Shown here in pieces: positions 1-64,000 of a stretch of DNA of 64,000 nt. Below the pieces are notes generated by a model. The model saw only the letters and a program-made list of their open reading frames with translations, did not search any database and had not been told where the DNA came from. This DNA comes from Natronorubrum bangense (lineage in GTDB: Archaea; Halobacteriota; Halobacteria; Halobacteriales; Natrialbaceae), in NCBI RefSeq assembly GCF_004799645.1, contig NZ_CP031305.1:2914001-2978000 (forward strand), in the 5' to 3' direction. The position numbers and the translations under genes were made by a program. Each line of letters opens with the position of its first letter. The first letter of the stretch is position 1.

Positions 1-696
1 GAGCTCCGTGAGGCGATCCAACTCGCGAGTCAACTCGAGGTCGGCGTCGTCACCTGTTTCTCGGGGCTACCCGCAGGAGGGCCCCACGACGAGGTACCGA
101 ACTGGATTACCGCACCATGGCCGCCGGAACACGCCGACGCACTCGAGTATCAATGGGAGCAAGCCGTCGACTACTGGGCCGACCTCGAGTCGTACGCTGA
201 CGACCACGACGTCGATATCGCCATCGAGATGCATCCGAACATGCTCGTCTACGAACCCCACGGAATGGCGCGGCTGCGCGAGGAGACGGGCGATCGCATC
301 GGCGCGAATTTCGATCCCTCGCATCTGTACTGGCAGGGGATCACGATCACCGACGCAATCCGGTATCTCGGCGAGCGCGGCGCGATCCACCATTTCCACG
401 CCAAGGACACCAAAATATACGAGTCACAGGCGCGTGAGAAAGGCGTTCTCGATACCACGGCCTACGACGACGAGCCAAACCGCTCGTGGCTCTTTCGATC
501 CGTGGGCTACGGCCACGGCGAATCCCACTGGAAAGACATCGTCTCGACGCTGCGGATGGTCGACTACGACGGTGCACTGAGCATTGAACACGAGGATTCA
601 CTGACCAGTTCGCGCGAAGGGTTAGAGAAAGCGATCGATCTGCTCGAGCGTGCGGTCTTCGAGACGGAGCCGGGTGCGGCCTACTGGGCCGAGTAA
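1..696 (+). CDS. Sugar phosphate isomerase/epimerase (xylose isomerase-like TIM barrel), 5'-truncated
   Basis: The reading frame is open from base 1 and the start lies outside the window; 231 residues remain. The fragment has the layout of the AP-endonuclease-2/xylose-isomerase TIM-barrel superfamily: probable metal ligands are the Glu in IAIEMHP, the Asp in NFDPSH, the His in HFHAKD and the Glu near the end in SIEHED. Such enzymes isomerise or epimerise sugars, inositols or their derivatives in the cytoplasm. The substrate cannot be told from the sequence, and the upstream neighbours that could help are missing. The family assignment is firm; any specific reaction would be a guess. Confidence 0.8.
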   Translation, partial: ELREAIQLASQLEVGVVTCFSGLPAGGPHDEVPNWITAPWPPEHADALEYQWEQAVDYWADLESYADDHDVDIAIEMHPNMLVYEPHGMARLREETGDRIGANFDPSHLYWQGITITDAIRYLGERGAIHHFHAKDTKIYESQAREKGVLDTTAYDDEPNRSWLFRSVGYGHGESHWKDIVSTLRMVDYDGALSIEHEDSLTSSREGLEKAIDLLERAVFETEPGAAYWAE

Positions 697-754
697 TCGA
701 CAGCGCAAGCGTCCCGTTGCTGATCGCGCTACTGGGAGTTCGCTGGCCGCTCGA

Positions 755-821
755 GTCGCGTTTCAGTCGGCAGTCGGCGTGTTGCGTTTCTGTCGGCGGT
801 CAGTGTGTCGCGTTTCTGTCG
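755..821. repeat. 26-bp degenerate tandem repeat, about 2.6 copies
   Basis: Units start at 755, 781 and 807 (the last partial). Each opens with GTYGCGTTTCWGTCG and differs from the others at a few positions. The array overlaps the last codons of the HalOD1 gene on the minus strand (stop at 763) and gives it a repetitive polar tail (ETRHTDRRQKRN). It looks like local slippage duplication rather than a functional site. Confidence 0.6.
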
Positions 822-1095
822 TCGATAGCTCACTCACCTCGACGTGTCCATCGGCGTGGACAACGATCTCGTATCCCGCATACTCGAGGATGACACGGGC
901 TGTCGTCTCCGAGTGAGGCGACGACGTTCGGAACAGAGCATCGAGTGCCTCCGGATCGATGACAGTGTACAGCGGCTCGTACGCTGGTGGCTCGATAGCA
1001 GTAACATCGACGCCTTCGTGAGCGGCAACTGCTTCGATAATGCGCTGGGTTGGGGCGCCCAGTTCAGCAGACGATGGTTGCTGTGGTGGTGTCAT
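763..1095 (-). CDS. HalOD1 (halobacterial output domain 1) protein
   Basis: A protein of about 110 residues carrying the HalOD1 output domain, recognised by RIIEAVAAHEGVD, then LYTVIDPEALDALF, then VILEYAGYEIVVHADGHVEV. In haloarchaea this domain occurs alone or at the end of signalling proteins; its ligand or partner is unknown. I chose the ATG at 1095 because a TATA-like element (CTTATCA, around 1122-1128) lies about 28 nt upstream, which fits a leaderless transcript; an upstream ATG at 1140 would put that element inside the gene. The C-terminal tail is built from the short tandem repeat at 755-821. Confidence 0.75.
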   Translation of the reverse strand: MTPPQQPSSAELGAPTQRIIEAVAAHEGVDVTAIEPPAYEPLYTVIDPEALDALFRTSSPHSETTARVILEYAGYEIVVHADGHVEVSELSTTETRHTDRRQKRNTPTAD

Positions 1096-1302
1096 GGCTG
1101 TCGCTACATCGGTATGTTTGATAAGGATACTGTCAGACATGCCAATATGATAAACCCGTCAGACGGAAGCCGACGAACTGGGTGACGGGGCCGAGTTTCG
1201 ACCGAAGCTCTCGTCGCCACTAACCCTCACCGCACACCCAATCGCACAGCTGTCGTGTGGTCGGTATATAAATCGTTTCAGTCGTTGCTATAGCTGACCG
1301 TC

Positions 1303-2706
1303 TCACTCCCCACGAGCCTGTTCGAACGCCGCGATAGCACGCTCTCGGCGCTCCCCGTGGTCGACGATCGGCTCCGGGTACGACGGCGCAAGGCTGGTCC
1401 GACGAGCCGACTCGAGTTCGTGCCAGTCGTGGATCGCGTCGGCCGGAACGCCCTCGAGTTCGGGAATATACTCGCGGATGTAGTCGGCGTCCGGGTCGTA
1501 CTCGCGACCCTGCTTCATCGGGTTGAATACCCGGAAATACGGCTGGGCATCGGTCCCGGTCGAGCCGGCCCACTGCCAGCCGCCGACGTCGTTTGCCGTC
1601 TCGTGGTCTGCGAGCTTCGCTCGGAACCAGTCGTACCCCTCGCGCCAGTCGATCAAGAGGTCTTTCGTCAGGAAGGAGGCGACGAGCATCCGAACGCGGT
1701 TGTGCATCCATCCCTCGGCCTGCAGTTGACGCATTCCGGCATCGACGATCGGATACCCCGTCTCACCGGCTTTCCAGGCCTCGAGTTCGTCGGGATCCTG
1801 GCGCCACGGAATGTCGTGTTCGTACCCGCTGAAGTTCTCCGTGACCGTCTCGGGATTGAACTCGAGAACGTGGGCGTAGAACTCCCGCCAGGCGAGTTGG
1901 CGCTGGAAGGCGCTGACGCTCTCACGGTCGTCGTCTGTTGCTGCCCGCGTCGCTGCCCGCACGGTCGCCTCGTACACCTCGCGAATCCCGATAGTGCCCC
2001 ACTTGAGGTGGACTGACAGCTGGGAGGTTCCGTCGACGGCTGGCTTGTCACGATCGTCGGCGTACCGGTAGATCGGACCCGAACAGAACTCGGTGACGCG
2101 CTCGCGGGCGGCCGCCTGTGTGACCGATGGTGGCGTTGAGGATGGTTCCTCAAACCCCAACGCCGAGAGCGACGGCAGTGGCTCTCCACTGATCGCTGCA
2201 AGCGCCTCCGAAGCTGGCGCATCGACCGGCTCCCGTTTCTCCCGGTCGCGCCATTTCTTCCAAAAATAGGAGAACACCGAGTAATGCTCGCCCTCGTTCG
2301 GCGTGATCGAGCCCGGTTCGTGGTGAATCGAGTCGTGAACTGACTCGCAGGTAACGCCGTCGTCCTCGAGTGCCGCCGTCACGGCCCGGTCGCGCTCGTG
2401 TGCGAGCCCGCTGTAGTCGGTCGCCCAGACGACGGTCTCGGCGTCGTACTCGGCAGCGAGTTGGGGGATCACGTCGCTTGCCTCACCACGGACGACGAGT
2501 AGGTCACTGCCGCGCTCGCGATACCACGCCCGAAGCCCCTCGAGAGCCTCGAGCAGACAGGCGACTCGGATCGGTGAAGCGTGTTCGAGAATAGTCGGAT
2601 CGAAGACGAAAACAGGAACGATCGGTTCTGTCGAGAGCGAGGCGGCACGAGCGAGGCCCCGGTTGTCGGTGCCACGGAGGTCACGACGATGCCAGTAGAG
2701 GTCCAT
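1303..2706 (-). CDS. phr: Deoxyribodipyrimidine photo-lyase (cryptochrome/photolyase family)
   Basis: 467 residues, full length for a class I photolyase. The N-terminal Rossmann-like domain (MDLYWHRRDLRGTDN to about residue 130) is the antenna-binding part. The C-terminal FAD-binding domain contains TGYPIVDAGMRQL, WMHNRVRM and the hallmark NDVGGWQWAGSTGTDAQPY, FRVFNP. The enzyme uses blue light to split cyclobutane pyrimidine dimers, a natural need for sunlit hypersaline habitats. Presence of the WQW region favours repair activity over a pure cryptochrome role. It is transcribed alone on the minus strand, upstream of an unrelated PAP2 gene. Confidence 0.93.
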   Translation of the reverse strand: MDLYWHRRDLRGTDNRGLARAASLSTEPIVPVFVFDPTILEHASPIRVACLLEALEGLRAWYRERGSDLLVVRGEASDVIPQLAAEYDAETVVWATDYSGLAHERDRAVTAALEDDGVTCESVHDSIHHEPGSITPNEGEHYSVFSYFWKKWRDREKREPVDAPASEALAAISGEPLPSLSALGFEEPSSTPPSVTQAAARERVTEFCSGPIYRYADDRDKPAVDGTSQLSVHLKWGTIGIREVYEATVRAATRAATDDDRESVSAFQRQLAWREFYAHVLEFNPETVTENFSGYEHDIPWRQDPDELEAWKAGETGYPIVDAGMRQLQAEGWMHNRVRMLVASFLTKDLLIDWREGYDWFRAKLADHETANDVGGWQWAGSTGTDAQPYFRVFNPMKQGREYDPDADYIREYIPELEGVPADAIHDWHELESARRTSLAPSYPEPIVDHGERRERAIAAFEQARGE

Positions 2707-2792
2707 GTCCGAACTGACGACTCGAGTGTCGAAAACATCGGGGTAGCGGCGAGGTGCGTCAACGAGCCAGGATCGGGTGGCTCGTCGCCGAG

Positions 2793-3665
2793 TTACTCAC
2801 CATCGGCGTTAGGCGGTCCGAACCTCGTCTCGAAAAAGCGCCGAACCGACGCGATGAGCCCCTCGACCGTGTAGTTGACGCCGATGTAGACGCTGACAAG
2901 CGCGAGAACCGTGCCAGCGACGACGTCTGAAAACCAGTGGATACCCAGATACATCGTCGACAGACTGACGCTAATCGCGAGAAATCCGGCGACAGGAAGC
3001 CACAGCGGATACTTATCTCGGGTGACCCACGCAAGGAAGAACACGGTCATCGCCAGCGAGGTGTGCAGCGATGGAAAGACGTTCGTATTCTGATTAATCT
3101 CGTTTGTTAGCGTCCGAGACTGGGGGAACGCATCGTACAATAGCCCGTCGAACAGCAGTGGATCGACGTTTCGAGGCCCAAACGCAATGAACAGCGTATA
3201 GAATATCAGTCCGATCCCGTAGTTTGCGGTAAACGAAACCACGAGCATCGACAGTTCGTCCATCTCCTTGAGTGCAAAGTACGCAATAAAGGGAAACAGG
3301 AGCAAGAACGCGTAGCCATAGATGTAGATGAAGACGAAAAACGACGTCACAGCGTCGGTCTGAAGCGACTGAAGCACGACGACGGGATCCGTCCCGAAAA
3401 GCGCCTGATCGAACTCAAACAGGTATGGCGTGATATTGTTTCGGAGGACGCGTCGCTCGAGTCGCTGGACGACGTCCTGTGTCGACCACCGTAACAGTAG
3501 GACAACCACGAGCGCGGCAAACGGCAGCAGACACGCCTCGAGACGCCAGCGAAAATCCTGGAACGCGGCGGCCACGTTGCGTGGGCCGACGATGACGAGC
3601 GTCGCAGTCACGAGCATTGTCACTACGACGAGGGCAAGCTCGAGCAGTACTTCGGCAAGTGCCAT
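2793..3665 (-). CDS. PAP2-family membrane phosphatase (inositolphosphorylceramide-synthase-like)
   Basis: 290 residues with about six hydrophobic segments. The PAP2/IPCS catalytic signature is visible as NVFPSLHTSLAM (PSxH) followed by STMYLGIHWFSDVVAG (the histidine-aspartate half of the site). Proteins of this branch dephosphorylate or exchange head groups of isoprenoid or lipid phosphates at the membrane; a polyprenyl phosphate or phospholipid is the likely substrate, but this is inference. It is read away from the next gene and has no clear operon partner. Confidence 0.8.
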   Translation of the reverse strand: MALAEVLLELALVVVTMLVTATLVIVGPRNVAAAFQDFRWRLEACLLPFAALVVVLLLRWSTQDVVQRLERRVLRNNITPYLFEFDQALFGTDPVVVLQSLQTDAVTSFFVFIYIYGYAFLLLFPFIAYFALKEMDELSMLVVSFTANYGIGLIFYTLFIAFGPRNVDPLLFDGLLYDAFPQSRTLTNEINQNTNVFPSLHTSLAMTVFFLAWVTRDKYPLWLPVAGFLAISVSLSTMYLGIHWFSDVVAGTVLALVSVYIGVNYTVEGLIASVRRFFETRFGPPNADGE

Positions 3666-3807
3666 GCGGTTCGTGTACTAACCCTACAGTCTGCGAGCCA
3701 TTAACTCTTTCAAACGGGTTGCGATCACGACCAGCCGCCTTCGCGTGAACGACCCACACGCGACGCGTCAATCGAACGCCGCCCAGTTCGTGTCTCACAA
3801 CAACGGC

Positions 3808-5559
3808 TTACTCGAGTAAGAGACCGTCCTCGTATCTGTAGCCGATATCCTCAAACAGTGACTGGACGCGGGACGTGTTGAGCTCCCCGTCGGTGCCAGG
3901 AAAGCTCAGCGGGTCGGATTCGAACCTGTCCTCGAGGTCGCTGTCGAACGCCATGGACTCACTGATTCCGACGAGCGCCGCAGGGGTCGTCGCCGTCTGT
4001 GCGAACCCTTCGAAAAACTCACGGACGGCGTGCTCGCGATCGATCAGTCGCGAGCAGAGTTGCCGGAAGTTCGGGTTTCCGAGTTCGTCCTGCCGGCTGT
4101 TGTAGCCGACCATGTAGAACGAATTAGTCGTTCCAGTGACTGTCGAGGCGGTCGCCGCTGTCCGAATATCACGAGCAGTTCCGGGCGGCAGTTCGCTTGC
4201 TGTCACGTCGGTGTCGCCATCGACGAGTGCGTCACCCATCGCGCCCGGGTTCGGTGCAATCCGAAACGTGAGTCCCTCGAACTGTGAGAAGTTCTCGAGG
4301 ACTGCCGGACGGTCCGTCGTCTCGCGGAGAACGTGTCCGTCGAACGGCTCGAGTTCGACTTCGACGTCGGTCGTAGCCTCCGAGAACGCAAACAGCCCGG
4401 AGCCCACTGGGTCCTCGTTGTTGGTCGTGAGCGCCCGTGTCTGGCGATCGGCAATGACTTCCGACCGATCTGCCCAGATATGTGCTGGAAGCACGGGAAT
4501 CGTGAGCAGCCGGCGAGCAGCCATCTGACTCGCCGCGGGAAACGACAGTTCGATCGTCCGGCTATCGATCACGTCCGTTCCCCCGAGCAGCGTCTGTCGA
4601 CCCCGATAGCGTGGTGCAGGGACGCCACCGTCGACCTCACCCATCGAGGTGTCCCCGATGAAATCGAGCGTAAACGCCACGTCCTCGGCGTCGAGTGATT
4701 CGCCGTCGTGCCACTCGACGCCCTCTCGGAGTGTGACACGGGCCTGAACGCGGCCCTCTGTCGTCCACTCGACGTCCTCGGCCAGCCACGGGACGTACTC
4801 GTCACCGATCTGTCTGACCAGCGGATCGTACACCAGCCCCAACAGCCCGCTGATTCGGTTTCGGTCGACGGTGATCGGGTTCAGTCGCTCGGTGAGGTGT
4901 TCGCCAAAGACACCCACCTCGAGTGGACCATCCCGTGGCTCGTTCTCCGAGTAAGACAGTAACTCGAGATACTCGTGGGGTCGGCGGGGTGGAGTAGGGA
5001 GCGAGAACGACTCCGTCACACCGCTAACGGCGTACGGGAACGTGACGGCGGTGTACGGTGTCGTCCGCAACAGATGCTCGATCAGGTCGACGAGCACGTC
5101 TTGGCGGTCGGATTCGTCGGCTTCCCGCTGGATCTCGAGATAGTCATCGCTCGTCACATCGGAGACGTGAAACGGGTTTTGCCATCCAGGTTCGCTGACG
5201 AACCGGGAGTGTAACAGTTCGTACAGCGCATCGTACTCATCGAGTCCAGGATGTCTCGCGACGAAGACGTCGTAGTCGCCCTCGAGGAGGATGTCACGGT
5301 ACAGTTCCGCTTTGGCAACTGGCTCGTGTGTTGCGTCGATACCGGCCGCAGCGTAGTTTTCACGGAGTTGGCTCGCGATCGTCGCAGCGAAATAATCGTC
5401 GTCCGCTGGAACAGCTTTGATCCGCAGAGAAACCTGGTCCGAGCCGGTGGTCTCCGCTTGCGACCAGAGTCGCTCCGAGCAACCAGCGAGGGCACTGGTC
5501 CCAACACCCACTGCAGCGAGCAACCCTCGACGAGTCACCGATGGAGCGACGTCAGCCAT
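3808..5559 (-). CDS. ABC transporter solute-binding lipoprotein, family 5 (peptide/nickel type)
   Basis: 583 residues. The N terminus TRRGLLAAVGVGTSALAGC combines a twin-arginine motif, a hydrophobic stretch and a lipobox, so the protein should be Tat-exported in folded form and lipid-anchored outside the cell. The body follows the SBP_bac_5 (DppA/OppA) pattern, with LNPITVDRNRISGLLGLVYDPL, WTTEGRVQARVTLREGVEWHD and DVAFTLDF typical of the family. No permease or ATPase gene lies beside it, so it is an orphan binding protein here; the substrate (peptide, sugar or metal complex) is unknown. Confidence 0.85.
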   Translation of the reverse strand: MADVAPSVTRRGLLAAVGVGTSALAGCSERLWSQAETTGSDQVSLRIKAVPADDDYFAATIASQLRENYAAAGIDATHEPVAKAELYRDILLEGDYDVFVARHPGLDEYDALYELLHSRFVSEPGWQNPFHVSDVTSDDYLEIQREADESDRQDVLVDLIEHLLRTTPYTAVTFPYAVSGVTESFSLPTPPRRPHEYLELLSYSENEPRDGPLEVGVFGEHLTERLNPITVDRNRISGLLGLVYDPLVRQIGDEYVPWLAEDVEWTTEGRVQARVTLREGVEWHDGESLDAEDVAFTLDFIGDTSMGEVDGGVPAPRYRGRQTLLGGTDVIDSRTIELSFPAASQMAARRLLTIPVLPAHIWADRSEVIADRQTRALTTNNEDPVGSGLFAFSEATTDVEVELEPFDGHVLRETTDRPAVLENFSQFEGLTFRIAPNPGAMGDALVDGDTDVTASELPPGTARDIRTAATASTVTGTTNSFYMVGYNSRQDELGNPNFRQLCSRLIDREHAVREFFEGFAQTATTPAALVGISESMAFDSDLEDRFESDPLSFPGTDGELNTSRVQSLFEDIGYRYEDGLLLE

Positions 5560-5973
5560 GTGCCCCCGGCTATGCCACCACAGCGTATAGGACTTACTCC
5601 CGAAGCGATAGCTTGGCGAGATGGTGCTTTAAGCGAGCAGGAGCGTCGATCAGAAGCGTGTTCGACTCGAGAACGTATCTTCTTGTAGCCACATGTTAGG
5701 ACAGTACAGTGTATCTCAGGTCGAACGCGTCGAGTCGTCGAATCAATCTGTTGTAAAGTCGGTGCTACCGTTGGTCCAGTGGCTCACCAGTAGCCGAGTC
5801 GGTGTCGGGCAGCAAAATCGTGGCTCGAGGAGTGGAGAGACAGTCGCCGATATCAATAAATCACCCCATTATTCAAAGTATGAATGACAGTAACGGGATG
5901 ATGTAGTATCAGTTATTGTGTTATTCGTGGTAAGAGTATAATAACGAAACATGATATACACGGCTAGCTGAAC
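5560..5973. other. Intergenic stretch without a convincing gene
   Basis: Between the divergent solute-binding protein and zinc-ribbon genes. The left half is GC-rich with no codon-like pattern; the right part (about 5850-5960) is AT-rich, with several TATA-like strings (AATAAATCAC, GTATAATAACG, GATATACAC) that probably include the promoter of the gene starting at 5974. A 64-codon open frame at 5693-5887 has no recognisable features and was not called. Confidence 0.5.
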
Positions 5974-6168
5974 ATGCAGCGCCAGCACCAACCGTCCCAA
6001 GAATCGAACCCATCACGACTGCGAACGGCACTCGCGGCAGTCCTCAGACGAGACGGCGGACAGACGGTCATCGAGGAGTGTCGGCACTGCGGGACGACAC
6101 TCGAGTCGGGCAGTTCGAACTGTCCGTCCTGTGGCTGTACGGAGATCGCCAGCTATCGGATCGAGTGA
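5974..6168 (+). CDS. Small zinc-ribbon protein
   Basis: 64 residues with two CxxC knuckles 13 residues apart (CRHCGTTLESGSSNCPSCGC), a typical single zinc ribbon. The N-terminal half is basic and glutamine/serine-rich. Such mini zinc-ribbon proteins are abundant in haloarchaea and are suspected regulators or RNA/protein-binding accessories; no specific role can be assigned. An AT-rich promoter-like region precedes the ATG. It converges on mptE (the stops are about 40 bp apart). Confidence 0.65.
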   Translation: MQRQHQPSQESNPSRLRTALAAVLRRDGGQTVIEECRHCGTTLESGSSNCPSCGCTEIASYRIE

Positions 6169-6208
6169 GCAGAAACAGGATTCGGTCGTGGAGGACACAC
6201 CAGAACTG

Positions 6209-6907
6209 TCACTCGAGCGGCAGCGCACGCGTCTCGATCGACTCTCGGCGGCCGTCCAAGAGACCAAAGCGCTCGCCACGTCGCGACTCGAGCCAGTACA
6301 GCAGCCGTTCGGCCCACGTGAGTTTTTGTGCCTTCATTGGGCCGACCGCGGGGTCGTCGAAATCCCAGCCGACGAAGACGAGCTGGGCAGCTCCGAGATG
6401 GTCCGCGAGGAACGCTGCCCGATCGCCGTCCGTGAAGCCACCGAAATTCTGGACGGACCCCCGTGGTGTAGACTGTGTCGTCGCCAACACGGCGTCGGCT
6501 GCACAGTCGGGAACGACCGTCCGGACCGCGGGAACGTTGTCGCCGTGGGCATGGACCGCGACCGGCACCCCCTGGTGGGTCAACTGCCGAACCGTATCGG
6601 GATTTTTGTCGAGATCCGTCACCATACAGTCGACGCCGATCCCGTGTTCTGCGAGCGTGTCGGCGGCCGTCGAGGCCGCAAAGACGAGGTCTGTGTCTCG
6701 AGCCCGCTCGAGAGACGACTCGTCGTCGAGTGATGGTCCGGCCCCGGCGATCGCAACGGTGGCATCTCGAACACTCGAGAGTCGATCGAGATTGAACTCG
6801 TCGGTCAGCGACGCCAGCACGTCTCTGGCTCGCTCGTCACCGGCCCGATCGTAGCCGAAGTCGTCCAGAATCGCCTCGTAGACGGGTTCCCACTCGTCGA
6901 AGTGCAT
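6209..6907 (-). CDS. mptE: 6-hydroxymethyl-7,8-dihydropterin pyrophosphokinase, MptE type
   Basis: 232 residues matching the archaeal DUF115/MptE family: TVAIAGAGPSLDD forms the nucleotide-binding start, followed by DLVFAASTAADTL, VDCMVTDLDKNPD and LVFVGWDFDDPAVG. MptE diphosphorylates 6-hydroxymethyl-7,8-dihydropterin, the activated pterin used for tetrahydrofolate or methanopterin. It lies downstream of and on the same strand as a dihydropteroate synthase gene, whose enzyme would consume the product. The 231 bp between them hold a candidate structured RNA. No good TATA box is visible within 40 nt of the ATG at 6907, so the gene may be transcribed from the promoter ahead of that RNA. Confidence 0.85.
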   Translation of the reverse strand: MHFDEWEPVYEAILDDFGYDRAGDERARDVLASLTDEFNLDRLSSVRDATVAIAGAGPSLDDESSLERARDTDLVFAASTAADTLAEHGIGVDCMVTDLDKNPDTVRQLTHQGVPVAVHAHGDNVPAVRTVVPDCAADAVLATTQSTPRGSVQNFGGFTDGDRAAFLADHLGAAQLVFVGWDFDDPAVGPMKAQKLTWAERLLYWLESRRGERFGLLDGRRESIETRALPLE

Positions 6908-6983
6908 ACTCGAAATGAGGCGTGGAGTCGTATCCGTGTTCGGGCTTGGAGTCAGTGGTGGGCCAACAGCGCGACAGCGATGT

Positions 6984-7104
6984 CTCGAGCAACCAACTCA
7001 GTGCTCGAGTTATCACTGGTCGATGTAGCACCACAATAATTCGTGTTGTGGGCCGGGGGTCGCCTCCAAAGTACCCCTACCCGGGAGGCCGCCCGGCGTC
7101 CACC
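6984..7104 (-). ncRNA. Candidate structured RNA: separate ncRNA or mptE leader
   Basis: On the minus strand three inverted repeats follow one another. The first (7097-7051) has an outer GCCGGG/CCCGGC stem, an inner GCCTCC/GGAGGC stem and a GTA-GGGG-TAC tip. The second (7051-7031) pairs CCACAA with TTGTGG. The third (7009-6984) pairs CTCGAGCA with TGCTCGAG. A BRE/TATA-like element at 7125-7138 predicts transcription starting near 7100-7104, just ahead of the first stem. Open frames through it are short and cross the stems. It could be an independent RNA or a roughly 195-nt structured 5' leader of mptE. It is not a recognisable tRNA, SRP RNA or RNase P RNA. The first stem is followed by ACA, as in H/ACA guides, but I see no kink-turn. 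Confidence 0.45.
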
Positions 7105-7124
7105 ATCACTTTTCGAATCCTCCG

Positions 7125-7138
7125 GCATAAGCTTTCTC
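7125..7138 (-). promoter_or_regulatory. BRE/TATA-like promoter ahead of the structured RNA
   Basis: Minus strand reads GAGAAAGCTTATGC, close to the haloarchaeal BRE-TATA pattern (RnAAnYTTATA). It lies immediately after the 3' end of the dihydropteroate synthase gene (stop at 7139-7141) and about 25 nt before the first base-paired segment of the candidate RNA. Confidence 0.4.
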
Positions 7139-8332
7139 TTACTCAATCATTTCTGAGAGTGCATCGGCGAGCGCGCGTCCGTCGCCGCTTTCCTCGAGAA
7201 GATGGGCTGAAACGTCCAAAATACCGGTTCTCGATCCAACGAGAAGTGCATGTTCAGTGTCCACATACTCCACGTTGGAATCGACGTCGGTGACAGCCGA
7301 CAGCAGTCGGGTTCGTGCATCCTCGTCGAGCCCGTCGATTTCGATCGCGACTGTCGACCAGTCGTCGGCAGCCGTCGGATCGATACCACGTGTCGAGAGG
7401 TGTGCACGGAGGTCACGACTCGAGTGAATGTCGAGTCGAGAAACTGAAAATGCCGCCGTAGCCGTGCTTGCGCGCTCGGTAAACGCATGTCCGATGAGTG
7501 CTGCATCACGGGTGTCGGCGACATCGTGGGTCCGAATGACGTGTGCGCCACGTTCGACAGCCATCGACGTGGCTGCGAGACTAACTGGCAGCCGTTCGTC
7601 GGTTTCGCGGCCAGCGATCTCCCCGAGGAAGTTCTTCCGGTTGATCGAGACCAGCATGGGCTGGCCAAGCGCGCGGAACTCCCGCAGTCGGCGGAACGTC
7701 TCTCGGTCGTCTTCGAGCGTCTGGGCTTCACTCCACCCCCCGAAGGCCGGGTCGACGATCGTCTTCTCGGTGATCCCGTTCTGTTTCAGTGCTTCGTAGA
7801 CCTGATCGACGTACTCGGCCTGTGCCGCCCACTCCGGCGACTTTCGTGCGGCCCAGTCGGTTTCTCCGACTGCGCCCGGGCGCTCGAGGTCCGGTGGACT
7901 CGCCATCTTCGCGACAGCGACGTTGTGTTCTGCGCAGACGGCTGGCATCTCCGGATCGGCGAAGCCGGCGATATCGTTGACCATGTCGAATCCCTGTAAA
8001 AGCGCCTCCTCGGCCACCGTCGCATAGCGTGTCTCGATCGAGAAAATCGCATCGCCGGAGACGCGGTCGATCGTCTCGAGTGCGATATGAAGCCGCTCGA
8101 GTTCTTCTTCGGCGGAGAGCACATCAAAGCGTTTGTTCGCCGACTCGAGGCCGATGTCGACGATGTCGGCACCCTCGTCGATCAGTTCTTCGTCGACGTA
8201 CTGGGCCGCTTCCCCGGGGTCGTCGTATACGCTTGGATCGTAGGGCGACTCCTCGCTAATATTCAACACACCCATGATCCGAGGCGGGTACTCGTCGCCG
8301 ATTCCCAATCCCGCCGCGTCGACACTGTTCAT
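7139..8332 (-). CDS. folP: Dihydropteroate synthase, divergent haloarchaeal form with C-terminal extension
   Basis: 397 residues. Residues 18-290 follow the dihydropteroate synthase barrel: IMGVLNISEESPYD at the position of the usual NVTPDSF loop, GADIVDIGLESANKRFD where GGESTRPG is normal, DPAFGGW, then SINRKNFLGEI (the SRK motif) and VIRTHDV near the end. The enzyme joins the pterin diphosphate made by MptE to p-aminobenzoate. The pterin and pABA loops are clearly altered, so the aryl substrate might differ. Residues about 297-397 form an extra acidic domain I do not recognise. The mptE gene on the same strand supports the assignment. Confidence 0.75.
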   Translation of the reverse strand: MNSVDAAGLGIGDEYPPRIMGVLNISEESPYDPSVYDDPGEAAQYVDEELIDEGADIVDIGLESANKRFDVLSAEEELERLHIALETIDRVSGDAIFSIETRYATVAEEALLQGFDMVNDIAGFADPEMPAVCAEHNVAVAKMASPPDLERPGAVGETDWAARKSPEWAAQAEYVDQVYEALKQNGITEKTIVDPAFGGWSEAQTLEDDRETFRRLREFRALGQPMLVSINRKNFLGEIAGRETDERLPVSLAATSMAVERGAHVIRTHDVADTRDAALIGHAFTERASTATAAFSVSRLDIHSSRDLRAHLSTRGIDPTAADDWSTVAIEIDGLDEDARTRLLSAVTDVDSNVEYVDTEHALLVGSRTGILDVSAHLLEESGDGRALADALSEMIE

Positions 8333-8407
8333 ACGCTGTCTGTGGAGAGCAGCCTGAAATGTACCGCGGTTGCGGAGAACTGGGCGGGCGTTCGCAGGGC
8401 GATCACA

Positions 8408-9592
8408 TCAGCTCGAGATGCTGTCAGCGAGGTCGGTAGTGTCTCCGGGCTGGGACAGGCCCGGCTCGTCGCCGGTAACACCAGTTCGGATCCATCGAGT
8501 GCTATCGTTCGTCTCGATGGTTTCGTCGGTCAGCGCCGGGCGGCCAACGTAGCCATCCATCACTGCCGGACCGCTGACGGCGAGTTCGCCGTCAGCACCG
8601 TCCTCGAGCACACAGCTCTCGACCATCGGAACTGTCTCCCAGCGTGGCGAGGTGTCGGCGGTAGCCGACGTTCGCACGTGCGTTAGTCCCGTCTCCGGAC
8701 GACCACGGAGGCGCGTCACAGCGTCCTCGTGCTCCTCGAGCGCCGCCGTCGTCGGTTCGAGAACGGCGACAGTCTCGTCAGCATCGATCTCGAGTGCCGC
8801 AAGCGTCTCGTACTGCGACGGTGAGACGAACGTCCGATCGACACGGTCTGTATAGCACAACGACTGGACCGTCTCGGGGTCCCACTGTGGGTGTGGCAGG
8901 TACGTCCCACCGTCGAGTATCGTGGCTGTTGTGCCATACATCAATTCGAGCGGATTCGACAGCGGGAGACTCCCGAGATGGCACTGTGTGCCGTCTCGCT
9001 CGAGAATCGAGCGACCGACGCTGGCAGCGCCAGCCAGCGCCGCGTGTGTGTAGGTTACACCGAGTGGCTCGCCATCGTCGTGTCCGACGTACGCGATCAG
9101 CCCTCGATCGCTGTCTGACTGTCGCACGACGTCGATTCCAGTCCGTGAGCCAGCACTGTTCATGCCGTCGTTGTCGAGAAACGCCGACAACGTGACTCCC
9201 ATCCGTGCATCACAGTCGACCGTGATCGCGACACGTGTCTCGTCAGCCCGGTTCAAAATCGTCAGAAACGGTGTCTCGTCGGTGACGAACGCGTCACAGC
9301 CGGTTTCGTTCAGTACCGCGATGATGTCGTCGGTGCGGTAGTCAGTCGGCATTGTCACCGGTACACAGCCGTTTCTGAGTGTCCCATAGAAGGCGATGAG
9401 AAACGCTCGAGGATTCGACAGCCGAATCGCGATGGCGTCGCCGGCAGTAATCTCACGAGCCTGTAGACCGCCAGCGAACCGATCGGTCAGCGACCAGAAC
9501 TTCGAGAACGTCAGTGAGTCGTCGCCACCGATCGCCGTCGCTGCCTGGTTCTCCATCGTCACTTCTTGCAGCGTTTTGATGATATTCGCCAT
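8408..9592 (-). CDS. Degenerate acyl-CoA synthetase-like (ANL superfamily) protein
   Basis: About 394 residues from the ATG at 9592; the frame extends to a TTG at 9634. The N-terminal ANL domain is recognisable (LTFSKFWSLTDRFAGGL; DAIAIRLSNPRAFLIAFYGTLRNGCVPV; WIRTGVTGD near the end). The ATP phosphate loop, normally YTSGTTGxPKGV, reads YVGHDDGEPLGV: the Ser/Thr cluster and the lysine are gone. The C-terminal mobile domain with the catalytic lysine is absent. It is therefore probably not an active adenylating enzyme, and may act as a binding or regulatory relative or be a decaying gene kept open. Spacing to the upstream orc1/cdc6 gene is 100 bp. Confidence 0.65.
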   Translation of the reverse strand: MANIIKTLQEVTMENQAATAIGGDDSLTFSKFWSLTDRFAGGLQAREITAGDAIAIRLSNPRAFLIAFYGTLRNGCVPVTMPTDYRTDDIIAVLNETGCDAFVTDETPFLTILNRADETRVAITVDCDARMGVTLSAFLDNDGMNSAGSRTGIDVVRQSDSDRGLIAYVGHDDGEPLGVTYTHAALAGAASVGRSILERDGTQCHLGSLPLSNPLELMYGTTATILDGGTYLPHPQWDPETVQSLCYTDRVDRTFVSPSQYETLAALEIDADETVAVLEPTTAALEEHEDAVTRLRGRPETGLTHVRTSATADTSPRWETVPMVESCVLEDGADGELAVSGPAVMDGYVGRPALTDETIETNDSTRWIRTGVTGDEPGLSQPGDTTDLADSISS

Positions 9593-9691
9593 CGCTGGCG
9601 AGTTTTGGGCACTGTCTGTTGAACGTTTACTCAATACAGTACAGCAGTCTGGTCAACAGACCAAAGTATCAATATCCCCTAAAAGACCGAG

Positions 9692-10924
9692 TTACGCAGC
9701 GTCCTCCTCGAGGACGGCCAGTCGTGAATCGCGCAAGAGCACCTTCCTGACGATCGAAGGGTTCTCCAGTAGTCGGTGTTTGGCGTGGGCACCGCGGCCC
9801 CGTCCACGACCCTCGCGTTCGGACTGGATCACGTTGAGGAAGTTCTGCTCTTGGAGGATCTCCTGGACGCGACGCTCCGAGAGCACGTCGAAATCGAGCC
9901 GACGAGCGACTTCCTTGTACTGGTTGTAGATGATTTTCGTCGGGAACTCTTTTTCCGTGCTGTTTTCGGTCAGCAGCGTCAGCGAGTAGAGAATCGCTTT
10001 GGCCTGCTGGGGTGAGCCCTCGATCAGCTCGTTGAATCGGTCGGCTTCGGTCTTCTCTTTGGCGTCTCGGACATGATCTGCAGTGACCTGTGTCGCGTTC
10101 TGCTTTTTTGCGATCCGGCCGGCGTTTCGAAGGATGTCGATCGCCTTGCGCGCGTCGCCGTGTTCCTGGGCTGCAAGCGCGGCAGTCAGCGGAATCACGT
10201 CGTCAGAGAGCACCTCCTCGTGGAACGCGTCCCGTCGTTTCTCTAAGATTTCGACGAGCTGGTTGGCGTCGTACGGCGAGAACACGAGTTCGTCCCGGGA
10301 AAGACTCGATTTGACGCGTTCGGAGAGATGATCCGGGAAATCGATCTTGTTCGAGATGCCGATGATACCGATACTCGAGTCTGAGATCCGTCGGTTCTCG
10401 CCGGCACGGGAGAGCTTTCGAAGCACTTCATCGTCCTCGAGCATGTCAATCTCGTCGAGGATGACGATGGTAACGTCGGTACAGTGGTCGACCGACTGCC
10501 AGAGGCGTTTGTAGTAGTCGCCGGTGCCGAGGCCACGGTCGGGAACGGTGACGCCGCTTTCGTCGGGATCGTTGACGATCTGGGCAATCGTCTTGACGAT
10601 CGACGCCTCGGTGTTTTGCTCGCCACAGTCGATGAACGCGTACTTGACCGTGACGTCGTCACGTCGTGCTTCCGAGATCACTCGCTGGGTGACCGACCGA
10701 GAGATCAGCGATTTGCCGGTGCCAGTCTTGCCGAAGATGAACAGGTGGTTCGGTTCGCTCCCGAAAATCGCGGGATTCAGGGCGTCCGCCACCCGTTGCA
10801 TTTGCTCATCGCGTCCGACGATCCGGTCCGGACCGGGAAGGTGCGTGATCTCGAGCAAGCGCTCGTCGGCAAAGACCGGATCGTCGTACCGAAAGAGTGG
10901 ATCACGATCGTCGTTGGCGGACAT
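9692..10924 (-). CDS. orc1: Orc1/Cdc6 family replication initiator
   Basis: 410 residues from the ATG at 10924 (the frame continues upstream but the family begins MSANDDRDPLF). The AAA+ domain shows Walker A FGKTGTGKS, Walker B VTIVILDEIDML and a sensor-1 region IIGISNKIDF; the C-terminal winged helix is around IIYNQYKEVARRLDFDVLSERRVQEIL. In archaea these proteins bind origin recognition boxes and load MCM. The gene is transcribed away from a roughly 1-kb non-coding region full of box-like repeats, the standard arrangement of haloarchaeal origins in which each initiator sits beside its own origin. Haloarchaea usually have several orc genes; which one this is cannot be told. Confidence 0.93.
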   Translation of the reverse strand: MSANDDRDPLFRYDDPVFADERLLEITHLPGPDRIVGRDEQMQRVADALNPAIFGSEPNHLFIFGKTGTGKSLISRSVTQRVISEARRDDVTVKYAFIDCGEQNTEASIVKTIAQIVNDPDESGVTVPDRGLGTGDYYKRLWQSVDHCTDVTIVILDEIDMLEDDEVLRKLSRAGENRRISDSSIGIIGISNKIDFPDHLSERVKSSLSRDELVFSPYDANQLVEILEKRRDAFHEEVLSDDVIPLTAALAAQEHGDARKAIDILRNAGRIAKKQNATQVTADHVRDAKEKTEADRFNELIEGSPQQAKAILYSLTLLTENSTEKEFPTKIIYNQYKEVARRLDFDVLSERRVQEILQEQNFLNVIQSEREGRGRGRGAHAKHRLLENPSIVRKVLLRDSRLAVLEEDAA

Positions 10925-11050
10925 TTCGTTACCCCGTGGCTTCCAACTGGATTGAAATAAAGCTATGGAGATCGATCGCGGATGTAAACATCGAGTGATA
11001 GGCCACAAGACCTGCGGATTTCACCCACTATGCGAGATAGCTGTCGAACA

Positions 11051-11080
11051 GCAGTCTCGCGTTTCTAACACCGGGTGTGG
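11051..11080 (-). repeat. Origin recognition box-like element 1
   Basis: Minus strand core GTTAGAAACGCGAG (11069-11056), one mismatch from the GTTACAAACGCGAG core of the best boxes. The G-string that normally follows is missing, so this is the weaker outer copy next to orc1. Confidence 0.55.
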
Positions 11081-11110
11081 GCTGTTCGAGAGGAGTCGAG
11101 TATGTGAAAC

Positions 11111-11153
11111 ACCGACACCCCCGTCGCGGATGTAACGCGAGGGGGCGTGTCCC
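11111..11153. repeat. Two overlapping, opposed origin box-like elements (2 and 3)
   Basis: Minus strand 11136-11111 reads GTTACATCCGCGACGGGGG then TGTC. Plus strand 11131-11153 reads TGTAACGCGAGGGGGCGTGT then CCC. They share the six bases 11131-11136, so one initiator dimer or two overlapping monomers would bind here. Confidence 0.6.
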
Positions 11154-11311
11154 AGTGAACGGCCGGGAGTGAACTGAGAGTGGCGGGACAGACGTGATGG
11201 ATTGAGATGTGATTATGACAGCGCTATTACCCATAGTGTGACGGTACTGTCGTGAAAGCCGCCGAAAAAGTACGAGACTCCCGGTAACCGACGGAGTTCG
11301 CGGTTACTAGA

Positions 11312-11341
11312 GGGGGGACACACCCCCCTCGCGTTTGTAAC
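11312..11341 (-). repeat. Origin recognition box, strong copy (element 4)
   Basis: Minus strand GTTACAAACGCGAGGGGGG followed by TGTGTCCCC. It has the full palindromic core plus G-string and is nearly identical to element 7 at 11464 but inverted, so the two face each other around an approximately 120-bp spacer. Confidence 0.75.
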
Positions 11342-11408
11342 GCCGAATAGGTGGGGTGGGTGTTCGATTATTCCCGATTTTGTGTCGATTGAGATGCTAT
11401 CGGCCCGA

Positions 11409-11467
11409 TTTTACATCCGCGACTGTGGTGTGTTCCACGTAGAGACCCCCCTGCCTTTGTGCCGTTA
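11409..11467. repeat. Two degenerate origin box-like elements (5 and 6)
   Basis: Plus strand 11409-11436 contains TTACATCCGCGAC then GTGGTGTGTTCC, resembling element 2. Minus strand 11467-11441 contains GGCACAAAGGCAGGGGGG then TCTC, a diverged full box. They lie between the two strong copies. Confidence 0.45.
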
Positions 11468-11493
11468 CAAACGCGAGGGGGGTGTGTGTCCCC
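11464..11493 (+). repeat. Origin recognition box, strong copy (element 7)
   Basis: Plus strand GTTACAAACGCGAGGGGGG followed by TGTGTGTCCCC, the same sequence as element 4 apart from one extra TG. This is the most convincing pair of boxes in the window. Confidence 0.75.
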
Positions 11494-11636
11494 TTTGTTG
11501 AATCCGATTCAACGTGCAAGTCCACGATATCGGCCGATAGAAGCCAATTGACTCCCGAATAGCAGAAGAAACTCCGGTTGCGACACCAGTTCAGTCCACG
11601 CGGTGTTCTAATGGGATTCAAGAGTTGTTATAATAA

Positions 11637-11724
11637 CTAGCCGTCCTGTGTTTGCTCTAGAGACCGATACAATACACTAGTATCCTAGATCTAGTACTAG
11701 TATACTAGTGAGACCGTTCTCTAG
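11637..11724. other. CTAG-rich segment
   Basis: Eight CTAG tetranucleotides occur within 88 bp (starting at 11637, 11657, 11677, 11685, 11691, 11697, 11705 and 11721), including ACTAGT and CCTAGATCTAGTACTAG. CTAG is strongly avoided in haloarchaeal genomes and is scarce elsewhere in this window. It lies at the trmJ-side edge of the origin region. Confidence 0.7.
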
Positions 11725-11983
11725 ACGAGATGACAGAGAACACCACACAGACAGTGTATCGAACACCGCGTTCCCAGACAGTCACGACTCACACAGGTCC
11801 GTTCACTCAGTAGCATCCTGTCCCCAGCGAACACGTCTCTTTTGGCCGGTCAGTGCGTTTGCCCGGTATGGACGACACCACAGCGATCTTGTGGCCCAAT
11901 CGTTTCAGTTCGAGACCTCAACCGAACGGTATCGTGACGAACACTTCCTCCCTTACTTTCGGAACGGGGTCACTCGAGGACCG

Positions 11984-12757
11984 ATGACTGCTGAGACATC
12001 CGATATCGATGGATTGGCCGATCGGTCACGGACACCGCCGACGGTCGCTGTCGTCGATGCCCAGTCGCCGGGCAACGTTGGAACGATCGCCCGTGCGATG
12101 AAGAACTTCGGGTTTGACGAACTGTTGCTCGTCGATCCACCAGCACTCGATCCTGACGGCGAAGCCTACGGGTTTGCGGGGCATGCTCGCGAGGACATCC
12201 TGCCGAACGCGACGGAGGTTTCGTTCGACCACCTCGTCGAGAACTATCACACCATCGGCTGTACAGCGGTGACCAACGAAGACGACCACAGCCACGTTCG
12301 ATTTCCGTACTCGACACCGTCCGAGCTTCCGGATCGACTGGCGACTGTCGAGGCACCCACGGCACTCGTGTTCGGCCGTGAGCGCGTCGGGCTCACCAAC
12401 GACGAACTCGCCCGAATCGATGAGATCTGTTCGATTCCGGCCGCTGCTGACTACCCCGTTCTCAATCTCGGGCAGGCCGCAACCATCACCCTCTACGAAC
12501 TCCGCTCACTCACCCTCACGGACGAGGAGACACAGCTACCCGACCTCGAGCGTGTTCGGGCTCCCGAACCGACCATTGATCGCGTCTACGACCAGTGGGC
12601 CGAACTGCTCGAAGAGCTCAACCATCCCGTCGAAAAACGCGAGAAAACGATGCGCATGCTCCGGCGCGTGTACGGTCGGGCTGATCTGACGACGGGTGAG
12701 GCGATCGCGCTCCTCGGATTGCTCCGTCGGGCAACTGAACGGCCGGCCGAACAGTGA
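11984..12757 (+). CDS. trmJ: TrmJ-type tRNA 2'-O-methyltransferase (SpoU/SPOUT family)
   Basis: 257 residues from the ATG at 11984; the longer open frame to 11708 runs through the origin region without conservation. The SPOUT knot motifs are visible: VDAQSPGNVGTIARAMKNFG (motif 1), ALVFGRERVGLTNDE (motif 2) and PVLNLGQAATITLYEL (motif 3). TrmJ methylates the 2'-OH of nucleotide 32 in tRNA anticodon loops. The C-terminal helical tail (PVEKREKTMRMLRRVYGRADL) matches TrmJ rather than TrmH. It is the first gene to the right of the putative origin. Confidence 0.88.
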   Translation: MTAETSDIDGLADRSRTPPTVAVVDAQSPGNVGTIARAMKNFGFDELLLVDPPALDPDGEAYGFAGHAREDILPNATEVSFDHLVENYHTIGCTAVTNEDDHSHVRFPYSTPSELPDRLATVEAPTALVFGRERVGLTNDELARIDEICSIPAAADYPVLNLGQAATITLYELRSLTLTDEETQLPDLERVRAPEPTIDRVYDQWAELLEELNHPVEKREKTMRMLRRVYGRADLTTGEAIALLGLLRRATERPAEQ

Positions 12758-13138
12758 TCTGGAACCGGCTGTCACATGGAACGCGCGGTCGCTGATCACT
12801 CATGTTGGACCCGCTGACGGATACGCTGATCGCCTATTATCGACCATCGCCAGGAGATGACTGACGTCAATCGATACTAAACGATGGGGCTACTCGGTGC
12901 TGGAACGGCGTTTGTAGCCGGCTGTTCGGAGAGCATCGATGGTGAGGACGACTCGAGCGCCTCGAGTCTGCCGTTGGAACGCAGGCTGACTCCCGCGAGA
13001 TCGATCACGATGGGGTGAGTCCGGATCGAGGCAGAGTACGCAGGCGACCTCGTCGCTAACTAGTGGCGAACTTGAGACGGCTGTCGCCATCGATAGAACG
13101 CTGCTGTGACTCGACTCGAGAGGGTCACAGAAATCGCC
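12758..13138. other. Intergenic stretch with a lipoprotein remnant
   Basis: Apart from the short remnant at 12857-13018 I see no gene, RNA or repeat. The sequence has the composition of decayed coding DNA. Confidence 0.4.
12857..13018 (+). pseudogene. Remnant of a lipoprotein N terminus
   Basis: From 12884 a 44-codon frame reads MGLLGAGTAFVAGCSESIDG, i.e. a hydrophobic stretch ending in a lipobox (VAGC) followed by an acidic serine-rich linker, then a stop at 13016. Just upstream, ATG at 12857 gives MTDVNRY and a stop in another frame. Together they look like the start of a Tat-type lipoprotein gene broken by a frameshift and truncated. Short length and lack of a body argue against a working gene. 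Confidence 0.35.
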
Positions 13139-13798
13139 CTACTGCTCTGCGGGCGACACGGTCGACGTCTGCGTTGCTCGCCGGTCTAACTGTGAGACGT
13201 ACGCGCCCGTTTCGCTGAGCGTGCCGATCCAGCCACAACTGGAGCAGGCAAACAGGCCTTGCCCGTTGATCAGCGAGTCGCCACAGTCGGGACAGTCGGT
13301 TCCGGATTGCTGATCCGCCACTGACTCCGTTGACGCTTCGCGTTCGCTGGCACTACCCAATGGCGTTGGGAGCTCCCCGGTCCGAAGCGAGGCGATGACT
13401 TCGTCCGTCGTGTACGTCTCTTCGAGTTCCTCGTCGGTGTGGGGGAACACGCCAACCAGTTCGTCGTCAGCGTAGATCTCGAGACAAATAAGCGGCATCA
13501 CGAGCAGCTCTCTGGTCGCCCCGGAGAGCTGAGATGTCGTCGTCCGCTTTTTGAACGGCGGGCGGATGCTTACCCCTTGCTTGCCTGCCCACTCCCCGAA
13601 CCGCTCGAAGCTCTCGAGGGACTCCTGATAGGGGCTGTTGTCAGTCAGTGCGATCTCTTTTGGCCAACTGCGCAACAACAGGTCATCGATCGTCCCGTCT
13701 GACTCACAGACGCGAAGGGTTTCGACCTGTCTGTCGACTGGCTCGAGCAGCAGTGGTGCACGCACGTGACACACGGCTGTAATCGTCGATTCTGGCAT
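13139..13798 (-). CDS. Conserved haloarchaeal-type protein with C-terminal zinc ribbon
   Basis: 219 residues. The N-terminal two thirds (AVCHVRAPLLLEPVDRQVETL, LLLRSWPKEIALTD, LLVMPLICLEIYADDELVGVFPH) is a predicted alpha/beta domain I cannot name. A linker rich in Ser and Glu follows, then a zinc ribbon with two CxxC knuckles (CPDCGDSLINGQGLFACSSCG). The pattern suggests a DNA- or RNA-binding regulator, but this is inference. It is transcribed alone on the minus strand. Confidence 0.65.
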   Translation of the reverse strand: MPESTITAVCHVRAPLLLEPVDRQVETLRVCESDGTIDDLLLRSWPKEIALTDNSPYQESLESFERFGEWAGKQGVSIRPPFKKRTTTSQLSGATRELLVMPLICLEIYADDELVGVFPHTDEELEETYTTDEVIASLRTGELPTPLGSASEREASTESVADQQSGTDCPDCGDSLINGQGLFACSSCGWIGTLSETGAYVSQLDRRATQTSTVSPAEQ

Positions 13799-13903
13799 CG
13801 TTCACAGCGGCCACGTTCTCACGCATAAATCTTCCCTGAATTCCTACCACTGAACGCACCCGCGGTTGAGCGTTTCCAACCAGTCGTTTCGAACGCGGGG
13901 CCG

Positions 13904-14962
13904 CTACTCTCGAGGATCGACTGGTGGTCGCCCGGCATCCGCCTCACAAGCGTCGGATTCGGACTCGATCGGAACCCCACCGTCAGTTCGGGCTGTAGGC
14001 TCGCCCGTGTGCGGTGGTTGCTCGAGCGGTGTCGATCCCCATTTCGAGCGAAGGACCGAGCGAATCGCGGTGCGCTTGATGACGACGAAGCCAGCGAGGA
14101 TCGTTAGCAAGCCAACGATCGTCAGTGAGTCGACGACGGAGCCAAAGATGACCCAACTCACGCCGATCGCAACTGCTGGTTCGGCGTACCCGACGAGGTT
14201 GACCTGTATCGCGCCGCTTTCTTCGAGCAACTCGAAGTAGAGCAGGAACGCGAAGACGCCGGAGACGAACGTTAAGTACGCGTACGAGAGCAGTGCCGTC
14301 CGCGTTAGCTCGATCGCGGCTACCGATTCGCCACGCAGGCCAGCCCAGCCAAACAACACCCCGGCACCGAGCAACATCGCCCAGGCCTGAAGCGTCTCGA
14401 GCGGGAGGTCAGATTCGATCGGCCGCACGAGCACGCTCCCGAGTGCGAACGCGATCGCGGAGGCGAAGACGATTGCTGCACCGACCATCATATCGCCACC
14501 GAGCGCTGCCGAAGACGGCTGGACGACGAGGATGACGCCGATCAGGCCGAGTACGAAGCCGATGACACCGATGAGGCTGAGTCGCTCGTTCGGGAGCAAC
14601 ACGCCCGCGAACGCGACGGTGAGGATCGGTGCTGTACTGACGATTGTGGCGGCGACTGCACCTGAGACGTATAGCTCACCGATGTACAACAGGCCGTGAT
14701 AGAGTGCGATGACGAACACACCGGCAACGACGACCACGAGCCACTCTGCTCGACCTGTGGGACGAACCTGATCAGTGACGACGACTGCGTAGCCAAGGAC
14801 GATCGCACCTGCCAGTGCATAGCGGAGTCCGGCGAACAACAGCGGCGGGACGTACTCGAGACCGATCTCGATCGCCACGAACGAACTCCCCCAGCAGAGC
14901 GCGAGTATCGAAAAGAGCACCGGTTGGCGGTACTCCGATGGAATAGATCCAAACGTAATCAT
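13904..14962 (-). CDS. EamA/DMT-family transporter
   Basis: 352 residues with about ten hydrophobic helices arranged as two EamA repeats (first at LFSILALCWGSSFVAIEIGL, second at VGAAIVFASAIAFALGSVLV), plus a hydrophilic acidic tail of about 45 residues. Members export amino acids, nucleotides or other metabolites through the cytoplasmic membrane. It is divergent from an Lrp-type regulator, which suggests an amino-acid-related substrate and regulation by that protein. A TATA-like CTAAATACA at about 14986-14993 (minus) lies about 27 nt before the start. Confidence 0.88.
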   Translation of the reverse strand: MITFGSIPSEYRQPVLFSILALCWGSSFVAIEIGLEYVPPLLFAGLRYALAGAIVLGYAVVVTDQVRPTGRAEWLVVVVAGVFVIALYHGLLYIGELYVSGAVAATIVSTAPILTVAFAGVLLPNERLSLIGVIGFVLGLIGVILVVQPSSAALGGDMMVGAAIVFASAIAFALGSVLVRPIESDLPLETLQAWAMLLGAGVLFGWAGLRGESVAAIELTRTALLSYAYLTFVSGVFAFLLYFELLEESGAIQVNLVGYAEPAVAIGVSWVIFGSVVDSLTIVGLLTILAGFVVIKRTAIRSVLRSKWGSTPLEQPPHTGEPTARTDGGVPIESESDACEADAGRPPVDPRE

Positions 14963-14995
14963 ATCCAGTTCGGAACAGGCGGTTGTATTTAGATC

Positions 14996-15121
14996 CTTCT
15001 ACAAGCAGCCCGATATCGCAGAACTCAAAACCACACATATGGATTGCATCCGAATTGTCCGCCATGTGAGTCATGAGTCTTGTAGATATCTCCAATTTCA
15101 TCAGCCGTAGGACATTTATTT
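14996..15121. promoter_or_regulatory. Divergent promoter region with paired inverted octamers
   Basis: TCTACAAG at 14998-15005 and its reverse complement CTTGTAGA at 15079-15086 flank the space between the eamA and lrp genes, near their promoters. A TATA-like CATTTATTTC at 15112-15121 lies about 28 nt before the lrp-type ATG. The octamers are candidate half-sites for the Lrp-family protein encoded to the right. Confidence 0.35.
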
Positions 15122-15143
15122 CGCCTCCACCAACCACTCCTCC

Positions 15144-15626
15144 ATGGACGAACGCGACGTGCGACTGCTCAAGGCAATCTCCGAACTCGAGACGGGAAGC
15201 CCCGAGCGGCTTCACGAAGCAACCGGCATCCCGGTGTCGACGATTCACTATCGGCTGTCCAACCTTCGAGAGGAGGGGATCATTACGAACGACCGCTACG
15301 ACATCGATCTCGATGAACTCGGTCTTGGCGTGACCGTCCTCGTCGAGGTTCACGCCGATTATCAGGGTTCCTACGAGGAGTTTTCGGATCGACTGCTGAC
15401 CGTCGAAGGCGTCACGAACGTCTACTTCACGATGGGCGAGACTGACTTCATCGTCGTCGCCCGTCTGAGCAGCAGCGAGATGGTCGAGCGCCTGATCGCC
15501 GAGTTCGAACAGCTCGAGGGCGTCGACCGAACCGACTCGACGTTCGTCATCTCGGCGATCGAAGAACGCGACGCCTTGCAGAGTTACAGCCTCGAGACGT
15601 TACTCGAGGAGTTGGTTGACGAATAG
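15144..15626 (+). CDS. Lrp/AsnC-family transcriptional regulator
   Basis: 160 residues. The N-terminal winged helix (residues about 1-55) contains the recognition region EATGIPVSTIHYRLSNLREEG; the C-terminal RAM/ACT-like ligand domain runs from about 65 to 140 (VTNVYFTMGETDFIVVARLSS). Lrp proteins form octamers that sense amino acids and regulate neighbouring transport and metabolism genes. The divergent EamA transporter is the obvious candidate target. A TATA element 28 nt upstream supports the chosen ATG. Confidence 0.9.
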   Translation: MDERDVRLLKAISELETGSPERLHEATGIPVSTIHYRLSNLREEGIITNDRYDIDLDELGLGVTVLVEVHADYQGSYEEFSDRLLTVEGVTNVYFTMGETDFIVVARLSSSEMVERLIAEFEQLEGVDRTDSTFVISAIEERDALQSYSLETLLEELVDE

Positions 15627-15878
15627 GGCTGTGAGTGTTTGGGAGAGATGTGTGTTCCAGCGAGCGGTTTGCGTACACTGTCCTGTCCACACGCATTCAT
15701 ACTGAAACCCTCGTAGAACGGCTCATAGAGGTATATCCCACACTGCAGTCACCCGCACACGACGGTAACTACAGCTGCGAAGTGAGCAGCATCTAACTAT
15801 GTGTTTTGTTACTATTTAGCGAGGAAAGTACGTATGCGCATAATCTATTTAATGATAGTATACCTAACTGGTAGTTAT

Positions 15879-16061
15879 ATGAATCGGACGGAGTTCTTCC
15901 TCACCCTAATCACGTTTCTCTTAGCGTCAATTGTATTCGTAATTGGAGGGATGAATAACACACCTTCAATTATTTTAATACCTGTTCTAATTATCATATA
16001 TGGTACACCGTTCTATCTTTTCGCAGAACTGATAAACTTTATCGGACAGAATACCGACTAA
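15879..16061 (+). CDS. Small AT-rich membrane protein
   Basis: 60 residues from ATG 15879 (the frame stays open further upstream, but MNRTEFFLTLITF is the more natural start). Two hydrophobic helices (LITFLLASIVFVIGG and IILIPVLIIIYGTPFYLF) make almost the whole protein. The DNA here is visibly AT-richer than the neighbours and codons are not the usual G/C-ending ones, which suggests recent acquisition or weak selection. No function can be assigned. Confidence 0.5.
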   Translation: MNRTEFFLTLITFLLASIVFVIGGMNNTPSIILIPVLIIIYGTPFYLFAELINFIGQNTD

Positions 16062-16197
16062 TAGTAGCTTCACACCCTCTACTGAATGATATGTTCTTCC
16101 CCTCTGTACTGAGCGATGCGTGCCTCTTGAGACATGGTGAAACGAAACGTGCCGATCTGCTCAATACAGGTGCGAACTGACCGATTCCCGCAAGACA

Positions 16198-16204
16198 TTT
16201 ATAT
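16198..16204 (+). promoter_or_regulatory. TATA box of the small membrane protein at 16227
   Basis: TTTATAT centred about 26 nt before the ATG at 16227. The spacing implies a leaderless mRNA and fixes the start of the small gene. Confidence 0.5.
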
Positions 16205-16226
16205 CAATCCTCGTACTATTCGCTCT

Positions 16227-16412
16227 ATGGCCTCTGACAAAATTCTTATCGGTATTCTTGGTCTACAAATAGCCGTTATTGCCGGAACAGTGGCAATCAT
16301 TCAGGAATTAGCCCCTGCAGCAGAGGGTACGATGGTTATGTTGATGTGGGGAAGTATTCTAATTACGCTTTCAGGATTTTTGATAGGACGAGTTGATAAC
16401 TTCTTTGAATAG
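16227..16412 (+). CDS. Small membrane protein, two helices
   Basis: 61 residues starting MASDKILIGILGLQ; the open frame reaches back to 16134, but the TATA box at 16198-16204 would then lie inside it. Two hydrophobic helices (ILIGILGLQIAVIAGTVAII and MVMLMWGSILITLSGFLIG) are followed by a short charged end. Like its neighbour at 15879 it sits in relatively AT-rich DNA between housekeeping genes. The two could form a pair, but they are separated by about 165 bp and the second has its own promoter. Confidence 0.55.
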   Translation: MASDKILIGILGLQIAVIAGTVAIIQELAPAAEGTMVMLMWGSILITLSGFLIGRVDNFFE

Positions 16413-16671
16413 GAAGGTAGTTTGCCTGTGCTGATCGAATCAGGACACGTTCACAATAGGTTTGTGAATCGTTCTACGACACCACCATACTGGCAACACT
16501 GATCGCCACGTCCTCCCCAACCGATTCGCTCGTTCACGAGTTCACTCGCTCATCCCTCGCGCAGCGTCGACTCGTGGTTCGCGCATCGCTCACCACGATT
16601 CAGCGCGCGCCACCGCACGCGGCTACTGTGGTACTACAGATCGCTCGAAGAATGCTGGTTAGCTGCCTGCG

Positions 16672-18540
16672 TTAGGCTCGCTTTTGAATCTCCTCGCGGA
16701 GCAACTGACTCACGAGGTCGCCGTCAGCCTTGCCCCGGAGTGCACCCATACACTCGCCCATGAGGCCCGAAAACGCCTGCATCCCTTCTTCTTCGACCTG
16801 CGCTTCGTTCCGCTCGACGACCTCGGCGATGGCCTCGCGGACTTCGTCCTCGTCGGCACCGCCGAGTCCGGCGTCTTCGGCTGCCTCCTCGGCCGTTCGA
16901 TCCGGCTGCTCGGCCAGTGCCTCGAGCAGATCCGTAACGCCCTCGTTCGGGAGGTCGCCGTCTTCGACCATCTCGAGGACGGCCTCGATGTGCGTCTCGG
17001 TGAGCGCCTCGACGGGCACGTCGTCACGCCGGAGTTCGGTCAGCGTCGACTCGAGCGTCGTCGCAGCCAGCGTCGGGTCGACGCCGTCGGCGACGACGGA
17101 CTCGAACAGCGGCATGTGTGTGCCGTAGGCGACCTGTTCGGCCAGTCCGGCCCCGAGGTCGAACTCGTCCTGATAGCGCTCGACCTTTGCGGTCAGTAGC
17201 TCCGGCTCGGGCACCTCGCTCGGGTCCGGTTCGACGGGCGGAACGTCGGTTTCGGGATACATCCGCGCCGCGCCGGGCAGTGGGCGGAGATAGCGTGTCG
17301 CGCCGTCCTCGAGTGCGTCACGAGTCTCCTCGGGAACGCCCTCGAGTGCAGTGCCAGCGCGTTCGGCGACGGCCTCGATCGACGCCTCGGCGACGTCGGT
17401 GTCGGCAGCAACGATCGCCACGGCATCCTCGGAGCCGGCACCCACAGCGTCCCGCAGGGCTTCGACTTCGTCCTCGGTGACGCCGTAGGCCGGCAGTTCG
17501 TCCGTGTGGAAGATCCCGCCCGCGCCGTGGCGTTTGGCATGGTCGGAGAACTCGGTTCCCAGCCGGCGATCCGGAGCGATCTCCCGGCCGACCAGCCCGT
17601 CGAACCCGTACAGCGGGACGGCCATCACGGAGCCGCCCGAGTTCAATGCGCCACCGATAACGCCGCTTTCCGTCGCTTCGAAGACGGCGGTGACGTCCTG
17701 TGTCTCACCGACAGAGGCCTCGCGGGCCTCGAGTTCGTCCCGGATCTCGACGAGTTCGACCTGCCGTGCGGCTTCGTTGCGGACGATGTCGTCGATGTCG
17801 TCGAGGCTCTGGACACCTTTGATCTCGACGCGGGCGCCGTCGGCGATGGAGACGTTGACGTCCTGGCGGATCGTCCCCAGCCCGCGTTTGACCTTCCCGG
17901 TCGAGCGAAGCAGCATCCCGATCCGTTCGGCGGCCTCAAGAGCCTGTTCCGGCGTCGAGATGTCCGGCTTCGTCCCGATCTCGACCAGCGGGATACCCAG
18001 TCGGTCGAGACTGAAGCGCACGCCGTCGTCGGTTTCCTCGACGCGCTGGGCGCTTTCCTCCTCGAGCAGGAGGTCTTCGATGCCGACTGCGCCCTCGCTG
18101 GTCTCGATCGCGCCGCCGGTGGCGATCAGCGACGAGCGCTGGAAGCCTGTCGTGTTCGAACCGTCGACGACGATCTTGCGCATGACATGGGCCTGATCGA
18201 CGGGGTTCATGTCCATGAGCTGAGCGATCTCGAGGGTCGTCTCGAGGGCTTCGTCGTCGAGTGTGGCCGGCGGCTCGTCGTCTTCTTCGACCAGACAGGT
18301 CGTATCGTAGGAGAGGTATTCGAACTCGCGGTCGACGCGACTCTCTTCTAAAGCGGCCTGGTCGATCTCGCCCAGTTCGCTCCGTGTTGGATGCAGATAG
18401 CGGGTAAACGTCCGCGTCGACTCCTCGGGCTCGCGAAGCTCGGTTGGACACTGACAGAACAGCTTCGTCGCCGTATCGAGTTGCTGGTGGATCTCCAGCC
18501 CGGCGACGAGTCCGAGCTCGTCGTAATCGTGCTCGCTCAT
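16672..18540 (-). CDS. gatE: Glutamyl-tRNA(Gln) amidotransferase subunit E
   Basis: 622 residues from the ATG at 18540. The GatB/E catalytic cradle begins GLVAGLEIHQQLDTATKLFC; an AspRS-like GAD insertion is seen around VPLYGFDGLVGREIAPDRRL, which separates GatE from GatB; the helical tail with a YqeY-like end closes the protein. With GatD (not in the window) it converts Glu-tRNA(Gln) to Gln-tRNA(Gln), the archaeal route to glutaminyl-tRNA. The upstream part of the open frame (to 18954) is out-of-family and overlaps btuD, so it was rejected. A T-rich TATA-like element at about 18568-18575 lies 28 nt upstream. Confidence 0.95.
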   Translation of the reverse strand: MSEHDYDELGLVAGLEIHQQLDTATKLFCQCPTELREPEESTRTFTRYLHPTRSELGEIDQAALEESRVDREFEYLSYDTTCLVEEDDEPPATLDDEALETTLEIAQLMDMNPVDQAHVMRKIVVDGSNTTGFQRSSLIATGGAIETSEGAVGIEDLLLEEESAQRVEETDDGVRFSLDRLGIPLVEIGTKPDISTPEQALEAAERIGMLLRSTGKVKRGLGTIRQDVNVSIADGARVEIKGVQSLDDIDDIVRNEAARQVELVEIRDELEAREASVGETQDVTAVFEATESGVIGGALNSGGSVMAVPLYGFDGLVGREIAPDRRLGTEFSDHAKRHGAGGIFHTDELPAYGVTEDEVEALRDAVGAGSEDAVAIVAADTDVAEASIEAVAERAGTALEGVPEETRDALEDGATRYLRPLPGAARMYPETDVPPVEPDPSEVPEPELLTAKVERYQDEFDLGAGLAEQVAYGTHMPLFESVVADGVDPTLAATTLESTLTELRRDDVPVEALTETHIEAVLEMVEDGDLPNEGVTDLLEALAEQPDRTAEEAAEDAGLGGADEDEVREAIAEVVERNEAQVEEEGMQAFSGLMGECMGALRGKADGDLVSQLLREEIQKRA

Positions 18541-18682
18541 TGGCCGCCACTCGGAGGCGGAGGGGTAAAAAACCGTCCAGTTGCGGTTCTCCTGTCGGAC
18601 AGCGCTCGTTGAAGATTCGTTCCGCAAAATTTGCCGTCCCCGACGGTGATGGCTGGCTGTTCGCGACCGCTGTCCGACAGTT

Positions 18683-20125
18683 TTAGTCGCTCGAGGATTC
18701 CGCTGGCAGCCCTGGATTCGAGTCGCTATCCGAGGAGCCGAGTTCGGTTTCGCTCGAGTCGCCATCCACGACTGGTCGCGAGTGGCTCCGATTGAGCGCC
18801 GTCTCGATCGTCTCGAGGGCCGTCTCCGATGTCGCCTCGAGGGCGTGTGTCGGCACCGTCGCGTTTGTGGCCCGTCGCTGTCCGTCGTCCGTGGCGCTCG
18901 CCCTGTCGTCCGACTCGCGTGTGACACAGACGATCGACTCGGCTGCGGTTTCAACTGTCTCGAGCAGCTCTGTGATGCCGGGACTGTCGGCGAGTGCGTA
19001 CCCGGTTAGGACCGCCACGTCGGCGTTCTCGACCCGATCACTGACTGTCTCGAGTGTCGCCGTCGAAAGCGACTCGAACGGTGGGACTTCGAGGCAGTCG
19101 ATCTCGAGCGTTCGAGCCGTCTCGGCGGCCGTGTCACCGTGCGTGACGGGGCCAAGCGAGAGGTCGGGTCCGGGATGGGTGCTCTCGAGTTGGGCGAGCA
19201 CGCACGCTGCGGTCGGTCCGGTCCCAACGACGTGAATCCGGGCGTCCTGTAACTGCATCGCCGTTTCGTCTCCATCGCCCACGTCGGTCCGACGACTCGG
19301 GAGCGCCGTCACCGTCTCTGCGCCCGTAATCGGGTTCGGCGTCACCGTCGCGGTCGCATCGAAGACGTCGGCGAGTGACTCGCCAGTCAACACGTCCGTC
19401 GGTGGCCCGCTCCGATAGACGCCGCCGTCGGCAAGCATCACGAGTCGATCGCAGTAGCGAGCGGCCAGATCCAGATCGTGGATCGCCGCACAGACGGTTC
19501 GGCCGTCATCGACGAGTTCGCGAACCAACTCGAGGGTCTCGAGCTGGTGATTGATATCGAGACTCGCGGTTGGCTCGTCGAGCAACATCGCCGGTGTCTC
19601 CTGGGCAATCGCCCGTGCGAGCACGACCCGCTGGCGCTGGCCGCCACTGACTTCGTCGATGGGGCGCTCGGCGAGGTCGGTCGTCCGTGTTCGCTCGAGC
19701 GCCTGCTCGACCGCCTCGTGGTCCGCCTGCGTCGGCGAGGAAAACCGCGAGCGGTGGGGGTGGCGTCCCATCTCGACGACGTCACGAACGGGAAACGAAA
19801 ACGAGAGCGTCGTATCCTGTGGGACGACCGAAACGAGCTGACTCGAGCGCTTCGAGGAAACGCTGTGAATGTCGACGCCGTCGATCGACACCGTTCCGGA
19901 ATCGGGCTCGAGTGCGCCGCTGATCGCTCGCAAGAGCGTCGTCTTTCCGGCGCCGTTGGGACCGACGAAGCCGACGAACTCACCGGGCTCGATAGTTACG
20001 GAGACGTCCTCGAGGACTGAGAGCTCGCCGAACGAAATCGAACAGTCCTCGACGGAGACCGCTGCTGGATCGACGCCGGTGGGCCGTGGCGACTCCGTCT
20101 CGCCGCCGCTGCCGATGAATCTCAT
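18683..20125 (-). CDS. btuD: Vitamin B12 ABC transporter ATP-binding protein with C-terminal Rossmann-like extension
   Basis: 480 residues. Residues about 20-260 are an ABC ATPase: Walker A GPNGAGKTTL, signature VSGGQRQR, Walker B AMLLDEPTA, switch histidine AIHDLDLA. Residues about 290-400 form an additional Rossmann-like region (RIHVVGTGPTAACVLAQL, VAVLTGYALADSPG), then an acidic disordered tail. The extension is seen in haloarchaeal cobalamin transporters; its role is unknown. The start overlaps the stop of btuC by 4 bp (ATGA), so the two are translated together. With btuF across the divergent promoter it makes a complete importer. Confidence 0.88.
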   Translation of the reverse strand: MRFIGSGGETESPRPTGVDPAAVSVEDCSISFGELSVLEDVSVTIEPGEFVGFVGPNGAGKTTLLRAISGALEPDSGTVSIDGVDIHSVSSKRSSQLVSVVPQDTTLSFSFPVRDVVEMGRHPHRSRFSSPTQADHEAVEQALERTRTTDLAERPIDEVSGGQRQRVVLARAIAQETPAMLLDEPTASLDINHQLETLELVRELVDDGRTVCAAIHDLDLAARYCDRLVMLADGGVYRSGPPTDVLTGESLADVFDATATVTPNPITGAETVTALPSRRTDVGDGDETAMQLQDARIHVVGTGPTAACVLAQLESTHPGPDLSLGPVTHGDTAAETARTLEIDCLEVPPFESLSTATLETVSDRVENADVAVLTGYALADSPGITELLETVETAAESIVCVTRESDDRASATDDGQRRATNATVPTHALEATSETALETIETALNRSHSRPVVDGDSSETELGSSDSDSNPGLPAESSSD

Positions 20126-21219
20126 ACCGAATGCACCTCCCGTCGGACGAGCAAGAACAGGAAAAACGGCGCGCCGACGAACGCCGTGATGATGCCGACC
20201 GGCACTTCGGCGGGGCCGGCTCGAGCGATGGTGTCCGTAATCACGAGAAACGAAGCACCCGCGAGGGCGCTGGTCGGCAGCAAAATCCGGTGATCCGGGC
20301 CAACGATCAGTCGCATGATGTGGGGAACGACGAGGCCGACGAAGCCGATGACGCCAGCGACAGCAACGCCCGCGGCGGTGATGATGCTCGCGACCGCAAG
20401 CAGGAGGAACTTCGTTCGTTCGACTTCGGTCCCGAGGTGGTGGGCGTCTTCCTCGCCGAGTAAGAGCACGTTCAGGTCTCGCGTGTAGCTTCCCAGGACG
20501 AGAACGCCGAGCACTGCCACTGGGAGCGCGAAGCCGACGTCGCTCCAGGTGCTGTTGCTGAGATGCCCCATCATCCAGACGACGGCTTGCCGGAGGCTAT
20601 CGCCGCTGTGGACGAGCATATACGAGATGAGCGCGCCGAGAAACGCCTGCATGGCGACGCCCGCGAGCAACAGCGTTGCGACGGGGGTTCGGCCACCCTC
20701 CGTCGCGATCGAATAGACCAGAAACGCCGTCAGGAGTGCGCCGGCAAACGCCGCCAGATGGAGGCTCCCGAACGGGACGAGCATGGGAAACGCGATGGCG
20801 GCGACGGCACCCGCAGCGGCCCCAGTCGAGACACCGATGATCGATGGATCAGCGAGCGGATTTCGGAAAAACCCCTGCATCACCGTCCCGGCTGCGGCGA
20901 GTGCGAACCCGACCGTTGCCGCGAGCGCGATCCGGGGCAGGCGGATATCCGCGACGATGATCTGGTGGGTGTTCGGCACGTTGAACGCAAACATCGACGT
21001 ATACTCAAAGCTCGGAACCGGCACGCCGACGCCGACGATGGGAATCGTGAGAGTTCCGGCCGTGACGCTCGAGGGAACGACGATGGCGTTCAAAATCGCC
21101 AGCGCGACCGTCAACGGGTCGACTCTGACTGGCCCGAGCGCGGCACTGACGACGACGACGCCGACGAGCAACGCTGTCAGCCCCGCCGACCACGAGAGGA
21201 TTCGGGCCGAGTACGTCAT
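20122..21219 (-). CDS. btuC: Vitamin B12/iron-siderophore ABC transporter permease (FecCD family)
   Basis: 365 residues, about ten transmembrane helices, with family markers AAAGTVMQGFFRNPLADPSI near the first third and FVGLVVPHIMRLIVGPDHR near the end. FecCD permeases import cobalamin or ferric siderophores together with a binding protein. Placement between btuD (4-bp overlap) and a divergent PGF-CTERM binding protein indicates one transport system. Cobalamin rather than siderophore is inferred from similarity in layout to the known haloarchaeal btu operon. Confidence 0.88.
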   Translation of the reverse strand: MTYSARILSWSAGLTALLVGVVVVSAALGPVRVDPLTVALAILNAIVVPSSVTAGTLTIPIVGVGVPVPSFEYTSMFAFNVPNTHQIIVADIRLPRIALAATVGFALAAAGTVMQGFFRNPLADPSIIGVSTGAAAGAVAAIAFPMLVPFGSLHLAAFAGALLTAFLVYSIATEGGRTPVATLLLAGVAMQAFLGALISYMLVHSGDSLRQAVVWMMGHLSNSTWSDVGFALPVAVLGVLVLGSYTRDLNVLLLGEEDAHHLGTEVERTKFLLLAVASIITAAGVAVAGVIGFVGLVVPHIMRLIVGPDHRILLPTSALAGASFLVITDTIARAGPAEVPVGIITAFVGAPFFLFLLVRREVHSV

Positions 21220-21243
21220 ACATCACAACCTCGGTTGGGTTAG

Positions 21244-21255
21244 ACAAATATTTGT
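21244..21255. promoter_or_regulatory. Shared palindromic TATA region between btuC and btuF
   Basis: ACAAATATTTGT is a perfect 12-bp palindrome in the 57-bp gap between the divergent btuC and btuF genes. Its centre is about 27 nt from the btuF ATG (21277) and 30 nt from the btuC ATG (21219), the distance expected of a TATA box in each direction. No cobalamin riboswitch fits in the gap. Confidence 0.5.
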
Positions 21256-21276
21256 TGAAGAGTCTCTATCTAGCGG

Positions 21277-22341
21277 ATGATGCGACAGAAACTCGTAATT
21301 TTGCTTACTGCGTTATTGACGCTCTCGTTGGTTGCCCCAGTCGCTGCGGCCAGCAGCGTGTCGGCAACGCCCGACGAGACCGCGGACTGTGAGTACCCGA
21401 TCGAACTGACTGATGCCACTGGTGAAGAGATCACACTCGAGGAAGCCCCTGATTCCGTCGTCGCCTTGCAGGCAAGCGACGCACAGACTGTCTTCGAGAT
21501 CGGTGCCGAAGACCGACTCGTCGGCATGCCCGACGAGGAAGCAACGAGCGGCCTCGAGATTGGTGACCGCGAGGACGTGACCGACAACTACGCCATCGTC
21601 CACGAGCGCGTGATCGACCTCGAACCCGATGTCGTTCTGGCCGCGAACATCACCGCTGAAGAAGACATCGAGACCCTTCGCGAGGCTGGCCTCACTGTCT
21701 ACCAATTCGACGACGCAGGGTCGATCGACGACGTTCGTGACAACGTGCTCCGAACCGGCGAACTGACCGGCGAATGTGACGGCGCCACCGAAACCGTCGA
21801 CTGGATGGACGAGCGTCTCGAGGTCGTCGAAGCGGCACTCGAGGATGCAGACCGCCCGCTCGCGTACTATGCGATGGGTGAGGACGGGACGACCGCTGGA
21901 ACCGACACGTTCATTCACGAAGTGCTGACAACCGGTGGTGTCGAGAACCTCGCCGAACGGGCCGACATCGGCTCCTACCAGCAACTCAGCAGCGAAACGA
22001 TTGTCGACGAAGACCCTGAGTGGATCATCTACTCCGACGACAGAGAAGACGTGCCGATCCCCGAAGCGGCCGAGGCGACGACTGCCTACCAGAACGATAA
22101 CGTCTTTTCGGTCAATGCGAACCAGCTCAACCAGCCTGCTCCACAGGTCATCTACGCCGTCGTCGACATCGTCGAGACGGTCCACCCTGACGCCTACGAG
22201 CAGGCAGTTGAGGGCCTCGAGGACACAGACGAATCCGACGACAACGGCGCCGAAGAAACCGACGACACGATCCCTGGCTTCGGCGTGCCAGCAGCCGTCG
22301 CTGCGCTGCTTGCCGTTGCGTTCCTCGCGCACCGTCGATAA
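21277..22341 (+). CDS. btuF: Vitamin B12-binding protein, PGF-CTERM anchored
   Basis: 354 residues. A signal peptide (LVILLTALLTLSLVAPVAAA) is followed by a class III periplasmic-binding fold (PIELTDATGEEITLEEAPDS, VALQASDAQTVFEIGAEDRL, DVVLAANITAEEDIETLREA). An acidic linker leads to the haloarchaeal PGF-CTERM signal: PGFGVPAAVAALLAVAFLAHRR. This end is cleaved and replaced by a lipid anchor by archaeosortase A. The protein captures cobalamin outside the cell and delivers it to BtuCD encoded divergently. Confidence 0.88.
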   Translation: MMRQKLVILLTALLTLSLVAPVAAASSVSATPDETADCEYPIELTDATGEEITLEEAPDSVVALQASDAQTVFEIGAEDRLVGMPDEEATSGLEIGDREDVTDNYAIVHERVIDLEPDVVLAANITAEEDIETLREAGLTVYQFDDAGSIDDVRDNVLRTGELTGECDGATETVDWMDERLEVVEAALEDADRPLAYYAMGEDGTTAGTDTFIHEVLTTGGVENLAERADIGSYQQLSSETIVDEDPEWIIYSDDREDVPIPEAAEATTAYQNDNVFSVNANQLNQPAPQVIYAVVDIVETVHPDAYEQAVEGLEDTDESDDNGAEETDDTIPGFGVPAAVAALLAVAFLAHRR

Positions 22342-22400
22342 CCGCCACACAGCCACGTTTTTTGAAAAGCGTTTACCCGTCGGCCCGTTGAGAGAGGTGT

Positions 22401-22682
22401 ATGGTCGAGAACGTCATCTGGCCCGCCTATCTCGATGCGGGCCTGTCACGCGCCGAGGGTCGGCGCGTGTCTCAGGAGCTCGCAGTCGAAGAGCCAGCGG
22501 TCGATGAAATCGCCAAGGCGGTCCAGCAGATCGGGTACGACGCCACGATCGAGCGGGACAAGTCCTATTCCCGGGAGCCCTGGGCCGACCGGGGCCGCGT
22601 CGTCGTCCGCGGTGCCGACGATTCGACAAAAAACGACCTCGTCCAAGCCGTCGCGGCCTACGTCGTCGCGATGCGCGAATAA
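22401..22682 (+). CDS. srp19: Signal recognition particle 19 kDa protein
   Basis: 93 residues, full length for archaeal SRP19 ([21 protein letters not shown], then a basic patch and [13 protein letters not shown]). It binds the SRP RNA tips and helps SRP54 assemble for co-translational membrane targeting. The stop is one base before the ATG of gar1, so the two are co-transcribed, linking two unrelated RNA-protein particles. Confidence 0.92.
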
Positions 22683-22683
22683 T

Positions 22684-22938
22684 ATGCGCCGCGTTGGCTC
22701 AGTCGTCCGCACCGCACAGGGACTCGCCGTCTTGCGGGCGGACGAACGCGACGAGGGACCCGGCTCGAGCGATCCGTTCCGAGATGAAATCGGGACGATG
22801 GTCCTCGACGACTCCCTCGAGGAAGTTGGCCGTGTTGTGGACGTTTTCGGGCCGGTCGAGCGGCCCTATATCGCGGTGACGCCCGACGCCGGCGTCCACC
22901 TGCCGTCGCTCGTCGGCTCGACGCTGTACGCCCGCTGA
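22684..22938 (+). CDS. gar1: H/ACA ribonucleoprotein protein Gar1
   Basis: 84 residues, the usual size of the archaeal Gar1 beta-barrel: MRRVGSVVRTAQGLAVLRA, then IGTMVLDDSLEEVGRVVDVFGPVERPY. Gar1 binds Cbf5 in H/ACA guide particles that convert uridine to pseudouridine in rRNA. Directly follows srp19. The stop codon TGA at 22936-22938 overlaps the start of a dispersed repeat element. Confidence 0.9.
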   Translation: MRRVGSVVRTAQGLAVLRADERDEGPGSSDPFRDEIGTMVLDDSLEEVGRVVDVFGPVERPYIAVTPDAGVHLPSLVGSTLYAR

Positions 22939-23002
22939 TACGGTCTGCTGTACCGATCACCACGATCGGTGATCGGTGGTAACTGACGACAGCAGTCCGT
23001 AC
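22937..23002 (+). repeat. Dispersed repeat element, copy 1
   Basis: About 66 bp beginning GATACGGTCTGCTGTACCGA and ending GACAGCAGTCCGTAC. The ends form an imperfect inverted repeat (TACGGTCTGCTGT against ACAGCAGTCCGTA), and inside is GATCACC...GGTGATC. A second copy with the same ends lies at 30134-30204. Both begin inside the stop codon of the preceding gene. Confidence 0.65.
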
Positions 23003-23094
23003 GAGGACGCTCGAGTGCGTTCCGAGCTTCCCGGGTGTCGCTGCCTCGAGCGAAGACGAAAACACCCATACGAGCGGGGGACAAACCCCGCTCT

Positions 23095-24126
23095 ATGAAC
23101 CATCGGACACGGGTCCTTCTCGCCGTCGGCGTGACCGTGGTGCTCTTTCTGGGCGTCCAGTTCGGTGCACTGGCGCTGATCGAGCCCTTCCACGAGTCGG
23201 AGCGTCAGGCTGTCGAGAACCCTGACGACCCGACAAACAGCGTGGTCTACTTTGCGATTATTCTCGTTGCGACCGCGTTCATGCTCGTGACGTTCAAATA
23301 CGACGTCGAGTGGCTGATCAAGGCGCTGATCATCGGCGTCAGCGTGATGCTCGCGTGGTTTGTCTTCGCTGAACTCGTTCCGCCCGTCGCGACCGTCGGC
23401 TCGGTGAACGCCATCGCCGCGCTTGGCGCGATCGCCGTCGGCGCGGGGCTGTTGTTCTATCCGGAGTGGTACGTCATCGACAGTACCGGCGTGGTGATGG
23501 GCGCTGGCGCTGCAGCCCTGTTCGGGATCAGCTTCGGCCTGTTGCCCGCAATCTTGTTGCTCACCGTTCTCGCGGTCTACGACGCGATCAGCGTCTACCG
23601 AACCGAGCACATGCTCGACCTCGCCGAAGGCGTCATGGATCTCAAAATCCCCGTCGTCCTCGTCATCCCAACGTCGCTTTCCTTTTCGTATCTCGAGTCG
23701 GGGAGCACCGACGACGTCCTCGACGATGACACCGACTCGAGTGACGATGAGACGGGTTCGGAGGCCGACTCACCCGCGACCGAGGAGTCGGATGTGGATG
23801 CCGAAACCGACGACCAGGACGCGGATGCGATCGAGCGAGATGCGCTGTTCATCGGGCTCGGTGACGCCGTGATCCCAACGATTCTCGTCGCGAGTGCGGC
23901 GTACTTCCTCGATGTCGGAATGATCGCGGTCCCGGGAATCGCGTTGAACGTCCCCGCACTCGGCGCGATTATCGGGACGATTGCTGGGCTCCTCGTGCTC
24001 ATGCATATGGTTCTCAAAGGAAAACCGCATGCAGGACTGCCACTGTTAAACGGCGGGGCGATCAGTGGCTACCTCCTCGGCGCGGTCGCCAGTGGGCTCT
24101 CGCTTGCAACGGCACTCGGCCTCTGA
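23095..24126 (+). CDS. Presenilin-family intramembrane aspartyl protease (A22)
   Basis: 343 residues with about nine membrane helices. The two catalytic aspartates are in VYDAIS (Asp163) and GLGD (Asp257); the PAL-like motif is GLPLLN (314-319). A very acidic hydrophilic loop (about 202-248, rich in Asp, Glu and Ser) separates the two aspartates, as the long loop does in eukaryotic presenilins. The family (PSH) cleaves transmembrane segments, e.g. remnant signal peptides. ATG 23095 was chosen because the upstream codons are basic and polar and unlike the family start. Confidence 0.85.
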   Translation: MNHRTRVLLAVGVTVVLFLGVQFGALALIEPFHESERQAVENPDDPTNSVVYFAIILVATAFMLVTFKYDVEWLIKALIIGVSVMLAWFVFAELVPPVATVGSVNAIAALGAIAVGAGLLFYPEWYVIDSTGVVMGAGAAALFGISFGLLPAILLLTVLAVYDAISVYRTEHMLDLAEGVMDLKIPVVLVIPTSLSFSYLESGSTDDVLDDDTDSSDDETGSEADSPATEESDVDAETDDQDADAIERDALFIGLGDAVIPTILVASAAYFLDVGMIAVPGIALNVPALGAIIGTIAGLLVLMHMVLKGKPHAGLPLLNGGAISGYLLGAVASGLSLATALGL

Positions 24127-24279
24127 TCGGACGACAGCGACCGCCAGTCGAACGGGGCTGGCAAACGGAGTGTCGTCATCCGTGCCGGCGTCATCGCCTC
24201 GTTCATTATTCGACTGACTTCGAGCCGTCGCGTTCGTGGCCGTCCTCACGCTGTGGGCCGCCGAGCCGAACCAGAATGC

Positions 24280-25335
24280 TCACTCGAGTGTCGTCACCGA
24301 ACGGATCTCGAACCTGGCACCACTGCTGTCGGCATCAGTTACTGCGATCGACCACCCATGCGCGTCGACGACGCGGTTTACGATCGCAAGCCCGAAGCCG
24401 GAGCCGGCCGTCTCGGTCGTGTATCCGGATTCGAAGATGTGCTCACGATCTGCAGGCGGAACGCCCGGTCCGTCATCTTGGACGTAAAACCCGTCGACGG
24501 ACGGCTGGGCCTCGTCTGCGGGCTCGAGCGTCCCGGCCTCGATCGTCGGCCTCTGGCCACCGTGTTCGACAGCGTTCCGGAACAAATTCTCGAGGAGATG
24601 CTGCAGTAGGTTCGGGTCCGCCTCGACGGTAACCGAATCCGTGACCGACATCGTCGAAGCCTCCGTCTGAACATGCGACCACGCGTTCTCGGCGGCATCT
24701 CTGAGCCGAACTGGCTCGAGCTGTTCGGCGTCCTCGGTCGTGACGAGCATCAGTGCGTCGTCGATGATCGTCTCCATGCGCTCGAGCGACGAGTGAAGCG
24801 CTTCCCAATCGGTCTCGTCTTCGAGACCGTCGTCGACGTTTTCGAGCGACTGTGCCGTTGCGAGTGCGACCGACAGCGGGTTCCGGAGATCGTGTGAGAG
24901 CAACGTGGCGAACGCCTCCATCTGCTCGGCCTGCTCTCGAGCCTGCTGCTCGAGTTGTCGTCGCTCGGTAATATCGACGTGCATCACGAGGACGTACCGG
25001 TCGCCGTCGTGGTGATAGCTCGTCGCGTTCATCGTGAACCAGTGTTTTTCCGTGGGCGTGTGACAGGGGTACTCGAAGGAGAGCGTCTCACGTTTGCCGG
25101 CGAGGATCGCTCGGATCGCACGTGCGGCGTCGGCTGCGTCGTCTCCCGCACTGGAATCACAGACGTCGAGATAGTTGACGCCGACACCGGCTGCCCCCGC
25201 CACCAACCCCTGTTCGTCGCCGAACGAGTCCCACGACTGATTCGTGTACAGAATGGTGCTATCATCGTCGAGGATTGCAACGTGTGCGGGAAGCGCGTCG
25301 AATCCAGCACCAACGAACGAGCCGTGGGTGTCCAT
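24280..25335 (-). CDS. PAS-domain sensor histidine kinase
   Basis: 351 residues, no membrane segment. A PAS domain (about 10-125, ending VLVMHVDITERRQL) is followed by HisKA with the phospho-acceptor in LLSHDLRNPLSVALA (His148) and a HATPase domain with N box LLENLFRNAVEHGG, G1 VQDDGPGVPP and G2 GSGFGLAIV. It is a soluble two-component kinase; no response regulator is adjacent, and the stimulus is unknown. Orphan kinases of this form are very common in haloarchaea. Confidence 0.9.
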   Translation of the reverse strand: MDTHGSFVGAGFDALPAHVAILDDDSTILYTNQSWDSFGDEQGLVAGAAGVGVNYLDVCDSSAGDDAADAARAIRAILAGKRETLSFEYPCHTPTEKHWFTMNATSYHHDGDRYVLVMHVDITERRQLEQQAREQAEQMEAFATLLSHDLRNPLSVALATAQSLENVDDGLEDETDWEALHSSLERMETIIDDALMLVTTEDAEQLEPVRLRDAAENAWSHVQTEASTMSVTDSVTVEADPNLLQHLLENLFRNAVEHGGQRPTIEAGTLEPADEAQPSVDGFYVQDDGPGVPPADREHIFESGYTTETAGSGFGLAIVNRVVDAHGWSIAVTDADSSGARFEIRSVTTLE

Positions 25336-25418
25336 TACCGGATACAGGAACTCATGCTACTTGAACGATTTCGCTCTCAGACCAGCTGAACCGATCCGCG
25401 AGTGCAGCCACTCGATGC

Positions 25419-26912
25419 TCACTCGTCGGACGGCAACCGGTAGGTCGCGCCGTCGTCCGTATCCTGCACTTCGATCCCCAGTGTCTCGAGTTCGTCGCGG
25501 AGCTCGTCGGCACGCTCGTAGTTGCCCGCCCCGCGCTCTTGCTCGCGCACGTCGAGAACGAGGTCGACGACGTCGCCCGCCAGCTCCGCGGTGCCAGTCG
25601 TCTCGCCGACGAACGAGAGGCCGAGCACCGACCCCAACTCCTCGAGCGTCTCGACGGCCCGTCGGAGGCCGCGGTAGTCGTACTCCTCGCGGTCGTCGAC
25701 ATGGGAGTTGATCGCCGTCGCAATCGACAGCAGTGCCGACTGCGCTTCGCGCGTGTTGAAGTCGTCGTTCATTGCGTCGACGAACGACGTTCGGGCCGCA
25801 TCGACCTCGGCACGGAACGATTCGGCTTCGACTTTCGTCCGAGCGTCGGGTGAGTCAACTGCCTCGACAGCCGTCTCGTACGCGCGCTCGAGTCGATCCC
25901 AGCGCTCCTCGGCTTCGGTAATCGTCTCGTCGGCGTAGAGTTGTTGGCTATTATACGAGCCCGCAGTGAGGAACGTTCGCAAGACGTTCGTCCCCCACTT
26001 GTCGACGGCCTCGTCGACGGTGACGAAATTACCCAGACTCGAGGACATCTTCTCGTCACCCATCTGGAACAGCTCACAGTGGAGCCAATAGTTGGCAAAC
26101 TGCTGTCCCGTCGCGGCCTCAGATTGGGCGATTTCGTTTTCGTGGTGGGGAAAGACGAGGTCCCGGCCGCCGACGTGGATGTCGAGCGTCTCGCCGAGAT
26201 GGGTCATGCTCATCGCCGAGCACTCGATGTGCCAGCCGGGGCGGCCCTCGCCCCATGGCGAGTCCCACGTCTGTCCCGTCGGCATCGAACAGCTGTGGTC
26301 GACACCCTCGTGGCGGTGTTCGACGACCGCGTCTTCGTCGACGCCGCCGGCTTTCCAGAGCGCGAAATCTGCCGGATTGCGCTTTTCGGATCGTTCATCC
26401 GGCTCGCCCTGGGACTCGATCTCCTCGAGTTCCTGATTCGAGAGCTTGCCGTACGCTTCGAAGCTGGTGACGTCGAAGTAGACCGAGCCGTTGGATTCGT
26501 AGGCGTAGCCGTTCTCGATCAGCGTTTCGACGAGGTCGATGATCTCGGGGACGTGTTCGGAGACGCGTGGGTACACCTCCGCCCGCAAGAGATTGAGCGC
26601 GCGCATATCTGAGAGGGTGTGCTCGATATAGGTCTTCGCGACGGCTTCCTCGTCCTCGCCGAGGTCGTCTTCGCCCACGCGGGCGACGATCTTCTCGTTG
26701 ATGTCGGTGAAGTTCTCGACGTGGCGGACGTCATAGCCGATGTACTCGAGCCAGCGGTGCATGACGTCGACGTGGACCCACGAGCGGGCGTGGCCCAGAT
26801 GTGGCGGATCCGAAACCGTCAGGCCACAGTAGTAGAGGAGAACGTTCTCGGGGTCCTGTGGCTCGAACGGTTCTTTTTCGCCCGTCAACGTGTTGGTCAC
26901 GTGTAGGGTCAT
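25419..26912 (-). CDS. cysS: Cysteinyl-tRNA synthetase
   Basis: 497 residues from ATG 26912 ([18 protein letters not shown]). Class I signatures: [10 protein letters not shown] (HIGH) and EKMSSSLGN (KMSKS); zinc ligands are the Cys in YYCGLTV, the Cys in HIECSAM and neighbouring His/Glu residues. The DALR-like anticodon region follows. It charges tRNA(Cys). The open frame continues to 27236 but that part is not conserved and overlaps the promoter of the divergent small gene. Confidence 0.95.
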
Positions 26913-27010
26913 TACGAACGTGTACCTCCGGCCCGCAGTTAAACACTGCCAATCGGCGGTTCGGACTCGAGCGAAGCCCAGTGGCTCCGTCGCGAGCCGA
27001 TGGGTGCGTG

Positions 27011-27018
27011 ATATATAG
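27011..27018 (+). promoter_or_regulatory. TATA box of the small gene at 27043
   Basis: ATATATAG centred 29 nt before the GTG start codon at 27043, consistent with a leaderless transcript and supporting GTG use. Confidence 0.45.
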
Positions 27019-27042
27019 GTCGCTGGCACCCGTCGAACGACT

Positions 27043-27294
27043 GTGACCCACGACCGTATCCACGCCCGCAAACCGACACACGACCTCGACCGGTGGTCGA
27101 TCGGCACGATCCAGCGAATCGACACGCAGGATGGACACTGTGTGGTCGCTGTCGAAACCGACGCCGGTGAGACGGTTGAACTCGTCGTCACCCTCGCCAT
27201 TAGGGAGCTGTTTCTGAGCCGCCTGGAGATCGACAACCACGAGTCGCCGATCGGTGAACGGGTCTGGTACCGCCAACACGGCGGGCAGGCCTGA
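27043..27294 (+). CDS. Small conserved haloarchaeal-type protein (DUF7861-like)
   Basis: 83 residues starting with GTG, fixed by the TATA box upstream. The sequence WSIGTIQRIDTQDGHCVVAVETDAGE looks like a small beta-barrel, followed by a helical VTLAIRELFLSRLEIDN. I associate it with a small uncharacterised haloarchaeal family, with limited certainty on the family name. It is divergent from cysS and converges on the patatin gene. Confidence 0.6.
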   Translation: MTHDRIHARKPTHDLDRWSIGTIQRIDTQDGHCVVAVETDAGETVELVVTLAIRELFLSRLEIDNHESPIGERVWYRQHGGQA

Positions 27295-27312
27295 CGTCTC
27301 GGACCAGCGCCC

Positions 27313-28338
27313 TCAGTTCCGGGCGGGGTACTCCACGTCGTCCTCGAGGTCGAGCCCCTCGAGAAACGCTACGCCCTGCGTGTGGCCCTTCTCGATCAGT
27401 TCCGCGAGGAACTCGGGGTCACGATCGAGTTTACTGGAGTGATGATACCCTCGCAACTGAACACGGCGGATCGTCGTCGTCGTATACTCTGGATGGTCGA
27501 AATGGCCGTTCTCGATCCACTCGTTGATCCGTTCGATGGTCCGTAGCTCCTGGTTCAACGAGATGTTGCCCGCGAGCTCGTTTCGTCGGTCGGTGATCTC
27601 GGCGAGTCCGGTCGGCACCTCATCCCTGTCTTGGGGGTTGATCTGGATGACCCACAGCTCCTCGGGCGTTCGCTCGCCGGGCACCGACATGAGGTCTTTT
27701 ACCGGCGGGTTCTGGGAGAACAGCCCGTCCCAGTGGGATTCGCCGTTTATTTCGACCGCTTCGAACAGCGTCGGGATCGCCGCGGAGGCGAGCACCGCAT
27801 CGACGGTGACGTCCTCGTTTGTAAACGTCTCGAAGGCGCCATCAGAGACGTTGACTGTGCCGACGACGAGTTCTGGCTCCTCGTACGCACAGAGGGCCGG
27901 CAGCGCGTCGAAGTCGATGTGGCGCTCGAGAATGTCCCTGATTCGCTGTTTGCCCCAGTCGGACCCTGGCGAGCGGTATGGACTGACCTGTGGCACGCCG
28001 ACACCCTCGCTCTGGAATCGGGAGACGAGCGAGACCCACTGGTTGAGCACGCCGTCGGCGTAGTCACTCGCCGCCATGTCGGCCCAGATCCCCTCGAGTA
28101 ACTCCACTGCGGTTGCTTCGTCGGCGGTGACGAGCCCGTACCACGCGGCGAGCGCGTTGAACGCGCCGCCGGACGTGCCGCTGATCCCGACCAGTTCGAA
28201 CTCGTCGTCCCAGTCCGCCTCCGAGAGGAGCGCCCGGAGTACGCCGGCCGTAAACGCCGTGTGGCTGCCGCCACCCTGACACGCGATCGCGACCTGCGTC
28301 GGCCCGTCAGCATCGCGTTCGGTGTCTGGGTTACTCAT
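27313..28338 (-). CDS. Patatin-like phospholipase
   Basis: 341 residues. The patatin domain is clear: oxyanion loop ACQGGGSHTAFTAGVLRALL, nucleophile elbow GISGTSGGAFNALAAW (Ser in GTSGG) and the catalytic Asp in HWDGLFSQNPPV. These serine-aspartate dyad enzymes hydrolyse acyl esters. In haloarchaea, whose own lipids are ether-linked, the substrate may be polyhydroxyalkanoate-associated, storage or foreign lipids. The start overlaps by 8 bp the stop of the upstream dehydrogenase (28331-28338), indicating an operon; together they suggest turnover of hydroxyacyl storage material (inference). Confidence 0.85.
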   Translation of the reverse strand: MSNPDTERDADGPTQVAIACQGGGSHTAFTAGVLRALLSEADWDDEFELVGISGTSGGAFNALAAWYGLVTADEATAVELLEGIWADMAASDYADGVLNQWVSLVSRFQSEGVGVPQVSPYRSPGSDWGKQRIRDILERHIDFDALPALCAYEEPELVVGTVNVSDGAFETFTNEDVTVDAVLASAAIPTLFEAVEINGESHWDGLFSQNPPVKDLMSVPGERTPEELWVIQINPQDRDEVPTGLAEITDRRNELAGNISLNQELRTIERINEWIENGHFDHPEYTTTTIRRVQLRGYHHSSKLDRDPEFLAELIEKGHTQGVAFLEGLDLEDDVEYPARN

Positions 28339-29191
28339 ACGTGGTCGTGTAGCCGCCGTCGAACAGCAGATCGCCGCCGTTGAGATGGGTTGCGTGCGTA
28401 GAGAAGCCGAAGACGAAGAGGTTCGCGACCTCTGCAGGTGTCATCATCGTCTTGGTGCGTGCGGGCCCGAGCATCACGTCCTCGACGACTTCCGTCTCGG
28501 AGAGTCCGCGGCTGGCTGCTGTATCCGCGATTTGGTCGGCCATCAGTGGTGTCAGCACGTAGCCGACGCTGACACTGAAGCCGCGAACGTCGCCGCCACC
28601 TTCTGCAGCGATCGACTTCGTTAATCCGTTGAGTGCGTGTTTGGCCGTAATGTACGCGGCCTTGTCCTGTGTCGCGTAGTGGCCGTGGACCGAGGACATG
28701 TTCGCGATGGCACCCGTGCCGTCGCCGCTTTCTTCGATGTGTGGCATGGCGTATTTCGAGAGCAAAAACGGCGCTCTGATCATCACCGACTGGAGCAGAT
28801 CGTACTGTTCGACCGGGAACTCGGCGATCGAATCGATGTGTTGCATGCCGGCGATGTTCGCGACAAAGGCGAGGTCGCCCTCCTCGGCGGCTGCATCGAC
28901 CACTGCCTCGACGTCGCCGTCGTCGGTCAGATCTGTCGGCACCGATAGGAATCGGCCCTCGGGATCGAACGACTCGATTGTCGTGGCTGTCTCCTCAAGC
29001 CCTGCGTCGTCGATATCGGCACCGACGACGGTCAGGCCGTTGACCGCGAGTGCAACCGCAAGCGCCTCGCCGATTCCCGACGCCGCCCCGGTGACGATGG
29101 CGACGGTATCAGGAGTAAACGCCGGGTCCTCGAGCACGAGCAGATCATCCGCAGTCAGCTCTGGTGGTTCCAGTTCGGTGGTCGATGACAT
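28331..29191 (-). CDS. Short-chain dehydrogenase, 3-hydroxybutyrate dehydrogenase-like
   Basis: 286 residues from ATG 29191. NAD-binding TGAASGIGEALAVALA, NIAG motif (FVANIAGMQH), catalytic Ser in NMSSVHGHY and YITAKHAL (YxxxK). The C-terminal DLLFDGGYTTTYE and the overall layout match D-beta-hydroxybutyrate dehydrogenases, but the substrate is not certain. A TATA element at 29217-29226 (minus) is about 30 nt before this ATG, which rules out the longer frame to 29512. It leads an operon with the patatin gene. Confidence 0.8.
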   Translation of the reverse strand: MSSTTELEPPELTADDLLVLEDPAFTPDTVAIVTGAASGIGEALAVALAVNGLTVVGADIDDAGLEETATTIESFDPEGRFLSVPTDLTDDGDVEAVVDAAAEEGDLAFVANIAGMQHIDSIAEFPVEQYDLLQSVMIRAPFLLSKYAMPHIEESGDGTGAIANMSSVHGHYATQDKAAYITAKHALNGLTKSIAAEGGGDVRGFSVSVGYVLTPLMADQIADTAASRGLSETEVVEDVMLGPARTKTMMTPAEVANLFVFGFSTHATHLNGGDLLFDGGYTTTYE

Positions 29192-29216
29192 CTCTACGAC
29201 AACACTGTCAGCGACG

Positions 29217-29226
29217 CTATAAATAG
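29217..29226 (-). promoter_or_regulatory. TATA box of the dehydrogenase-patatin operon
   Basis: CTATTTATAG, itself a 10-bp palindrome, about 30 nt before the ATG at 29191. Confidence 0.5.
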
Positions 29227-29276
29227 CTTCAGCGTGCACGTGACGTGGGACAGTCGAAACGAACGGGCGAGAACAG

Positions 29277-29771
29277 CTACGTCGTCCGAGGGACGCTCTC
29301 GAGGGCGTTTTCGACCGCACGGAGCGCGTTGGCTCCCTCGAGACGCTCGACGACGACGAGCATCGAGCCATCGGCAACGGCGGCTGCGAGGGGTGTGATC
29401 TCCTCGAGTGCGAGACGCTGCAAGGTGTCAGCGAGTGCGACCGCGTCGACGTCGCCGGTCGCGAGGATGCCCGTCCGGTCACTACCGCCGGGGCCGAACG
29501 CCGTTCCACCAAGCGAAAGCAGCGCCTCGTCCGTTCCGGGCTCGACCGTTCCGATCCCGCTTTTCATCGTGACTCGGACGTCTCGCGACTCGGTTTCGTA
29601 CGCCGGCGACGCCTCGGCGTAGCGACGCAGCGCCGTTGCCACCGCGTCGGTCTCGCCATCGACCTCGAGAAACCGGGCAGCGGCGGTGTAGTTGACGACG
29701 CCCGCTCGTAGCGCCGTGACGAGAAACGGGTGCGACTCGGCGACACGGCGGGTTTCGGCTGCCAGTGACAT
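29277..29771 (-). CDS. Conserved haloarchaeal-type protein (DUF7523-like)
   Basis: 164 residues from ATG 29771. The N-terminal half (AETRRVAESHPFLVTALRAG, VVNYTAAARFLEV) is a helical, HTH-like region; the C-terminal half (VTMKSGIGTV, RTGILATGDVDAVALADTL, MLVVVERLEGANALRAVENAL) is ACT-like in pattern. That architecture, an HTH with a small-molecule domain, would fit a transcription regulator, but the function is unknown. It is divergent from bolA, with 115 bp between the starts. Confidence 0.6.
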   Translation of the reverse strand: MSLAAETRRVAESHPFLVTALRAGVVNYTAAARFLEVDGETDAVATALRRYAEASPAYETESRDVRVTMKSGIGTVEPGTDEALLSLGGTAFGPGGSDRTGILATGDVDAVALADTLQRLALEEITPLAAAVADGSMLVVVERLEGANALRAVENALESVPRTT

Positions 29772-29886
29772 ACTCCAGAGCGCGGACTGTGTCGGCATAA
29801 ATTCGACGACCGGCGGCTTCCAGACGTTCGCTGGTCTCTGTAACCGGGACCGCGGCGCTTTTGCCGTGAGCGCCCAACGCTTGCAT

Positions 29887-30135
29887 ATGGATCTTTCCGA
29901 CATCGAAGCCCTCATCGAGACAGAACTCGAGGACGCCGACGCGACGGTCACACACGCACGCGACAAACACGACGACGACCACCTCGCAGCAACAGTCGTC
30001 TCAGCCGAGTTCGAGGGGATGCCGCTGGTCCAGCAACATCAGGCGGTGTACGACGCCCTCGGCGACCACATGACGACGGATATCCACGCGCTCGAACTCT
30101 CGACGTACACGCCCGACGAGTACGACGAAGCCTGA
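29887..30135 (+). CDS. BolA-family protein
   Basis: 82 residues: DLSDIEALIETELEDADATV, LAATVVSAEFEGMPLVQQHQ (the BolA FxGxxxxxRHR region in altered form) and VYDALGDHMTTDIHALELST. BolA/IbaG proteins pair with monothiol glutaredoxins in iron-sulfur trafficking or act as regulators. Haloarchaeal members are uncharacterised. The stop codon at 30133-30135 overlaps the second dispersed repeat copy. Confidence 0.85.
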   Translation: MDLSDIEALIETELEDADATVTHARDKHDDDHLAATVVSAEFEGMPLVQQHQAVYDALGDHMTTDIHALELSTYTPDEYDEA

Positions 30136-30204
30136 TGCGGCCTGCTGTGCCGACCGCCAGAGCGGGGTCAGTGATCGGCGGGACGTGACTCCAGCAGTCC
30201 GTAT
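30134..30204 (+). repeat. Dispersed repeat element, copy 2
   Basis: About 71 bp beginning GATGCGGCCTGCTGTGCCGA and ending CCAGCAGTCCGTAT. The ends pair imperfectly and match those of copy 1 (22937-23002) at most positions, and the interior shares GTGATCGG. It starts in the stop codon of bolA exactly as copy 1 starts in that of gar1. Confidence 0.6.
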
Positions 30205-30280
30205 GACCCTCGCTCGATTGGAAGACAGCACTGCCTACCGGAACCGCAGCTTTATCCTTCGGTCCTGATAGGACATTCAT

Positions 30281-30742
30281 ATGGAATCGCTTCATCCCCG
30301 TATCAGGCTGCTCTGGATCGCACAGATGGCGATCGGAGCGCTTGTTTTCGGCGTCGTCCTCGCTGCCGTCGATCAGTGGTTTATCGACGTTCCGACGGCT
30401 GCTATCGCCGGTGTCGTCGCCCTCGTACTCGGTCTCGGGATCGCGTACGCCGTTCGACTCTACCAGATCTGGACGTTCGAACTCCAGTCGGACGCGCTCT
30501 ATCTCGAGCGCGGTGTGATCACGCTCGTCGAGACGGCAGTTCCGTTCGTTCGCGTCCAACACGTCGACACGCAGTTTGGGCCTATCGAACGGGCGCTTGG
30601 CCTCTCGAGTGTGGTCGTCTACACGGCAGGAACGCGAAACGCCGACGTTCGGATTCCGGGGCTGACTCCCGACCGTGCGCGAGAGTTACAGGATACGCTT
30701 CGAGAACTCGCCGTCGAAAGTGAAGCCGACGACGCAGTATAA
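30281..30742 (+). CDS. Bacterial-PH-domain membrane protein (YdbS-like)
   Basis: 153 residues: two membrane helices (LLWIAQMAIGALVFGVVLAA and AIAGVVALVLGLGIAYAV), then a bPH2 domain with the typical YLERGVITLVETAVPFVRVQ and ERALGLSSVVVYTAG. It forms a gene pair with the next ORF (9-bp gap), like bacterial ydbS-ydbT, whose products are implicated in membrane stress and toxin resistance. A TATA box (CTTTATCC, 30250-30257) lies about 27 nt before the ATG. Confidence 0.8.
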   Translation: MESLHPRIRLLWIAQMAIGALVFGVVLAAVDQWFIDVPTAAIAGVVALVLGLGIAYAVRLYQIWTFELQSDALYLERGVITLVETAVPFVRVQHVDTQFGPIERALGLSSVVVYTAGTRNADVRIPGLTPDRARELQDTLRELAVESEADDAV

Positions 30743-30750
30743 GCTCGATT

Positions 30751-32448
30751 ATGAACCGACTTCACCCACTCAGCGCGGTCACCTACGCTATCCAGTACGG
30801 ATTCATGTGGTTGTGGGTCCCGATCGTTCTCGTCCTCGTCCTCGGCGGGATCTTCGACCCAATCAGTCCAGCCTGGACGCCGATCGCCGCACCGATTGGA
30901 TTCCTCGCTGGCGCGGCCTACGGCATCGTCTACTACTACCGGTTTGAGTACGGGATCACGCCGGATACGTTCGACGTCGCCTCGGGTGTAATCGCCCGCC
31001 GCTCACGGGAGATCCCCTACGGCCGAATCCAGAACGTCGACGTCAAACAGGGCGTCTTGCAGCGACTACTCGGTCTTGCGGTCGTGTCGATCGAGACTGC
31101 CGGCGGCGGGAACACCGAAGCATCGCTGAACTTCGTCAGCGAGTCCGAGGCAAACCGACTCCAAGAGCAGATTCGCCGACGAACTGCCGAGGTGAAAGAT
31201 CGCCGCCGCAAACGAGACCGTGACGCGGCGGCCGGCGACCGAACGGAATCGACTCCGGACATCTCATCCGGCGTCGAGGATGAAACCGCTGCCCCCGGAG
31301 ACGAGGCCGAGACACCTCCCGGCGAGGAGGGTCCGGAGTCGACCGTGCTCGACGAATCGGCGACTGAGGAACCACCTCAGGATCGCATCACCGAACCGAG
31401 CCGCCCACGTCGACAGCGTCTGTTCGACCTCGAGGCGCGGGAACTCCTGTTGTACTCGTTTACCTCGTTCCGACCCGCTGCCGTGGCAGCCGTCCTGTTC
31501 GTCTTCTTCCTTGCGACCGAGCCGATCGTCGATCTGTTCGTGACCACCGCTCAGCCGTTTGGTGGCCCGGCAGACCTCGGCGAGGGGACGACGACCAGCT
31601 ACGGGATCTTGACAGTGGTGTCGGCGATAAACGGGATTCTCATCACGTATCTGTTGAGCGTCGCCTACACGTTTGCGACGTACTACAGCTTTCAGCTCGG
31701 TCGCGCAGACGAGGACTTCGTCTACGAGCGGGGGCTACTCCAGCGCTACAGCGGCTCGATACCCGTCGAAAAGGTCCAGTCGGTGACGGTAACTGAAAAC
31801 CCGCTCCAGCGACTGATCGGCTACGCCGGGCTCTGGGTCGAGACAGCCGGCTACGGTCCCGAAAGCAGCGGCGGCAGCCAGTCGGCCGTTCCACTCGCCA
31901 AGAAGGGGCGTGTCCACCAGTTCACTGAAAACCTCACTGACGTCGAGACACCGACGTTTCGTAGCCCACCGACGATGGCTCGACGGCGATATCTGGCTCG
32001 GTACTCGCTGATCGCCGCCGTTGTCGTCGCCGCTGTGTTCGCTATTGCACAGATTACACCGCTCGAGCGCTGGTATTTCGCCGCGGTCGTCTTCGCGGCG
32101 GTTCCGCCGGCAGCGCACCTCAAATACGTTCATCTGGGCTATTTTGTCGGTGACGACCATGTGGTCATCCGGCGTGGGTTCTGGAGTCGGCGAACGACAG
32201 TGATTCCCTACTACCGGATCCAGACGGTCTCGACACAGCGTTCGATCTTCCAGCGCCGCCTCGGACTGGCCTCGCTGGTCGTCGATACGGCGAGTTCGCG
32301 GACGTTCTTCTGGGCGACACCGACGATCTACGACGTCGACCTCGAGGACGCTCGCGAGGTGAACATGACCAGCCGAAAACGGCTCCAATCGGCGTTGCGT
32401 GAACGCGCACGCGACGACGATCTCGGACTGTCGGTCGACTTCACCTGA
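30751..32448 (+). CDS. Multi-bPH2-domain membrane protein (YdbT-like)
   Basis: 565 residues with three bPH2 modules: about 60-150 (VIARRSREIPYGRIQNVDVK), 300-400 (YERGLLQRYSGSIPVEKVQS) and 460-550 (VIRRGFWSRRTTVIPYYRIQ). Each follows a pair of membrane helices. A long acidic, proline- and glutamate-rich linker (about 150-225) is a haloarchaeal addition. It is translated with the upstream ydbS-like gene. Membrane-associated; the biochemical role is unknown. Confidence 0.8.
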   Translation: MNRLHPLSAVTYAIQYGFMWLWVPIVLVLVLGGIFDPISPAWTPIAAPIGFLAGAAYGIVYYYRFEYGITPDTFDVASGVIARRSREIPYGRIQNVDVKQGVLQRLLGLAVVSIETAGGGNTEASLNFVSESEANRLQEQIRRRTAEVKDRRRKRDRDAAAGDRTESTPDISSGVEDETAAPGDEAETPPGEEGPESTVLDESATEEPPQDRITEPSRPRRQRLFDLEARELLLYSFTSFRPAAVAAVLFVFFLATEPIVDLFVTTAQPFGGPADLGEGTTTSYGILTVVSAINGILITYLLSVAYTFATYYSFQLGRADEDFVYERGLLQRYSGSIPVEKVQSVTVTENPLQRLIGYAGLWVETAGYGPESSGGSQSAVPLAKKGRVHQFTENLTDVETPTFRSPPTMARRRYLARYSLIAAVVVAAVFAIAQITPLERWYFAAVVFAAVPPAAHLKYVHLGYFVGDDHVVIRRGFWSRRTTVIPYYRIQTVSTQRSIFQRRLGLASLVVDTASSRTFFWATPTIYDVDLEDAREVNMTSRKRLQSALRERARDDDLGLSVDFT

Positions 32449-32502
32449 ACACCCCCGCGGGTCTTTCGGTGGGTTTTACCTGACACGCTCCAACGCCTAG
32501 CT

Positions 32503-33921
32503 ATGGGTGACGAAGACACGGATTACCGTATCGAGGAGGACAGTCTCGGCGAGATGCAGGTTCCAACGGACGCCTACTGGGGCGCACAGACCCAGCGTGC
32601 GATCCAGAACTTCCCGATCTCGGGCATCTCGTTCAGTCGCCGCTTCGTCCGCGCACTCGGTGTCGTCAAAAAGGCCGCCGCACAGGCCAATCGCGACCTC
32701 GGCCTGATCGATGACGACGTCGCGGAAGCCATCATCGAGGCTGCTGACGAGGTTATCGCCGGCGAACACGACGACCAGTTCCCGGTCGACGTTTTCCAGA
32801 CCGGCTCCGGCACGTCCTCGAACATGAACGCCAACGAGGTCATCGCCAACCGCGCCGCCGAACTCATGGGTGCCGAAATCGGCGACCGCGTCGTCCACCC
32901 CAACGACCACGTCAACTACGGTCAGTCCAGTAACGATGTTATCCCGACGGCGATGCACGTCGCCGCCCTCGAGGCCGTCGAGAAAGACGTCATCCCCGCC
33001 CTCGACACGCTTCGTGAAGCACTCGAGGCGAAAGAAGACGAGTTCGACGACGTCGTCAAGACCGGCCGCACGCACCTTCAGGACGCGACGCCAGTCACGC
33101 TCGGCCAGGAGTTCGGCGGCTACCGGACCCAGATCCAGAAGGGACTTGGCCGCGTCGACAACGTCCGTGAGCATCTCTCCGAACTCGCCCTCGGTGGTAC
33201 TGCAACCGGGACGGGACTCAACACACACGAGGAGTTCCCCGGCCGTGCTGCCGAATACATCACCAAAGAGACCGGCGTCCAGTTCCGCGAGGCCGACAAC
33301 CACTTCGAGGCCCAGGCTGCCCACGACGCGATGAGCGAGGCCCACGGCGCACTCCGCGTCGTCGCCGGCTCGCTGAACAAGATCGCAAACGACCTTCGAC
33401 TGCTCGCCTCCGGCCCACGCAACGGCCTCGGCGAGATCGAACAGCCCGAGAACCAGCCCGGCTCCTCGATCATGCCCGGCAAGATCAACCCCGTGATCGC
33501 CGAGGCTGTCAACCAGGTTCACAAGCAGGTCGTCGGCAACGACGCCGCCGTTGCTGCCGGCGCTGCCGAAGGTCAGATCGACCTCAACCTCTACAAGCCC
33601 GTGCTGGCCCACAACTTCCTCGAGTCCGCCGAACTCATCTCGAACTCGAGTCAGGTCTTCGCCGAACGCTTTGTCGCACCGCTCGAAGCCAACGCCGATT
33701 ACTGCGCCAACCAGGTCGAGCAGTCGATGGCGATGGCGACGTCACTGAACGTCCATATCGGCTACGACAAAGCCAGCGAAGTCGCAAAGACCGCGCTCAA
33801 AGAGGACAAAACGGTCCGCGAAGTCGTCCTCGAGAAAGGCTACCTCACCGAAGACGAAGCCGACGAGGTGCTCGACCCCCGCAAGATGGCCCAGCGCGGC
33901 ATCCTCGGGCAGGACGACTGA
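32503..33921 (+). CDS. fumC: Fumarate hydratase, class II
   Basis: 472 residues, full length. Signatures of the fumarase/aspartase superfamily: TGSGTSSNMNANEV, the TGRTHLQDATPV loop and GSSIMPGKINPV. The enzyme hydrates fumarate to malate in the citric acid cycle. GxSSxMPxKxN with TGS and the HLQDATP region point to fumarase over aspartate ammonia-lyase, although the two are close. Transcribed alone. Confidence 0.93.
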   Translation: MGDEDTDYRIEEDSLGEMQVPTDAYWGAQTQRAIQNFPISGISFSRRFVRALGVVKKAAAQANRDLGLIDDDVAEAIIEAADEVIAGEHDDQFPVDVFQTGSGTSSNMNANEVIANRAAELMGAEIGDRVVHPNDHVNYGQSSNDVIPTAMHVAALEAVEKDVIPALDTLREALEAKEDEFDDVVKTGRTHLQDATPVTLGQEFGGYRTQIQKGLGRVDNVREHLSELALGGTATGTGLNTHEEFPGRAAEYITKETGVQFREADNHFEAQAAHDAMSEAHGALRVVAGSLNKIANDLRLLASGPRNGLGEIEQPENQPGSSIMPGKINPVIAEAVNQVHKQVVGNDAAVAAGAAEGQIDLNLYKPVLAHNFLESAELISNSSQVFAERFVAPLEANADYCANQVEQSMAMATSLNVHIGYDKASEVAKTALKEDKTVREVVLEKGYLTEDEADEVLDPRKMAQRGILGQDD

Positions 33922-33994
33922 CTCGAGTCACTGCTGCGAGACGATAGCTGGACCCCCTCTCCGAACCGGGTCGTATCGAGTACGTTACATAGTA

Positions 33995-34015
33995 TCGTGT
34001 GATTCGATCACACGA
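33995..34015 (+). terminator. Stem-loop downstream of fumC
   Basis: TCGTGTGA-TTCGA-TCACACGA, a perfect 8-bp stem with a 5-nt loop, 74 bp after the fumC stop. No T-run follows directly, so it may be a transcript-stabilising hairpin or binding palindrome rather than a classic archaeal terminator. Confidence 0.35.
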
Positions 34016-34196
34016 GGGGGTCGTGATCGGATCTGACAGGCAACAACGAATCCGATTCTGAGTAACTAGCGAATCTACCTCTTCTTTATTGCCTGACTGT
34101 TGACGCTAAATCGGCACAGTGGAGCCGAATCAAGCCCGATATCGGCGTAATAAAAGAACCCAAGCAGTTTTGATGGATGCTCGCGTCAGATGAAAT

Positions 34197-34430
34197 ATGC
34201 ACACCTGTCGCAACTGCAACCAGTCCTTCCAGACGGAGCTCGCCCTCGAGTTACACCGAGACACATGCAAAAAGGGACAGCTTTTCTGTCAGGTCTGTGG
34301 TGACCGATTCCGGGAAGGCGAGGCAACCCAGGACGGCTGGCACTACGAGTGTCCAACCGAGGGCTGTGAGGGTGATGGTCTACAAGAAGACCTGTATCGT
34401 GTCGACGACGTACGCACCGCAACACACTGA
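34197..34430 (+). CDS. Small double zinc-finger protein
   Basis: 77 residues. The first finger is C2HC/C2H2-like (CRNCNQSFQTELALELHRDTC), and the second is a ribbon with CQVCGDRF and, later, CPTEGC. The ending DLYRVDDV is conserved in layout with small zinc-finger proteins of haloarchaea. A TATA-like GTAATAAAAG lies about 45 nt upstream, so a short leader is likely. A nucleic-acid-binding role is plausible, not shown. Confidence 0.65.
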   Translation: MHTCRNCNQSFQTELALELHRDTCKKGQLFCQVCGDRFREGEATQDGWHYECPTEGCEGDGLQEDLYRVDDVRTATH

Positions 34431-34743
34431 ACCAACTGCCGATCTCGAAACGGCTCTTTCTGCTTTCGACTGCCCGCTGGGACGGACACGCTCGCTTTCA
34501 GATCTCCTAACGGTCCTCTAGGGAGGTGCGTGTGACAGAAGTGAGTTGTTGGATTGGATACGGAACTGTTCGATATAGCAGTATGCGATATATGTGTTCG
34601 ACCTCGTTCGAACCGGCTGGTACATCGCTGGCCGACGAGCGTTTCGAAACGTTGCCAACGCGGGCCTCGTGGTGCGTTCCCATTGCGATCGGTCACAACG
34701 CGTTGAGCGGTCTTGTGACGGCTTTCGGGCCTTCGATCTTTTG

Positions 34744-35290
34744 ATGGTGACCACCGTCCCGGACACACGCACAGCGATGAGTCTGTCAGCGACACCGACT
34801 GAGTTCGATCGCCTGAAGCAGTCCGTGATGTGGTCCACAGACGATGCGACGCTCCAGTTGGCGGGCGACGAACTCGAGTCACAGATCGACGAGTGCCTCG
34901 AGACGTGGGATGGCTTCGTCGATGATCGCGATTTCTTGCAGTACGTTGTAGAAGTCGACACCAACGAACCGATCGATGACTCGCTTGAACGGTCCCGTGA
35001 GCGGTTCGGGCAGTGGATTCGGGATAGCTGTGACACGGTATACGATAAGACGTATCTCGACTACCAGTTCGAGATCAGCCCCCGACACTATCGGAAAACG
35101 AGGCCGACGACATCTCCGCGGCCCCACACACCCGCCCCGATGCGTGAACGCGTTCATCGACCCGACCACGGCGAGACCCGTGAGTTCCTCGAGAACAACG
35201 ATCGTCGAAATGTACCATGCCTGGTTCAACTCGGTCGGTCTGCAAGCACCCCTCTGGAGTCATCCGTACATCGTCGAGGACTGGTGGCCG
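34744..35290 (+). pseudogene. Protoglobin gene disrupted by several frameshifts
   Basis: From ATG 34744 the frame reads LKQSVMWSTDDATLQLAG, CLETWDGFVDDRDFLQYV, RFGQWIRDSCDTVYDKTYLD, YQFEISPRHYRK, which parallels archaeal protoglobin, including the proximal-side ISPRHYR region. After about 35095 the match jumps frames: EADDISAAPHT, then CVNAFIDPTTA, then REFLENNDRR, then EMYHAWFNSVGLQAPLWSHP. At least four frame changes within about 130 bp are needed to rebuild a roughly 180-residue globin. The N-terminal frame itself stays open to 35451 but the tail is meaningless. Either a dying gene or local sequence errors. Confidence 0.75.
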
Positions 35291-35950
35291 TCGGGTCGTG
35301 CCCTGACGACCTGCGACCGACGATGTGCCAACCCACTAACTCGAGCAATGGTCACGATTCGTCAGGCCACAACGATTCACGCGGTGGCGGTCGAACCGAT
35401 AACCCGAACTCTATAGTAACACCTGAACCGATGTCCACACAAATCGCATAGCCATCATGTGATCTGGTGTGTATTGACGTTCAGTGACTACGATAGCTAC
35501 CCAATCACACAGACTGTGACACAACCTCTAATTTCGTATCAAATAACATACTCGAGAAGGCGTGCTACGGCGATCTGTAGACCCATCTTTTCGGCCCGTG
35601 ACCCCTAGGGTCTGGGCCTCGAGATTGCCCTTCAAACATTGCCGCTTTTGCGTGCTGATTGGCGTCTTTCGGTCGGGGACACTCATCGATACAGCACGAG
35701 ATATTGCAACCGGATGAATGTAGAATCTCTTTCATTTCTGATCGGCGATGTGTCCTCTTGACCGATGCTGGCATCGACGTTGGACCAACTGTTTAGGTTC
35801 AAATATAGTCCCACTATCTGCTATTTTGTAGTCCTGTATAACAATATAACCTATTATCGCCGGCCAGACTGGGGCACTGTAGATCAAAATAAATGCCCTT
35901 ATTTGTGAATGTAGGATAGATTGAAGTGTCTTCGCTGTGAGCACCAGCGT
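35291..35950. other. Gene-poor, AT-rich stretch between pseudogene and recombinase pair
   Basis: No convincing gene. Composition drops towards AT from about 35780 to 35930. It contains the palindromes GACCCCTAGGGTC (near 35603-35615) and CGATGCTGGCATCG (near 35763-35776). A 69-codon cysteine-containing minus-strand frame (35774-35565) has no recognisable family. The promoter of the DUF5805-like gene (AAAATAAATGCC, about 35887-35898) lies at the right edge. Confidence 0.45.
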
Positions 35951-36340
35951 ATGGCCGACGACGATCGTGTCGCTGTAAAGACGTACGTGCCACAGTATCA
36001 AAAGGAAATCTGGAGGGCCCAGGCCGACGCCCTCGAGATGAGTCAAAGCGAGTTCATCAGAACGATGGTGCAGGCGGGGCGTCAGGAGTTCGAGATACCA
36101 TCCGACCAATCTTCAGCCGGCGCTCCAACCGGCACTGAGTCCGAACCTGATGACGAGTTCGCAGATCGGATTCTCGAGGTACTCGAGCGAAACGGTGTCC
36201 TCGGCTGGGATGGCCTCGTCGAGGCACTCATCGACGACGTCGAAGCTGATCTCGACGCGGAGTTACAGCGTTTGCAGGACGAGAACACGATTCGATACAG
36301 CGGCCGTGAGGGCGGCTACGTGGTCACCAACCATGACTGA
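35951..36340 (+). CDS. DUF5805-like DNA-binding protein preceding a recombinase
   Basis: 129 residues from ATG 35951. The N-terminal part (VAVKTYVPQYQKEIWRAQAD, ALEMSQSEFIRTMVQAGRQ) resembles a ribbon-helix-helix unit; after an acidic linker the C-terminal part (DRILEVLERNGVLGWDGLVE, LQRLQDENTIRYSGREGGYV) looks like a winged helix. Two potential DNA-binding modules and an 8-bp overlap with the recombinase gene suggest a recombination directionality or targeting partner (inference). Confidence 0.7.
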   Translation: MADDDRVAVKTYVPQYQKEIWRAQADALEMSQSEFIRTMVQAGRQEFEIPSDQSSAGAPTGTESEPDDEFADRILEVLERNGVLGWDGLVEALIDDVEADLDAELQRLQDENTIRYSGREGGYVVTNHD

Positions 36341-37370
36341 GAGCCACCAGCAGTCGGGCACGGTCGAATACTTCCTGCAGGACATCGAACACCACGGCCG
36401 CAACGAGCGCACTGCAGCGGCCTATCAGCGCGTGCTCTCGGAGTATGAGCAGTTCCTCGACGACCGCTTTGACAAGACGCCACCAGCAGCCAGCTACCGC
36501 GACTGTATGGCGTGGGTACATGAGCTTCGAACCACACACTCAGAGAGCACCGTCGCGACGTATGCGTCGTATCTCAACCGGTTTTACAGCTATCTCGAGC
36601 GGGTTGGCCACACCGAAGAGAATCCGATGACGGTCGTCTTAGAGGAGATGACTGAATCGATCGAGTCGAATCCGACCCGACGTGACGTGACGCTGGCCCA
36701 GATGCGGTCGTTCGTCACGGACATTCGCCATCCACTCCATCAAGCGCTCGTGACCACGCTGTTGAAAACCGGGATCCGAGCCGGCGAACTCTGCAACCTC
36801 GATCTGATCGACCTCAATCTCGCACACGACGCCCAAACGTGGCAGCCCCGGGCACATATCGCCGGCCGCCCGGATTCACTGTTTGTCGCCACCGAACACA
36901 CCTATGGGCGTGAATCCGGCGGCGAGCTGCGGACGGCATCGAACAAACGCAAACGCGAGACCGTCGTCCCGATCGACGAGGAGCTGAAAGCCGTGTTAGT
37001 CCGGTGGCTCGCAGTGCGACCGGATACGCCTTCGAGAACGACGACGGGAGCAGCGACGGAGCCACTGTTCGTCGGAACGGCAGACAGCTGGGGGGAGCGA
37101 CTGACGCCAAACGTCGTCCACCACGTAGTCGAGCAGTACGCACGAGAGCGAGGGTGGTATCGAACCGGCGGCGGCGCTGCTGAAAACGTTACCCCACACT
37201 ATTTCAGACACTTCTTTACCACACATCTGCGAGACCGAACAGGCGATCGCGGTATCGTCCAGTATCTTCGCGGGGACGTCGCAAGCGATGTGATCGATAC
37301 CTACACCCACAACTGGGGCGATCGGGTCCGGGAAACGTACCTCGAGCACATCTACTCACTTTCCGTGTAG
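36333..37370 (+). CDS. Tyrosine recombinase / site-specific integrase (XerC/D-like)
   Basis: 345 residues from ATG 36333. A SAM-like core-binding domain (TVEYFLQDIEHHGRNERTAA to about 100) precedes the catalytic domain, with the first Arg in LLKTGIRAGELCNLDLIDL, HYFRHFFTTHLRD (HxxR) and the nucleophile probably in VIDTYTHNW. The enzyme breaks and rejoins DNA by a 3'-phosphotyrosine intermediate. No attachment-site duplication, tRNA or phage genes flank it, so it looks like a resident chromosomal recombinase rather than the integrase of an intact element. The pair with the DUF5805-like gene looks like one translation unit. Confidence 0.85.
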   Translation: MTESHQQSGTVEYFLQDIEHHGRNERTAAAYQRVLSEYEQFLDDRFDKTPPAASYRDCMAWVHELRTTHSESTVATYASYLNRFYSYLERVGHTEENPMTVVLEEMTESIESNPTRRDVTLAQMRSFVTDIRHPLHQALVTTLLKTGIRAGELCNLDLIDLNLAHDAQTWQPRAHIAGRPDSLFVATEHTYGRESGGELRTASNKRKRETVVPIDEELKAVLVRWLAVRPDTPSRTTTGAATEPLFVGTADSWGERLTPNVVHHVVEQYARERGWYRTGGGAAENVTPHYFRHFFTTHLRDRTGDRGIVQYLRGDVASDVIDTYTHNWGDRVRETYLEHIYSLSV

Positions 37371-37655
37371 CGAGTGTGGATTTCCACTGTGTTCTGCGCT
37401 TACGTTCGAAGAATTACTCGCACAGTACTCAATGTGTTTGCCCCCGCTCGGACAAATAAATCGTATATTGCTATATGAAAACTGATTGGGTTCCGTCTGT
37501 TCGACACACCCGCATTCGTAGGCTGTTGGCCGGTTCGGCGTGGTCTGCGAGTGGTTTGACTCCAGTATCTACTCCAGGCGGTCTATGAACGTGATCAAAA
37601 ACGGAGTCGAGTTGTCACTCTTCGCTGGCTATGTCGAAAAACTGCAGCCGAACCG

Positions 37656-38594
37656 TTACTGTTCGACCGTGAGTTCCGTCTCGAGGTCGGCACCGTTCAG
37701 TAGCGAGCGAACGGCTGTCATCGTCTCGGTCGGCTCTGGTGTACTTTCCAACAGCACCGTCTCGCTGGGGAACAGTTGCTCGCCGAGCAAAAGACCGTGG
37801 TCTCGAGCCGTCGATCCAGTCACTGTCAGGTAGACGCCGAGTCCGGTGTCAGCGATCGCGGCTTCCTCTTCGCGGCCGTCCTCGGGATACGCAAAGTGGA
37901 TTCCGTCGAGTGTCTGCGTTCCGAGCACGGCCTGGACGAGTCGTTCGTACCGGGGCTCGATACACAGCGGTCCCTCGTAGGCCTCGAGGAACGCTCGGTC
38001 GAGCGAGTCGGCCGCTGGAGCAACGTCGGGTGTTGCCATCAGGGTGTGATAGACCGTGTCGCCAAGCCCCGTAATGACGCGAACGTCGGTATCGGAAGGG
38101 TTGATTCGGGCGTTGATATCTTCGATTCTGCCGAGTGGTTCCGGACGGAGTTCGACGACTTCCTCCAGAATGAGGTCGGCACTGTCGAACCCGAGTGCAA
38201 ACTCGTGGGTTCGAAGCGCTCGAAACGGTTCCTCCCGACCGATCAACTGAATTGCTGCGCCGTCAGCGACACCCTCGACGTCATCGAGTGGAATCGTGAC
38301 GCTATCGAAGACAATTCGTCGAGGCTTGCCGGCACGGTCGTCTCGCAAGAGCGTATACTCCGGCTCGGTCGGATCGTCGACGGAGCTGTACATGGCGAGA
38401 CGATGGTAGACATCGTTTTCAGCGGCATCGCCGTCGAGGTCGATCGTTCCCTTCGTGAGCGCTTTCTCGTGACGAAGCGTGGACGTGATGTCGTCTGCGA
38501 GCTCGGGAACGTCGAGCCGACCGGCGAGCCGGTCGAGTACCGACTCGAGTGGTCGCCCTTTTCGTGGAACTGCGATCGGGATCGTCTCGCCCAT
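37656..38594 (-). CDS. HisG-like (ATP phosphoribosyltransferase-related) protein
   Basis: 312 residues. The start PIAVPRKGRPLESVLDRLAG copies the beginning of HisG (IAxPxKGRL); FALGFDSADLILEEV parallels the LGITGxD region; GVYLTVTGSTARDHGLLLGE parallels the PRPP loop (D/E-xx-TGxTLRxNxL). A short C-terminal segment follows. The middle is too divergent for a standard histidine enzyme, the carboxylates before the loop are replaced, and no his genes adjoin. It may be a paralogue with a new ligand. It lies 54 bp downstream of, and on the same strand as, the acidic coiled-coil gene, so the two may form an operon. Confidence 0.5.
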   Translation of the reverse strand: MGETIPIAVPRKGRPLESVLDRLAGRLDVPELADDITSTLRHEKALTKGTIDLDGDAAENDVYHRLAMYSSVDDPTEPEYTLLRDDRAGKPRRIVFDSVTIPLDDVEGVADGAAIQLIGREEPFRALRTHEFALGFDSADLILEEVVELRPEPLGRIEDINARINPSDTDVRVITGLGDTVYHTLMATPDVAPAADSLDRAFLEAYEGPLCIEPRYERLVQAVLGTQTLDGIHFAYPEDGREEEAAIADTGLGVYLTVTGSTARDHGLLLGEQLFPSETVLLESTPEPTETMTAVRSLLNGADLETELTVEQ

Positions 38595-38648
38595 CGGCTG
38601 GTTGTCGACTGGCGACGGATAAACGAGTTGCGTTTCGGGAACGACGGG

Positions 38649-40313
38649 TTAGTTCGAGAACATCGAGCCGAGCTGGTCGCGCCACTCCTGGATGTCGGTG
38701 ACGTCCGCTCGCACGTCTTCGAGTTCGTCCTCGACGTCTTCGAGACTCTCTTCGACGTCCTCGAGGTCGTCCCCGACGTCGTCGACATCTGCCTCGAGAT
38801 CGTCAACATCGTCCGCGAGGTCAGTCACGTCGTCTTCGAGGGCTTCGACATCGTCGTCGACAGCTTCGAGATCGTCCTCGACGTCATCGAGACGTCCCTC
38901 GGTACCGCCAACCCGGTCGTCCATCTCGTCGAGGTCGGCATCGATAGATTCGAGATCTGCCTGAACATCCTCGATGAGCTGTTTTCCGGTGCCGTTGTCC
39001 TCGAGGAACTGCTCGAGCGCGTCAGTGTACGCGGCGACTTCTTCGATTCGAGATTGGAGATGCTCGACTTTCGCGATTTCGGGGCCGGACGGCTCGAGAT
39101 CAAGTTCCGACTGGAGCAGCTCCCGATCTGCGTCGTCGATCTCACCGTCGCGAAGCTCCGTTACGAGCTGGTCGAGCACAGAGCCATCGAACGCGGTCGG
39201 CTCCTCCGCTGGGTCGGCAACTGTTTCGGGATCGCTCTCCGCGTCGTCTTCGAGTGTTTCCACATCCTCGTCCTCCGCTTCGGAGTCCGCGTCGTCTTCG
39301 AGTGTCTCCGCATCCTCGTCCTCCGCTTCGGAGTCCGCGTCGTCTTCGAGTGTCTCCGCATCCTCGTCCTCCGCTTCGGAGTCTGTGTCTTCTTCGAGTG
39401 TCTCCGCATCCTCGTCCTCCGCTTCGGAGCCTGTGTCCTCCTCGAGTGTCTCCACATCCTCCTCCGCTTCGGAGTCCGCGTCGATTTCAAGATCGATCTC
39501 GTCTGTCTCGTCGTCAGCCGCCCCTTCGTCGGGAATATCTAACTCGATCTCTTCCTCGTCGTCCTCGTTTTCGTCGTCGAGTTCGATCTCGAGGTCAGTC
39601 GCGTGCTCTTCGTCCTCGTCCCCGTCGTCGGAATCCGGAATCTCGTCCTCGCCGAATCCGAGATCGATGTCCGGTGTGTTGTCGTCCGTCTCGTCGTCAT
39701 CAACCGGCTCGGGCTCCGTGTCCACGTCGCCGAGATCGAGGTCAAGCTCGAGACCGTCATCGTCCTGATCGTCCTCTTCAGCCGCCTCAGCAGCATCGTC
39801 GTCGGTCGTCTCCGTCTCCTCGAGCCCGGGGACGGAGTCTGACTCGCCGGAGATCATGTCCTTGACGGGCTGGTTGCGGTCGTTTTCGACGATGTTACCG
39901 ATGACGTCGTCGTCGATCGCTTCGGCATCGGAGCCACCCTCACCATCGGAACTAACTTCGACGATTTCTGGCTCCGTCATGAACGGTTCGGCATCGCTCT
40001 CGTCGTCGATACGGATGCCATAGACCGTCACGAGCTTCTCATCCGGCGTTATTTGGCCGGTAAACTCGACGTGGTTGTCCTGAAAGGCTGTCCAGTCATC
40101 GCTGTGGTAGTCGGGATGGAACCCGACTTTGTCCATCGGAAACGATTCTGGAATGTCTTCAGAGAGACGAACGGCGACCTGTTCGTCGTGGTCCGATTCG
40201 ATCTCGAAGTGGATCGCAGGAACAGGAAATTCGTCCGCCGTGAACGTCTTCTGGACGGATAATCCATCAGCACTGACCTCGATTACGTCGTCCGTGCCAG
40301 CGGTGGTACTCAT
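38649..40313 (-). CDS. Very acidic repeat and coiled-coil protein
   Basis: 554 residues in three parts. Residues 1-115 form a globular N-terminal domain (VQKTFTADEFPVPAIHFEIE, PMDKVGFHPDYHSDDWTAFQ) that I do not recognise. Residues about 115-380 are mostly Asp and Glu, and include about five copies of a 16-residue repeat (SEAEDEDAETLEEDTD type, encoded at about 39240-39480). Residues about 380-554 are helical with a long coiled coil in which every seventh position is Val/Leu flanked by Asp (LEDDVTDLADDVDDLEADVD). The layout suggests a scaffold or structural protein. No signal or membrane segment is seen. Confidence 0.7.
   Translation of the reverse strand: MSTTAGTDDVIEVSADGLSVQKTFTADEFPVPAIHFEIESDHDEQVAVRLSEDIPESFPMDKVGFHPDYHSDDWTAFQDNHVEFTGQITPDEKLVTVYGIRIDDESDAEPFMTEPEIVEVSSDGEGGSDAEAIDDDVIGNIVENDRNQPVKDMISGESDSVPGLEETETTDDDAAEAAEEDDQDDDGLELDLDLGDVDTEPEPVDDDETDDNTPDIDLGFGEDEIPDSDDGDEDEEHATDLEIELDDENEDDEEEIELDIPDEGAADDETDEIDLEIDADSEAEEDVETLEEDTGSEAEDEDAETLEEDTDSEAEDEDAETLEDDADSEAEDEDAETLEDDADSEAEDEDVETLEDDAESDPETVADPAEEPTAFDGSVLDQLVTELRDGEIDDADRELLQSELDLEPSGPEIAKVEHLQSRIEEVAAYTDALEQFLEDNGTGKQLIEDVQADLESIDADLDEMDDRVGGTEGRLDDVEDDLEAVDDDVEALEDDVTDLADDVDDLEADVDDVGDDLEDVEESLEDVEDELEDVRADVTDIQEWRDQLGSMFSN
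39240..39480. repeat. 48-bp tandem repeat inside the acidic gene
   Basis: About five units of 48 bp (starting near 39240, 39288, 39336, 39384 and 39432). Each carries TCTTCGAGTGTCTCCRCATC and CTCCGCTTCGGAG on the plus strand. The last unit lacks 6 bp. The period is a multiple of three and keeps the frame open, so copy number can vary without breaking the protein. Confidence 0.8.
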
Positions 40314-40383
40314 GAGGCCAACGTTACCACACCATTACTATAAATTGTGCGGACAATCCCACAATCAAGTTATTCGCCGACCG

Positions 40384-41217
40384 CTACAGGTCGACTCGAT
40401 CGCCGATCTCGACAAGCTCCAGTCGCTGTGGCGACGTGAAGCTCTTTGCATGGTGATGAAGCGCTTTCGGGTCTGCCGTGAGCCCGCGCCACATATCCCA
40501 GTGGCTCGGTAGCACTCGCTCGAGTTGCAGGGCGGATGCGGCCTCGACGAGCTGGTTTTCGTCGTTGTACCAGCGGGTTCGTTTCGGCTCTCGCGTCTGT
40601 TTGTCGGGAATCTGGCCGACGGTGCCGAAGGCGAGCACGCCGAGATCGATGTCGTACGTTTCGCCGATGCGTTCGAACTCGTCGGTCGGCTTCGTATCGC
40701 CGCCGTGGAAGAACGTCCCGGCGTCGTGTTCGAAGACGTAGCTAACCGGATGGGTTGCGTCGGGGTCGTTGGCCACCTCGACGTGGACGGTGAACTCGCC
40801 GATGTCGACGGTGTCGCCTTCGCTCACTTCGGCAAACTGGTCGGCCTCGAGGTCCCACTCGTCTTCCCACGCTTCTTCTTCACGAGCGACGGTGAGGCTG
40901 TCGTCGGGTGCATAGAAGGTTGCGCCTGTCGACTCGAGGATCGGTGCCTGACTTGGGCCGTGGACGTGATCCGTGTGTTCGTGGGTCGCGAGGACGGCGT
41001 CGGCCTCGGCGACATCTTCGGGATCGAACGGCACGGGGATCATCCGGACGGTTCGTGGCGGATCGCCCAGCCCGAGGTAGGGATCGATGTAGATCGTCGT
41101 CCCGTCGGAGCCTTTGAGAACGAAGCCGTTACAGCCGAGATACCAGACGGCGACGCCGTCGGGGTCTGCATCTTCGACGTCGCGAACGAGCCAGTCTCCC
41201 CAGTCGCTTTCGATCAT
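40384..41217 (-). CDS. MBL-fold metallohydrolase, UlaG-like
   Basis: 277 residues. The metallo-beta-lactamase metal site is visible as ATHEHTDHVHG (HxHxDH), with further ligands in ATHPVSYVF and HGGDTKP. The order of elements (WYLGCNGFVLKGSDGTTIYI, DPYLG) is that of UlaG L-ascorbate-6-phosphate lactonases and related lactonases, longer than simple beta-lactamase-fold proteins. The true substrate in haloarchaea is unknown. Transcribed alone. Confidence 0.85.
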   Translation of the reverse strand: MIESDWGDWLVRDVEDADPDGVAVWYLGCNGFVLKGSDGTTIYIDPYLGLGDPPRTVRMIPVPFDPEDVAEADAVLATHEHTDHVHGPSQAPILESTGATFYAPDDSLTVAREEEAWEDEWDLEADQFAEVSEGDTVDIGEFTVHVEVANDPDATHPVSYVFEHDAGTFFHGGDTKPTDEFERIGETYDIDLGVLAFGTVGQIPDKQTREPKRTRWYNDENQLVEAASALQLERVLPSHWDMWRGLTADPKALHHHAKSFTSPQRLELVEIGDRVDL

Positions 41218-41294
41218 ATGCGAGGGTGGGAGGAGCGAGTGGGTAAGTGTTATTGTATCCGTTGTCGCGCTATGTGAACGATTACGGGCTGGCG

Positions 41295-42014
41295 TTACCG
41301 TTCGGTACCCGATCGGGCGAGTTCTGGAATCGGCTTCGGTGACCGACCACGGGCGTCTGCGTGTGTGCCGTGTTCGGGTGGTTTCTCGAGCCAGCCGGTA
41401 TGCAGTACGGGGTGACCCTCATACGAGACGCGACGTGAAGCGGTGTCGTAGCCGATGAGCCCAGCGTCGTGCAAGTGAGGGAGATGAACGTGTGTCAGCG
41501 CCGGTCGGACCTGTTCGGTCCGGTCCGTCTCACTGGCTGCAACCTCACTGGCAAGCGTTTCAACCGAAATCGGTTGCTTTCGATCCTCGAGGACGGTGAT
41601 CGCCGTTCGACGTCTGGCGTCGGCGAGTGCCTCGAACAACGCGTCGAGATCAGTTCCGTAGTCGGTTGTTTGCCCGGCGATCACGCCCATGAGTTCGGCG
41701 TCGTCGAATGCCCAGTGGTCAGTCGCTACGATTCGGTCATCGGTCTCCGTTATCAGGCCAGCGTCGGCCAGCACAGGGAGCAGCCGGTGGTGACAGTCGA
41801 CGAGCGCACGTTTGCGGTCGTCGTCGGTCACCGTGTCGGTGCCGTCGTCAGCGGTTCTCGAGACGAGTTCGGCAGCGAGTTCCGCTTTCGTGACCCCAGT
41901 CGGCGACTGCTCGTGGGCGATCTGGAGGACCTCGCGCCGGGTCTCGTCTGCGAGCGCGCTAAAGAGCCCATCTCGAGCGTGTCTCAGTCGTCCGGAGCCG
42001 TCTGGGTTACTCAT
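41295..42014 (-). CDS. Tandem winged-helix regulator (DUF7344-like)
   Basis: 239 residues with two similar ArsR-like winged-helix units: residues about 15-100 (LFSALADETRREVLQIA ... LLPVLADAGLITETDDRIVA) and about 125-205 (LFEALADARRRTAITVL ... LPHLHDAGLIGYDTASRRVS). Such tandem domains are common in haloarchaea-specific regulators, often near light-, taxis- or envelope-related genes; targets are unknown. The upstream region carries two inverted repeats (42053-42096) that could be its own operator. Confidence 0.75.
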   Translation of the reverse strand: MSNPDGSGRLRHARDGLFSALADETRREVLQIAHEQSPTGVTKAELAAELVSRTADDGTDTVTDDDRKRALVDCHHRLLPVLADAGLITETDDRIVATDHWAFDDAELMGVIAGQTTDYGTDLDALFEALADARRRTAITVLEDRKQPISVETLASEVAASETDRTEQVRPALTHVHLPHLHDAGLIGYDTASRRVSYEGHPVLHTGWLEKPPEHGTHADARGRSPKPIPELARSGTER

Positions 42015-42348
42015 TGACTACTGTTCTATTCTATCCGGGCAAAAGAACTCGCCCAAACCAGTTTGGAATCAGTAGCTGATTACTGATCAGCGACTGAATG
42101 TCTGGGATTGAGTCGTATTTTATTGTCGTAACTAGTCTCGAATTTCCGTACCAACTGGAGATTTTCAATTTTAAAGGATAGTCACCTGCCCAGTAGTCTC
42201 TGCTCGAGAACCAGTCGTGAGTTGCCGATAGGAACAACTGAAACGGATCACACACGTACTGCTGTGTGCGGTAGCGGCCAGTGACTGTGAGACTATATCG
42301 GTCGCTGAACAGCCACGATATCCGCACCGGGGATCACGTTCGGTGGCG
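42015..42348. other. Intergenic stretch between regulator and dph2 3' end
   Basis: 334 bp with no gene seen. It contains the promoter side of the DUF7344-like gene, two inverted repeats at 42053-42096, an AT-rich stretch (about 42115-42180) and a small hairpin CACAC...GTGTG near 42250-42268. Confidence 0.5.
42053..42096. promoter_or_regulatory. Two adjacent inverted repeats upstream of the DUF7344-like gene
   Basis: CCAAAC-CA-GTTTGG (42053-42066) and CAGTAGCTGAT-TACTG-ATCAGCGACTG (42070-42096; 10 of 11 pairs). They lie about 40-80 nt upstream of the regulator ATG at 42014, the distance expected of an operator just beyond the TATA region. Confidence 0.4.
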
Positions 42349-43398
42349 CTACCAGGTGCCGTGGAACGTATCGAACGAGAGACTATCGAGGGGTTCGTCG
42401 CCGACGGCGATTCGGTACTCGCCGGGGGTGAGCATCGGTTTGTGGAACTGCGGGCCGTCGTCGGTCGTGATGCGCGGACAGCCGGTGTTGACGAACGCGT
42501 CCATGTCGAAGTTCCGGAGTCGGTCGGGGGTGACTTCGTCCATCGTGATCAGATAGGCGTTGTCGTTGTCGTCGATGATCTCCTGGGCCTGTTCCCAGCG
42601 GCCCTGTCCGATCTTGGTACAGAAGATAACACCCCATTTCTCGGCGTCCATCGCCCGGTGGACCGCGCCGTAGCGCTGTTTCAGGAACTTTTCCGTGTCA
42701 GCGACGGTGACGACGTTATTGACCGGGTCTGCGATGACGACGTGTTTGTCCGGATGCTCCATCGCCAGCCCGAGTGGGTGGAACTTTCCGCCGCCGACGT
42801 AGAGCACCTGATCTGCGGGTACGTCTGCACTCGCGTAATTGCAGCCAAGCACCTGCCCCTCGTGAGTCAGTCGCTCGTCGCCACGGCGGCTGTGGACCTC
42901 ATAGCCTCGTTCTTCCAGGAACTCGCGCATCTCCTCGTAGCGGTTCATGTGCTGGGCTGTGGTGACGAGGCCGACTCCTTCGGTTTCCTCGGGCGACTCG
43001 AGCGTCTCGAGTGCCTCTTCCATGATCGGCTGGACCTCGACGTTCGAGAACAGCGGCACGTAGATGACTTTGTCCGTGTTCTTCATCGGCGAGTGGCCGA
43101 AGTGGACGAACACGTCGGTGCGTTTCATCAGATAGGTGTCCAGATCACAGGCACCGTAACACGGCTGCCCCGAGAGCATAAACGTCACGTCGTCGCCGGC
43201 CAGCGTCCGCAGGTCGTCGGCGACGGCTGGGCCCCGTCGTTTCAACCCTTCGGGGAACTGCAGCCCGACCTTTGTGGCGTCTCGCTCCTCGATCGCCTCG
43301 ACGATCTGCTCGAGTTCGTAGTCCCATTCGCGATCGTGTTTGAGACGCATTCCGGTGTTCCGGAGGTCTCCCTCGGTGTACTCCGACTCCTGACTCAT
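42349..43398 (-). CDS. dph2: Diphthamide biosynthesis enzyme Dph2 (archaeal)
   Basis: 349 residues from ATG 43398. The three cysteines that hold the radical-SAM 4Fe-4S cluster in archaeal Dph2 are seen in SGQPCYGACDLD, in VLGCNYAS, or in IFCTKIGQGRW and VNTGCPRITTDD; spacing across the protein fits the family. It transfers the 3-amino-3-carboxypropyl group of SAM to a histidine of elongation factor 2, the first step to diphthamide. Transcribed alone, divergent from the DUF7139-like gene. Confidence 0.92.
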   Translation of the reverse strand: MSQESEYTEGDLRNTGMRLKHDREWDYELEQIVEAIEERDATKVGLQFPEGLKRRGPAVADDLRTLAGDDVTFMLSGQPCYGACDLDTYLMKRTDVFVHFGHSPMKNTDKVIYVPLFSNVEVQPIMEEALETLESPEETEGVGLVTTAQHMNRYEEMREFLEERGYEVHSRRGDERLTHEGQVLGCNYASADVPADQVLYVGGGKFHPLGLAMEHPDKHVVIADPVNNVVTVADTEKFLKQRYGAVHRAMDAEKWGVIFCTKIGQGRWEQAQEIIDDNDNAYLITMDEVTPDRLRNFDMDAFVNTGCPRITTDDGPQFHKPMLTPGEYRIAVGDEPLDSLSFDTFHGTW

Positions 43399-43651
43399 TA
43401 ACCGTCCTAACGGCCACGAACGTATAACAGCGGCGCTTCGCCAGTTTCGACGAATCGGTGTGACTCGGCGGGCCACCAGTGGCCATTTTCGCCCTCGCTC
43501 GTGGGTCGGCCGTCAGCGGACGCCGACCATGGACGCGTGGATCTGGGTCACACAACGGCAACTCGAGTGTGTTGGCGTTCAGTCAGGTCTGTTTCGTAGA
43601 CAGTCACAATTGTCCCAACAGTCATAGTACTGGAGTCTAAACGAGGGGCTA

Positions 43652-44557
43652 ATGTCAGCGGAACAGCCTGCAGACGGGTATCTCTTCGACCTCTACCGTC
43701 GATACATCGGCGAACCAGAAGACCGGACTGACGTCTACGTCGGGTTTGGTCTGTTCCTCGGCGGGATCGGCCTCGCGATCGTCGCGCTGGTGCTCTTTCT
43801 CTGGAGTAGCACGTTCGAGGCCCGCAGCGTTGCCCACGTGACGTGGGCCGAGCCGGCGTATGCGATCGTCATGGTCGCGTTGCCGCTGTTGATGCTCGGA
43901 ATTGTGGTCCTGTTGCCGTCGGAGCGGCGGGTGCTGTACGCGTCGATCGCCGGCGTCGTCGTCACAATCGCAGCCGTCGCCGGGTTCTTGTACGCCTATC
44001 CCGACGACTGGAACGGCTACGGGAACGATTACACGGCAGAAGTCGTCGCGGTGTACGCCGTGGGACTCGCCGGAATCACTGCCTCGACCGGTGCGGCACT
44101 GATCGCTCACTACCTCGATATGGCCCGTGCCGTCACCCAGATCGACGACGACAGTGAGGACGATGAAGACGACGAGCCCGATTTCGACGTCCAGCAGGAT
44201 ATCGACGACGCGATGGAGGACGTCGAACTCTCCTGGGGTGGCGTCGAGAAAACCGAACACAAACGACTCAGTTTCTCCGAAAACGAGTTCGACGACGTCT
44301 CAGTCAACACTGACGGCGCGGCGAAGACGACCCGCTCGACCGGCGTCGACGCACAGGTCGCCGGCCTCAAGGGATTGAAAGGCGGCGAGACGAAACAGAC
44401 AACCTCGCAATCGACGGTCGACGATCAGACGGCAAAGCTCAAAGAACTCCGTGAACAACAGCGCATCGACGAGTTAGCGACAGCGGATGACGACAGCTCA
44501 TCAACGCCGATCTCGGGCCTGCTCGAGCGGCTCCGCGATCTCGTTAGCCGAAAGTAA
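43652..44557 (+). CDS. Four-helix membrane protein with acidic tail (DUF7139-like), upstream of the actin gene
   Basis: 301 residues. Four membrane helices (about 28-50, 70-90, 95-115, 125-148) are followed by a hydrophilic tail of about 145 residues with an acidic start (DDDSEDDEDDEPDFD), a central motif SWGGVEKTEHKRLSFSENEF, and a charged helical end (DDQTAKLKELREQQRIDEL). I associate it with a haloarchaea-specific family. It is 98 bp upstream of the actin homologue on the same strand; a membrane tether or partner for the filament is an attractive but untested idea. Confidence 0.6.
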   Translation: MSAEQPADGYLFDLYRRYIGEPEDRTDVYVGFGLFLGGIGLAIVALVLFLWSSTFEARSVAHVTWAEPAYAIVMVALPLLMLGIVVLLPSERRVLYASIAGVVVTIAAVAGFLYAYPDDWNGYGNDYTAEVVAVYAVGLAGITASTGAALIAHYLDMARAVTQIDDDSEDDEDDEPDFDVQQDIDDAMEDVELSWGGVEKTEHKRLSFSENEFDDVSVNTDGAAKTTRSTGVDAQVAGLKGLKGGETKQTTSQSTVDDQTAKLKELREQQRIDELATADDDSSSTPISGLLERLRDLVSRK

Positions 44558-44605
44558 TCCCGTTCGCAGACGATTAAAATAGTCCGTTCCGTCATTAGTT
44601 TTGAG

Positions 44606-44633
44606 ATGTGGGTATTCCACATAGATTTATAAT
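44606..44633 (+). promoter_or_regulatory. Actin-gene promoter with adjoining inverted repeat
   Basis: TTTATAAT (44626-44633) lies about 27 nt before the ATG at 44656. Immediately upstream, ATGTGG-GTATT-CCACAT (44606-44622) forms a perfect 6-bp inverted repeat over the BRE position, a good place for a repressor or activator to act. Confidence 0.5.
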
Positions 44634-44655
44634 CCGTCGGTTGCCTTGCCCAACT

Positions 44656-45687
44656 ATGGCCAAAGGCCTAGACGTTGGGACGATGAACATCCTGTCTGCA
44701 CAACAGGATGGCAACGACACGGTTTTCGTGCAACAGCGCAACTCCTTCGTAGAGATCGAGTACTCGGATATGGCCGAGCAGATGCTCTCGCGAAGCGAAG
44801 TACTTCACATTCGCAAGGATGATAAGGTGTACGTCGTCGGTGACGACGCACTCAACTTTGCGAACATTTTCAACAAGGAAACCCGCCGCCCGATGAAACA
44901 CGGGATCCTCTCGAACGACGAGAAGAGCGCGATTCCGATGATGAAACTCATCATCGAACAGGTCGTCGGCGAACCTGCCTATCCGGACGAGAAGCTCTAC
45001 TTCTCCTCCCCTGCAGATCCGATCGATTCGGATCTCTCGACGTTGTATCACCAGAAGACGATCGAGTCGTTCCTCAACGACATGGGATACGACGCCGAAC
45101 CGATCAATGAAGGGATGTCCGTCATCTACAGCGAACTCGCGGACAACAACTTCACTGGACTCGGCATCAGCTTCGGTGCCGGGATGACGAACGTCTGTCT
45201 GTCCTACTACGCAGTGCCCGTCATGAAGTTCTCCGTCGCCCGCGGTGGCGACTGGGTCGACGAACAGGCCGCCCGTGCGACGGGGACACCAGTCGACAAG
45301 GTGACCTCGATCAAAGAAGACGACTTCGAACTCGACTTTACGACCGACGTCGGCGGCGTCGAAGGGGCGCTCTCGATTTACTACGAGAACCTGCTCGACT
45401 ACGTCATCGACAAGATCGTTCAGGAAGTCGACGAGGAAGACGTCGAGGAAGGTCTCGACGTGCCCGTTGTCGTCACCGGCGGCACCTCGAGTCCAAGCGG
45501 CTTCGAGGCGCTGTTCCGTGACCATCTCAGTGATGCGAACATTCCGTTCTCGATCAGCGGCGTCTCCCACGCCAACGAGCCACTCTACAGCGTGGCACGC
45601 GGTGGCCTCGTCGCTGCCCGATCCGACGAGGACGTCGACCACGACAGCGACGACGAAGAAGTCGAAGCGGCCGCTGCAAACGAGTAA
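44656..45687 (+). CDS. Actin/MreB-superfamily cytoskeletal protein (salactin/volactin type)
   Basis: 343 residues from ATG 44656. Actin-fold nucleotide motifs: phosphate 1 [14 protein letters not shown], phosphate 2 [18 protein letters not shown], adenosine [19 protein letters not shown]. The C-terminal acidic tail is short and disordered. Haloarchaeal actins of this type form dynamic filaments (salactin in Halobacterium, volactin in Haloferax) affecting cell shape or DNA partition. Its own TATA box supports leaderless transcription separate from the upstream membrane gene. Confidence 0.88.
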
Positions 45688-45747
45688 GCTCGAGAGATTC
45701 TCCGTGGACGTCCACTGCGACGTTCGCGGTTTAATATACTGCAGCCT

Positions 45748-45951
45748 TCAGTGCTCAGTGGCGTCTTCACGAACGGTGTTGTCCTCGTAAAACCGGTTGA
45801 ACGCGTCCCGCCAGGATTCGGGCTCGTCGTTCTCACTAACGTGATCGACGGGAACGTCCGCGAACGAACAGTGTGGACACGTCACTGTCGAGACGTCACC
45901 CAGCGAGAGTTCCTCGAGCGAGCCCTGACACCGTGGACACTCCATACCCAT
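45748..45951 (-). CDS. Small zinc-ribbon protein
   Basis: 67 residues, starting MGMECPRCQGSLEELSLGD and VSTVTCPHCSFADV: two CxxC knuckles make one zinc ribbon, followed by an acidic end with WRDAFNRFYED. Small proteins of this layout recur in haloarchaea. It converges on the actin gene with about 60 bp between the stops. Function unknown. Confidence 0.65.
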   Translation of the reverse strand: MGMECPRCQGSLEELSLGDVSTVTCPHCSFADVPVDHVSENDEPESWRDAFNRFYEDNTVREDATEH

Positions 45952-46081
45952 CTGTTAGACGGACTCTTCTTAACTCTATTCGAACTTGTCATGTCCACAG
46001 AACACCGCGGTTGACGGACAGCCGCGAGCGTGAGACGTGAACCCAACGGAGCTATGACACTCGAGGCAAAACCCCGTCACA

Positions 46082-46714
46082 ATGGCCGGACCGTCGCGAC
46101 GAACCCTCGCTCGAGCGCTCGAAACGCTCGCGGACTTTGCTGACCCAACTGCGGCGCTCGAGCAGTATCTCACGCCGCCGGAGATCGCTGCGCATATCTG
46201 TCATCAGGCGCGCCTGCAGGACGACCTCGAGGGCTGGGTCGTCGATCTCGGCACCGGAACGGGGATGCTCGCGATCGCAGCCTCGCTTGCAGGCGCCAGG
46301 CAAGTGATCGGCCTCGACATCGATCCCGACGCACTCGCTGTGGCCCGACAGAACGCTGCACGGATCGATGAGGCGGGCAAACACGGTTGTCTCGAGTGGC
46401 TCCGTGGTGATGCCACCCGACCACCGCTCTCGCTGACTGACGCGACTGTCGTCTCGAACCCGCCGTTTGGCGCACAGCGTGGCAATCGCCACGCCGACCG
46501 CGAGTTTCTCGAGACGACGCGTTCGATCGCAAACGTCTCCTATACGATTCACAACGAGGGGAGTCAGGAATTCGTCGAGTCGTTCGCCGCCGACGAAGGC
46601 GGCGAGGTGACACACGCATTTCGGGCCGAGTTTCCGATCGCGAGACGGTTCGAGTTCCACACCGAAGCCGAGGAGACGCTCGAGGCGGAAGTGTTCCGGA
46701 TCGAGTGGGAGTAA
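46082..46714 (+). CDS. METTL5-like RNA adenine N6-methyltransferase
   Basis: 210 residues. SAM-binding motif I VVDLGTGTGMLAIAASLAGA, acidic motif GLDIDPDALAVA and the catalytic VVSNPPFGAQRGN (NPPF), which marks N6-adenine or amino methyltransferases. The N-terminal LEQYLTPPEIAAHI and the overall length match archaeal METTL5 relatives; METTL5 modifies an adenine of small-subunit rRNA in eukaryotes, but the archaeal target here is inferred. Confidence 0.85.
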   Translation: MAGPSRRTLARALETLADFADPTAALEQYLTPPEIAAHICHQARLQDDLEGWVVDLGTGTGMLAIAASLAGARQVIGLDIDPDALAVARQNAARIDEAGKHGCLEWLRGDATRPPLSLTDATVVSNPPFGAQRGNRHADREFLETTRSIANVSYTIHNEGSQEFVESFAADEGGEVTHAFRAEFPIARRFEFHTEAEETLEAEVFRIEWE

Positions 46715-46791
46715 GATCGTCGACGTTTCCGATCTGCCGGCGTATCCACACGCCGACCGCAGGCACGTAATGGACGGCTCACGGGCGCTGG

Positions 46792-48039
46792 TTACCCCTC
46801 GAGGTGTTCGATGCGCGCGTACCGACTGGCCCGCCAGCCGGTGACGACGGCGACGACCGTCCCGACGACGATCGCCAGCGCCAGGCCGACACCGTAGACC
46901 TCGAGTGGCGTCTGCAAGAGTGCCTCAAACCCGATGACCGACGCGGCGAGGTAGTTGAGCGCCATCGCGAGGATGGGTGTCGCTGCAAGCCCCACGACCC
47001 CACCAATGAGGCCGATAACGAGTCCCTGGACGCCGATCGTTCCTGCGAGGACCCATCTGGAGAGCCCGATCGCTCGAAGTGCAGCGAGTTCGTCCCGTTG
47101 CTGGTAGGCCACGAGGGCAAACAGATTGACTGTCAGCACGATGCCACCGACGAGAGCGAGGCCGACCAGCGTCGCCCCGCTGGCGAGCACGAGCGGCTGC
47201 TCTTCGAACATCGCACTGACCTGCTCGTCGCTGGTACGGACGTCGTAGGCCGCATACTCGTCGTCGAGATCGTCTCCGACGGCGTCTCGATCGGCACCGT
47301 CTTCGACACTTGCAGTGATGAACGTCGCTCGGTCTGTTCCGGTGGTTCCAGCGACGGCCTGGAGGTCAGTCAGCGGGACGGCTTCTGCGTCTGACCCGAG
47401 ATACTGTGAGTAGTACGCAGCGATCCCGACGACGGTGAACTCGTGGTCGCGTGCTGTCTCACGACTGGTCCCGAGATAGACCGTGTCACCGACCGAGACG
47501 TCGAGTGTCTCGGCCGTGTTGGGATCGAGGACGATCTCCTCGTGTGTCGGATCGGCGGCACGTTCACTCTCGAGATGGTCGCCTTCCGAGACGTTCAGCT
47601 CGGTTTCGAACCCGCCGCCGGACTCGAAGTCAAACTCGTCGTGAGTTTCGTGGACACCGACCGCTGACGTCCGCTCGAGGTCGTCGCCGTCGGTCCCGAT
47701 GTAGACGTCGTGCGTCGCAATCGGCGAGGCGGAGCTGACGTCATCGCGCTCGGCGATGTCCGCCGAGACACCGTGCGAGCCGACGATCGGGTTCGCCGTT
47801 CCGCTGGCGGAGGGATCGATCGGATCGCTCGAGATCCAGATATCTCGGTTGGCGTTTTCGAGGCCGTCTTCACCCGTCTCGACGACGCCGACACCGAGGC
47901 TGGCGAGTAATGTCACTGAGAGTACGGCGAGTGTCACAGCCATGATAGTGAGTGCGGTCCGACCGGGGGTTCGCCGGAGCTGTGCGGAGGCGAGGCCGAC
48001 GACGGCTCGCGCTCGGACCGCGGCTCGCCGCAGACTCAT
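46792..48039 (-). CDS. ABC transporter permease, FtsX/MacB type
   Basis: 415 residues from ATG 48039, which overlaps the stop of the upstream permease (ATGA). N-terminal helix (ALTIMAVTLAVLSVTLLASL), a large external domain (about 50-265) and three C-terminal helices with the FtsX signature (QQRDELAALRAIGLSRWVLA). Such permeases do not carry substrates through a channel; they transmit ATPase motion to the outside (lipoprotein, toxin or peptide export). Third gene of a three-gene operon with the second permease and the ATPase. Confidence 0.85.
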   Translation of the reverse strand: MSLRRAAVRARAVVGLASAQLRRTPGRTALTIMAVTLAVLSVTLLASLGVGVVETGEDGLENANRDIWISSDPIDPSASGTANPIVGSHGVSADIAERDDVSSASPIATHDVYIGTDGDDLERTSAVGVHETHDEFDFESGGGFETELNVSEGDHLESERAADPTHEEIVLDPNTAETLDVSVGDTVYLGTSRETARDHEFTVVGIAAYYSQYLGSDAEAVPLTDLQAVAGTTGTDRATFITASVEDGADRDAVGDDLDDEYAAYDVRTSDEQVSAMFEEQPLVLASGATLVGLALVGGIVLTVNLFALVAYQQRDELAALRAIGLSRWVLAGTIGVQGLVIGLIGGVVGLAATPILAMALNYLAASVIGFEALLQTPLEVYGVGLALAIVVGTVVAVVTGWRASRYARIEHLEG

Positions 48040-49313
48040 CGCCCCACCTCCTCGAGGACGGACGTGCGAGCAGCGACCGCGAGTGGGTAGGGGACGGCGA
48101 CGAGTCCTGAAATGAGTGCGACGACGATGGCGTAGGGAACGAACACCGGGTGGACTTGCGCGACGGCCCCCGGGGCGACGGTCGCGCTGGCAGCCATGTT
48201 GACGGCATGGATGCCGCCCACCCCGAGGACGATTCCCAGTAGCGCCCCACACAGCGTCGTGATGAGCGTCGACACCGCGATGATTACGAGCCGACTGTGT
48301 GTGGGGTAGCCGACCGACTCGAGGACGGCGAGGGTCCGGCGATCCTCGTTGACGGTCATCCCCGCGGTCGTTGCGACGAACGATGCACAGATCGCCACGC
48401 CGACGACCAGCGCAAGCAGGCTCGTCGCGAACGCTAGCCCGTCACCGAACAGTGAAGACGGGTCGGTCCCGCCGACGGTTTCGACTGCAGCGTCGGGGTA
48501 CGTCTCGTCGGCAGCCGCCGTCGCTGCGTCGGACTCACCCCAGACCAGTGTGTGGTCGGCGAGCTGGCCGTCGTCAGCGCCAGCGATCGTCTGCAGTTCG
48601 CTCAGGTGAACGAGTGCGATCGGCGTCGAATCCTCGTCATCGCCGCTCGTTTCGACGGTGGTTGCAGTAAACGACGGTGCTGGTCGCTCGTCTGAACGGT
48701 GTGGCCCCGTGACCGTGAGATTCGAATCTGTGTCGGCCTCGAGGCGCTCGCCAGCAGCTTCAGAGAGCACGATCGCGTCCTCTCGCGGGCCGTCGTAGGA
48801 GCCGTTCGCGTAGTGGGGATCGCCTGACTCGAGTGTCTCCGTCGAGAGCCCGCCGATGGTCCGTGGTTCCTCGTCGGGGACGACGCCGACGAGCAGGACG
48901 GTCTGTGGCTCGCCGTCTGCTGACTCGAGTTGGACCGGTTCGACGAGAACCGGTGATGCGTGCTCAACGCCGTCTTGTTCGCGGATCGTTTCTGCGCGCT
49001 CGTTCGTCGCTCCGAGCCGTGGTCCTTCGACGCCATCGACAGCCGACAGCGTCGCACTCTCTTCGGGGGTGATCCGGATGTCGGCATCGTCGTCGGTAAC
49101 CGCACCGCCGTCGGCAAGCCCCAGCGCGACGCCTGTGACGACCACCAGTAGTGCGATCGTCAACGCGACGGCACCGACCGTTGCGACGAGCCGTCTAGAC
49201 CGCGTCTGTGCCAGTCGTTTCCACAGTCTGACGATCGAGATACCGATGAGTCCATGCCAGCGAGTTCGGCGTGATCCGGTCGAATCCGCGTCGAACGCGT
49301 CGTCACGTACCAT
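48036..49313 (-). CDS. ABC transporter permease, FtsX/MacB type
   Basis: 425 residues from ATG 49313; further upstream codons overlap the ATPase gene. N-terminal helix ATVGAVALTIALLVVVTGVA, external domain to about 285, then helices beginning ATSLLALVVGVAICASFVAT and the cytoplasmic loop NEDRRTLAVLESVGYPTHSR typical of FtsX. It differs from the following permease, so the transporter is likely a heterodimer. The start overlaps the ATPase gene by 11 bp. Confidence 0.83.
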   Translation of the reverse strand: MVRDDAFDADSTGSRRTRWHGLIGISIVRLWKRLAQTRSRRLVATVGAVALTIALLVVVTGVALGLADGGAVTDDDADIRITPEESATLSAVDGVEGPRLGATNERAETIREQDGVEHASPVLVEPVQLESADGEPQTVLLVGVVPDEEPRTIGGLSTETLESGDPHYANGSYDGPREDAIVLSEAAGERLEADTDSNLTVTGPHRSDERPAPSFTATTVETSGDDEDSTPIALVHLSELQTIAGADDGQLADHTLVWGESDAATAAADETYPDAAVETVGGTDPSSLFGDGLAFATSLLALVVGVAICASFVATTAGMTVNEDRRTLAVLESVGYPTHSRLVIIAVSTLITTLCGALLGIVLGVGGIHAVNMAASATVAPGAVAQVHPVFVPYAIVVALISGLVAVPYPLAVAARTSVLEEVGR

Positions 49314-50067
49314 CTGTGACCACCCGTCCATCGCGTAATCCGACCACGCGGTCGGCGACTGACAGCGTCGCCTCGTCGTGTGAGGCAACCAGGACGGCCC
49401 GGTTGCGGCCGATGTCGGTCAGCAGTTCGAGCACATCCGCGCCGGTTGCCGTGTCGAGTTCGCCCGTCGGTTCGTCGGCAACGATAACGTCCGGATCAGT
49501 CACGAGCGCCCGCGCGATTGCAACTCGCTGACGTTCGCCACCGCTGAGTTCGCCCGGCAGATGGCCCGTCCGATCAGCGAGCCCGACCTTCTCGAGCAAC
49601 GTCTCGGCGCGCTCGCGTCGTGTCGCCCTTGGAACGCCCGCCTGAACGAGGGGTAACGCGACGTTCGCTCGTGCCGACAGCGACGGCAGGAGATGAAACC
49701 GCTGGAAGACGATACCGATATGCTGTCGTCGCAGCCGCGTTCGCTCCCGATCCGAGAGGGCGGTAAGATCGGTCCCCAGCAGTTCGACAGCGCCCTCAGT
49801 CGGGACCAACAGCCCGGTGACCGTGTGCAAAATCGTCGACTTGCCACTGCCGCTTGGGCCTTTGAGGCCAACGATATCGCCCTGTTGTACCTCGATGGAG
49901 ACGTCCCGAAGTGCCATCACCGTCCGGTCGCCATCCGATCGAGTACGGCCACCACTCGAGCCGTACTCGTGGCTGACGGCCTCGAGGCGAACGGCTGGTG
50001 TCGACGCGATATCGGCAGTTAGCTGGCCATCCGTGCCGGTCGCCCGCTCCAGTGTGTGGTTGCTCAT
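49303..50067 (-). CDS. ABC transporter ATP-binding protein, MacB/LolD type
   Basis: 254 residues from ATG 50067 (MSNHTLERATG). Walker A GPSGSGKSTIL, signature ELSGGERQRVAIA, Walker B DVIVADEPTGELD and switch His LVASHDEATL. The EPTGxLD form is typical of the MacB/LolD/FtsE group that works with FtsX permeases. A further in-frame ATG at 50112 is possible. It leads the operon and drives the two permeases downstream. Confidence 0.9.
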   Translation of the reverse strand: MSNHTLERATGTDGQLTADIASTPAVRLEAVSHEYGSSGGRTRSDGDRTVMALRDVSIEVQQGDIVGLKGPSGSGKSTILHTVTGLLVPTEGAVELLGTDLTALSDRERTRLRRQHIGIVFQRFHLLPSLSARANVALPLVQAGVPRATRRERAETLLEKVGLADRTGHLPGELSGGERQRVAIARALVTDPDVIVADEPTGELDTATGADVLELLTDIGRNRAVLVASHDEATLSVADRVVGLRDGRVVTDGT

Positions 50068-50377
50068 CTGTCCGAAAGTCAACTCGCTCGAATCGATGCC
50101 ACAGCCGGACATTGTTTCTCTCCGGCTTCCCACAGCAAGGACGGGGTTAACTCCGTGTCCAGTGTGCAACGAACTGGTTTGCAGCCACTACTGTACTCGA
50201 GCCACGACCGTCTGCTATGCAAACGTGTTTGGGACCGATAACCGACGACGACAGCGCTGAAACGTACACGTACTAGCGACTGTCTGTTCTTCAAATGTGT
50301 TTGTCGCCGCCGTCACGAACACACCGACTCCGGAGAGCCAGTTGGATGGATTCCGGGCGAACGGCCTTAGCAACCGC

Positions 50378-52197
50378 TCAGTTGTACGTTTCCTTGCTCG
50401 CAACGGCGATCCGGGTCCCGTTCGAACTCGCATAGATCGTCTCGTCGTCGCGGTCGAACGTGAGCCCACCAGCTGTCGCCGACGCACCGTCCTCGGGGAT
50501 CGCCGTCGTCTCGACGGTCTCGGTCTCGAGCGATTCGACCTCGAGATCGAACGCACCGTTCTCGGCTGTGAGTGTTACGGTCCGATTATCGATACGGACG
50601 TCGGCGCGTGAACTGTTGGATTCGTGGGCGAGTTGTGGTTCGTCGCCGTCAGCCCAGAGTTCGACCTGATACACCGTGTCGTTGCCGACCGGCTCCCAGC
50701 CCGTTCGCTCGACGTGGACCGTCTCGCGCCAACCGGGGCCGCCGACGACGACCGACTCGTTGCCGGTAAAGGAGAGACGCTGGGCTGGGACGGCTTCCAA
50801 CCAGAGCTGTCGCTGCTCGCTGGCGACGATCACACCGCTCGATTCGATCGAGACGGCATCCTCGAGTGGCCCCACTCTAATCGGTGCCGTAAGCTCGTTC
50901 TCAGCACTCTCGGCGTACTGGATCGTGTAATCCTCGATCTCGACGGCGGCGTCTGAGGAGGCGGTCGCATCGTCGAGCACGAACAGGTTGAGCGGGATCG
51001 CCATCCCGGCGAGGATCGCGAGCACGAGGAGGACGATCACGGATGCAGTCCGTCGTGGATCGACGTTCCACAGCCAGGTCGATCCACGCGATCGTGCCCC
51101 TGTGGCGAGTTCGCTGATCCGCTCGAGTCGCGGTGGCGTGGCCCGATCGCCGTCGGCACGAGCGATCTCGAGCGATCGATCGAGAGGCGACTCTGGACGC
51201 TTCCGGCTTCCGCGAGCGAGGATGCGCTCGAGCCGTTGTGGAACGATGAGGCTCTGAGGGGCCGCAACCGCGAGTGTAACCACGAGTGCGAGTGTAGTGA
51301 CGATGAGGACGCCGGGGCCCTGAAAGAGGATGTACGTGTTCTCGCTGCCGAACCAGTAGAGTTGCCACAGCCCCTGTGCGAACCCGTACAGCAAGATCGC
51401 AAGCCAGAGTCTGAACGGATCGGGTCGGAGCCCACGCTTTCGCAGCAGGGCGATCCCGAGCACGAGGCCGATAAAGAAGCCGAGTGCGTGGCCCTGGATA
51501 GCGATTCCGGCCCACGATGGGGCCGACGGTGGGCTCGACTCAGCGACGTAGACGCCGATCGGATTCTGTAGTGCCCGATACAGCGTCAGGAGGACGCCCT
51601 GAACACCGAGGACGCCGACGATAGTGACGATCGGGTAGTGGACGAGCGCGAAGGCGGCGAAAGCAAAGACGACGCCAGAAAAGCCAATAACGGGGCCGAG
51701 TGCGAACAGGCTCGTCAGAATCGTAATCCCGACGACGGCAAGCGGGAAGATCACCAGCGCTCGCACCCATGGATTCGTGTACCACGAGTCTGTTGTGTGC
51801 TCGTCTCGCCCGTTTGGGTAGTGACCCCAGGCGTACTCCGCGATGGGGGCGACGACGATGGCACCGGAGAGGTTTCCAATGAGATGGCTTGGTCCGGCGT
51901 GGGAAAGCGACGCCGTCAGCATTCCCAGCGGATAGAAGTACGAATACGCACGGTAGGGGATCGTCACCGGGTCGTCGAACGCCGTGATCCCATCCTGGAC
52001 AAACAGATAGACTCCACAGACGAAGCCGATCACGAGCACCGAGCCCCACGGGATACCCAGTACGAGTCGCGAGCGAGCGACAGCGCCCCACTGCCGATCG
52101 GGCTGATGAAGCCGTCTGATGACCACGACGGAGACGAGCATCGTCGCCACCGTAAGAAGGGGAGGAACACTCCCAGGAGGGCCGCAGTCGAGAACAT
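50378..52197 (-). CDS. Rhomboid-family intramembrane serine protease, with an apparent frameshift near the start
   Basis: The continuous frame from ATG 52141 gives 587 residues. Rhomboid motifs: SHAGPSHLIGNLSGA (HxxxN region), GPVIGFSGVVFAF (GxSG nucleophile) and QGHALGFFIGLVLG (catalytic His). The C-terminal 240 residues add a helix (ASVIVLLVLAILAGMAIPLN) and a beta-rich outside domain. At the 5' end the ATG at 52197, 26 nt after a TATA box, opens MFSTAALLGVFLP in a different frame; joining it to LLTVATMLVSVVV of the main frame makes a natural membrane helix. A one-base indel near 52160 would reconcile them. As it stands, translation probably starts at 52141 or shifts. Confidence 0.75.
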
Positions 52198-52220
52198 AGT
52201 CTGTGGTTCGAGCGCGAGTG

Positions 52221-52228
52221 TATATGGA
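52221..52228 (-). promoter_or_regulatory. TATA box of the rhomboid gene
   Basis: Minus strand CCATATACAC region, centred about 26 nt before the ATG at 52197 and about 80 nt before the in-frame ATG at 52141. This spacing is the main reason to suspect that 52197 was the original start. Confidence 0.45.
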
Positions 52229-52312
52229 TTTACATCCTTCTGTTTTCACTCGCCAACCGCATCGCTCGACTGAAAGGAAAGGTACAAGCGGCCGACGGAC
52301 GGAAAAGGGAGT

Positions 52313-52597
52313 ATGGAACTGCGGGTCACCGAGAGCAGCGAGAACGAACTCTCAATCGAAATCACCGGCGAGGATCACACCTTCATGAACGTCCTCAAAG
52401 GCACACTGCTCGAGCACGACGATGTCAACGCCGCCACCTACGACGTCAATCCTGAACAGTCGGGTGGCCAGACGGAACCGATCCTGACGATCAAAACCGA
52501 ATCCGGCGTCGACCCACTCGAGGCACTCGAGGATGCGGCAGTCGACGTTCGCGAGAAGGCCACCTCGTTCCGGGACGCGTTCGAAGCAGCTGCATAA
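52313..52597 (+). CDS. rpo11: DNA-directed RNA polymerase subunit Rpo11 (L)
   Basis: 94 residues, full length for archaeal Rpo11: [20 protein letters not shown], then [15 protein letters not shown] and [20 protein letters not shown]. With Rpo3 it forms the assembly platform corresponding to the bacterial alpha dimer. Divergent from the rhomboid gene and ahead of a convergent zinc-ribbon gene. Confidence 0.93.
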
Positions 52598-52719
52598 CCA
52601 CGACACAGACTCGAACCGAGACCCGACCGATTTTCTCTCGTTTCTCGACTCGGACTCGAGTGTCGAGTTCAGTTGGCTCTCGTCAGCGACCAGTTTTGTG
52701 ACCGTCCAAAAGCGGCCCA

Positions 52720-53550
52720 CTAGCACGCCGCATAGAACACGTAGACCGACTCGTCGACGACGTGGATGTCGATTCCCTCAGCGGTGTGGTCTGCCCCACC
52801 GAGGCTGTCGCTCGACTGTAAGGCGTCGGCGACCGCATCGGCGAGCGCGGCTTCGTCATCGTAGTCGGAGAGCGTGAGCGTCGGTTCCGCCTGCCCGACG
52901 ATCGGATCACGCTGGCAGTCGACACCGAAATCGCTCACGTCGACTTGTTCTGGGTTTGCATCGTCGTATTCGATCGCCACGAGTGCGCGGTTCAGGTATT
53001 CGGCATACGCCCCGAGCCCGTCGTCGTACGTTCGTGACTCGTCTGCAGCGCGGTCGGCCTCGAGTCGCTCGTGAACCTCGCGCTCGGTCACCTCGAGGTC
53101 GATCCCGGCTGCCTCGGTGCCCTCGCCGGGTGCGTCGGGTGGCGACGGCGCGCCGATGCCGGGAATGATCGACAGCGGGACGATACCGGTCGCAAACAGT
53201 GCAGCGACCACCGCGAAGACGACGAAAACCGGCGCGTAGGGCCTGGCTACTTCGAGCCAGCTCGGCGTCTCGAGGTCGCGGGCCACGTCGTCGTAGGTCT
53301 GTTCGGTCTTCTCGAGGTCGGGATTGCCACAGCGCGAGCAGGGTGGGTTGTTCTTGACGTGCTCGCGATCACAGTTCGGACAGGCCCAGACGTACGTCGT
53401 GCCGGTGTCGACCGTTTCGGCCGGCGACACCGTCGGCTCGTCGTCTCCCTCGCGGACGACTGCCTTCTCGAAGGTGTTGTGCCCGCAGTCGTCACAGGGT
53501 GGGTCGTTCGTTTCGTGTGGTTTCCCACACCACGTACACCGCCACTTCAC
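52720..53550 (-). CDS. Double zinc-ribbon membrane protein with degenerate CAP-like domain
   Basis: 276 residues with a GTG start at 53550 (WRCTWCGKPHETNDPPCDDC follows). Two N-terminal zinc ribbons (CTWCG...CDDCG and CPNCD...CSRCG) precede one membrane helix (YAPVFVVFAVVAALFATGIV). The outside part (EVHERLEADRAADESRTYDDGLGAYAEYLN onward) resembles the start of a CAP/SCP domain, but the usual histidines are missing. A cytoplasmic zinc sensor linked through the membrane to an extracellular domain is suggested by the layout. Confidence 0.65.
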   Translation of the reverse strand: MKWRCTWCGKPHETNDPPCDDCGHNTFEKAVVREGDDEPTVSPAETVDTGTTYVWACPNCDREHVKNNPPCSRCGNPDLEKTEQTYDDVARDLETPSWLEVARPYAPVFVVFAVVAALFATGIVPLSIIPGIGAPSPPDAPGEGTEAAGIDLEVTEREVHERLEADRAADESRTYDDGLGAYAEYLNRALVAIEYDDANPEQVDVSDFGVDCQRDPIVGQAEPTLTLSDYDDEAALADAVADALQSSDSLGGADHTAEGIDIHVVDESVYVFYAAC

Positions 53551-53644
53551 TGGTAGTAGAGCGCGACTGTGTCGATATAAGCATGTTGGAAATCGGGACG
53601 AAAAACGGCCAAAACGTCTCTGTTTCGTCGTGTCCGCGTGCCGG

Positions 53645-54460
53645 CTAAAGCCGGACGGGAACGTCTCGCTCGTCGAGATACTGTTTGACGTCCTCGATCG
53701 AGTGTTCATCGAAGTGGAAGATCGATGCGGCGAGTCCGGCATCGGCGTCGGCCTCGGTGAACACCTCGTACATATCCTCTGGGCCGCCACAGCCAGACGA
53801 GGCGATGACTGGGGTGTCGACGGCCTCGGTGACGGCCGTCGTCAGCGGGATGTCGTAGCCGTCTTTCGTGCCGTCTTTGTCGATCGAGTTGACGAACAAC
53901 TCGCCCGCACCGCGGGATTCGGCCTCTGTGGCCCACTCGAGGACGTCGATTCCCGTCCCTTCGCGGCCGCCTTTTTTGGTACACTCGAACCAGCAGGATT
54001 CGCCATCGATCTCGACGTAGTTCTCACCCTGCTCGTCGTAGCGGCGTCGGGCGTCGACGCTGATGACGATACATTGGCTGCCGAACGCTTTCGCGCCCTC
54101 GTTGACCAGTTCGGGGCGCTCGAGTGCGCCCGTCGTGATCGAGACCTTGTCCGCGCCGGCGCGGAGGGTCTCTTTGATATCGTCGGTGGTTCGGATGCCG
54201 CCGCCGACGGTCAGCGGAATAAAGACCTCGTCGGCAACCTGTTCGACGACGTCGAGCATGGTTTCACGCCCCTCTGCCGAGGCGGTGATATCGAGGAAGA
54301 CGAACTCGTCGGCACCCAGTTCGTTGTACGCGCGGGCCATCTCGACCGGATCGCCGGTGTACTTGAGATCCTCGAAGTGAACGCCGGTGTAGACTGCCGG
54401 GTTCCCGTCTTCGTCTAGGTCGACGTCGATACACGGGATGATTCGCTTGGTCAGCGTCAT
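53645..54460 (-). CDS. hisF: Imidazole glycerol phosphate synthase, cyclase subunit
   Basis: 271 residues. TIM-barrel cyclase with both catalytic aspartates: IIPCIDVDLDEDGNP (early) and CIVISVDARRRYDEQG (middle); phosphate loops VGGGIRTTDDI and IASSGCGGPEDMYEVFTEAD. HisF uses ammonia from HisH to make imidazole glycerol phosphate and AICAR in histidine synthesis. It stands alone here, as his genes usually do in haloarchaea. Confidence 0.95.
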   Translation of the reverse strand: MTLTKRIIPCIDVDLDEDGNPAVYTGVHFEDLKYTGDPVEMARAYNELGADEFVFLDITASAEGRETMLDVVEQVADEVFIPLTVGGGIRTTDDIKETLRAGADKVSITTGALERPELVNEGAKAFGSQCIVISVDARRRYDEQGENYVEIDGESCWFECTKKGGREGTGIDVLEWATEAESRGAGELFVNSIDKDGTKDGYDIPLTTAVTEAVDTPVIASSGCGGPEDMYEVFTEADADAGLAASIFHFDEHSIEDVKQYLDERDVPVRL

Positions 54461-54555
54461 GTGGTTGTTACGCGAGGGTTTGCACCCCGGGTAGTAAAGT
54501 GGTCTGTCTCGAGCAATTACGTCCCGGCAGTTGTCCGCTGACTATGATAGATGTC

Positions 54556-54561
54556 TTTATT
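54556..54561 (+). promoter_or_regulatory. TATA box of the small gene at 54586
   Basis: CTTTATTG, about 28 nt before the ATG at 54586, consistent with a leaderless transcript. Confidence 0.45.
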
Positions 54562-54585
54562 GTGGCGAGTCGACAACACGTCCGC

Positions 54586-54774
54586 ATGGCAGACGATACG
54601 GACCAATCGGCGGATCAGGACTCGGGTGCAGCTGTTGGCCACGATCTCGATGCTGAACGAACAACGGCACCGATGAGCGACTACTCCTCGAGCGCGGTCG
54701 GCATCGGCTTCGTCGTCATGGTGATCGGCGTGGCGATCGCGTTCGGGATCCCGCTGCTGACAGTTCCACTCTAA
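54586..54774 (+). CDS. Small single-helix membrane protein (DUF7550-like)
   Basis: 62 residues: a polar acidic N-terminal half (MADDTDQSADQDSGAAVGHD) and one membrane helix (SSAVGIGFVVMVIGVAIAFG) ending LLTVPL. The start is fixed by a TATA box 28 nt upstream. The family name is tentative and the function unknown. Converges on the RHH gene. Confidence 0.6.
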   Translation: MADDTDQSADQDSGAAVGHDLDAERTTAPMSDYSSSAVGIGFVVMVIGVAIAFGIPLLTVPL

Positions 54775-54802
54775 AACGGCATCGTCACGGCAAGACGCGG
54801 TG

Positions 54803-55024
54803 TTAGAAGACGTACTCGTCGTCGTGGCCCATCATGCCATCGTCCTCGAGGCCAGTTCCTGCGCCCTCTTCTTCGTCCATCGGTCCGCTGGTCTTGTAGG
54901 CCTTAATGCCCGTTGACAGGAGATCCTCGATTGCCTCTTCTCGGTTGACGAACTCGCCGCGTTCGACCATCTGGGCGATCTGCATCTCGAGGTGCTCCGG
55001 TATGGTGATCTCTACTTTCGGCAT
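54803..55024 (-). CDS. Ribbon-helix-helix (CopG-like) regulator (DUF7120-like)
   Basis: 73 residues: MPKVEITIPEHLEMQIAQMV, then ERGEFVNREEAIEDLLSTGI form a classic strand-helix-helix DNA-binding unit. The C-terminal tail is acidic and glycine/methionine-rich (EEGAGTGLEDDGMMGHDDEY). RHH proteins bind operators as dimers; the target is unknown. Adjacent convergent gene 54586 has no obvious link. Confidence 0.75.
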   Translation of the reverse strand: MPKVEITIPEHLEMQIAQMVERGEFVNREEAIEDLLSTGIKAYKTSGPMDEEEGAGTGLEDDGMMGHDDEYVF

Positions 55025-55229
55025 CTGATTCGGCTTTCGGCGAGGGGGTATTTAGGTTTGACGGGGACTCCACACTGCGTGTGCAACTCATTCGACCGTG
55101 AAACAGTGTGGGCCCGCGTCGTGTGGCTATCACTGCCCGTCGCTCGCGGAAACCAGCGGTAACAGCCCAGTCGAAATCGGTTGTGAGGGTGGGTTCAGGA
55201 CGGCAATCGATACGGTCGTCGTGGCCGTC

Positions 55230-55529
55230 TTACTTGTTCCCCATCATCGAGTCGAGTGCGTTTCGCAGCGTCGTTCCCGGCTGGGTGATCGAGTCGAGTT
55301 GCTGGCGCATCTTCCGCTGGTTGAAATAACTCGCGAACGCGAGGATGGTCGGCGGCCAGAGGCCGACGAACGCGCCGAGTTGGCGGTCCCCGCGGATGAA
55401 AAAGTAGTACAACGACAGTCCAACCGATGCGGCTGACGCGAGGGCTGCCGGGCCCATAGCTTGCTCGCCGACTTCTTCTGCTGCCTGTCCAGAGACTTCT
55501 CGTTCGGTCATCTGCTGTTTGCTCGCCAT
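55230..55529 (-). CDS. Small conserved membrane protein
   Basis: 99 residues from ATG 55529. A polar start (ASKQQMTEREVSGQAAEEVG) is followed by two hydrophobic helices (PAALASAASVGLSLYYFFI and LGAFVGLWPPTILAFASYFN) and a charged end (QRKMRQQLDSITQPGTTL). No family recognised with certainty. Confidence 0.6.
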   Translation of the reverse strand: MASKQQMTEREVSGQAAEEVGEQAMGPAALASAASVGLSLYYFFIRGDRQLGAFVGLWPPTILAFASYFNQRKMRQQLDSITQPGTTLRNALDSMMGNK

Positions 55530-55762
55530 ACACGAGCCAAATCGCCGAGACCGTACTAAGGCATGGCGAGGGTTTCGCAGGAAAGGGCTCGAATGGTGTC
55601 GTCCGCCGGACGCTTTCGATCCGTTTCGATCACCGTTCCGTCCCCGAAATACGAACTTGTATCCGCTGTTCGTCTCACTCGAGGCGAGTATGCGCACCCA
55701 TCTTGGCTAAAGTCCACGAGTGGAGGCGTCACAGCTACAATCGTCGACACGAACGGACGCAT

Positions 55763-56410
55763 ATGAGCAAGGACGTCACGGATGTCACGGATCTCTACGA
55801 GGAGTTCGGCGATGAACGGCTGCCACCGGGCCAGCGCGAAACGTCGGCGTTTCCGGTTCTGTCAAAGGGCCCCACACCTGATTGGGACCCCGAGACGTGG
55901 ACGTTTACTGTCACCGGCGCCGTCGAAGACGAACTCACGTTTTCGTGGGACGAGTTTCAACAGCTCCCAAGCGAGACTCACCGACAAGATTTTCACTGTG
56001 TCACCGGCTGGAGCAAGTTCGACTGTACGTTTACGGGCGTTCCGTTCTCCGAACTCGCCAGGCGAGCCGGCGTCATCGACGACATCGACGAGCGACGCTC
56101 GTCGGGCAACCCGACGCCGTCTGGACAGGCCGTCCACGTCATGTTTTCGGCGCTCGACGGCTACACGACCGATCTTCCGCTCGAGGCCTGTCTTCGAGAA
56201 GGGGTGTTGTTCGCGTGGGGTCACGATGGTGACTCGCTTCCGGCAGACCACGGCGGGCCGCTGCGGGTCGTCACACCCCACCGATACGCCTACAAAGGGG
56301 CAAAGTGGGTCGACGGTGTCGAGTTCCTCACAGCGCCCGAGCGCGGCTACTGGGAGCGCCGTGGCTACTCACAGACGGCCGACCCTTGGCAGGAAGAACG
56401 GTACAGTTAG
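55763..56410 (+). CDS. Sulfite oxidase-fold molybdopterin oxidoreductase
   Basis: 215 residues from ATG 55763. The molybdopterin domain shows WTFTVTGAVEDELTFSWDEF, the cysteine that coordinates molybdenum in RQDFHCVTGWSKFDC, DGYTTDLPLEA and PADHGGPLRVVTPHRYAYKG. It lacks the C-terminal dimer domain of true sulfite oxidases and no signal peptide is seen, so it is a cytoplasmic short member (YedY/MsrP-like core) acting on an unknown oxo-substrate. Confidence 0.85.
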   Translation: MSKDVTDVTDLYEEFGDERLPPGQRETSAFPVLSKGPTPDWDPETWTFTVTGAVEDELTFSWDEFQQLPSETHRQDFHCVTGWSKFDCTFTGVPFSELARRAGVIDDIDERRSSGNPTPSGQAVHVMFSALDGYTTDLPLEACLREGVLFAWGHDGDSLPADHGGPLRVVTPHRYAYKGAKWVDGVEFLTAPERGYWERRGYSQTADPWQEERYS

Positions 56411-56460
56411 TGCACGATTCGTTCCCGGAATAGTTAGGCTGAAGACGCGGCGGTCCTGAG

Positions 56461-57819
56461 ATGCGGTTGATGGATCAATCGTCGGGTGGACGTCGACTGA
56501 CGGCTGATACTGAGTCGCTGCCAGTCGACGAACCGACCGACCTCGTTAGTCGCAGTCGCGAACTCGAGGACGTTTCGTTTGGGGCGATCGTTGACGCCGA
56601 ACAGGAGTCACGAATCCTGTGGGCTACGCCTGGCGGCCTCGAGGTCGTCGGCCGAGGCGTCGCCGTCCGAATGTCTGCACGCGGACCTGACCGTTTCGAC
56701 CGGATTCGAGAACAGGCTAGTCGGGCGTTCGACGCGCTGGATCACGATGGCCCCCACGTCGCTCGGCCACGAGCGTTCGGCGGCTTTTCGTTCCACGACG
56801 AACACGAGCCAGGCCCGCCCTGGACCGGGTTCGACGCCGCTTCGTTCGTCGTTCCACAGATCCTCGTCATCCGAAGCGAGGACGGAACCTGGTTGACGGC
56901 TGTTGGGACACACCCCGAGGCGGCAATCGAACGCCTCGAGCGCTGGCATGACCGGCTGGCAGCGCTCCCAGCGATGCAACCAAGCGGAACCGGGCCCGGC
57001 GTCACCTCGACACAGCGAACGACCTCTCCTGCAGACTGGACCGATCAGGTCGAGGCCGCCCTCGAGCAGATCGAGCAGGGAACGATCACGAAGGTCGTCC
57101 TCGCCCAGTCGCTTTCGGTCACGCTCGAGAACTCCGTTCACGTCCCCGGCACGCTCGAGCGACTGCGCCGGCAGTATCCGAACTGCTATCGGTTCCTGAT
57201 CGCCAACGATACCGGCGGGACGTTCTTCGGTGCGCCACCCGAACGCCTCGTCTCGAAACGCGACAATCGAGTCGAGACAGAGGCGCTTGCCGGCTCGGTG
57301 CCACGAGGTGAGACGCCAGAGGAGGACGACGCACACGCAGCGGACATGCTCGACAGCGAAAAAGTCCAGCGCGAACACGGACTCGTCGTCGAGGCGATTC
57401 GAAACCAACTCGAGCCACTCGCATCCGAACTCACCGTCGACGAGCGGACGATCAGGCGGCTCGCGACGATTCAGCACTTGCAGACCCCAATCGCAGCGAC
57501 GCTCGAGGGCGAGAGTCACGTCCTCGAGATCGTCGAAGCGTTGCATCCGACACCCGCTGTCGGTGGCGTCCCACCGGTGGCAGCCTGGGAAACCATCCGC
57601 GACACGGAGACGTTCGATCGCGGCTGGTATGCGGCCCCCGTTGGCTGGTTCGACGCCGACGGTGACGGCGAGTTCGCAGTTGGCCTCCGATCCGGGGTCG
57701 CGAGCGACGACACGGTGACGCTCTTTGCCGGCAGCGGCATCGTCGCCGACAGCGACCCGGACGACGAGTGGGACGAGGTACAGCTCAAATTCCGCCCGAT
57801 CCTCGACGAACTGCGGTGA
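56461..57819 (+). CDS. menF: Isochorismate synthase
   Basis: 452 residues (an alternative ATG lies at 56470). Chorismate-binding domain with KVVLAQSLSVTLENSV, FLIANDTGGTFFGAPPERLV, TEALAGSVPRGETPEED, LHPTPAVGGVPPVAAW and GWYAAPVGWFDADGDGEFAV. It turns chorismate into isochorismate, the first step of menaquinone synthesis. The next gene, menD, begins 4 bp after its stop, so both are in one operon. Confidence 0.92.
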   Translation: MRLMDQSSGGRRLTADTESLPVDEPTDLVSRSRELEDVSFGAIVDAEQESRILWATPGGLEVVGRGVAVRMSARGPDRFDRIREQASRAFDALDHDGPHVARPRAFGGFSFHDEHEPGPPWTGFDAASFVVPQILVIRSEDGTWLTAVGTHPEAAIERLERWHDRLAALPAMQPSGTGPGVTSTQRTTSPADWTDQVEAALEQIEQGTITKVVLAQSLSVTLENSVHVPGTLERLRRQYPNCYRFLIANDTGGTFFGAPPERLVSKRDNRVETEALAGSVPRGETPEEDDAHAADMLDSEKVQREHGLVVEAIRNQLEPLASELTVDERTIRRLATIQHLQTPIAATLEGESHVLEIVEALHPTPAVGGVPPVAAWETIRDTETFDRGWYAAPVGWFDADGDGEFAVGLRSGVASDDTVTLFAGSGIVADSDPDDEWDEVQLKFRPILDELR

Positions 57820-57823
57820 TCCG

Positions 57824-59626
57824 ATGAGTGCACCAAATCGTGCGACGCTGTGGGGCCGTGTTCTCGTCGACGAACTCGTAACAAGCGGTCTCGAGGCCGT
57901 CTGTATCGCCCCCGGCAGTCGCTCGACGCCGCTGACGGTCGCCTTCGCTGCCCACCCCGAGATCGATGTCTACTCGCATCTCGACGAGCGCTCGGCGGCC
58001 TTTTTCGCGCTTGGTCGCGCTCGACGGACGGGTGAGCCGACGGCGCTGGTCTGTACCTCGGGGACGGCGGCGGCAAACTTTCATCCCGCCGTGATGGAAG
58101 CCGACCAGGCCCGCGTGCCGCTGCTCGTGTTGACAGCCGACCGACCCGCCGAACTCCGTGATAGCGGCGCGAACCAGACGGTCGATCAGGTCAAACTCTA
58201 CGGCGACGCGGTCCGCTGGTATGCGGAACTCCCCGACCCCGAAGCCGACGAGCGCAAGGTTCGAAGTCTTCGGACGACTGCCGGGCGAGCGCTCGCCGAA
58301 ACAGGTGGGCCGGATCCGGGGCCCGTTCACCTGAACTGCCCCTTTAGAAAGCCACTCGAGCCACTCGAGGTCCCGGGAGACGTCCCCGAGGCGTTTGCGG
58401 AGACGCTTGCTGGCGCGGGACGAGACGGGCCGTTCATTGAGACCGAGACTGGATCGATGACGCCCGAGGCCAACCAAATGCGTCCGCTCGTCCGGGCGCT
58501 CGAGGATGCCAAGCGCCCGCTGATCGTGGCGGGGCCGGCTGACCCAGCAGCGCTCGTCGGACTCGAGCCCGACCATGTCGTGGCTGTTGCCGACCGGATC
58601 GGGGCCCCGATCCTCGCGGACCCGCTGTCGAATCTTCGATTCGGCCCTCACGTCGAGGCCGACGCCGACCACCGCCGCGTCTACGGCGGCTACGACGGCT
58701 ACATCGATACCCTCCAGGAACCGGACGTCGTCGTCCGATTCGGTGCCTCGCCGACCTCGAAGCCGCTGCGCCACGCATTACGTGACAGCGACGCCCGCCA
58801 GTTCCTGCTCGATTCCGCTGGCGCGTGGCGCGAGGCGACGTTCACCGCGACGGAACTGCTCGCGGCTGCTCCCGGACCCGCGTTCGAAGCGTTGCTCGAG
58901 GCGGTCGACAGCTCGAACGATGGCACAGCCGACGACGAAAACGAGTGGCTGGCCGGATTTGACACCGCCGAACAGCGCCACTGGCGCGTTCATGACGATG
59001 CCCTCGCGCCGGAGACGCTCGAGGCCGACCCGTTCGAGGGCGCAGTACTCGCCACTGTGTTCGAGGACGCGCCCGATCCAGCGACCGTCTTCGTCTCGAA
59101 CAGTATGCCGATCCGGGATGCGGATCGGTTCGGTCGGCCACGGCCGGCCGATCTCACGGTGCTCGGGAACCGTGGCGCAAGCGGCATCGACGGCATCACG
59201 AGTACGGCACTGGGCGCCGGCAGTGCGACTGACGAGCCGCTAGTGCTCGTCACCGGCGACCTGGCCTTCTATCACGACTCGAACGGGCTGCTCGCAGTCG
59301 ATCGCTGTAATGTCGACGCCACGATTGTCTTGCTCGACAACGACGGTGGCGGTATTTTCCATAAACTCCCGATCGAAGACTTCGAGCCGCCGTTTACTGA
59401 GCAGTTCAAAACACCCCACGGCCTCGAGTTCGAGGCGCTTGGCGATCTGTATGGCCTCGAGTTCGAGCGCGTCGACCCTGTCGACTTCGCGCCGGCGTAT
59501 CGTCGCTCGCTCGAGCGTGCGGGCACGCAGGTGCTCGCTGTCGCCTTCGATTCGGAGACGAACCATCGGCGACGGGACACGCTCAGAAAGCGAGTTTGTG
59601 CGTCGGTTCGTGACGAGCGTGCGTAG
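57824..59626 (+). CDS. menD: 2-succinyl-5-enolpyruvyl-6-hydroxy-3-cyclohexene-1-carboxylate synthase
   Basis: 600 residues from ATG 57824, full length. Thiamine diphosphate enzyme: CIAPGSRSTPLTVAFAAHPE and YSHLDERSAAFFALG (the conserved Glu of the cofactor ring), then VLVTGDLAFYHDSNGLLAVD and LLDNDGGGIFHKLP (GDx-26-N motif). It couples isochorismate with 2-oxoglutarate. Immediately downstream of menF; the next pathway gene (menB) follows after an inserted kinase gene. Confidence 0.93.
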   Translation: MSAPNRATLWGRVLVDELVTSGLEAVCIAPGSRSTPLTVAFAAHPEIDVYSHLDERSAAFFALGRARRTGEPTALVCTSGTAAANFHPAVMEADQARVPLLVLTADRPAELRDSGANQTVDQVKLYGDAVRWYAELPDPEADERKVRSLRTTAGRALAETGGPDPGPVHLNCPFRKPLEPLEVPGDVPEAFAETLAGAGRDGPFIETETGSMTPEANQMRPLVRALEDAKRPLIVAGPADPAALVGLEPDHVVAVADRIGAPILADPLSNLRFGPHVEADADHRRVYGGYDGYIDTLQEPDVVVRFGASPTSKPLRHALRDSDARQFLLDSAGAWREATFTATELLAAAPGPAFEALLEAVDSSNDGTADDENEWLAGFDTAEQRHWRVHDDALAPETLEADPFEGAVLATVFEDAPDPATVFVSNSMPIRDADRFGRPRPADLTVLGNRGASGIDGITSTALGAGSATDEPLVLVTGDLAFYHDSNGLLAVDRCNVDATIVLLDNDGGGIFHKLPIEDFEPPFTEQFKTPHGLEFEALGDLYGLEFERVDPVDFAPAYRRSLERAGTQVLAVAFDSETNHRRRDTLRKRVCASVRDERA

Positions 59627-59902
59627 CGATCCGGCCTGGACCGGAGTGCCCCAGAAGCTCTCTCGAGGACGCTATCGTCCGTCCAACCATCAGTGTGGTC
59701 GCCGCAGCGATCGACGGGAACCTGCTTGCTGGACTGAGCTGTTCGTTGCGGCCGAGCGCTTGATACTGCATGCGAACGACTGTCAATCAGCGGTGATTGG
59801 CGAACACATAAATGAATAGTCGCGATATCAAACAGCGATTGCTGTTCGTGACATGCTGACTGAAACACTGGATTCAATTATCAACGACCCGTATATTCCA
59901 CA

Positions 59903-62900
59903 ATGGCTGCTGCAATTCGGGTTCTCCATGTTGACGACGACGTCGGACGGCTAGAACGAACGGCCACACGTCTCGAGTCCATGGACGACCGGATAGCGGT
60001 CCGCTCGACGACAGACCCCGCTGACGCGCTCGAGTTGCTCCAAGACGGGGGGATCGACTGGGTCGCAGCAGCCTACCGGCTGCACGGAACGGACGGGATC
60101 GACCTGCTGACGAGCGTGCGTGAGATCGAGCCAACGTGTCCATTTTTGCTCTACACCGGACACGGTTCGGAGGAAGTGGCGAGCGCCGCAATTGCAGCCG
60201 ACGTCACGGAGTATCTGTCGTTCGACGACGAGACGGACGAAAGCGACCAGCTGGCCCGGACGCTCATCGACGCGGTCGAGCAGCGATCGGCCACGCGACA
60301 AGCACCGAACTACGAGCGTGTCGCAGCGCTCGTTCGGAGTGTCCAATCCAAACTCGTCCGTGCAACGTCTCACGAGGAGATCGACGCTGCCGTCTGCGAG
60401 ACGTTCGTTGACGCCGAGCCGTACGTGTTCGCCTGGATCGGCGAATATCGGGAGACCGATGAACGGATCGTTCCGCGTGCCTCTGCAGGGCTCGAGCCGG
60501 AGTATCTCACCGGGATCGATATCAGGGCAGACGACACAGCCACTGGGCAGGGACCAACGGGGCTGGCGGTTCAAACTCGCTCCTTGCAGGTTGTGCAGGA
60601 TCTCGAAGCGGATCCGGCGTACGAACCGTGGCGCGAGGACGCCCTCGAACGTGGCTATCGGGCCAGTGCCGCCGTGCCACTCGTCCACGAAAACAGATGT
60701 TACGGAGTGTTGAACGTCTATGCGGACCAGACGGGTGTGTTCGAGCCGGACGAGCAAGCGATGCTGGCGGAGTTAGGAGAGACGATTGCCCATGCCCACC
60801 ACCGCGTCCAGTTACAAAACCGGTATGAGGCGCAGTATCAGGAGTTGTTCGAGGAAGCGCCGGTGATGGTGGCCCTGACGCGCACCGAGACCGAACACGG
60901 TGGGCCAGTGATCGACGACTGTAATCGCCGGTTCGCACGGAAACTCGGCTATGCACGCGAGGAGCTCTGTGGCCGGCCACTGGCCACCGTGCACGCCGAT
61001 CCGTCGGCAGCGACGATCGTAAACGGCGGCCACGAGCGGGCGCGAGAAGGCGAGTCCGTGACCGAAACGCGAGTTCTCATCACCCGTGATGGGAACCGAC
61101 TGTCGACGCAGTTTCAGTCGACGCCACGACGAGACGCTACCGGCGAGACGATCGGGACACACGCGCTCTTTGTCGATATTACCGACCAGAAGCGCGCTCA
61201 GGGCGTGCTCAGTCAGGCAGCCGCGATGGAGGCATCGATGGATGGGATCGCGATCTTCGACGAGGACGAATCCTACGTCTATGTCAACCAGGCTCACGTC
61301 GACATCTACGGCTACGACGACCGTGAGGCGTTTACCGACACCAGCTGGCGGACACGCTTCCCGGACGAGGAGATCGAGCGATTCGAGGCGGACGTTTTTC
61401 CGGCGCTCGTCGAGGACGGCAAGTGGCGCGGCGAAGCCACCGGTATCCGTGCGGACGGGACGACGTTCCCACAGGAGCTCTCGCTTGCCCAACTCGAGGA
61501 CGGACGTGTCGTCAGCGTCGTTCGCGATATCACCGAGCGACGGGAGCGTCAACGGAAGCTCGAACGCAGCCGGGAACGGTTGCGCGTCCTGTTCGACCGC
61601 TCTCCGGATGCGATATTCGTCCACGACACGGACGGGTCCATCGTCGACGTCAACGATCGGGCGACCACGGATCTCGGATACAGCCGGACGGAACTGCTCT
61701 CGCTCTCTATCGACGACATCGAGATCGGGGATGATCTCGAGGAACTCCGTGAACTGTGGACGACCATGGACGTCGGGAAGACGGCGACAATCCAGGGAAG
61801 ACACCGTAGAAAAGACGGCTCGACGTACCCAGTCGAGGTCTGGATCAGCAAAATCACGCTCCACGAGACCGACCGGATTCTGGCACTCTCCCGTGACATC
61901 ACGGCGCGCAAGGAGCGCGAGCGCGAGCGCAGACGCCAGAGCGATCTGTTCGAGCGGGCACAGGAGATCGCAGCGATCGGTGCCTGGGAGACTGATTTAC
62001 AGGCTGAACGAGGGTGGTGGACCGAACAGGTCTGTCGGATCTTCGGGCTGCCAGCGGGGTACGAGCCGGAGCCAGGCGAGGGTATCGAACAGTTCCATCC
62101 GGATGATCAGCCAGTCATTCGAGAGGCCTTCGAGCGGGCCGTCGACACCGGTGAGCCGTACGACCTCGAGCTCCGGCTTGGCGACGAGAGCGATGCTCGA
62201 TGGGTCCACGTCCGGGGCGATCCACAGCGTGAAGATGGCGAGACCGTGCGTATCCGCGGGACGATTCAGGATATCACCGACCGCAAGCAGTACGAAGAAG
62301 CGCTCGAGCAGGCGCGTGACGAACTCCAGCAGATCATCGACCTCGTGCCGGACATGCTGTTCGTCAAGAATCGCAAGGGTGAGTACATCCTCGCAAACGA
62401 GACGACTGCGACCTACTACGATTGCCCTCGCTCGGCCGTCGAGGGGAAGACAGATGTCGAACTGCTTCCCGACATCGAACAGGCCCGCCAGTTCCACCAA
62501 GACGACATCGCGGTCATCGACTCCGGCGAGCCGATGTACGTTCCCGAAGAAGAGCTGACCACTGCCGACGGCGAGACACGGATCCTCCAGACGACCAAGC
62601 TCCCCTATGAGGTCGCCGGGACCGGCGACGCGGCTGTGCTGGGGTATGCCCGTGACGTGACCGAACTCAAGGAGTACGAACGCCAGCTCGAAACGCAGCG
62701 AGACAACCTCGAGGTGCTCAACCAGGTCGTCCGTCACGACATCCGCAACGATCTCCAGTTGGTGTTGGCCTACGCGGAGATGCTCGAGGAGGTGGTCGAC
62801 GAGGCGGGCCGTGAGTACGTTAAACAGGTGGTGGCCAGCGCACGTGATGCCGTTGCAATCACCGAAACGGCCCGCGACGTCTCCGAGGTGATGTTACAGG

Positions 62901-63397
62901 CCGATGCCGAACCGACACAGGTCCGGCTCCGGTACACGCTCGAGCACGAACTCGACGAGATCCGGTCGACCTACGAGAACGCGGTCGTGACGACCGAGGG
63001 CACGATTCCCCGACTCGAGGTCGTCGCTGACGATATGCTCGAGTCGGTGTTTCGGAATCTATTGACGAACGCGATCGAACACAACGACACGGAGATTCCA
63101 GTGGTAACGGTGTCTGCGAGTATAGAAGGCGACGACGTCGAGATCCAGATCGCAGACAACGGGCCGGGTATCCCCGACGAACGCAAGGAGACGATCTTCG
63201 AGGAGGGTGAGAAGGGCCTCGAGAGTCAAGGGACCGGGCTGGGGCTGTATCTGGTCCAAACGCTCGTCGATCGGTACGGAGGGGACGTCTGGGTCACGGA
63301 TAGAACGGAGCGATGGGCCACAGATGAGCGGACACAGGCCGGCGACGAGACGGTCACGGGTAGCGTGTTCGCCGTTCGGTTGCCGATCGCGCGGTGA
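59903..63397 (+). CDS. Multi-PAS/GAF histidine kinase with degenerate receiver domain
   Basis: 1164 residues, no membrane helix. Order: receiver-like domain (1-128), GAF (about 140-300; VAGxx-type EEIDAAVCETFVDAEPYVFA), about five PAS/PAC units (310-430, 440-555, 560-685, 690-800, 805-930), HisKA with VVRHDIRNDLQLVLAYAEML (His945) and HATPase (NLLTNAIEHND, DNGPGIPDE, GTGLGLYLV). In the receiver the acidic triad (HVDDDV) remains, but the phospho-accepting Asp is Ala57 (DWVAAAY instead of DxVxxDY) and the conserved Lys is gone. It lies between menD and menB on the same strand; a redox or oxygen stimulus would fit the context but is inference. Confidence 0.88.
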   Translation: MAAAIRVLHVDDDVGRLERTATRLESMDDRIAVRSTTDPADALELLQDGGIDWVAAAYRLHGTDGIDLLTSVREIEPTCPFLLYTGHGSEEVASAAIAADVTEYLSFDDETDESDQLARTLIDAVEQRSATRQAPNYERVAALVRSVQSKLVRATSHEEIDAAVCETFVDAEPYVFAWIGEYRETDERIVPRASAGLEPEYLTGIDIRADDTATGQGPTGLAVQTRSLQVVQDLEADPAYEPWREDALERGYRASAAVPLVHENRCYGVLNVYADQTGVFEPDEQAMLAELGETIAHAHHRVQLQNRYEAQYQELFEEAPVMVALTRTETEHGGPVIDDCNRRFARKLGYAREELCGRPLATVHADPSAATIVNGGHERAREGESVTETRVLITRDGNRLSTQFQSTPRRDATGETIGTHALFVDITDQKRAQGVLSQAAAMEASMDGIAIFDEDESYVYVNQAHVDIYGYDDREAFTDTSWRTRFPDEEIERFEADVFPALVEDGKWRGEATGIRADGTTFPQELSLAQLEDGRVVSVVRDITERRERQRKLERSRERLRVLFDRSPDAIFVHDTDGSIVDVNDRATTDLGYSRTELLSLSIDDIEIGDDLEELRELWTTMDVGKTATIQGRHRRKDGSTYPVEVWISKITLHETDRILALSRDITARKERERERRRQSDLFERAQEIAAIGAWETDLQAERGWWTEQVCRIFGLPAGYEPEPGEGIEQFHPDDQPVIREAFERAVDTGEPYDLELRLGDESDARWVHVRGDPQREDGETVRIRGTIQDITDRKQYEEALEQARDELQQIIDLVPDMLFVKNRKGEYILANETTATYYDCPRSAVEGKTDVELLPDIEQARQFHQDDIAVIDSGEPMYVPEEELTTADGETRILQTTKLPYEVAGTGDAAVLGYARDVTELKEYERQLETQRDNLEVLNQVVRHDIRNDLQLVLAYAEMLEEVVDEAGREYVKQVVASARDAVAITETARDVSEVMLQADAEPTQVRLRYTLEHELDEIRSTYENAVVTTEGTIPRLEVVADDMLESVFRNLLTNAIEHNDTEIPVVTVSASIEGDDVEIQIADNGPGIPDERKETIFEEGEKGLESQGTGLGLYLVQTLVDRYGGDVWVTDRTERWATDERTQAGDETVTGSVFAVRLPIAR

Positions 63398-63447
63398 GGT
63401 GTCGCCGACACGAACCTATTTCATCCGCTGCGGACCAACTGCGACCA

Positions 63448-64000
63448 ATGGTTTCGGAATGCTTCGATTCGGAACAGTGGGAACCGGTTGCCGACCTGAA
63501 CGACGAGTTCAGGGACATCACCTATCACCGTGCAGTCGACTCCGGAACGGTCCGGATCGCGTTCGACCGCCCCGACGTTCGCAACGCCTTCCGGCCCGGG
63601 ACGGTCGACGAACTCTACGACGCCCTCGATCACGCCAAGCGCCAGACCGACGTGGGCTGTATCCTGCTGACCGGCAACGGTCCCTCATCGAAAGACGGCG
63701 GCTGGGCGTTCTGTTCCGGCGGCGACCAGACGATCCGGGGCGAGGACGGCTATCAGTACGAGGGTGATGAGGAGCGTGCCTCCGAGCAGGGCCGACTGCA
63801 TATCCTCGAGGTCCAGCGCCTGATTCGTCACATTCCGAAAGTCGTCGTCTGCGTCGTGCCTGGGTGGGCCGTCGGCGGTGGCCACTCGCTGCACGTCGTC
63901 TGTGATCTCACGCTGGCGAGCGAGGAGCACGCGAAGTTCCTCCAGACCGACCCCGACGTGGCGAGCTACGACGCCGGCTTCGGCTCGGCGTACCTCGCCA
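63448..64000 (+). CDS. menB: 1,4-dihydroxy-2-naphthoyl-CoA synthase, 3'-truncated
   Basis: 184 residues to the window edge. Crotonase fold: VRIAFDRPDVRNAFRPGTVD, the oxyanion-hole segments WAFCSGGDQTIRG and VVPGWAVGGGHSLHVVCDL, and LASEEHAKFLQTDPDVASYD typical of MenB. It closes o-succinylbenzoyl-CoA to the naphthoquinone ring. It continues the menF-menD pathway after the inserted kinase. Confidence 0.92.
   Translation, partial: MVSECFDSEQWEPVADLNDEFRDITYHRAVDSGTVRIAFDRPDVRNAFRPGTVDELYDALDHAKRQTDVGCILLTGNGPSSKDGGWAFCSGGDQTIRGEDGYQYEGDEERASEQGRLHILEVQRLIRHIPKVVVCVVPGWAVGGGHSLHVVCDLTLASEEHAKFLQTDPDVASYDAGFGSAYLA

Follow-up and report, generated by a model that had tools for sequence, protein, structure and literature searches.

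The 231-nt gap between folP (dihydropteroate synthase, DHPS) and mptE in the window, the whole 64,000-nt stretch of Natronorubrum bangense DNA analysed, contains a well-supported structured RNA, best read as a new haloarchaeal RNA element. A covariance model derived from 31 sequences locates this RNA in 351 of 391 Halobacteria genomes (about 90%) and in 76 of 86 genera. The RNA feature that the sequence-only reading had placed in the gap is real, and wider than first proposed. Sequence comparison leads us to prefer, tentatively, the view that the hairpin is a structured 5' leader of mptE whose loop is read by a putative trans-acting factor. Table 1 lists the features. The gap is numbered 5' to 3' on the minus strand, from base 1 at position 7138; the promoter GAGAAAGCTTATGCC occupies bases 1-15 and a compound hairpin bases 36-91.

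Table 1. Features of the folP-mptE region (positions in the window)
Feature	Position	Strand	Basis
folP (dihydropteroate synthase, DHPS)	7139-8332	minus	TIGR01496 above its cut-off
Promoter GAGAAAGCTTATGCC, BRE and TATA box	7124-7138	minus	Fixed position 5' of P2, alignment
A-run ~10 nt 5' of predicted start; possible proximal promoter element	7110-7113	minus	Alignment
Helix P1, 5' strand GUGG	7100-7103	minus	Pairing statistics; predicted RNA 5' end ~7103
Helix P2, 5' strand GCCGGG	7092-7097	minus	Covariation
Helix P3, 5' strand GCCUCC	7084-7089	minus	Covariation
Nearly invariant tip CGGGUAGGGGUAC	7071-7083	minus	Alignments; identical sequence at separate loci
Helix P3, 3' strand GGAGGC	7062-7067	minus	Folding, covariation
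Helix P2, 3' strand CCCGGC	7052-7057	minus	Folding, covariation
Helix P1, 3' strand CCAC	7048-7051	minus	Pairing over the class and in Natrialbaceae
A/T-rich element AATTATTG, 3' of hairpin	7034-7041	minus	Position kept in many relatives
Conserved AGTGATAAC	7009-7017	minus	Counterpart of (T)AGYGACRGC adjoining the start codon in compact genomes
mptE, next gene 3' of RNA	6209-6907	minus	Pfam MptE-like, E 2e-21

Folding of 6984-7110 gave a z of -3.1, and none of 200 shuffles was equally stable. Compensatory changes, the test named beforehand, are abundant in an alignment of 95 matches (91 distinct rows, including a few weak matches or copies on the opposite strand), so that a structured RNA is well supported. 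Both-sided changes occur in 17 of 19 pairs and number 162 cells, where shuffling gives 57; the paired fraction of cells is 91.3%, compared with 36-45% in slid controls. Fitting of the alignment to the model, and the relatedness of its sequences, bias these figures towards structure, but the margin is large. The nested hairpin originally noticed, GCCGGG/CCCGGC enclosing GCCTCC/GGAGGC and a GTA-GGGG-TAC tip, is present and strongly covarying: in P2, 98.7% of cells are paired and 5 of 6 pairs show both-sided changes, as do all 6 pairs of P3. To the stems first listed, an outer helix P1 (GTGG/CCAC) can be added, with 84% of cells paired over the class and 95% in Natrialbaceae. Rare variants of the tip include GGUAGGAGUAC (L228), GGGCAGGGG (L116, L137) and GGAUAGGGG (L136). 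Inspection for H/ACA or C/D boxes and k-turns was by eye and confined to the alignment.

The three-hairpin anatomy of the sequence-only reading did not survive, since only its first hairpin is supported and the conserved part is a single compound hairpin. The CCACAA/TTGTGG stem competes with P1 for CCAC, and the changes it shows in Natrialbaceae are nearly all pair-breaking. The third stem, CTCGAGCA/TGCTCGAG (gap bases 131-156), does fold in the window; it lies largely outside the conserved part, because in most relatives of the same family the match begins at base 1 and extends no further than about base 105-135. Three opposite-strand R1 matches, at Haloferax loci, proved to be the reverse complement of the mptE-linked hairpin, and a weak R1 match in L134, lacking both mptE and a promoter of the family type, was likewise set aside.

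The promoter motif GAGAAAGCTTATGC, recognised at 7125-7138 on the minus strand, keeps the same form across the mptE-linked sequences. TTAT lies 33-34 nt 5' of P2 in 89 of 91 of them and 32 nt in one; the remaining one has the motif with a one-base variant. In the conserved gap promoter GAGAAARCTTATRCC, the distance from TATA centre to hairpin base is 26 nt, which is also the mode among 174 promoter-plus-loop sites (mostly 19-33 nt). The usual archaeal TATA-to-start distance is 26-27 nt. Since the hairpin base lies at this distance, the RNA 5' end is predicted at about 7103, at the base of the hairpin.

At E <= 0.01, 74 of 100 relatives gave a match to the gap, and a pattern search found the RNA in 12 named Haloferax records. 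Outside Halobacteria, a phylum-wide covariance search gave nothing convincing; its two marginal matches (E ~0.006 each) were discounted, being at about chance level over ~240 other genomes. Rfam 15 has no family at gathering threshold in the window and no match up to E 5 at 6880-7160, and at 14 related loci it recovered one tRNA and nothing else; the window contains no tRNA or tmRNA. A full-text literature search, covering main articles, returned no description of the mptE hairpin RNA. The RNAs sRNA132 and H225.2R of H. volcanii (PMC6560208, PMC3956466) are, like the mptE hairpin, haloarchaeal intergenic non-coding RNAs. For H225.2R, conservation in 19 further haloarchaeal genomes and a pleiotropic deletion phenotype are reported (PMC3956466). 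Of the H. volcanii sRNAs tested, however, 22 of 27 have no homologue in any other haloarchaeon (PMC3956466), unlike the mptE hairpin, which is class-wide. H225.2R itself, described with no map position, may or may not coincide with the mptE hairpin.

Each of the 91 mptE-linked sequences tabulated has the hairpin immediately 5' of mptE, on the gene's own strand. The hairpin persists in loci that yielded no folP, some of them short (L069, L111, L130 and L158, for instance), and in L073 although folP is 1.2 kb distant. Moreover, folP and mptE are adjacent or nearly so in most genomes without the RNA, which also backs a leader. The distance from P1 to the mptE start codon ranges from 11 to 241 nt, most commonly 35-44 nt, and this variability argues against a leader. 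In L073, L119, L120 and L124, however, the start codon lies 11-13 nt 3' of P1, where another promoter will not fit, so that the hairpin there must belong to the leader, unless mptE is transcribed from a more distant upstream site. Terminator-like T-rich runs, TT(C)TTT, follow 6 of 102 hairpins at mptE against 11 of 29 separate hairpins, in sets that include related genomes and were not randomly sampled. A leader is favoured by the constant linkage to mptE, by the short spacings and by how seldom terminator-like runs occur there.

Where P1 and the start codon are 35-44 nt apart, an A/T-rich element is found about 30 nt 5' of that codon. From its placement it may serve mptE as the TATA box in a second, proximal promoter and give a leaderless mRNA. 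With such a possible promoter just 3' of the hairpin in many genomes, mptE may also be expressed without the hairpin. A comparable element is present 3' of separate hairpins between convergent genes, however, and it may instead be a weak terminator. In H. volcanii, 72% of protein-coding transcripts are leaderless, and some genes have both leaderless and leadered transcripts (PMC4983044).

An exact-loop search found sites away from mptE. Many of these have their own promoter (AAAGCATAT, AAGACATTT, AAGACTTTT and others) and an enclosing hairpin, of unrelated stem, whose base lies near the expected start. With promoter and loop both required, matches were obtained in 170 of 194 genomes; by table count, two or three sites occur in 39 of the 194, with 44 sites beyond one per genome, compared with one hit for the reversed control. 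Many promoterless exact-loop matches were rejected as chance, either having no plausible enclosing hairpin or lying inside long reading frames. The window's own genome has the exact loop at its mptE copy only, and genome G089 has three sites, none of them at its mptE. Among the contexts checked is L297, with L298 and L301 alike, where the hairpin has an AAA ATPase gene (probably PAN) on one side and a convergent polyprenyl synthetase gene on the other. It follows prefoldin and DUF3194 genes both in L311, where a convergent FAD-binding oxidase gene is downstream, and in L246, where the downstream gene encodes an HTH_10 regulator; in L306 it is near a convergent ribosomal protein S3Ae gene. Because separate copies exist, the hairpin does not depend on mptE, and the presence of promoter-driven hairpins with the same loop at unrelated genes indicates a family of RNAs whose role extends beyond mptE and has a trans component. 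These unlinked hairpins, together with the case of G089, suggest recognition of the loop itself, by a shared factor.

From these patterns we infer the following course for an mptE leader. The structured RNA would be transcribed from its own promoter, starting at the base of the compound hairpin, and transcription would continue into mptE, making the hairpin the 5' leader of the mptE transcript. The nearly invariant tip GGGUAGGGGUAC would be the recognition site of a trans-acting factor, for which an RNA-binding protein is the likeliest candidate; this factor may alter the stability, read-through or translation of that transcript. In some lineages, the same tip would also be made from separate small hairpin RNA genes, which may share or titrate the factor. 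It is more speculative, and on balance doubtful, that this amounts to a class-wide haloarchaeal RNA regulon in which one putative factor recognises the G-rich loop in a folate-gene leader and in dispersed decoy RNAs, as in the Csr system. The bacterial decoy RNAs CsrB and RsmZ (sibling copies, PMC6262261) may be alike in that several loci display one protein-readable motif; the mptE hairpin differs in having one loop per RNA and another sequence, in being archaeal and in having one copy tied to mptE, and its protein is putative.

The main rival, and a close one, is an independent trans-acting sRNA of about 60-100 nt, driven by its own promoter and terminated near the A/T-rich element; mptE would then be transcribed from the second promoter. 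Such an RNA would act elsewhere through its G-rich loop, by base pairing or protein binding. We consider this a realistic possibility, if not a probable one. It would account for the promoter-driven hairpins with the same loop that stand alone elsewhere, some between convergent genes, and for the many genomes in which the A/T-rich element is positioned like a TATA box for leaderless mptE transcription; the H. volcanii genes with both kinds of transcript are also in keeping with it. The hairpin does have a predicted promoter of its own, a sequence motif at a fixed distance. On the other hand, the unbroken linkage to mptE is unexpected for a free sRNA gene, as are the start codons just 3' of the hairpin in some lineages and the few terminator-like runs at mptE. 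Furthermore, complementarity of the loop to the rRNA operon, as a guide RNA would show, was no better than that of shuffled loops.

The original proposal was either a new ncRNA or an mptE leader, perhaps one responsive to a pterin or folate. Its structured RNA stands and a leader is the preferred reading, but the separate hairpins with the same loop argue against a dedicated pterin sensor. A riboswitch, in which the hairpin would bind pterin, folate or a related metabolite and control mptE, is possible but improbable and is not favoured. A covarying structured element does lie upstream of a pterin-pathway gene to which it is constantly linked, with a nearly invariant tip on its helices, and the ligand would be putative. 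Yet the same tip is found in hairpins that neighbour unrelated genes or have no same-strand gene downstream, the hairpin has no multi-helix junction and no Rfam riboswitch matched. The bacterial THF and Moco riboswitches likewise have pterin or folate pathway genes downstream; the mptE hairpin differs from them in giving no Rfam match, in being a single compound hairpin and in having a loop that also occurs at unrelated genes. It is very improbable that the tip acts as double-stranded DNA bound by a protein rather than as an RNA element: GTA-GGGG-TAC is an interrupted palindrome close to a promoter, but compensatory changes between strands up to ~50 nt apart would be unexpected for such a site, as would a hairpin base that stays near the expected start while stem length varies between loci.

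Archaea have few known structured cis-regulatory RNAs; a 2021 paper counted a single experimentally determined natural riboswitch (PMC8241225). The fluoride riboswitch of Thermococcus kodakarensis (cited in PMC8241225) is likewise a structured RNA in an archaeal 5' leader, but it differs from the mptE hairpin in gene, lineage and fold, and Rfam gave no sequence or structure match. A covarying, class-wide RNA with a loop common to unlinked loci offers a practical way into archaeal RNA regulation and the control of folate synthesis, testable in Haloferax.

Several further observations concern the flanking sequences and the separate loci. Many compact genomes have the element (T)AGYGACRGC immediately before the mptE start codon, and Natrialbaceae retain it (Table 1) despite a start codon further downstream; AGYGAC was tried as a general trailer of haloarchaeal T-rich sites and showed no enrichment. 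Many Natrialbaceae have a second conserved hairpin RNA locus (near position 1500 of L257 and L293-L304) with promoter CCACAAAGCATATTCC, stem GGTGGACAG/CTGTCCACC and a loop, GGGTAGGGGTAC, the same as that of the mptE hairpin; in L297, L298 and L301 this locus is flanked by convergent genes. L240 (genome G195) carries, near position 1500 and away from mptE, a second copy, preceded by promoter AAAGCTTATACC, that resembles the mptE-type hairpin. Very short hairpins sharing its loop, with their own promoter and a T-rich 3' flank occur in L242-L247, L306, L307 and L311, and family f17 has very short hairpins of this loop at up to three sites per genome. In genus g52 (L202-L205, near position 1500), a short hairpin with the mptE-type loop follows promoter ACAAGACATTTACC; in L204 it is found about 95 nt upstream of a ThiF-family gene, which has a TATA-like element of its own.
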